Source of the DNA: a virus
DNA length: 22,078 bases
Direction: 5' to 3' (one strand)
Virus record (IMG/VR): IMGVR_UViG_3300048554_000066
Span: 1-22,078 of that record
Positions 1 to 22,078 of this stretch are shown one piece after another (position 1 is the first letter of the stretch; every line of letters starts with the position of its first letter). The notes under the pieces are model-generated. The model saw only the letters and a list, made by a program, of their open reading frames with translations, was not told the origin of the DNA and searched no databases. Position numbers and translations under genes: made by a program.

Positions 1-602
1 CCATTGGTTGGGGCATTAGATACTTTTAGATTAGCCTCATCGACAATATTGTCAGCAATAATCATTGCGCCATCGCCGGTAGATGTAACTTCACCAGTAT
101 GATTTGGATGAACGTAGTTGTTTGCGCCTGACGCAATACCATCTAGCTTGGCTCCATCTGTAGCCACATCCCTGCCATCAAATGTGCTGTTAGTGGTAAT
201 AGCCCCTGTCATAGCACCACCAGTTCGTGGCAATGCTGCATCAGCCGTAGTGCCTTGCGCCGCTGTAGCATAATCCGCACTATCAAAGGCTTTTACTTGT
301 GCAAGGTTAGTAACCTCACTGTCCATTAATGCACCAGCGGCAGTCACGTTTGTGGTGTCTGTTACATCCGCTGACGTTTCAATCCCAGCCAGTTTGGTAA
401 ACTGTGCATCTGTAAACGCATTTGCTTCGGCTTCATAGGCGGCCTTAATTTCTGCACCGCTTTGAGCAACCGCAGTTTTAAGTTCATCACGACTAATTTT
501 TTTTGTTTCTGTACTAGATGTGTCAACAACAGCAAAAACATCATCAGCCGCTGTGTTTGCAGCCGTGATTGCCGTCAATTCGGATATTTTTTTGTCAGCC
601 AT
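1..602 (-). CDS. Tail fibre protein, N-terminal part (runs off the left edge)
   Basis: An open frame begins at ATG 602-600 and has no stop before the edge, giving about 200 residues. It starts MADKKISELTAI and contains the phrases FTDAQFTKLAGI, LPRTGGAMTGAI and TDGAKLDGIASGA. These are typical of side or tail fibre proteins of tailed phages, where repeated fibre motifs precede a C-terminal receptor-binding or chaperone domain. That domain would lie outside the window. The gene follows the preceding fibre gene after a 6-base gap and is the last visible gene of the tail operon. The upstream GGTAAG is only a weak ribosome binding site, so coupled translation is likely. The fibre role is inferred from motif style and position. 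The receptor cannot be predicted. Confidence 0.8.
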   Translation of the reverse strand, partial: MADKKISELTAITAANTAADDVFAVVDTSSTETKKISRDELKTAVAQSGAEIKAAYEAEANAFTDAQFTKLAGIETSADVTDTTNVTAAGALMDSEVTNLAQVKAFDSADYATAAQGTTADAALPRTGGAMTGAITTNSTFDGRDVATDGAKLDGIASGANNYVHPNHTGEVTSTGDGAMIIADNIVDEANLKVSNAPTN

Positions 603-608
603 TTTTAC

Positions 609-1559
609 TTACCAAATCCAGAGTTCAATGTAACCGGCGCGGCCAGCTTCCGGCTGGATGCTGCCGCCAAGGGTTGTGGCTGTGCCGCCAGCCCCAAGCG
701 AATAGGACAAAACTTGACCACCAACCGATGCGCCAGTGACATATTTTTGCACCAACACACCATTTCCGCCATCTTCACGGCCAACGTCAAAATTGTTTGT
801 GGTTGAACGGCCACCAGACGCGCCAGCATTATAAAGAATATCGCCACCTGTTGACGCAGCCCCGACAGTGGTGTGCCAATTTGCTGTTCCCGCATCGGCT
901 GATGATGCGTTGCCGTTAGCACCACCAGCCGCAGTGATGGCAATCCCTAACGTGCCATTGCTGACTGTTGTTGCACCACCATCGCCGCCAAGCGTTACAG
1001 TGTTGGTACCAAGGCCACCGGATGCTGGATTAGCATAAACAGCACCACCACCGCCGCCGCCAGACGCTTTAATCAAAACAGCTTGTGCGCTAGATGGGAT
1101 TGTGTAGCTTGTGCCAGTCGTTAGCGTTGTGATGACTTGCGGGTAAGATACTGCATTTTCAGCAATCGCCTGCGCGGTGCGTAATGGCGTCATCAATTCG
1201 GTGTTATTGGTTCCAGCTTCGGCTGTGGCTTGCGATGCCACTTGCAGATCAATGATCTTTGTGCCGCTGCTATTTAGCACATCAATCCCGCCAGCGGATG
1301 CGGCCTTTAGGCTATCGCTGATCAGCTTCCAGCGGTCGTTAGTTACATCCAACTCGCCAACAATTACCCAATCGGCATTGTCTTTGTCACGCAGCTTCAG
1401 ATAATTATTTGTAGTATCTAACCACCACATACCCGCATAAGTAACAGTTGGTGCAGATGTTCCGCTGTTGTTAGTCACAATCGCTTGCAGCACGTTGTTT
1501 ATATCTGACCGCGCCGATGGTGCTGATTGGTTGTCAATTACATAATCGTGTGTAGCCAT
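609..1559 (-). CDS. Glycine-rich tail fibre / tip protein
   Basis: This 316-residue protein starts at ATG 1559-1557, in a TAATG overlap with the upstream tip-protein stop. The N-terminal ~75 residues (MATHDYVIDNQS, then WWLDTTNNYLKLRD) resemble the short attachment module seen at the start of many marine phage fibre proteins. From about residue 160 the sequence is dominated by Gly, Ala, Ser, Thr and Asn with runs such as GGGGGG, and it ends in the hydrophobic tip GYIELWIW. Glycine-rich C-terminal domains of this kind are known in phage adhesins, where polyglycine regions form the receptor-contacting tip. I infer a distal tail adhesin or fibre assembled on the gpJ-like protein encoded just upstream. 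No enzyme motif was seen. Confidence 0.75.
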   Translation of the reverse strand: MATHDYVIDNQSAPSARSDINNVLQAIVTNNSGTSAPTVTYAGMWWLDTTNNYLKLRDKDNADWVIVGELDVTNDRWKLISDSLKAASAGGIDVLNSSGTKIIDLQVASQATAEAGTNNTELMTPLRTAQAIAENAVSYPQVITTLTTGTSYTIPSSAQAVLIKASGGGGGGAVYANPASGGLGTNTVTLGGDGGATTVSNGTLGIAITAAGGANGNASSADAGTANWHTTVGAASTGGDILYNAGASGGRSTTNNFDVGREDGGNGVLVQKYVTGASVGGQVLSYSLGAGGTATTLGGSIQPEAGRAGYIELWIW

Positions 1560-4183
1560 TACCCGTACCTAACTTTTGCTGCCAGTTCATCAATGCTTGG
1601 CGTTACGTCATCGCTGGTCGATTGCAGTTCTATTCTAAACCTAAACGCACGTCCTGAAAAGTCACCAGTCTTAAACTGCTTATATGCTGACCACGTTGGC
1701 GAACCAGCCGGATCGTCATTTGTGATCGAAATATATTGCAAAACATTTGTGTCGGTAAACTGAACCGAACCCGTCCAATCATCCCAGTTGCCAGCAAAAC
1801 TATCCCAGTTTCCAGCGATAGTATCCCACAATGGCGCATTATTATCAATCCGCACAACGTCCATCGGCATAGTGACCTCGCACAGATTGACCGAACCCGT
1901 GTCGATATAATTGCTGAAATCATATGTTGCTGTTGTTGGTGCTGTGGTTGGGTTAGTTATCCGCAAATCGCCAGAAATAACTGAACAACCGGTTTTTGTG
2001 CCACTAAATGACGGGTTTTCGGTCTGCGTCAACGTGTTAGCAAAAACGCGCAAATCATTTTGGCTGATGACGATACTGGTATAATTAACGCTGGCGTTGC
2101 CCGATTTATCATATGCCTTGATCATATAAGTACCGGCGCGGGGCGGCACTGTGACGCTGTTAGCTGGACGCGCAACTTTGTTAATCGCTGTGGTGCTGTT
2201 AGCAAATGTCGCGCCGGTGCTTTGACTGCTATAGCGTATTCTATAAAAAGATAAGTCTAGGTCTGGCACTGGATCCCACTCAAGATGCAACCCGCCAGCC
2301 GTAACACTGCCTAAAAAGCCAGTAATGTCAGCCGGTGGATCGGCAAGCCCCTGCACAGTAACGCTCTGCCGCGTTGTGAAATCGCCCTTAATGCCAAACG
2401 TATTGATTGCCCTTGCGCGAATATCGTAATCGCTATCTTCAACATCAAGAATTTCCACGCGGCCAAGGTCGCCAGTGTAACCAGTTGAATAAGTCGCCGC
2501 GCCGGTTTTGCGGAATTGCACCTCAACATTGTCAATTCTTTCCGGCGATGCGGATGTGACTTCGGCAATCAGCACGTTAGTCAGATGCTCATTAATCACC
2601 CGCGCTTCGCTGGTGATTGTCAGGCCAATAGCCGGAACGTCAAATGGATCGGCCAGCGTTGTGTTGTTTGTTTCAAAAGCACTTTCTTCAGCCGCCCAGC
2701 TATATACTGCCGCAGATGTTTCGCGCAACGTCATTTTAATTTCAAGCGCACCATTACCATCAGAACCAAAAGTCCACGATAAAACCTCAAACGGCTTGTC
2801 AACAAAGCCAGCGCGACTGTTATTAAACAATATCACATCACCAACTTGAACTTGAAAGGCACGCATTCCAAAGCTGGCTGACAAAGTCAGCTGCTCGCGG
2901 TTCTGGTATAGTGCAATCTTTGCAATGCGCTGCGCGGTTGCTGAAGATGAAACCATACCTAGTTCCAAATCCATTGCGCTTTCTTGACCATTGTCCACTT
3001 GAATAAATGCGTTGCTTTTGATTTCTGGAAAATCACTAAATTGCCAGTTACTTTCAGAACCGCGAAATGTACCGCGCACGATGTTAAAGTTGTCGCGCCG
3101 CGAATGCCGCGTATTGATTTGCAACGTGCTACGCAAATCATCCTCATCGAACGTAAGTGTCGGGGTCAGATACGCCGCGGCTTTAAGTCGCCATTTACCT
3201 TGGCTATACCAAAGCGTGCCGCCCATTGGCCGAAGCAAGCTGTCGATGGCATCAGCCGGTTTGACGCCGGTCGAAAATGCGCCGTTCGTTGTGTAACGCT
3301 TTTCTGTGCCGCCCGCCGACAACGCCACATTTTCATCACAGATGTTCGCGGCAATAATTATAAGCGTGTCATCTATTTCATCAGCAGGTGAATTTAATCC
3401 ATAATCGCTTGTCAGATAATCGCGGAAACATAGCGCAGCATTATCTGACCAAGCAGTTGTTAATGTGCGCGGGTCATAGACTTTTTTGCCTTTGACAATC
3501 GCAGTTATGTTTGGTTCTCCATTCGGAAATGCGTCAGCCTCAAACTCAAGTCGCGCATAAACATACGCAATGCCTTGAAGTCTGTGATCACTCGTCCAAA
3601 GACCATCACTTTCATCAACCAAATCTTGATCCGCTGTTTGGGTTGACAGCCCTAAATGTTTATTGATCCGAACAATCCCAACATATTTATCAGGTGCTGT
3701 AACTGCACCATCAACGTCAAGGGTCAAAGCCTCATCGTTAAAATACACTGTTTCGATTTCTTCAACCTCGTGGCCAGCCAAAGCAACAACAACGTGCAAA
3801 AATTTGTTGTTTTCTGTTGCTTCTTTGTAGACCACTGCACCACCGATTTTTGTGCGACCATAAATGATTTGATGGTCTGAAACTGGCGACAAGCCGCTAA
3901 CCAAAATGGCAGATGTTCCGGCCGGAACTGCGGTTTTTGGTTTTGGTGATAGCGATTGACTAACAAGCCCAAGCGCAAGATTTAAGAAAAAGGATTGCGC
4001 AAAGGTTGATAAAACGCTGGCTGTAAGCGTACCCATTACATAAGCAAAACCAGTCGTCGCGGCGGCGGATGCGGCGGCAGCGATTATCGTTGGCGGCATT
4101 GCGTACGCTGCCTCTGGGATCAGCGCAATTAACGCCGCCGATGTCAGTGATGTTGTAGTTCTTAACAGCGTGATCTTGTTCAT
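1559..4183 (-). CDS. Tail tip attachment protein, gpJ-like central fibre
   Basis: This 874-residue protein is taken from ATG 4183-4181, which forms an ATGA overlap with the upstream stop. An in-frame TTG at 4195 was rejected. The length, the place after an NlpC/P60-like gene and before fibres, and the domain order fit the lambda gpJ / phage tail hub group. An N-terminal hydrophobic Ala-rich stretch (about residues 12-85) is followed by the conserved hub part (ILVSGLSPVSDHQIIYGRTKIGG, with YDP and WSDNAALCFRDYL). Two fibronectin-III-like beta domains follow at roughly residues 520-705. The C-terminal part holds a tandem Trp repeat (WDTIAGNWDSFAGNWDDW). In gpJ relatives the protein forms the trimeric tail tip that contacts the receptor. 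The N-terminus looks oddly like a signal peptide (PEAAYA before MPP), and an alternative ATG at 4099 would remove it. Confidence 0.88.
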   Translation of the reverse strand: MNKITLLRTTTSLTSAALIALIPEAAYAMPPTIIAAAASAAATTGFAYVMGTLTASVLSTFAQSFFLNLALGLVSQSLSPKPKTAVPAGTSAILVSGLSPVSDHQIIYGRTKIGGAVVYKEATENNKFLHVVVALAGHEVEEIETVYFNDEALTLDVDGAVTAPDKYVGIVRINKHLGLSTQTADQDLVDESDGLWTSDHRLQGIAYVYARLEFEADAFPNGEPNITAIVKGKKVYDPRTLTTAWSDNAALCFRDYLTSDYGLNSPADEIDDTLIIIAANICDENVALSAGGTEKRYTTNGAFSTGVKPADAIDSLLRPMGGTLWYSQGKWRLKAAAYLTPTLTFDEDDLRSTLQINTRHSRRDNFNIVRGTFRGSESNWQFSDFPEIKSNAFIQVDNGQESAMDLELGMVSSSATAQRIAKIALYQNREQLTLSASFGMRAFQVQVGDVILFNNSRAGFVDKPFEVLSWTFGSDGNGALEIKMTLRETSAAVYSWAAEESAFETNNTTLADPFDVPAIGLTITSEARVINEHLTNVLIAEVTSASPERIDNVEVQFRKTGAATYSTGYTGDLGRVEILDVEDSDYDIRARAINTFGIKGDFTTRQSVTVQGLADPPADITGFLGSVTAGGLHLEWDPVPDLDLSFYRIRYSSQSTGATFANSTTAINKVARPANSVTVPPRAGTYMIKAYDKSGNASVNYTSIVISQNDLRVFANTLTQTENPSFSGTKTGCSVISGDLRITNPTTAPTTATYDFSNYIDTGSVNLCEVTMPMDVVRIDNNAPLWDTIAGNWDSFAGNWDDWTGSVQFTDTNVLQYISITNDDPAGSPTWSAYKQFKTGDFSGRAFRFRIELQSTSDDVTPSIDELAAKVRYG

Positions 4184-4599
4184 TCTACAACCCAAATCAA
4201 ATCAGTTGGTTTAGCCGGTGAAAATTCCAGACCATCATAACCTAAAAATGCAACTTCAACACCAAGCGCGATTTCAGTGACCATCAACGCCCCATAGTCG
4301 CCCCGACCTATAATCGCACCCCTTGATGGTTGAAGCCCATCCACAGCCCTCAAGCGGCTATTGATGGCCGTTATAATATTTTTATAACCGGATCTCTTTA
4401 ACTGCCGTTGGTAATTTAGAAACGCACCCCATTCAGTCGTATAGGTTCCAAACCAATCATCAAAAATGTGCCTTCCCATCTGCGCTTGATACGCTTGATC
4501 AACAAATCTAATGCAATCAACTTGACCCCATTTAAATTTTTTATATCGCCACTCATTAATAAAAGCGTCAAAACGCTCCGGCCAATCGTGCAGCCTCAA
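4180..4599 (-). CDS. NlpC/P60-like (DUF6950-type) tail tip cysteine peptidase-like protein
   Basis: This 139-residue protein sits between a DUF2163-like tail gene and the gpJ-like tip gene, the position of lambda gpK and of the gene transfer agent peptidase g14. The N-terminal pattern WPERF...FKWGQVDCIRFVDQAY contains the expected catalytic Cys (about residue 28) in a WG.xDC context, as in DUF6950 and NlpC/P60 families. Proteins of this group can cut peptidoglycan peptides during DNA entry, or serve only as structural tail-tip parts. A clear catalytic His is not obvious (RGDYGALMV lacks it), so activity is uncertain. The start is TTG at 4599-4597, overlapping the upstream stop as TTGA, with a purine-rich GGGGTAGAGG ahead. 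No in-frame ATG exists early in the gene, so a TTG start is the best choice. Confidence 0.72.
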   Translation of the reverse strand: MRLHDWPERFDAFINEWRYKKFKWGQVDCIRFVDQAYQAQMGRHIFDDWFGTYTTEWGAFLNYQRQLKRSGYKNIITAINSRLRAVDGLQPSRGAIIGRGDYGALMVTEIALGVEVAFLGYDGLEFSPAKPTDLIWVVE

Positions 4600-5225
4600 C
4601 CTCTACCCCAATTGAATTGCTTATCTTGCAAATCTTCGACAAATTCAAACCCCTTATCATTTGCATATCTGGCTTTTTGGTTCTGATCGTTGTATCTGAA
4701 AATCCGCGCACGCTCCAAGTCAATCAAACGGCTTTCGACAGAAATTCCAATCGTGCTAGTCTCAGCGCCTTCGGCAATAGTCATCTGGTCAACATAACCG
4801 TTGAACACTTCATCCATTGTAACAGCATTACCTTCTGCCACATTAATTTTGCTGCTGTCCTCAAGTAATAAAAAACTGCTATTTTCAAGCAATAGGAAAT
4901 CGCCTTCCACGCCTAAAAGCCCAAAAAATATTTTGCACTTTCGGCCTTGATACGGTTCGCTAATTGCTAACGAAATTAGATTTGATGGGATGCCAGAAAG
5001 ACTAACAGTCGCGCCTTTTGCCGATATTTCGGCGGTCTCTTTTAGTTCGCTTATTTCTAAAAATTGACCAGTGCCAATATATGTTTCTCCACCAAAAACA
5101 AAATCACCAAGCCCAGTCCACATTCGTAAAGTTTGCGTGTCGAAATATAATTCGACAGCAAAAAAGGGTCTGATCTCTGTTGCATCTAAATTGTCAATGA
5201 TGCTCTGAGTGAGATCGCGGCTCAT
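4596..5225 (-). CDS. DUF2163/BR0599-like tail tip protein
   Basis: This 209-residue protein starts at ATG 5225 in a TAATG overlap with the upstream stop. The N-terminus (RPFFAVELYFDTQTLRMWTGLGDFVFGGETYIGTGQ) resembles the beta-rich baseplate/hub proteins annotated as DUF2163 or phage BR0599 (gene transfer agent g13 position). These bridge the distal tail ring and the hub. The C-terminus ends with ARYANDKGFEFVEDLQDKQFNWGRG; a last segment of this style is frequent in tail-tip assembly proteins. The middle holds a short internal duplication, FLLLENSS followed at once by FLLLEDSS (around residues 109-124). The family assignment rests on pattern and gene order, not on a search. Confidence 0.68.
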   Translation of the reverse strand: MSRDLTQSIIDNLDATEIRPFFAVELYFDTQTLRMWTGLGDFVFGGETYIGTGQFLEISELKETAEISAKGATVSLSGIPSNLISLAISEPYQGRKCKIFFGLLGVEGDFLLLENSSFLLLEDSSKINVAEGNAVTMDEVFNGYVDQMTIAEGAETSTIGISVESRLIDLERARIFRYNDQNQKARYANDKGFEFVEDLQDKQFNWGRG

Positions 5226-5857
5226 TAAACCACAACCTCAATCGCCGGAAACGTGATGCCATAAAAGCTGGCGTTATTAATTGACCAATCTGATTGATTT
5301 GTAGACAGCCGGAAATTGCCGACAGCGTTTGCTACTACCACAGTGCTGTCATCTGCCGGTGCGGTGCGGATGCTAGGCCAAATGTCAAGTGTTGCGGTGC
5401 CGCCGGAATTCGTATCAACGTCAGTTAAAACCTTGTGCAGCGTTGCGCTAGACCCGCCGCCTAGCTGGATGTAATCGCCAGCAAGCAAATAGCCGGTTTC
5501 GCTCACCGGCAAGCCGTCAATGGTCAAGCTGTCACCTGTTTGGTCTGCACCATTAACAACCGGTGTGCCAGCCGCAGTTGATGCGCTGCCGCGTGCCGTG
5601 GCGCAGTTAGGATCACCCATTAAGAAAGTGCCGCGCTGCCCTTTAAGCGATAGCAAAAAAGCAATCCAAACTTCAGCATCGGCGCGTTTCATCGGTGGCA
5701 AACTGACTTCAGCTTCCCAGCGTTGCCCCGTGTGCGCCACCACTTGCTGCTTGTAAGTGAACGGGCTGGATGAAATTGCAACGCTGTTGATCGCGTGCAA
5801 GTTTACGCTTGCAATGCCGGTCTGCGTTGGAAATGTTAGTGGATATGAAATTGCCAT
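5225..5857 (-). CDS. Distal tail / minor tail protein
   Basis: This 210-residue protein (ATG 5857-5855) lies directly after the tape measure gene, where lambda has gpM/gpL and gene transfer agents have g12. The sequence is beta-rich, with an N-terminal half including RWEAEVSLPPMKRADAEVWIAFLLSLKGQRGTF. That style, in which a part of the protein senses W and fill-in residues around a compact barrel, is common in distal tail (Dit-like) proteins. The middle DGLPVSETGYLLAGDYIQLGGG looks like an inserted carbohydrate-module-like or OB-type loop. The likely role is the ring joining the tail tube to the tip. Neighbour spacing is tight: five bases after the tape measure stop, and a TAATG overlap with the next gene. 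No enzymatic motif is visible. Confidence 0.65.
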   Translation of the reverse strand: MAISYPLTFPTQTGIASVNLHAINSVAISSSPFTYKQQVVAHTGQRWEAEVSLPPMKRADAEVWIAFLLSLKGQRGTFLMGDPNCATARGSASTAAGTPVVNGADQTGDSLTIDGLPVSETGYLLAGDYIQLGGGSSATLHKVLTDVDTNSGGTATLDIWPSIRTAPADDSTVVVANAVGNFRLSTNQSDWSINNASFYGITFPAIEVVV

Positions 5858-5862
5858 TTAGA

Positions 5863-7479
5863 TCACCCGAATGCTGCGCTGAATGAACCGCCGCGCCGCC
5901 TTGCATCTAGCACCGCAGCTTTTGATGCTTCTTGTATCTGCGGCAACATACCCATTACCTCTGCGCGTACTGTTTGCGATACGCCAGCCGATAGATTGAT
6001 GGTCTGGTTGACGGTTACACCGCCCCCACCCAGCTTGTTATTTGGTACTATAGAACCGCTGCTATTTGGCACAAACAATTCCCTGCCGTTTTCGCCAACC
6101 ATATACGGCGAATTAGCGCGAACAGAACCGCCGATGGCTTTTGCTTGCGGTGCTGTGCCACCTGCAGGCGCACCAAACATACCAGAAAGCATATTAGAAA
6201 GCGGCTTTGTGATGTTTTGCTGAATTTGGAGGCGGATTAGATCGGCAATAATAGATTTTGCCATTGATTTGAAAGCATCTTTAACGCTGGTTGTTCCCAT
6301 TGACAAATCAACAAGCGCATCTTCAAGCGATTTGATGCCACGCACCGCTGCATCCCCCATACCTTCGCCCACTTTTTCGGCGGCATCCTTTAATTGTTGT
6401 AATGCCTCAGAATATTTTTGCGTTTTTTCAATGCCGGTTTCAGTTTTTTTATTAAAAATATCTGTTGCTGCTGACGTTGTATTCACTGCATCGCGCAAAT
6501 CTTGGAAAAAGCCGCGATTTAATATGACTAGTTTGCCAACGTCTTTTAAATCGACCAAGGTTTTGTTCAGCGTGATCCCGCCCATTGCGCGTGCCGCTGC
6601 GATCATAAAGTTGACGACAGTTCTAGTTCTGTCTGCAAATCCTTGCAAACTTTCGGCAATGTCTTCAACAAAATCAATTACGTTAATCGCTAGTGTTTTG
6701 GCAAAATCTTCAATTTTGCCCATACCATTTTCACCTTTGATGGCATCGACTAATTTGTTTCTGATCAAATCAACAATCAATCGGAAAGCCGGTGCTAATC
6801 CAGCAACAATTTGATCGCGCACGCCGCCAAGCATCACGCCCAGCTTCATCATTGCGTCATTTGTTTCTTCAACACCTTTGACCGCGCCAGATGACAAGAT
6901 GAAGCCAAGCCCTTCGGCCTCTTGGAACATCTCTTTTAAGGCTGCGCTGCCGCCTTCTAGCGTGTTTACGAACGCCACGCCTTCACTGTCGAACAACTTA
7001 AACGCCAGACGCACTTTATCGCCGCTAGACTGCACGTTATCAAACGCATCAGCCAGCTTTAGCATTTGCTTATCAAGTGGTTGTTTGGCTAGTTCTTTGG
7101 CGTTCAAGCCAAGTTCTTTCAGCGCATCTTTAGCTTCGCCAGTGCCATTTGCAGCTTCAGACAAACGCCGCGTAAACCGCTGCACCGCCATATCGACTGT
7201 GCGCGTCTCAACGCCAGCCAGATTGGACGCATATCGCAGCTTTTGCAGTGCTTGACTGGTTACGCCCAGCTTTTGCGCTGTCTTGCCCAGCGTGTCTATG
7301 CTTTGCAGTGATGACTTGACCAGCAAGCCAATACCAGCCGCACCAGCAACGGCAGTCAGACCGACCTTGAAGTTGAACAGTGCTTTGCGAACAAGCCCTA
7401 ATGATTGGTTTAACTTGCGGAACGTGCCGCGAGTTAGGTCTTTCGCGGTGATGGTAAAATTAAGATTTTGATTTGCCAT
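5863..7479 (-). CDS. Tail tape measure protein
   Basis: This 538-residue protein starts at ATG 7479-7477. It has the classical tape measure build. A charged N-terminus is followed by a hydrophobic segment (about residues 36-55, VGLTAVAGAAGIGLLV), then long alpha-helical stretches. A lambda gpH-like C-terminal part has DALVDLSMGTTSVKDAF and ADLIRLQIQQNITKPL, then GENGRELFVPNSSGSIVPN. The family sets siphovirus tail length at about 0.15 nm per residue, so 538 residues suggest a tail near 80 nm. This is an estimate from the general rule. The preceding tail chaperone extension overlaps the first 20 bases of this gene, as lambda GT precedes H. A stretch with two Gly-rich loops (GGSVRANSPYMVGENG, LGGGGVTV) marks the C-terminal region. 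Confidence 0.93.
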   Translation of the reverse strand: MANQNLNFTITAKDLTRGTFRKLNQSLGLVRKALFNFKVGLTAVAGAAGIGLLVKSSLQSIDTLGKTAQKLGVTSQALQKLRYASNLAGVETRTVDMAVQRFTRRLSEAANGTGEAKDALKELGLNAKELAKQPLDKQMLKLADAFDNVQSSGDKVRLAFKLFDSEGVAFVNTLEGGSAALKEMFQEAEGLGFILSSGAVKGVEETNDAMMKLGVMLGGVRDQIVAGLAPAFRLIVDLIRNKLVDAIKGENGMGKIEDFAKTLAINVIDFVEDIAESLQGFADRTRTVVNFMIAAARAMGGITLNKTLVDLKDVGKLVILNRGFFQDLRDAVNTTSAATDIFNKKTETGIEKTQKYSEALQQLKDAAEKVGEGMGDAAVRGIKSLEDALVDLSMGTTSVKDAFKSMAKSIIADLIRLQIQQNITKPLSNMLSGMFGAPAGGTAPQAKAIGGSVRANSPYMVGENGRELFVPNSSGSIVPNNKLGGGGVTVNQTINLSAGVSQTVRAEVMGMLPQIQEASKAAVLDARRRGGSFSAAFG

Positions 7480-7950
7480 CTTCGATCACCTTGAAATATG
7501 CGAACCATTCGTTCAGTTCTGTCAGCGTCAATTCTTCAATTTCGGCTTGTGTCTTGTGAAGGCGATCCGCCAAGGCCAGCATATTCAGCCTCAACGGGTC
7601 GCCCTTTAGTTTTTTTCCGCATCCCCGACAGTTTCAACATCGCCAAACATCTGCCCAGCAATATCAGCAATCAAGGCCACGCTATCACCCATCAGAAACA
7701 TCTTATCTTCAAGAGTGAATAACCGTTTGCCATCAACATCTTCAGCTTTGGTAATAATCAGATCAACCATTCCGCTGATTGTCATATTGTTTAAAAAGTC
7801 TTTGTGCTTTCTTTGCAGCTTGTCGATGTCTCCGGCGGTAATTGAGCCAGAATAAATAACCAATGGCTGACCATCTTCGCCCCACTCATCAACTTTAATA
7901 ACCTTTCGGTCGCGGCTACGCCTTGCAGCGATCTGTTCTCCCAAGCCCAT
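7460..7950 (-). CDS. Tail assembly chaperone, long form by -1 frameshift (gpGT-like)
   Basis: Reading from 7950 to 7609, then slipping back one base at the heptamer A-AAA-AAC (7615-7609), translation continues in the -1 frame to TAA 7462-7460. This adds 49 residues to the 114-residue short form, about 163 in all. I checked each codon of the extension; it is open and reads LKGDPLRLNMLALADRL at its start and TLTELNEWFAYFKVIEDG near its end. The ELNEWFAYFKV pattern is the sort seen at the C-terminus of the T part of other siphovirus chaperones. The extension has no usable start of its own and fills a 126-base gap that would otherwise hold nothing. It overlaps the tape measure start by 20 bases. 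Slippage efficiency is unknown. Confidence 0.85.
7606..7950 (-). CDS. Tail assembly chaperone, short form (gpG-like)
   Basis: This 114-residue zero-frame product starts at ATG 7950-7948 with a good AGGGG ribosome binding site. It sits between the major tail protein and the tape measure, the place of lambda G. The sequence is charged and mostly helical (SITAGDIDKLQRKHKDFLNN, KMFLMGDSVALIADIAGQMF) without a catalytic motif. In lambda, G and GT bind the tape measure and recruit tube subunits, then leave the finished virion. The gene ends GAA AAA AAC TAA, so the last codons form the slippery heptamer that gives the longer form described separately. The first ~50 residues (GEDGQPLVIYSG) resemble the chaperone class paired with this type of tape measure. 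Confidence 0.85.
   Translation of the reverse strand: MGLGEQIAARRSRDRKVIKVDEWGEDGQPLVIYSGSITAGDIDKLQRKHKDFLNNMTISGMVDLIITKAEDVDGKRLFTLEDKMFLMGDSVALIADIAGQMFGDVETVGDAEKN
7609..7615 (-). promoter_or_regulatory. Programmed -1 ribosomal frameshift site, A-AAA-AAC
   Basis: The minus strand reads G GAA AAA AAC TAA. The heptamer A AAA AAC is placed in the zero frame exactly as the X XXY YYZ rule needs, and the stop follows directly. A purine-rich GGGGATGCGG lies about 10 bases upstream and could act as a stimulator by pairing with 16S rRNA. A complementary GGCGA and TCGCC pair flank the next ~40 bases as a weak candidate structure. Confidence 0.82.
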
Positions 7951-7961
7951 TTTTTACCCCT

Positions 7962-8348
7962 TTAGATTGTGCCTTCAGTTAGACCGCCAGTGCCTTGCAG
8001 TGAATAGGTGGCAGTGTTAATGCCATCAGATGTTACACCGATTGAACGGCTGGTGACAATTGCTGAACCCGACAACTTGTGATCGCCAGTTGTGTTGCCT
8101 TCCATACCTAAAACCAGACTGACGGTATCGCCAGCGGTCACGTTGTTTTGCGCTGTGTCGGTGTCGTCAAAATATGTCTCAACGGTTGCTGTGAAATCTG
8201 TAAAGCTGGCTTTGTAGCTGTGCGAGCTATCGCCCATAACCGTATCTTGAATTGTTTCAGCAGTTTCGTCGACACTAAAGCTAATCACTTCAGCCATTGC
8301 GTCTGTGCCGATTAGAACGACACCATCGTTTCCTTTAAAAGTCGCCAT
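7962..8348 (-). CDS. Major tail (tube) protein, gpV-like
   Basis: This 128-residue protein starts at ATG 8348 with a strong AGGAGA ribosome binding site 7 bases upstream. Such a strong signal fits a product needed in many copies. The sequence (VVLIGTDAMAEVISFSVDETAETIQDTVMGDSS..., FTDFTATVETYFDDTDTAQN, ATYSLQGTGGLTEG) matches the tail-tube beta-sandwich family common in marine siphoviruses: a start like MATFKGNDGVV and a C-terminus ending in a short beta strand with G.G. It stacks as hexamer rings to form the tube. It lies between a tail terminator candidate and the tail chaperone, as expected. Confidence 0.85.
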   Translation of the reverse strand: MATFKGNDGVVLIGTDAMAEVISFSVDETAETIQDTVMGDSSHSYKASFTDFTATVETYFDDTDTAQNNVTAGDTVSLVLGMEGNTTGDHKLSGSAIVTSRSIGVTSDGINTATYSLQGTGGLTEGTI

Positions 8349-8359
8349 CGATAAATCTC

Positions 8360-8803
8360 CTAAACGGCAGTTTCAACGTCATTTTCTTTGGTGCGGTATT
8401 GCACCGTTAAAGTAAACCGACCAACGGCAACCGGCTGTTCGCCATCGCCACTATAGTCAGCCTCAAACGCAACAATCTGTGCATCTTTTGCCAGATTATT
8501 CAGCGTTACATCAGCGGCAATGGCTTCTTCAACCTCAACCGCAATTCCATCCAGCGCATTATCATAATTCGCTGTCCCAATTACATATGCCTCAACAGCA
8601 ACATCCAAAACCCGATTTACCGAACGCGCCAGCGTGATTGTATCAAATTCAGTGGCTTCGCTCTTGGTAAAAATGCAAAGTGCCGGAAGCTTTGTCTGTT
8701 CCAGCGGAAAAATACGGCTGCGAAATACGTTGCTGCCGGTGGTGGTCAATCCAGTTAGTGCGGTCACGATCTGGTCGCGGATTTGCTGGCGAACGTGTGC
8801 CAT
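8360..8803 (-). CDS. Tail terminator / gpU-like minor tail protein
   Basis: This 147-residue protein starts at ATG 8803, directly after the upstream stop. It begins MAHVRQQIRDQIVTALTGLTTTGSNVFRSRIFPLEQTKLPALCIFTKSE. This pattern, a helix, then a strand with RIFPL and LPALCIF, is typical of the gpU / HK97 gp10 tail-terminator fold. The C-terminal VAVGRFTLTVQYRTKENDVETA fits a last beta strand. Tail terminators cap the tube after it reaches tape-measure length and join it to the head connector. Its place just before the tube protein matches lambda U-V. Identification is by pattern and order. Confidence 0.75.
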   Translation of the reverse strand: MAHVRQQIRDQIVTALTGLTTTGSNVFRSRIFPLEQTKLPALCIFTKSEATEFDTITLARSVNRVLDVAVEAYVIGTANYDNALDGIAVEVEEAIAADVTLNNLAKDAQIVAFEADYSGDGEQPVAVGRFTLTVQYRTKENDVETAV

Positions 8804-9100
8804 TTATTGCTTCTCCAAAACCAGCGTGGTCATACCAGTGCCGTCATCCTGCACAATCCGCATTGTATAGGCCACCGCATTGATCGTGATAGTGTCGCCT
8901 TCAGCGGCAGTTGATACGTCTGCGGTGCGGCAAACAAACCGTGGTTGCTGTAATGCAAAGCCAACGCCCCCACCAGCGTCAACTTCAACGAAATCATTGT
9001 CAAAGATGCCATTGATCGTGCCGCCGTTATAGGTTGCCGCAACCCCAAAATCATCAACGCCAATAAAGATGGCGCGGTCAAATGCGGTTTCGACCGCCAT
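8804..9100 (-). CDS. Head-tail joining protein, gpFII-like
   Basis: This 98-residue protein starts at ATG 9100, in a TAATG overlap with the upstream gene. It starts with AFDRAIFIGVDDFGVAATYNGGTINGIFDNDFVEV, and ends with GDTITINAVAYTMRIVQDDGTGMTTLVLEKQ. This resembles the PF05354/gpFII beta-barrel family, in which the phrase F.RAIF..DDFG....Y.GG.I.GIFD is common. gpFII binds the DNA-filled head below gpW and makes the tail attachment site. The order FII then U then V holds, except that the gpZ-like gene is elsewhere in this window. Confidence 0.8.
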   Translation of the reverse strand: MAVETAFDRAIFIGVDDFGVAATYNGGTINGIFDNDFVEVDAGGGVGFALQQPRFVCRTADVSTAAEGDTITINAVAYTMRIVQDDGTGMTTLVLEKQ

Positions 9101-9282
9101 TAGTCGGCATCCACTTCAGCGGCTTTTGCCTTTTTAACTGACCACAGTTTTGCATAACCGCGATCAATCAGCTTGTTCGCCTCATCTTGACGCACATCGT
9201 GGTCTTCACCGGCAAGCATAATGCCGACTGATCCCGCTTGGCAGTCTTTGATCGTTGTAATTTTAATCAATCTATTTGGCAT
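9100..9282 (-). CDS. Small head-tail region protein
   Basis: This 60-residue protein starts at ATG 9282. It reads RLIKITTIKDCQAGSVGIMLAGEDHDVRQDEANKLIDRGYAKLW followed by a basic, then acidic tail. The pattern of a strand, G-x-x-x-x-V, then EA..LI.RG.AK is the short SH3/KOW-like unit common in head genes of tailed phages. Function is not known. By position it could be the gpFI counterpart or a head-completion helper. It overlaps the preceding gene by 11 bases. Confidence 0.6.
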   Translation of the reverse strand: MPNRLIKITTIKDCQAGSVGIMLAGEDHDVRQDEANKLIDRGYAKLWSVKKAKAAEVDAD

Positions 9283-9490
9283 TTTTCTTTGTGTTCCGCT
9301 TTACTAGGCTGGCCGCTGATTTCTTTGTTAGGCCAATAGCCCTATCAGTGATGCCAACTTTATCTTCAACCACTTCGACTTTGCCAGTATTGACCAAATC
9401 GAAACCCACATTATCAGCCACTTCGACAATATCGCCAACTTCGTGCGCCTTGCCACCGATTAAAATATTACGTTTGCATTTAATTTTCAT
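9272..9490 (-). CDS. Small head-region protein of the same general build
   Basis: This 72-residue protein is taken from the second of two adjacent ATGs (9490 rather than 9493), since AGGGG lies 6 bases before it. The first 40 residues, KIKCKRNILIGGKAHEVGDIVEVADNVGFDLVNTGKVEVV, have the strand-G-x-V-x-V-helix-L-x-x-G-K pattern of short SH3/KOW-like phage proteins. That build is also seen in the next gene. The tail is basic (KRNTKKNAK). It is the first gene after the capsid terminator candidate. No function can be given; a decoration or gpFI-like role is only one possibility. Confidence 0.6.
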   Translation of the reverse strand: MKIKCKRNILIGGKAHEVGDIVEVADNVGFDLVNTGKVEVVEDKVGITDRAIGLTKKSAASLVKRNTKKNAK

Positions 9491-9506
9491 CATTAACCCC
9501 TATGGG

Positions 9507-9534
9507 AAAAGCAGGGCGACCGGAGCCGCCCCGC
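9507..9534 (-). terminator. Intrinsic terminator after the capsid gene
   Basis: The minus strand has GCGGGGCG, an 8-base loop, then CGCCCTGC and TTTT. The 8-base-pair stem has one G-U pair. It begins 8 bases after the capsid stop and ends just before the ribosome binding site of the next gene. A leaky terminator here would hold tail expression below capsid expression. Confidence 0.6.
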
Positions 9535-9541
9535 TAGTTAT

Positions 9542-10825
9542 TTAGGCATCAATGTCGAGACACGCAGCGAATGACTGGCTATGACGTACGGCCAAATCCA
9601 TTTCCTGCATCACTCTTATTCTGACAGCCCCAGTCGATCCTGCGGTGTATGGGTCGATTAAGATGTCTGGTGTGCTAAAGAAGCCCATCATCAACTGGCT
9701 GAAATCACCAAAGATCATTGCAGATGCAGTTGACAGCGTGCCTTTTGTCAGGTCAGACGGTACATTGTTGGTCACTGCCAAGTCATAACCATAAAGGCTG
9801 TTCCACGGAGCATCCATCAACATCACGCTATCTGTTGAAGCAACCTTTGGAGTTGAAGCCATATGTGACTTAACTTTCGGGTTGGTCAGATAGGCAAGTG
9901 TGTTGCCGTTGATTGCAGCGTTGTCAACTTCAACTTCTTTGACCAGATCAGTGATGGCATCCCAAGTCAGTGCGCCACCGTTTGTGCCGATTGCGACTGA
10001 ACCGATACCGGCTGTGCCGGTGATGCCGGTTGGCTCGTTAGAACCGCCGCCTTCGATTGCAACATCTTCGATCTTTTGTGCAATTGCATTCAAAAGGTCA
10101 TCGCGAACAATCTGTTCAACAGATGGGTCAGACTGGATCATCAGCAAACGTGAAACGTCTGAAAATGCGCCAAGTGACTTTGGTGACATTGTGATCTGTG
10201 AGAACACTGCGTTCACTTCAGATGTTGCGCCATTCTCAGCAACGAAACCGGCTGAAACGCCAGTTGCAAGCTTTGGAATAGCAACATCGCCACGCAGACC
10301 GGTCATAAAGCGTGCGCCAAGCTCGCTGAAAACCAAACGTGCGCGGAGTGCGTCAACAAACTGATCACCAAGATGATCTGTGCCGACCAAGTGACCACCG
10401 GCTGTAGCTGTGCCAACAGTCAAGTCACGCTTGCCGCCCCAAAAGCTGTCAGGTGCGTAGAAACCGCGTGCTTCGCGGCCATTGTTCTTTGCAATTTGCT
10501 CAGAAACTTCACGCTCAAGACCCTGCAATCCAGAACCATTAACCAGACCGCGAACAGCTTTCATAAACGAATATGAACGCTCCTCTTTAGCTGACATATC
10601 AACCGCACCGGCTGACTGCTCAAGTGGCTTGCCTTCGCCAATTGCGTCCAGCAATGTTGCGCGGAATTGTGCAACAGACTGACCTTCGCCGATAGCTTTG
10701 TCAGCTAGATCGCGGCGATTGTGTTTAACAGCAAGATTGATGATCTCGCTGGCATTCTTTTGAAAATCGCGCTTGGCTGCTTCTGCGGCTGCTTCACGGA
10801 TTTCATCGTGATTTACTTCAGACAT
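9542..10825 (-). CDS. Putative separately translated major capsid protein (internal start)
   Basis: Within the fusion gene, ATG 10825-10823 is preceded by AAGGAAAAAGTT, an AGGA-type ribosome binding site 7 bases upstream. Starting there gives 427 residues beginning MSEVNHDEIREAAAEAAKRD, the length and start (charged helix, then capsid fold) usual for stand-alone HK97-type capsid precursors. The position is exactly at the protease/capsid domain border (residue 201 of the fusion). This would let capsid be made in excess of protease. It is an inference from the start signal and domain border. Confidence 0.5.
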   Translation of the reverse strand: MSEVNHDEIREAAAEAAKRDFQKNASEIINLAVKHNRRDLADKAIGEGQSVAQFRATLLDAIGEGKPLEQSAGAVDMSAKEERSYSFMKAVRGLVNGSGLQGLEREVSEQIAKNNGREARGFYAPDSFWGGKRDLTVGTATAGGHLVGTDHLGDQFVDALRARLVFSELGARFMTGLRGDVAIPKLATGVSAGFVAENGATSEVNAVFSQITMSPKSLGAFSDVSRLLMIQSDPSVEQIVRDDLLNAIAQKIEDVAIEGGGSNEPTGITGTAGIGSVAIGTNGGALTWDAITDLVKEVEVDNAAINGNTLAYLTNPKVKSHMASTPKVASTDSVMLMDAPWNSLYGYDLAVTNNVPSDLTKGTLSTASAMIFGDFSQLMMGFFSTPDILIDPYTAGSTGAVRIRVMQEMDLAVRHSQSFAACLDIDA

Positions 10826-11425
10826 AACTTTTTCCTTTGTCTTGATAGTAGGTTCGATAAATTCAGCATTGCGATTTACGCCCACACCGGCATCGGCTGG
10901 CACGCTCACAATACTAGCTTCGTATGGCAACCAAGAAGAAATGCCAACCGTCCCGTCAGCCCTCTTGTCTTCCATTTGGCGGATTTGATAACCGATGCTG
11001 ACGTTGCTTCGTATCCCATCCTTAACGTCTTGATACACTTCTTGAGCCAGTGCGCTTTTTCCAAAGCGAACCACAGACCGCAACTTGCGATCTGATTGAT
11101 CCAAATAGGTGCGTTCAATGACGCCAATTTGTTTTGTCAAATCGTGATCCAGCAATAGTGGCGCGTGGCCGCTGTTCAATCGTGACAAATCTGCCGCGCC
11201 ATCATCGTGACGCAAAACTTCTAAACCGAAAGAACGCTCAACGGGTTCTTCAGATGAAATCGACATTCTAACGCGCCGATCATCTTCTTCCACCATTTCA
11301 GCCGCGCCAGCGCGGTGCATAAGTTCACCACGGTCAAAGCGTTCTTCAATATGTGTTTCTTCATTTTCCATTGGTGCATTATCTACCAGTTCTGGCTCTT
11401 TTTCAATCTGTTCATTTTCAGACAT
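9542..11425 (-). CDS. Prohead protease fused to HK97-fold major capsid protein
   Basis: This 627-residue protein is taken from ATG 11425 (AAGGGGC upstream, 8-base overlap with portal). A longer frame from 11578 overlaps the portal deeply and was rejected. Residues ~60-185 form the U35/S78 protease: SGHAPLLLDHD (His87 or His94), GIRSNVSIGYQI (likely nucleophile Ser143) and YEASIVSVPAD. Residues from ~201 are a delta-like scaffold helix (EIREAAAEAAKRDF), then the Phage_capsid fold (RDLTVGTATAGGHLVGTDHL, VAENGATSEVNAVFSQITMSPKSLGA, IFGDFSQLMMGFFSTPDILIDPY). In this family the protease removes the scaffold before DNA packaging. A good internal start at 10825 could make the 427-residue capsid alone. 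The fusion implies protease and capsid are co-made unless the internal start is used. Confidence 0.93.
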   Translation of the reverse strand: MSENEQIEKEPELVDNAPMENEETHIEERFDRGELMHRAGAAEMVEEDDRRVRMSISSEEPVERSFGLEVLRHDDGAADLSRLNSGHAPLLLDHDLTKQIGVIERTYLDQSDRKLRSVVRFGKSALAQEVYQDVKDGIRSNVSIGYQIRQMEDKRADGTVGISSWLPYEASIVSVPADAGVGVNRNAEFIEPTIKTKEKVMSEVNHDEIREAAAEAAKRDFQKNASEIINLAVKHNRRDLADKAIGEGQSVAQFRATLLDAIGEGKPLEQSAGAVDMSAKEERSYSFMKAVRGLVNGSGLQGLEREVSEQIAKNNGREARGFYAPDSFWGGKRDLTVGTATAGGHLVGTDHLGDQFVDALRARLVFSELGARFMTGLRGDVAIPKLATGVSAGFVAENGATSEVNAVFSQITMSPKSLGAFSDVSRLLMIQSDPSVEQIVRDDLLNAIAQKIEDVAIEGGGSNEPTGITGTAGIGSVAIGTNGGALTWDAITDLVKEVEVDNAAINGNTLAYLTNPKVKSHMASTPKVASTDSVMLMDAPWNSLYGYDLAVTNNVPSDLTKGTLSTASAMIFGDFSQLMMGFFSTPDILIDPYTAGSTGAVRIRVMQEMDLAVRHSQSFAACLDIDA

Positions 11426-12899
11426 TTTCAGCCCCTTCATCAACGGTTGCTGGCACTGGTGCTTTAGTGCCAAATGGTTGGAAAGCGGTGTCGATGCCAT
11501 AACGATCAGCCAATTCGCTTTCGCGGTTAATCTGTTCAAATATTTCTTCGGTATCGCGGCCATATTGCGAATGCACATCCTGCAAGCTGACGATGCCGTT
11601 GTTTAGTGCGATCACGCTGGCGTTGATTTCTTTCTGCGGATCGACCCAAGCAAAGCCGCGTGGCCGGTATATCACTTGATCGGCAAATAGGTCATATTTC
11701 CCCATTGGCAGATTGATACGGCCAACAGTGATTGCCATTTCTAGCCAAGCGCGATAGATCGGGTCAACAAACTGGTCAATCATAAATTGCTGGATGACCT
11801 TGAAATGGTCACGATCTTCGATAGTGCCTTGCCGGATTGATGAATAGCTAACGCCCTCAAGGTTGTTTGCCAGCGATACGTAGCTGACACCAAGACCGGA
11901 CGCGATCCCGCGCAATATACCTTTTTCAAATTCTGCAAAGCTGTCAGTCGGGTTTTGTGGGTCAAATGCAGTGAACGACATTCCAGCCGGTAACTGCGTA
12001 AACGTGGCTGGCTCCGCTGACATTATCGGCGCGTGGTTGTCGTAATCGTCACCAACAAAGCCGTCACCTTCGGGGCTAGTGAAAAAGCCCATCTTTGACG
12101 CAGCAACCCGCGCATTGACCAAAGTGGCTTCTTCGTAACCGTCTAGCATCTTTAACCGGCTTAATACGTTGCTCATCCACGGCACGCCACGGGTTTGTCC
12201 AGCGCGGTCTTGCATATAGCAATGAATGATCTGATCGGCTGGCACAATCTTATGATGCCGCTTTGTGCGTGAACCATAGCCTTGATCGTGATGTGGGTGA
12301 TCTTCAAACAGGTAATAGTTCACCGGCTTGCCAGTGCGCCGGTCTAATTCAACGCCCATACGCACTTCGTTGCCGTTGTTTAGGCGTGCGTCATAGCCTT
12401 CATCAAGATAGTCGGCTTCAAGAAACTTTAGCGAAAAGCCAAATGGGTTTCCGGCGGGGTTTTTAATCTTTTGGATTAGCACTTCGCCATCGCGCGTTAA
12501 TGTCTCAATAAACAGCCGTTGCGCTTGTGACCAAGATATCCGGCCATCAACGGTGCATAAACCAGCCCTGCCCCACTGTTGCCAAGCCTGTTCAACGATC
12601 CTGTTGCCAACGCTATCCAACGAACCGTCATCATTGCGCTTGCGAACCTGTATCCGCACGCCCGCCGCACCGACTACGTTTGTGGTCATTATCTGCAAAT
12701 AACGCCGCGCATATGGGTGGTTGCGACTGATTTCGCGGCATCTATCGCGCAGAATACGCAGTGATGGTTTGATTTCGCTGTCTGCCGACCGGCTGCTTGA
12801 TACAAAATCGCTAAATAGTCGGCCAGTGTCAGCCCCGTGAAACGCCCTTGCCATCTTTTTTGGCTGGGGCTTGCCTTTGAAAAAGTCAAAGATGCCCAT
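11418..12899 (-). CDS. Portal protein, lambda gpB family
   Basis: This 493-residue protein starts at ATG 12899 with GGTGAGG upstream. It matches the lambda-type portal family (PF05136) in length and motifs: the conserved early stretch SADSEIKPSLRILRDRCREISRNHPYARRYLQIMTTNVVG, then DGRISWSQAQRLFIETLTRDGEVLI, LEADYLDE, QTRGVPWMSNVLSRLKMLDGYEEATLV, LEGVSYSSIRQGTIEDRDHFKVIQQFMI and RGFAWVDPQKEINA. The portal is the 12-subunit ring at one head vertex through which DNA enters and leaves. It sits between a gpW-like gene and the protease-capsid gene, as in lambda. The C-terminus ends with GTKAPVPATVDEGAENV and overlaps the capsid start by 8 bases. Confidence 0.93.
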   Translation of the reverse strand: MGIFDFFKGKPQPKKMARAFHGADTGRLFSDFVSSSRSADSEIKPSLRILRDRCREISRNHPYARRYLQIMTTNVVGAAGVRIQVRKRNDDGSLDSVGNRIVEQAWQQWGRAGLCTVDGRISWSQAQRLFIETLTRDGEVLIQKIKNPAGNPFGFSLKFLEADYLDEGYDARLNNGNEVRMGVELDRRTGKPVNYYLFEDHPHHDQGYGSRTKRHHKIVPADQIIHCYMQDRAGQTRGVPWMSNVLSRLKMLDGYEEATLVNARVAASKMGFFTSPEGDGFVGDDYDNHAPIMSAEPATFTQLPAGMSFTAFDPQNPTDSFAEFEKGILRGIASGLGVSYVSLANNLEGVSYSSIRQGTIEDRDHFKVIQQFMIDQFVDPIYRAWLEMAITVGRINLPMGKYDLFADQVIYRPRGFAWVDPQKEINASVIALNNGIVSLQDVHSQYGRDTEEIFEQINRESELADRYGIDTAFQPFGTKAPVPATVDEGAENV

Positions 12900-12901
12900 T
12901 G

Positions 12902-13489
12902 TTAAAACCTCACCAAGATGGTTGCGCCGGTTGTCTCGCCAGCTAAAGCACGTTCTTTTTGTAATTCTTTGGCGTGTTCTTGCCGATAAAAGTTTCGCGC
13001 GTCAATTAAGTCAGTAAATGACATTTTGGTCAATGACCGCCCGTTGATCGAATAGCTGGCAACGTCTGCATCAGCCTTGCCTTGCAAGATGCTTTCGATC
13101 TTCGTTATCATTATTTCGGCGTGACTGCGTGGATCAGCCCCGTTCACGTCCAAATCTTCAACCGCTGTGAATGTCCCACGCTCAATGACTACGCGGTTGC
13201 CAGATGCCGTTTCAGTGACTTCTAGCTGCCAGTGATAAAAGCCAGCCACATAGGTTGCACTAATCGCGCTGCTAACTTCAAAAACATATGTGCCGTTTGT
13301 TTCGGTTGCAGCAACTTTGATTTCAGTGCTACCACCGGCAGTTATGCGTGCGACATATTCCATTGAATGCGTTGCAAGCGGATAGTCGCTTACCAGATCA
13401 GTGCGCTTCCAAAGCAGATAATCGCCAATGATGATTGTTTCGGGTGCTTGCCCGTCAGGGGCTTCGTCTATATCAAATCTATTTGCCAT
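12902..13489 (-). CDS. gpW-position head protein with added beta domain
   Basis: This 195-residue protein starts at ATG 13489. It sits between terminase and portal, where lambda has gpW (68 residues). The last ~60 residues (ADVASYSINGRSLTKMSFTDLIDARNFYRQEHAKELQ) have the gpW pattern of a strand-loop, GR.L.KM...DL, then a helix. The first ~120 residues are beta-rich: DYLLWKRTDLVSDYPLATHSMEYVARITAGGSTEI, EVSSAISATYVAGFYHWQLEVTE, and VVIERGTFTAVEDL. Such an N-terminal module looks like an Ig-like domain. gpW plugs the portal after packaging. I infer a gpW-like head-completion protein carrying an extra surface or adaptor domain. The two-domain view is not verified. Confidence 0.6.
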   Translation of the reverse strand: MANRFDIDEAPDGQAPETIIIGDYLLWKRTDLVSDYPLATHSMEYVARITAGGSTEIKVAATETNGTYVFEVSSAISATYVAGFYHWQLEVTETASGNRVVIERGTFTAVEDLDVNGADPRSHAEIMITKIESILQGKADADVASYSINGRSLTKMSFTDLIDARNFYRQEHAKELQKERALAGETTGATILVRF

Positions 13490-13492
13490 TAT

Positions 13493-15358
13493 TTACCGCC
13501 AGCTATTAACAAAGCCGCCTTGCCGTGGTCGGCGGGCAAGTGGATTAGGCTGTTGCGGCTGCGGTTGTGTTTCTGGTTCCGGCGCATTGACCACCCTATC
13601 GGCAACAGCGTTAATATTCAGTGACAAGATGCAAAGTGCCGCATACGCGTACACCCTGCAATCAAGTGCTTCGTTTCTTGTGCGCGTCTTGACAAAATCC
13701 CGCCTTGGAAAGCCTTTTTGGTATTTAGTGACAATTTTTTCACTATTCGCAAGCTGCTGATAATACTCATCTGACCGACCGGCTGGGAAATGGCAATATC
13801 CCGCACCCTCTGATTGTACGCGCAATCTGGAAAAAATCAATTCCTTGATTGGAAAAGTGCCAACCGCAAACAATTTGATCTTGCCGATGTTGTTTTTGGT
13901 CGGTCTGCTAACCAGTGGCCGCTGTTCGCCGCCCATTCCTTTAATGGCAAATATGCGCCGACCCTCGCGTGGTCTGACAAAGTTATAGACCGCTTGCGTG
14001 TAGTGACCGCCACTATCTATCGTGGCTGCGCGAATGCCTAGCTGTCTGCCGCTTTCGGTCACATATCCGGCTTTTAGGATGTTATCAAGGTCATTCCACA
14101 AATGCGGCGTTGATGGGTCGCCATACAAAGTTTTGTAATCCAGTGACCAACTTTCTTCATCACGCCCCCAACCAACTATTTCCAGTTCAAGCCGGTCATC
14201 TTGAACGTCAACCCCAGCGGTGACGACCACAATGTCATCTGGCACTGCATCGCCCCAATCATCTTCGCGGCCTTGAAAGTCAATATCGCCAACAGTCTCG
14301 CCAGCATCTTCCCACGTTTCTGCCAAGAACGTATTGACGAACACGCGCAACGTGTCGGCTGACTTCTTTGCAACCAGAAAGTCACGCACCGCGTCAGCCA
14401 TTACCGTCCAAGGGCTGTAAATGCCGTTGATGTGGAAACCGGCTATGCCGTTATAATCAGCGGTCGCGACCCACTGCCCCTTCCGCACCGACCGATTGCG
14501 CTTTGGATCATCCCAAACCGACCCGCAGCTTTCGCAGACATAACAAGCTGTGTCGGGCTTGTCTTTCTCCCACTGCACTTGACCCCACTTCAGCGTTTGC
14601 ACTGTGCCGCAATCTTCACAAGGCACGAAATATTGCCGCTGATCGCTTTCAGCATATTGGCTTTCGATCATTGACGCGCCTTTGTTGGTTGGCGTGCTAA
14701 CCATCACCATTTTGCGATTGTGGAATGTTGCCGACCTTTTTCTTGCCAGCAAGATTGGCGAACCCTCAGAACCAGCCGAAACCGGAAAGCGGTCAACTTC
14801 ATCACATAAAACTATGCGGATTGGTCTTGATGCCAGCCCAGCCGCACTATTCGACCCGACCAAGCTAATATGACCGCCAGTAAAGACTTTGTGCGTTGTG
14901 GTGTTATTTGCATCGCGGCTGCGTGGGTCTTTGACTTTGTATTTTAAAGCCGGTGTATCGCGCAGCATTGGTGCCAGACGGTCTTTAGAAAACGCCTGTG
15001 CCATTTCCAGCGTAGGCTGCACAAGCAAGATCGGCGCGGCATCGTGATGAATATGAAAACCAATCACGTTCAATAGCATTTCGGTTTTGCCAACTTGTGC
15101 GCCAGCCATCACGACAATATCACGCAAAGTCGGATCGCTGATCGCATCCATAATGCCGCGCTGATATTCTGCCCGTGATGTGATCCAACGACCGGCGGCT
15201 GCACTAGCTTCCGATGACAGTCGCCTTTCGCGGTCTGCCCACTCGCCCACGCTTAGACGGGGCGGCGGCTTCAGCGTTTGCATCGCCCCCACTATCACCG
15301 CTTTCAGTGACGACTGTGCGTCCAGCGTGTTCGTGTGGTTGGTAAGATGATAATTCAT
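13493..15358 (-). CDS. Terminase large subunit, gpA family
   Basis: This 621-residue protein has all marks of the lambda gpA / PF05876 packaging ATPase-nuclease: EWADRERRLSSEASAAAGRW near residue 39, Walker A AGAQVGKT (85-92), Walker B VLCDE (183-187), STPTNKG (221-227), a zinc-binding set Cys247/Cys250/Cys275/Cys278, and the nuclease motif AGVDVQDDRLE (381-391) with Asp384 and Asp387. It cuts concatemers and pumps DNA through the portal. The start at ATG 15358 (GGGAAG upstream) gives an N-terminus as long as that of lambda gpA. The alternative ATG 15280 would begin only 12 residues before EWAD. The first 155 bases overlap terS in another frame. The C-terminus is Pro/Gln-rich (PEPETQPQPQQPNP). 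Confidence 0.95.
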   Translation of the reverse strand: MNYHLTNHTNTLDAQSSLKAVIVGAMQTLKPPPRLSVGEWADRERRLSSEASAAAGRWITSRAEYQRGIMDAISDPTLRDIVVMAGAQVGKTEMLLNVIGFHIHHDAAPILLVQPTLEMAQAFSKDRLAPMLRDTPALKYKVKDPRSRDANNTTTHKVFTGGHISLVGSNSAAGLASRPIRIVLCDEVDRFPVSAGSEGSPILLARKRSATFHNRKMVMVSTPTNKGASMIESQYAESDQRQYFVPCEDCGTVQTLKWGQVQWEKDKPDTACYVCESCGSVWDDPKRNRSVRKGQWVATADYNGIAGFHINGIYSPWTVMADAVRDFLVAKKSADTLRVFVNTFLAETWEDAGETVGDIDFQGREDDWGDAVPDDIVVVTAGVDVQDDRLELEIVGWGRDEESWSLDYKTLYGDPSTPHLWNDLDNILKAGYVTESGRQLGIRAATIDSGGHYTQAVYNFVRPREGRRIFAIKGMGGEQRPLVSRPTKNNIGKIKLFAVGTFPIKELIFSRLRVQSEGAGYCHFPAGRSDEYYQQLANSEKIVTKYQKGFPRRDFVKTRTRNEALDCRVYAYAALCILSLNINAVADRVVNAPEPETQPQPQQPNPLARRPRQGGFVNSWR

Positions 15359-15656
15359 CCAGTGCTTCCCTTATCTGGTTTTCTAAAATGCTTTGAATGG
15401 TTGGCAAGTCAGTTTCAGTGGCGCAGATCGGCGCACATATGGAAGGCACTGCCAACAGTTTCGCCTTCATAGCCGCCAGCACTTCGACCCAAGCACCGGC
15501 AACATCGTCAGATGCCACTAATTTGCGTTTGGCTTGTAATAACTCAAGTTCAGCCATCTGCGCGTCAGCTTCCATTTTTCTGGCGCGTGCCGCGTTATAG
15601 TCTGCATCTTCAATTTTTGGCCGACCGACTGGTCTTTTGGCCTCTTTTACTGTCAT
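15204..15656 (-). CDS. Terminase small subunit, Nu1-like
   Basis: This 150-residue protein starts at ATG 15656 with GGGAGC upstream and is directly followed by terL. It begins KRPVGRPK, and the central part is helical (ARARKMEADAQMAELELLQAKRKLVASDDV, then AWVEVLAAMKAKLLAVPS, and LENQIREALDEL). The pattern RPK..DADYN.ARARK.EADA...E.....G.LV....V.......... with KAKLLAVPS is typical of phage DNA-packaging Nu1/terS proteins. The subunit recognises cos or pac DNA and gives it to the large subunit. Both ends carry AT-hook-like motifs: GRPK (residues 11-14) and RGRVGRPRK near the end. The C-terminal one lies inside the overlap with terL. Two 17-base repeats just upstream might be its binding sites. 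Confidence 0.85.
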   Translation of the reverse strand: MTVKEAKRPVGRPKIEDADYNAARARKMEADAQMAELELLQAKRKLVASDDVAGAWVEVLAAMKAKLLAVPSICAPICATETDLPTIQSILENQIREALDELSSYQPHEHAGRTVVTESGDSGGDANAEAAAPSKRGRVGRPRKATVIGS

Positions 15657-15697
15657 TTTTTTGACGCTCCCTCAATTATTGTCAAAATTTTGACGCT
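15652..15697. repeat. Two 17-bp GTCA-TGACGCT repeats upstream of terS
   Basis: On the plus strand, GTCATTTTTTTGACGCT (15652-15668) and GTCAAAATTTTGACGCT (15681-15697) match at 14 of 17 positions and start 29 bases apart. Each contains a GTCA/TGAC inverted pair; the second is a perfect 14-bp palindrome followed by ACGCTAGCGT, another palindrome. They cover the terS start codon. Candidate roles are terminase small subunit binding sites (lambda cosB R-site analogue) or an operator. Confidence 0.6.
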
Positions 15698-15706
15698 AGC
15701 GTTCGT

Positions 15707-15729
15707 TCGGGGTGTTGCGTTACCCCCGA
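15707..15729. other. Candidate cosN: 23-bp GC-armed palindrome
   Basis: The sequence has TCGGGG (15707-15712), an 11-base centre and CCCCGA (15724-15729), with twofold symmetry about 15718. It lies 51 bases upstream of the terS start and beside the two 17-bp repeats. This matches the cosN-cosB-terS order of lambda. No T-run follows on either strand, so it is not an intrinsic terminator. The cohesive-end role is an inference. Confidence 0.4.
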
Positions 15730-15732
15730 TAG

Positions 15733-16368
15733 TCACTTGCCGGAAGTACCTTTTGTCTTGCGCCGCGCTGTCTGCTTGGCAAACGCAAAGCTTTTCTTGA
15801 AATTTCTGTCGAACATTCTGCTAGCCGTTTTATTTGCATCTTCATAGAACGGAAACCGCTTCGGAATGCGCGCAATCTTCTCTAATATGTATAGCACGCG
15901 CTGTTTACGCGCTGCCCCACGCCCTACTTGTTCAGCGATAACAGGCTGACCACTGTCCAGCGTTGTCCTATATCCCCTGCCGCCAAGCACGTTACGCGGT
16001 TGCTTGCCCTTTGGCACCTTGCCCGATGCAGTGCGCTTTATCTGCCTTGATGGGATAGCAATGTTGCTGCCGCGTGGTCGCTTCATACCGCCTTCGGCTT
16101 GCGTTGTCATATAGTCACGCCCCAGCCGGTCATATACACGCGCCGTTAGGTTGCGCTTGTTAGCTGGCTCAACGCGAAACATCTGGCTTGCAAACCGCTT
16201 ATTGCGTACTGTGAAGCTGCTTGGATAGGTGTCGTCAACGATCTGCTTGCGTACATCGAACGCTGTGCTGGTCAATGCGTTAGCCGTGGCAAATGGTATC
16301 TGGTTCTTGCCAAACGCATCCATTGCCTTTGCAAACGTGCTGATATTGCTTTTGACGTTGATCTGCAT
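15733..16368 (-). CDS. gpZ-like minor tail protein
   Basis: This 211-residue protein starts at ATG 16368, in a TAATG overlap with the upstream gene. An in-frame upstream start (16419) was rejected. The protein is very basic. It begins QINVKSNISTFAKAMDAFGKNQIPFATANALTSTAFDVRKQIVDD, with the pattern of lambda gpZ-type proteins (a helix with IPFA.A.A....A..V...I). It ends IARIPKRFPFYEDANKTASRMFDRNFKKSFAF, also gpZ-like. gpZ is needed for tail completion and positioning of DNA in the tail. In lambda this gene sits between FII and U, but here it is upstream of terS. The assignment rests on pattern only; an unrelated DNA-binding protein is possible. Confidence 0.5.
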   Translation of the reverse strand: MQINVKSNISTFAKAMDAFGKNQIPFATANALTSTAFDVRKQIVDDTYPSSFTVRNKRFASQMFRVEPANKRNLTARVYDRLGRDYMTTQAEGGMKRPRGSNIAIPSRQIKRTASGKVPKGKQPRNVLGGRGYRTTLDSGQPVIAEQVGRGAARKQRVLYILEKIARIPKRFPFYEDANKTASRMFDRNFKKSFAFAKQTARRKTKGTSGK

Positions 16369-16553
16369 TAGTGCTGTGTCTCGCTGTCCAGTTCCAATAT
16401 GACGACCGTGCCGTGGCAATCGCGTGCGTCAAAGATAATACCATCGCACTCTGTGCAATTGATCGTGCCACTGTTGGCCTCAACGACCGCATAGGTGGCC
16501 TTGCCGCAAATGCCGCAATCGACTTCATCTTCAAAGAATAGCACATATTCCAT
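16368..16553 (-). CDS. Small zinc-ribbon-like protein (61 residues)
   Basis: The protein begins MEYVLFFEDEVDCGICGK and contains two CxxC knuckles: Cys13/Cys16 in DCGICG and Cys33/Cys36 in NCTECDG. Their spacing fits a single zinc ribbon. The rest is beta-strand-like (YAVVEANSGTI, TVVILELDS). It is coupled to the gpZ-like gene by TAATG. The start codon lies 9 bases after a GATAAT box and has no clear ribosome binding site. Function is unknown; zinc ribbons of this size often bind nucleic acid or a partner. Confidence 0.7.
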   Translation of the reverse strand: MEYVLFFEDEVDCGICGKATYAVVEANSGTINCTECDGIIFDARDCHGTVVILELDSETQH

Positions 16554-16562
16554 TGCGTGACA

Positions 16563-16588
16563 TTATCCGCAAAACAAAAGGCGGTCAA
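16563..16588 (-). promoter_or_regulatory. Weak promoter candidate overlapping the terminator
   Basis: On the minus strand TTGACC (within the terminator loop and stem) and GATAAT are 15 bases apart. The ATG at 16553 follows GATAAT by 9 bases, so any transcript would be nearly leaderless. The spacing is short for sigma-70, so this is only a candidate. Confidence 0.25.
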
Positions 16589-16598
16589 TGCCGCCCTT
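16571..16598 (-). terminator. Intrinsic terminator
   Basis: The minus strand has AAGGGCGG, loop CATTGA, CCGCCTTT, then TGTTTTG. The 8-base-pair stem has one G-U pair and is followed by a T-rich tail. It lies 12 bases after the stop of the 51-residue zinc protein and before the 61-residue one. Confidence 0.6.
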
Positions 16599-16609
16599 CA
16601 TTTCCTTCC

Positions 16610-16765
16610 CTATTGTTGTTCTGGGTTCTCTATCATCCCCGACCCGTGACATACCTCGCAATCATCTTGCACTTCGCTGCCACAAGGGTCATTGGCTGCG
16701 CGCTTGCCCACCCAATAAACAAGCCAGCCATCGCCCAGACATTCTGGGCATTCAATATCATCCAT
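16610..16765 (-). CDS. Tiny DnaJ-type zinc finger protein (51 residues)
   Basis: An open frame starts at ATG 16765-16763, overlapping the HNH gene stop by 8 bases (ATGGATGA), and ends at TAG 16612-16610. It encodes 51 residues with two CxxCxGxG knuckles: CPECLGDG near the start and CEVCHGSG near the end. These are the half-repeats of the DnaJ zinc-finger domain. Small proteins with one such pair are common in phages and are likely to bind zinc. Function is unknown. It may be a partner or stabiliser. The open frame is below the length that ordinary scans report. Confidence 0.72.
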
Positions 16766-17390
16766 TAAAGCTGTTGCCTTTACGCAAATTTTCTTCTGCG
16801 GTTATGACTTGCAAGTTCCAAGGGACGTGCAACCCACAAATGTTTTTGCCACGCAAAGGCACAATATGATCAACGTGATGTTGAATGCCGGTTTTTTCGT
16901 CTAGCAAAATTCTTTTTTCATAAACTTTGGCGATTGCATTTATATCGCACCATTTTGGTGTGGCTTTTCTTATTGCTTTGTCTCTTTTTTTCCAATTTGC
17001 TGCCACATATCCTTTGTTATTTTCTGCCCATTTCTTTTTGTATCTTGTGTTTTTTTCAGGGTTTGCTGCAATGTATTCTCTTGACTTTGCATAACAATAT
17101 TTACGATTTTTTTGATACCATTGTCTCATATAAAGACGCCGCGCCTCTTTATGTTGCGGGTCTTGTTCCATACGAAACTTTGCTCTTTGCCAAATTTCTT
17201 TTTTAAACTTTCTATATCTTTGCCGCATTTGTTTTTTGCTTTGCGGCAATTTTGCGTGTTCTGACGAACAAATTACGCACTTGTGATTTGATGTATATCT
17301 TTCACACAAATGATTATGTGGGCATTCTTTGCCAGTGAAATATCTTTGTAGGCCATCAGCCAAGGCTTGTTTTCTGCTAATAATTTCCAT
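16758..17390 (-). CDS. HNH endonuclease
   Basis: This 210-residue protein starts at ATG 17390 with GGGGGG upstream. The N-terminus has the zinc knuckle [22 protein letters not shown] (Cys23, Cys38, Cys41 with His) used by many phage HNH enzymes. A long basic helical linker follows. The C-terminus has the HNH core: [11 protein letters not shown] (His171, His172, His175), then [19 protein letters not shown] (Asn192, Asn201). The gene is clearly more AT-rich and Lys-rich than its neighbours (KKK, KKKW, NNKGY), as if recently acquired. Family members can be homing-type nucleases or help the terminase cut DNA. The position near the terminase genes allows either. No intron or inserted target was seen. 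Confidence 0.88.
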
Positions 17391-17392
17391 AA

Positions 17393-17509
17393 TTACCCCC
17401 CAAACCGCACCATCAACGCCCAGATATTATAATCCTGCGTGATTGCGTTAGTGCCAAACGTAATGACCAGTGCGGTCACAAACAGCATTCCAATAGTATC
17501 CCTAACCAT
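17393..17509 (-). CDS. Tiny membrane peptide (38 residues)
   Basis: An open frame starts at ATG 17509 and ends at TAA 17395-17393. It begins 1 base after the lipoprotein stop and ends 2 bases before the HNH start. It encodes [19 protein letters not shown] followed by [19 protein letters not shown]. Residues ~5-20 form one hydrophobic segment with a positively charged start. A single-pass peptide beside a lipoprotein gene may be a holin-like or spanin-like lysis part, or may be a small membrane protein of other use. Tight spacing on both sides supports real translation. There is no homology evidence. Confidence 0.5.
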
Positions 17510-17510
17510 A

Positions 17511-17732
17511 TCAAACCCCCAACACGCTATGCCCACGCCCGCGCAGACAATCATTTAGCCATTTATGCTTTGCCCCTACTTGCAGCGGCGATAACGCCTC
17601 ATCAACAAGCTGTCGGCACTCAGTAACGTCACGCTGGTAAAGCTGCGCCTTATCACCGCTAACGCGCAGATCAGCGACCGGCGTATAACTACAACCGGCC
17701 ACCAATACTGCTATGACAATCAACCCGCGCAT
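17511..17732 (-). CDS. Small outer membrane lipoprotein
   Basis: This 73-residue protein is taken from ATG 17732, in a TAATG overlap with the upstream gene. A TTG at 17747 was rejected. The first 14 residues MRGLIVIAVLVAGC form a lipoprotein signal with lipobox LVAGC and Cys14 as the lipidated residue. The mature part, SYTPVADLRVSGDKAQLYQRDVTECRQLVDEAL...HKWLNDCLRGRGHSVLG, resembles a family of periplasmic lipoproteins with two Cys (in TECR and DCLRGRG) near the ends of a helical body, probably a disulphide. In a phage this could be a spanin-like lysis part or a superinfection-exclusion protein. No test separates these. Confidence 0.7.
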   Translation of the reverse strand: MRGLIVIAVLVAGCSYTPVADLRVSGDKAQLYQRDVTECRQLVDEALSPLQVGAKHKWLNDCLRGRGHSVLGV

Positions 17733-17947
17733 TAGGCGAAATCCCAATGCGCTTCTTTTGAAACGTGGCCGTAAAATCTGGCGTCTGCGCCATTGGCGAC
17801 CACATCAGCATAAAACGCATAATCGGCGTTGCCGTTAGGGTCAAAGCGGAAACAACGTGTATCCGCAGCCCACTCATCGCCATCGCTGGCGCGAACCTCT
17901 AAAAACAAACCGCCACCAAGCGAGGAAAACTTAAGAACACCGGCCAT
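17732..17947 (-). CDS. Unknown protein, first gene of a promoter-led operon
   Basis: This 71-residue protein starts at ATG 17947 with the strong ribosome binding site GGGAGG 5 bases upstream. The sequence is beta-rich and aromatic (MAGVLKFSSLGGGLFLEVRASDG, then FDPNGNADYAFYADVVANGADARFYGHV) and has one Cys. I do not recognise a family. It precedes a lipoprotein, a membrane peptide and the HNH gene, so it may belong to a lysis or host-interaction set. Neither a signal peptide nor a transmembrane segment is seen. Confidence 0.7.
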   Translation of the reverse strand: MAGVLKFSSLGGGLFLEVRASDGDEWAADTRCFRFDPNGNADYAFYADVVANGADARFYGHVSKEAHWDFA

Positions 17948-18002
17948 TTGAACCTCCCGAAACGATGTGCGCTAGACCATCTATGCGCTTCCTATAAATA
18001 TG

Positions 18003-18030
18003 AATATAAGCCCATTTCCACATTAGTCAA
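18003..18030 (-). promoter_or_regulatory. Sigma-70-like promoter for the 17947-16758 operon
   Basis: The minus strand has TTGACT at 18030-18025 and TATATT at 18008-18003, 16 bases apart. Transcription would begin near 17996, about 50 bases before the ribosome binding site GGGAGG and ATG 17947. Three ACAC steps (18030, 18040, 18050) lie 10 bases apart over and upstream of the -35 box and may be a regulator site. Confidence 0.5.
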
Positions 18031-18047
18031 CACCTAATTACACTTTT

Positions 18048-18779
18048 TTACACATCAGCACCAACTTTTTTTAATTCGGCGATTACGTCTGGCCGGTTTT
18101 GCTTATAATAGGTACGCATCCCGTCGGTCAGCCGTTTCCACTGGTCAAGCGTGACCATCTTGCGCTGCGGCGGTGTCCATTCGCTAGATTGCCCATTAAA
18201 GGGCTTAGAATAGCCTGTGGCGCGCTTTGGCTTCTTTTTGGCATCTCGTATGCACCAGTTCTGCCAGAACGCTGTGAGGTCAATATAAGCGGCTTTATTG
18301 CCGTTCTGTTTATCCCACAACCTTATTGCCTCTAGCACTTCGGCTGCATCCAGACCTTTGCTTTGAGCAAATTGGCGATCAGTCTCATTAGGTTCCCAGT
18401 CAACAACTTTGGTTTTCCCCTTTATTTTATTTATTGTTCTATATTGTTCGGGTGACATATGGGTGTCACTATGGGGTGACATAGCTGTGTCACTAGGTGA
18501 CAGATTGTCACTATGGTTTGTCTGCAATGGTATTACTTGGTATCGGTTGGTTTTGTTGGGTCGCTTTTCTATCGACAACAGCCCCATTTCTTCAAGCTTT
18601 TGCACCTTGCGGATCACAGTTCTTTCGCTGCAATCAGCCGCAATCGACAGCCACTTCATAGACGGCCACGCCACATTATAATCATCATTATAACGGTCAC
18701 AGATGCCAATTAGCACCAGCTTGGCGGTACTATCGCCCAACGATTGTTCCAATGCCCAAGATACTGCTTTAATGCTCAT
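18048..18779 (-). CDS. Replication initiator, lambda O / DnaT-like
   Basis: This 243-residue protein starts at ATG 18779, overlapping the upstream gene by 11 bases. Residues ~17-82 form a winged helix (STAKLVLIGICDRYNDDYNVAWPSMKWLSIAADCSERTVIRKVQKLEEMGLLSIEKRPN, HTH_36-like), as found in phage replication initiators. The middle linker (88-110) holds repeated SD...SP units encoded by a DNA iteron array. The C-terminal region (125-205; VVDWEPNETDRQFA, DLTAFWQNWCIRDAKKKPKRATGY) resembles DnaT/gpO C-terminal helicase-loader parts (W.p..... and F..W.....). In lambda, O binds ori inside its own gene and brings the helicase via P. No helicase loader was identified separately here. Confidence 0.78.
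   Translation of the reverse strand: MSIKAVSWALEQSLGDSTAKLVLIGICDRYNDDYNVAWPSMKWLSIAADCSERTVIRKVQKLEEMGLLSIEKRPNKTNRYQVIPLQTNHSDNLSPSDTAMSPHSDTHMSPEQYRTINKIKGKTKVVDWEPNETDRQFAQSKGLDAAEVLEAIRLWDKQNGNKAAYIDLTAFWQNWCIRDAKKKPKRATGYSKPFNGQSSEWTPPQRKMVTLDQWKRLTDGMRTYYKQNRPDVIAELKKVGADV
18409..18450. other. AT-rich tract beside the iterons, possible unwinding element
   Basis: A strongly AT-rich stretch (tttattttatttattgttc and neighbours, 18409-18450) adjoins the iteron array on its downstream side in the minus-strand gene. In lambda ori, an AT-rich segment follows the O-binding iterons in the O gene in the same order. The role in strand opening is inferred. Confidence 0.5.
18451..18516. repeat. 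Iteron array (replication origin candidate)
   Basis: The plus strand has three direct units at 18451-18474 (24 bp), 18475-18495 (21 bp) and 18496-18516 (21 bp), each with GGTGACA then TGTCACT. In all there are six (A/G)GTGACA heptamers, alternating in strand, starting at 18451, 18464, 18475, 18488, 18496 and 18506. The first two units read GGTGACATA.... then GTGTCACTA. All lengths are multiples of three, so the reading frame of the host gene is kept. Confidence 0.7.
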
Positions 18780-19038
18780 CGTGCAAAATCTCCAAAGTTA
18801 AAGCCGCATAGCCGATAATATCCAACAGGCTGTCAACGTGGCTGCATTTGCTATTTGCAAGCCTTGACAACTTCATAGCAATCATCATCGCGCCAAACTG
18901 CTCCGGCGTCACTTCTTTGCCGACCACCATTGACATCATCTGGCTAGTTTGCGTCCAGTTTTTCCGCAAATCGCCATAACTGGCACCGCGTTCACTTAAT
19001 ATTAGCTGCACTTTTTCCAGTGCTTCAGATCGTAACAT
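18769..19038 (-). CDS. DUF6378-like phage protein
   Basis: This 89-residue protein starts at ATG 19038. The pattern R....YG.....W......M........T...F..MM..MK..RL......DS..DI.GY..L (GASYGDLRKNWTQTSQMMSMVVG, AMKLSRLANSKCSHVDSLLDIIGYAALTLEI) is that of DUF6378, a small phage family related in style to MazG-like helical proteins. It overlaps both neighbours by 11-14 bases, in the early operon. Function is not established; the helical build suggests a nucleotide or protein binding role. Confidence 0.72.
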   Translation of the reverse strand: MLRSEALEKVQLILSERGASYGDLRKNWTQTSQMMSMVVGKEVTPEQFGAMMIAMKLSRLANSKCSHVDSLLDIIGYAALTLEILHDEH

Positions 19039-19447
19039 TTAATTCCCTAACCATATGAAATTCATCAATTGGCACTTCGGCCATTAGCCCATAATCGCGC
19101 TCAATGCCGCGATCCCTTCGACCACCGATAGTCGTGGCAAAATCCACCTTGAAGCTGCAAGCACCGATGTAATCAGTCCAGCGCACTATCAAAAACGTCG
19201 GAATGCCGGTTTCAAAAGCCACTTGCCGCGCATACATCATTTTGTGCAAATGGATCAGTGACGTTTTATAGCGGTCACGCGGAAATGTCCGGCACTTGAC
19301 TTCGGCAAATGCTTCGATCTTGCCTTGCCTTGTTAGGGCAAAATCAAGCTGGCAATACTGTGGCAACTTGACCGGCTCACACTTCCAAGCTGTGCCGATC
19401 TCGCTAATCGTTATCAGTTCCATCTTTAGATTTTGTTCGGTTTCCAT
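19025..19447 (-). CDS. PD-(D/E)XK-like protein
   Basis: This 140-residue protein is taken from ATG 19447, since AGGTGG lies 5 bases before it. A GTG at 19456 is the alternative. It holds the arrangement LPQYCQLDFALTRQGKIEAFAEVKCR: Asp35, then Glu49-Val-Lys51, as in the PD-(D/E)XK nuclease fold. A following helix (LIHLHKMMYARQVAFETGIPTFLIVRW) fits the next fold elements. Phage members of this fold act as endonucleases or Holliday-junction resolvases. It may be active, but only the motif spacing was checked. It is one of three such proteins within 2.1 kb. Confidence 0.6.
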   Translation of the reverse strand: METEQNLKMELITISEIGTAWKCEPVKLPQYCQLDFALTRQGKIEAFAEVKCRTFPRDRYKTSLIHLHKMMYARQVAFETGIPTFLIVRWTDYIGACSFKVDFATTIGGRRDRGIERDYGLMAEVPIDEFHMVRELNVTI

Positions 19448-19456
19448 TGCATCCAC

Positions 19457-19693
19457 CTATTTAGTAAAAGTGCCTTTCGGAAAAAACGGTATAACGTTTT
19501 CACGGCTTTTCGTGTGCGAAATAAAATCAGCGCGGATGACGCCTAACGGCTCAACGCCATTATCGCTGTTGCGCGGCAATACCCGCACTTCAACGCCCGT
19601 TTTGCTTTTGAAGATTTCAACCGTTAAATCTTTAACGTCAATCCAAGTTTCGCTGGAAATCATCACATATTCGCGATCGCCCACTGTGTCCAT
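19457..19693 (-). CDS. Unknown early protein
   Basis: This 78-residue protein is taken from ATG 19693, since GGGGCG lies 6 bases before it. In-frame ATG 19705 and TTG 19711 are alternatives. The sequence (DREYVMISSETWIDVKDLTVEIFKSKTGVEVRVLPRNSDNG, VIRADFISHTKSRENVIPFFPKG) is mixed alpha/beta with no recognised motif. It lies between two PD-(D/E)XK-like genes in the early operon, with its first bases just after the upstream stop and its stop next to the following gene's ribosome binding site. No family could be named. Confidence 0.6.
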   Translation of the reverse strand: MDTVGDREYVMISSETWIDVKDLTVEIFKSKTGVEVRVLPRNSDNGVEPLGVIRADFISHTKSRENVIPFFPKGTFTK

Positions 19694-19694
19694 A

Positions 19695-20132
19695 TTACGC
19701 CCCATTTGCAAGCATCTCCCGAATTATCATCATTGCAGTGTCCAGATCAGTTTCAACGGCATATCGCCAATCATATTGTTCTGCGATATCTTGATTAAAC
19801 AAATATTCAAGCCCGACCAAAGCCGCCACTGGCATCCGCACGCGGGTTTTTTGCCGGTCAAGCCTATAAAACAGCATTGGCATCTTGCCATTACCAGCTA
19901 TTGACGCGGCGGTGCAAACCTGATCCCACCAGTCACCCGAAACGCCGGATTTATATCTTTTGCATTCAATCACAAATGGAAAGTTGCAATCTTCAGTGCG
20001 TAAATCACCAAGATGCTTTTCCCGCGTTTGATCCAGTTCGCGCACAAAATTAAGTCCAAGCTGTTGAAACAACTCGTTTGCAATTTCGTATTCGTAACCG
20101 CGACCTTTGTTTTTTGATTTTGATCCAGACAT
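19695..20132 (-). CDS. PD-(D/E)XK endonuclease, resolvase-like
   Basis: This 145-residue protein is taken from ATG 20132 with the strong ribosome binding site GGAGGG 6 bases upstream. A TTG at 20165 was rejected. Motifs of the PD-(D/E)XK fold are seen in order: GRGYEYEIANEL (an early Glu in the first helix), HLGDLRT (Asp43), FPFVIECKRY (Glu56, Lys58), then SGDWWDQVCTA. The style (GR.YE.E.A..L, GDL, ECK.Y) matches phage recombination endonucleases and archaeal-type Holliday-junction resolvases. I infer a DNA endonuclease used in recombination or branched-DNA removal. It is the first gene of the early minus-strand operon and divergent from the exonuclease gene. Confidence 0.75.
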   Translation of the reverse strand: MSGSKSKNKGRGYEYEIANELFQQLGLNFVRELDQTREKHLGDLRTEDCNFPFVIECKRYKSGVSGDWWDQVCTAASIAGNGKMPMLFYRLDRQKTRVRMPVAALVGLEYLFNQDIAEQYDWRYAVETDLDTAMMIIREMLANGA

Positions 20133-20234
20133 ATCTGCCCTCCAATTTTGCCTAGCATTGCCCAAAACAACCTAATCTGTAAAGCAAAAAAATAACTGTT
20201 GCATTTTGGGAACGATCTGCGCTAGGGTGTTGCT
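20133..20234. promoter_or_regulatory. Divergent control region
   Basis: This 102-base region separates the early minus operon and the recombination plus operon. On the plus strand TTGCAT (20199-20204) and TAGGGT (20223-20228) are 18 bases apart, with TAGGGT ending 6 bases before ATG 20235. That gene has no ribosome binding site, so a leaderless start is possible. CCCAAAA (20161-20167) and TTTTGGG (20204-20210) form an inverted pair about the centre. No convincing minus-strand promoter was found. Other gene-free gaps in the window are 126 bases or shorter. Confidence 0.4.
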
Positions 20235-21083
20235 ATGAAAAAACGGGAAATTAGTGATCTTTGGAAAACCGCAGGGTTTAGCCATTTGTCGGCCAGTCAG
20301 TTACTACGCTCACCGGCCAAGTGGATATTTGACTATCTGCATCTAACATCAGACGAACGTCGCGATGTTGGTGTTGGTGAACGTGCTGCTATTGGCACGT
20401 CAGTGCATACGGCGGTTCAATCTATTGTGTGCCACGGCGCAGATATTGACGAAGCCATTGAAGCCGCGCAGATTGCTTTTGACTTCCACCCAGCCGATGA
20501 AGATGATGTTTTGCGTGTGAAGTTTCGTGAAGTTATACCGGCGATGGTGCATCAAGGCGTGAATATTTGTATAGAAAACGGGTTTACCGGCGCGATTGAT
20601 GAAGAACGCATTGAATGTTGGTTGGATGATGTGAACGTGCCAATCTTGGGTTTTGTTGATCTGCTTGTTGAAGGCTCGATGTTTGGCGAAATGAAAACCA
20701 AAGCACCGCGCAAAACTAAGCTGTTGAAAGACGGTTCGCAGGGCTGGGCAAAGGCGACACTACCTAAAAAGCCAGAATTTGCACATATATGCCAAGCGGC
20801 AATCTATTGGCACGCGCTGCGCGTTACGCCATCCATCATTTACATCGCAGAACACGATGCAGTCATTTTTAACGCATATAACTGTGAAGAACTGCAAGCA
20901 GATGGCATTAATAATGCGCTGAATGAAATGCGGCAAAAAGCATTGATCCGGCAAAATTTGTTGACCGTTAGCACCGACCCAAAAGTGCTGGCCTCAATCA
21001 CCGATCCAGATTGGGGTCATATGTATCAGTGGAAAATGAAAGATGAGTGGTTAGAAAGGGCAAAAGAGTTATGGAAAATATGA
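20235..21083 (+). CDS. RecB/Cas4-like PD-(D/E)XK exonuclease
   Basis: This 282-residue protein starts at ATG 20235. It has motifs in the PDDEXK_1/RecB-C-terminal order: LSASQLLRSPAKWIFDYL (entry motif), GTSVHTAV with His58, ILGFVDLLVEG (Asp142), FGEMKTK (Glu152, Lys154) and Q187..Y191 in AHICQAAIYWHA, as in RecB, Cas4 and phage exonucleases. It is followed directly by an ERF-family annealing protein, matching exonuclease-annealase pairs of phage recombination. The inferred role is resection of linear DNA ends. No ribosome binding site is visible, and the promoter candidate ends just before the start codon. No iron-sulphur cluster Cys set is apparent. Confidence 0.86.
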   Translation: MKKREISDLWKTAGFSHLSASQLLRSPAKWIFDYLHLTSDERRDVGVGERAAIGTSVHTAVQSIVCHGADIDEAIEAAQIAFDFHPADEDDVLRVKFREVIPAMVHQGVNICIENGFTGAIDEERIECWLDDVNVPILGFVDLLVEGSMFGEMKTKAPRKTKLLKDGSQGWAKATLPKKPEFAHICQAAIYWHALRVTPSIIYIAEHDAVIFNAYNCEELQADGINNALNEMRQKALIRQNLLTVSTDPKVLASITDPDWGHMYQWKMKDEWLERAKELWKI

Positions 21084-21664
21084 AATTGAACAGTGCGCTT
21101 AACGATTTTCGCAAGGCGGCAACCGTTGGCAAGTCTGGTAAAAACCCGATGTTTAAAAGCCAGTATAGCACGCTGGGCGATGTGCTAACTGCATTGAACG
21201 GCATTGCTGATTACGGGCTGTCATTTCAACAGTTCTTTAGTGACGACTGCATCGTGACGGTTGTGGCGCACGTTGAAACGAACGAACAGTTCACCAGTGC
21301 AATACCAGTGCGGCCAGAAAAGAACACGCCGCAGTCATATATCAGTTGCGTGACATATTTACGCCGCGCAAGTTTGATGACGATGTTTGGATTGAATGCC
21401 GATGATGATGATGGTAACTTAGCATCTGGTTCTGGCGCGTTTCCCTCCCGTTCGCAGCCTAAACCAAAGAGGCCAGTCGTTGCATCCACTCCGGCGGCTG
21501 GCCTCGCCTCCAACGATGTTTTATCTGAAAAATTAGATGCCTGTGCAAGTGTGCGTGATGTCAACGCGCTTTACACAACGCTTTATGGTGCAAGCGGCAT
21601 AAAAGCACCAGACGATCAAATTGCAATGTTTAGCAAACGGAAGGAAGAACTGCAAAATGACTGA
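21071..21664 (+). CDS. ERF-family single-strand annealing protein
   Basis: This 197-residue protein is taken from ATG 21071. ATG 21080, which makes an ATGA overlap with the exonuclease stop, is almost as good. The frame start at 21047 was rejected. It shows ERF family marks: LNSALNDFRKAATVG then NPMFKSQYSTLGDVLTALN..ADYGLSF, and SYISCVTYLRRASLMTMFGLNADDDDGN, with the acidic run before a linker. The middle linker is Pro/Ser-rich (SRSQPKPKRPVVASTPAAG). The C-terminal part (SEKLDACASVRDVNALYTTL) is a small helical domain seen on other recombinase annealers. ERF proteins pair complementary single strands, here made by the adjacent exonuclease. It overlaps both neighbours. Confidence 0.86.
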   Translation: MENMKLNSALNDFRKAATVGKSGKNPMFKSQYSTLGDVLTALNGIADYGLSFQQFFSDDCIVTVVAHVETNEQFTSAIPVRPEKNTPQSYISCVTYLRRASLMTMFGLNADDDDGNLASGSGAFPSRSQPKPKRPVVASTPAAGLASNDVLSEKLDACASVRDVNALYTTLYGASGIKAPDDQIAMFSKRKEELQND

Positions 21665-21908
21665 ATATGATAACACTAATCGCGGCGCGATTTTTAAGAA
21701 CAACGACAAGACCGCCGAAAATCAGCCGGATTATACCGGCAAGATTAACGTGGATGGCGTTGAAAAGCGGATTGCGCTTTGGATACGGGAAAGCGCAGCG
21801 GGCAATAAATATATGTCAGCTTCGATCAGCGATCCAATGCCACCAAAAGAACAGGATGCGCCACGCGCAGAACAAATGCAGCCTTTAGCAGATGCGATCC
21901 CGTTCTAA
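21657..21908 (+). CDS. Small SSB-like protein with a DAIPF tail
   Basis: This 83-residue protein starts at ATG 21657, overlapping the annealase stop by 8 bases (ATGACTGA), with AAGGAAG upstream. The sequence NRGAIFKNNDKTAENQPDYTGKINVDGVEKRIALWIRESAAGNKYMSASISDP is a short beta-rich unit. It ends in PLADAIPF. A terminal acidic-to-IPF tail is the SSB C-terminal tip signature (DDDIPF in E. coli SSB), which docks partner proteins. The place after exonuclease and annealase supports a single-strand binding or partner role. It is far shorter than a normal SSB. No homology was checked. Confidence 0.62.
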   Translation: MTEYDNTNRGAIFKNNDKTAENQPDYTGKINVDGVEKRIALWIRESAAGNKYMSASISDPMPPKEQDAPRAEQMQPLADAIPF

Positions 21909-22078
21909 GAAAAAAATAACCTATGCACCGGCCTCTAATGCTTTGGGTCGGTGCGTATGGTGCGACAAGACCCTGCGCCTTAGTGATCCAGATTGGGTTG
22001 TTGATGGCGGCAAACAAACACTGCATCTTGGATGCTTTCGCGAAATATTGGATATTTTAAATGCAAATCGAAAAGAAC
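21892..22078 (+). CDS. Zinc-binding protein, partial (runs off the right edge)
   Basis: An open frame from ATG 21892 continues to the end of the window (62 complete codons). It overlaps the previous stop by 17 bases. It starts MRSRSKKKITYAPASN and contains a CxxC (CVWCDK) and HLGC (LHLGCF), a likely zinc site of four ligands, in a short protein of basic N-terminus. The continuation is helical (REILDILNANRKE). It appears to belong to the same recombination operon. A CxxC/HxxC treble-clef-like fold is possible, but the C-terminus is missing. No good ribosome binding site is seen; translation is probably coupled. Confidence 0.65.
   Translation, partial: MRSRSKKKITYAPASNALGRCVWCDKTLRLSDPDWVVDGGKQTLHLGCFREILDILNANRKE

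Follow-up and report, generated by a model that had tools for sequence, protein, structure and literature searches.

A putative intragenic iteron origin in a phage O-like initiator gene, and the correspondence between recognition helix and iteron word in HTH_36 initiators

The viral DNA analysed here (the window; a linear viral record, 22,078 bases long) contains an initiator gene of the lambda O type that very probably carries its own origin of replication. The N-terminal winged helix of the encoded protein would read an array of dyads lying in the gene itself, the adjoining AT-rich tract would melt, and the replicative helicase would be recruited. Four lines of evidence point to this arrangement: the array, the AT-rich tract, the joint exchange of HTH and iterons among close relatives, and the covariation of the recognition helix with the iteron word across the family. 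The features of the gene are as follows.

18048..18779, minus strand: O-like replication initiator gene, 243 aa (Pfam and PHROG profiles)
18534..18779, minus strand: winged-helix DNA-binding domain, residues 1-82 (AlphaFold2 model)
18588..18626, minus strand: predicted recognition helix, residues 52-64, with the Arg57 codon at 18609-18611 (model and Arg57 covariation)
18420..18524, minus strand: linker predicted to be disordered, residues 86-120, whose DNA holds the iterons (pLDDT <50)
18496..18512, minus strand: dyad iteron 1 in gene order, AGTGACA-ATC-TGTCACC, 17 bp
18475..18494, minus strand: dyad iteron 2, AGTGACA-CAGCTA-TGTCACC, 20 bp
18451..18470, minus strand: dyad iteron 3, AGTGACA-CCCATA-TGTCACC, 20 bp, adjoining the AT tract and partly decayed in relatives L007-L009
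18409..18450, minus strand: AT-rich tract, candidate DNA unwinding element (A+T content)
18234..18386, minus strand: helical C-terminal domain, residues 132-182, candidate helicase-recruiting part (model and weak DnaT-like profile match)
18463..18748, minus strand: exchanged block (HTH and iterons), window versus group B relatives L021-L044 (blastn and protein alignment)

The initiator matched PF13730 (HTH_36) at residues 18-68 (E 3.3e-10, 40 bits against a gathering cut-off of 25). Its PHROG matches were phrog_1032 'replication initiation protein' (1.3e-19) and phrog_391 'O-like', together with phrog_8540, phrog_270 and others. The Pfam search gave no PF04492 (Phage_rep_O) match up to E 0.01, and RepA_N (PF06970) was absent from the Pfam matches. 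On the reading given above, the protein works like lambda O, yet it is not filed in the lambda O family PF04492. The AlphaFold2 model of the N-terminal part (pLDDT 94.6, from a 70-sequence alignment) has helices at residues 3-11, 17-28, 41-48 and 52-64 and a wing spanning residues 68-82, with strands at 68-71 and 79-82. Among solved structures, the folds nearest to the modelled winged helix include 4pql, 4pt7 and 5kbj, which we take, partly from the entry titles, to be staphylococcal plasmid initiators. A PDB sequence search returned no credible relative, and the full-length AlphaFold model (pLDDT 62) had no useful PDB match. The C-terminal domain is modelled as three helices (132-140, 145-158 and 168-182) and weakly resembles the C-domains of other HTH_36 initiators by hhalign (probability 82%). 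One of those C-domains matches PF17948 (DnaT) at 2.2e-6; the window domain had no direct PF17948 match in the Pfam search. Given the helical fold and the weak DnaT-related resemblance, helicase recruitment by this domain can reasonably be proposed. Beside the initiator, the incomplete record shows no recognisable helicase or loader gene.

The six alternating (A/G)GTGACA heptamers of the initial annotation were all located in the linker, starting at 18451, 18464, 18475, 18488, 18496 and 18506 (span 18451-18512). They form three dyads over codons 90-110, between the winged helix (1-82) and the helical domain (132-182). Units of 24, 21 and 21 bases had been described; the start-to-start distances are indeed 24 and 21, and the third value would need a fourth copy, which is absent. 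Over the full 22 kb of the window there are 12 heptamers where 4.07 would be expected, six of them within 62 bp, and 200 dinucleotide-preserving shuffles gave at most 2 heptamers per 66 bp against the 6 observed. We also recoded the linker with its peptide fixed, drawing synonymous codons from the window's own usage. At most 4 of the 6 copies appeared in 20,000 trials. Since recoding never yielded six copies, the DNA word, and not the peptide alone, is maintained.

Past the last heptamer in the gene direction, A+T content reaches 72% in the stretch 6-56 nt away, against 53% gene-wide. The same holds for 28 initiator genes of the GTGACA type, in which the 6-56 nt after the array had a mean A+T of 0.64 versus 0.49 for the gene (Wilcoxon p 1.3e-6). 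GC skew tracked the gene strand and gave no independent origin signal.

Scanning viral contigs with the initiator protein gave 41 relatives in two groups, A (L004-L020) and B (L021-L044). Every group A member shares the HTH of the window and has between four and six half-sites in its linker. In group B the C-terminal half is the same (~90% identical), but the HTH is different and there is no GTGACA array; the linker carries CACCCCTGCA direct repeats, or CACCCCCGCA in L021. Upstream, homology between the window and group B mostly ends at 18748-18803, around the start codon (at 19039 in L024), and it restarts at 18462, in the last iteron, or at 18433, in the AT tract. The flanks of the exchanged block are ~80-90% identical in DNA. 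As judged from these alignments, the HTH and the iterons move together as one block between close relatives. Such joint inheritance means that specificity would change by exchanging both at once. The initial annotation had reasoned from sequence to an O-like initiator with iterons in the linker followed by an AT tract, and the family profiles, the AT tract in 28 genes and this block exchange all agree with it. The comparison of repeats across relatives that it proposed gave a consistent picture: relatives without the heptamers have another linker and another HTH.

Two side observations concern these groups. In three group A members (L007:4289-5017, L008:3336-4064 and L009:6001-6741) one or two half-sites are missing from the iteron beside the AT tract, and the peptide is changed accordingly. 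A type A and a type B contig, L012 (IMGVR_UViG_3300046171_000071) and L030 (IMGVR_UViG_3300046171_000090), each ~27 kb, come from the same metagenome, as though it paid co-resident relatives to differ in replication specificity. A pair of this kind is a ready natural experiment.

We then considered HTH_36 initiators more widely. In 17 named-phage genes chosen by homology alone, plus phage C72C1, the linker repeats fell into several classes. A link between Arg57 and GTGACA was formulated as a hypothesis before a larger sample was gathered by N-terminal domains only. This motif-blind choice gave 167 non-redundant initiators, including the window, representatives of groups A and B and the named phages. 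With class words picked after inspecting the repeats and at least three copies required, the linkers fell into GTGCA (37), CCCCCG (34), GTGAA (26), GTGACA (26), TGTAGG (7), CTGCCC (6) and GGGGTCA (1), with none in 30. About four-fifths of the non-redundant HTH_36 genes sampled thus have a repeated linker word from one of seven classes. Linker repeats exceeded a synonymous-codon null (p<0.05) in 75% of 164 initiators; for the HTH of the same genes the figure was 4%. For want of a sufficiently conserved stretch in an N-terminal alignment of 20 diverse initiators, searches were run with smaller groups. Further linker words in many copies were GGTGCAC (14, L448), GAGGCGA (7, L443), GGGGTCA (7, L288) and CGTTACC (7, L301), which are probably further iteron classes. 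In Aeromonas phage 2_D05 (L292:1501-2243) the initiator frame is interrupted within or beyond the linker that bears the iterons, and the annotation splits it into two CDS, both 'putative DnaA recombination protein'; the break is either a real frameshift or an assembly error in the repeats.

The class of the linker repeat follows the recognition helix. When GTGACA is counted by itself, Arg57 occurs in 28 of 28 initiators with at least three copies of it and in 17 of the 139 others (Fisher 2e-20), and position 57 ranks first of 82 columns both by mutual information and by a pair-matched test. At matched HTH similarity, residue 57 differs in 84% of GTGACA/other pairs and in 0% of GTGACA/GTGACA pairs; the next-best column has a 47-point gap. 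The link is present inside the gammaproteobacterial-type group (6/6 vs 3/73) and outside it (22/22 vs 14/66), and after clustering at 60% HTH identity (10/10 vs 5/23, p 3e-5). Since 17 initiators have Arg57 without three GTGACA copies, five of them carrying two, Arg57 is necessary in this sample and not sufficient. Inside the gammaproteobacterial-type group, class is predicted best by columns that lie mostly in the recognition helix (51, 53, 56 and 57) and the wing (70 and 72), and GTGAA and GTGCA are told apart best by residue 52. The HTH tree has poor resolution. Its supported branches force only 4 class changes, too few for a formal sign test (independent-pairs analysis).

On balance, we favour the reading that PF13730 phage initiators obey a readable code, in which positions 51, 52, 57 and 72 predict the linker iteron word. 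Arg57 would go with GTGACA and other residues with GTGCA, GTGAA, TGTAGG, CTGCCC and CCCCCG, the helix and the iterons coevolving or moving as a block. If so, the sequences of many phages and prophages could tell their replication specificity and compatibility.

The link was also approached from the DNA side. We searched viral contigs for GTGACA-n-TGTCAC-n-GTGACA, with the reversed, non-complemented word as a control; each search gave at least 120 matches, so that the totals are not comparable. Among the matches listed, an HTH_36-type ORF was overlapped by 26 of 120 array loci and by 2 of 119 control loci. Arg57 was present in 20 of 21 distinct helices of these listed matches, and Lys in the remaining one. 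The 108 overlapping ORFs among the matches listed included phrog_678 'replication initiation O-like' (52), PF13730 (26) and PF04492 (21), and across these families the heptamers lie in different frames and encode different peptides. GTGACA arrays are also seen in PF04492 lambda-O-family genes (L045, L081, L098, L100 and others among the matches listed). The helix of these genes reads PRQKVNxAK, that of lambda PVKRCNEAK. There, a different helix seems to recognise this iteron word, which may be a case of convergence.

In the proposed mechanism, the winged helix would bind RGTGACA half-sites through recognition helix 52-64, with Arg57 as the main specificity residue and probably two protein molecules per dyad; the block exchange and the helix-iteron covariation lend such binding indirect support. 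By analogy with lambda, the bound array would then melt the AT-rich tract next to it, and the replicative helicase would be brought in by the helical C-terminal domain.

The heptamers might instead bind the encoded protein for transcriptional autoregulation or incompatibility, with the origin elsewhere. Winged helices of such fold are mostly transcription factors. However, the sites are located far inside the coding region, the promoter-like matches near the gene are no more numerous than chance would give and none coincides with the heptamers, and the AT tract beside the array recurs in relatives. Sites so placed in lambda, SPP1 and pSK41 are origins, and we regard this alternative as unlikely. 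A role of the dyads as hairpins in mRNA or single-stranded DNA, and not as protein-binding sites, is very unlikely. The window array does fold better than its shuffles (z -3.6), but two relatives and C72C1 are no better than shuffles beyond z -1.4. Half-site order varies widely among genes, all-direct arrays included, group B has direct repeats, and hairpins leave the Arg57 covariation unexplained.

It is similarly hard to credit that the selected feature is a repetitive Ser-Asp/Ser-Pro peptide with the DNA repeat as its by-product. All six heptamers of the window share one reading frame and so give a regular peptide, but these copies are not recovered when the linker is recoded synonymously, and the heptamers recur in relatives where both the frame and the peptide differ. 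The linker is predicted to be disordered, and the origin-encoded peptide of pSK41 Rep is dispensable (PMC5703833). The initial annotation had suggested that the DNA repeat shaped the linker, and the recoding and the relatives' frames support this; the case that it named as contrary evidence, a relative keeping the linker peptide after losing the heptamers, was looked for among the relatives and not found. Its description of the iterons as frame-preserving holds for the window and is not general, because the arrays of relatives vary in frame and the lambda iterons start in frames 0, 2, 2 and 1; frame preservation in the window is thus a local property. Finally, it is extremely improbable that the array serves recombination, promoting the exchange of N-terminal halves, with no role in initiation: exchange boundaries do fall at the edge of the array and within the AT tract, but iteron class follows the recognition helix and differs between the exchanged blocks, so that the repeats offer no homology for exchange.

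An intragenic origin read by the product of its own gene remains the preferred reading, and the genes beyond the initiator were assigned with Pfam and PHROG profiles.

18769-19038: neighbouring DUF6378 protein
19025-19456 and 19695-20165: two PDDEXK nuclease-like genes
then to 21908 (end of the region), plus strand: PDDEXK-like gene, ERF-type annealing protein and SSB-like protein

The window terminase is nearest to those of Roseobacter phages CRP-821 and kin (~62% identity), which makes a marine roseobacter-type host plausible. The isolate with the closest terminase, Roseobacter phage CRP-821 (L610), carries a primase/helicase gene but no gene annotated as an O-like initiator; replication modules therefore differ between phages with similar packaging genes. 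No cellular relative of the full-length initiator family turned up in a search of genome contigs, and a host prophage is accordingly not known.

Origins located within initiator genes have been characterised in a small number of systems, lambda, SPP1 and pSK41 among them, and origin type specificity in lambdoid phages has long been known. Our survey indicates that the intragenic arrangement is common among phage HTH_36 initiators and that its class follows the recognition helix. This suggests a sequence-based route to locating phage origins and to predicting replicons of shared specificity, and mutagenesis could test how winged helix and sites change together. What appears to be new is the family-wide correspondence between helix and iteron, which is testable; neither a broad HTH_36 survey nor the Arg57-iteron link was found in the literature searched, which covered few subscription journals and in which the heptamer turned up mostly within primers.

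The closest functional parallel is lambda O with ori-lambda, where inverted-repeat iterons likewise lie within the initiator gene, between the sequences for its DNA-binding part and its C-terminal part, and are followed by an AT-rich tract. The lambda record has annotated 18-bp iterons inside O at spacings of 20, 24 and 23, and then 72% A+T, in line with the order that the initial annotation had recognised. That annotation was wrong in setting the alternating inverted pairs apart from the lambda design, because the lambda iterons are themselves near-perfect 19-bp inverted repeats (18-19 bp) that bind O dimers (PMC5043065, PMC7466680). The differences lie elsewhere. The window initiator belongs to HTH_36 (PF13730) and lambda O to Phage_rep_O (PF04492); the window iteron is RGTGACA-n3/n6-TGTCACY and the lambda iteron ATCCCTCAAAACGAGGGA; the window has three dyads in one frame and lambda four iterons; and no P-like loader gene was recognised beside the window initiator.

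SPP1 gp38 binds oriL repeats within its own gene 38, where an AT-rich unwinding element is present (PMC6316719). The window resembles SPP1 in having repeats within the initiator gene and an AT-rich tract; SPP1 differs in the direct repeats of oriL, a second origin oriR, the dedicated loader gp39 and the helicase gp40. Vibrio phage D67, Psychrobacter phage Y8A and Bifidobacterium phage PMBT6 have linker GTGACA arrays and Arg at position 57 like the window, although their HTH is only 36-40% identical and the array frames and orders and the C-terminal domains are different; no report on their origins was found in the literature searched.

The pSK41 kind of RepA_N initiator resembles the window protein in its N-terminal winged helix, which binds Rep boxes centrally in rep, in its separate C-terminal domain and in a linker encoded by the origin; folds of this kind are also among the nearest to the window winged helix. 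In pSK41 the origin lies within rep, and in pPR9 the N-terminal domain and origin have been naturally exchanged for a PF13730 domain while the C-terminal domain is >97% identical (PMC5703833). Unlike the window phage, these are plasmids of Gram-positive bacteria, and pSK41 has another N-terminal family; their C-terminal domain is known to bind DnaG. Taken with these systems, the sequence evidence gives good support for placing the locus in a known class, the intragenic iteron origin of the lambda ori type, at which replication would start.
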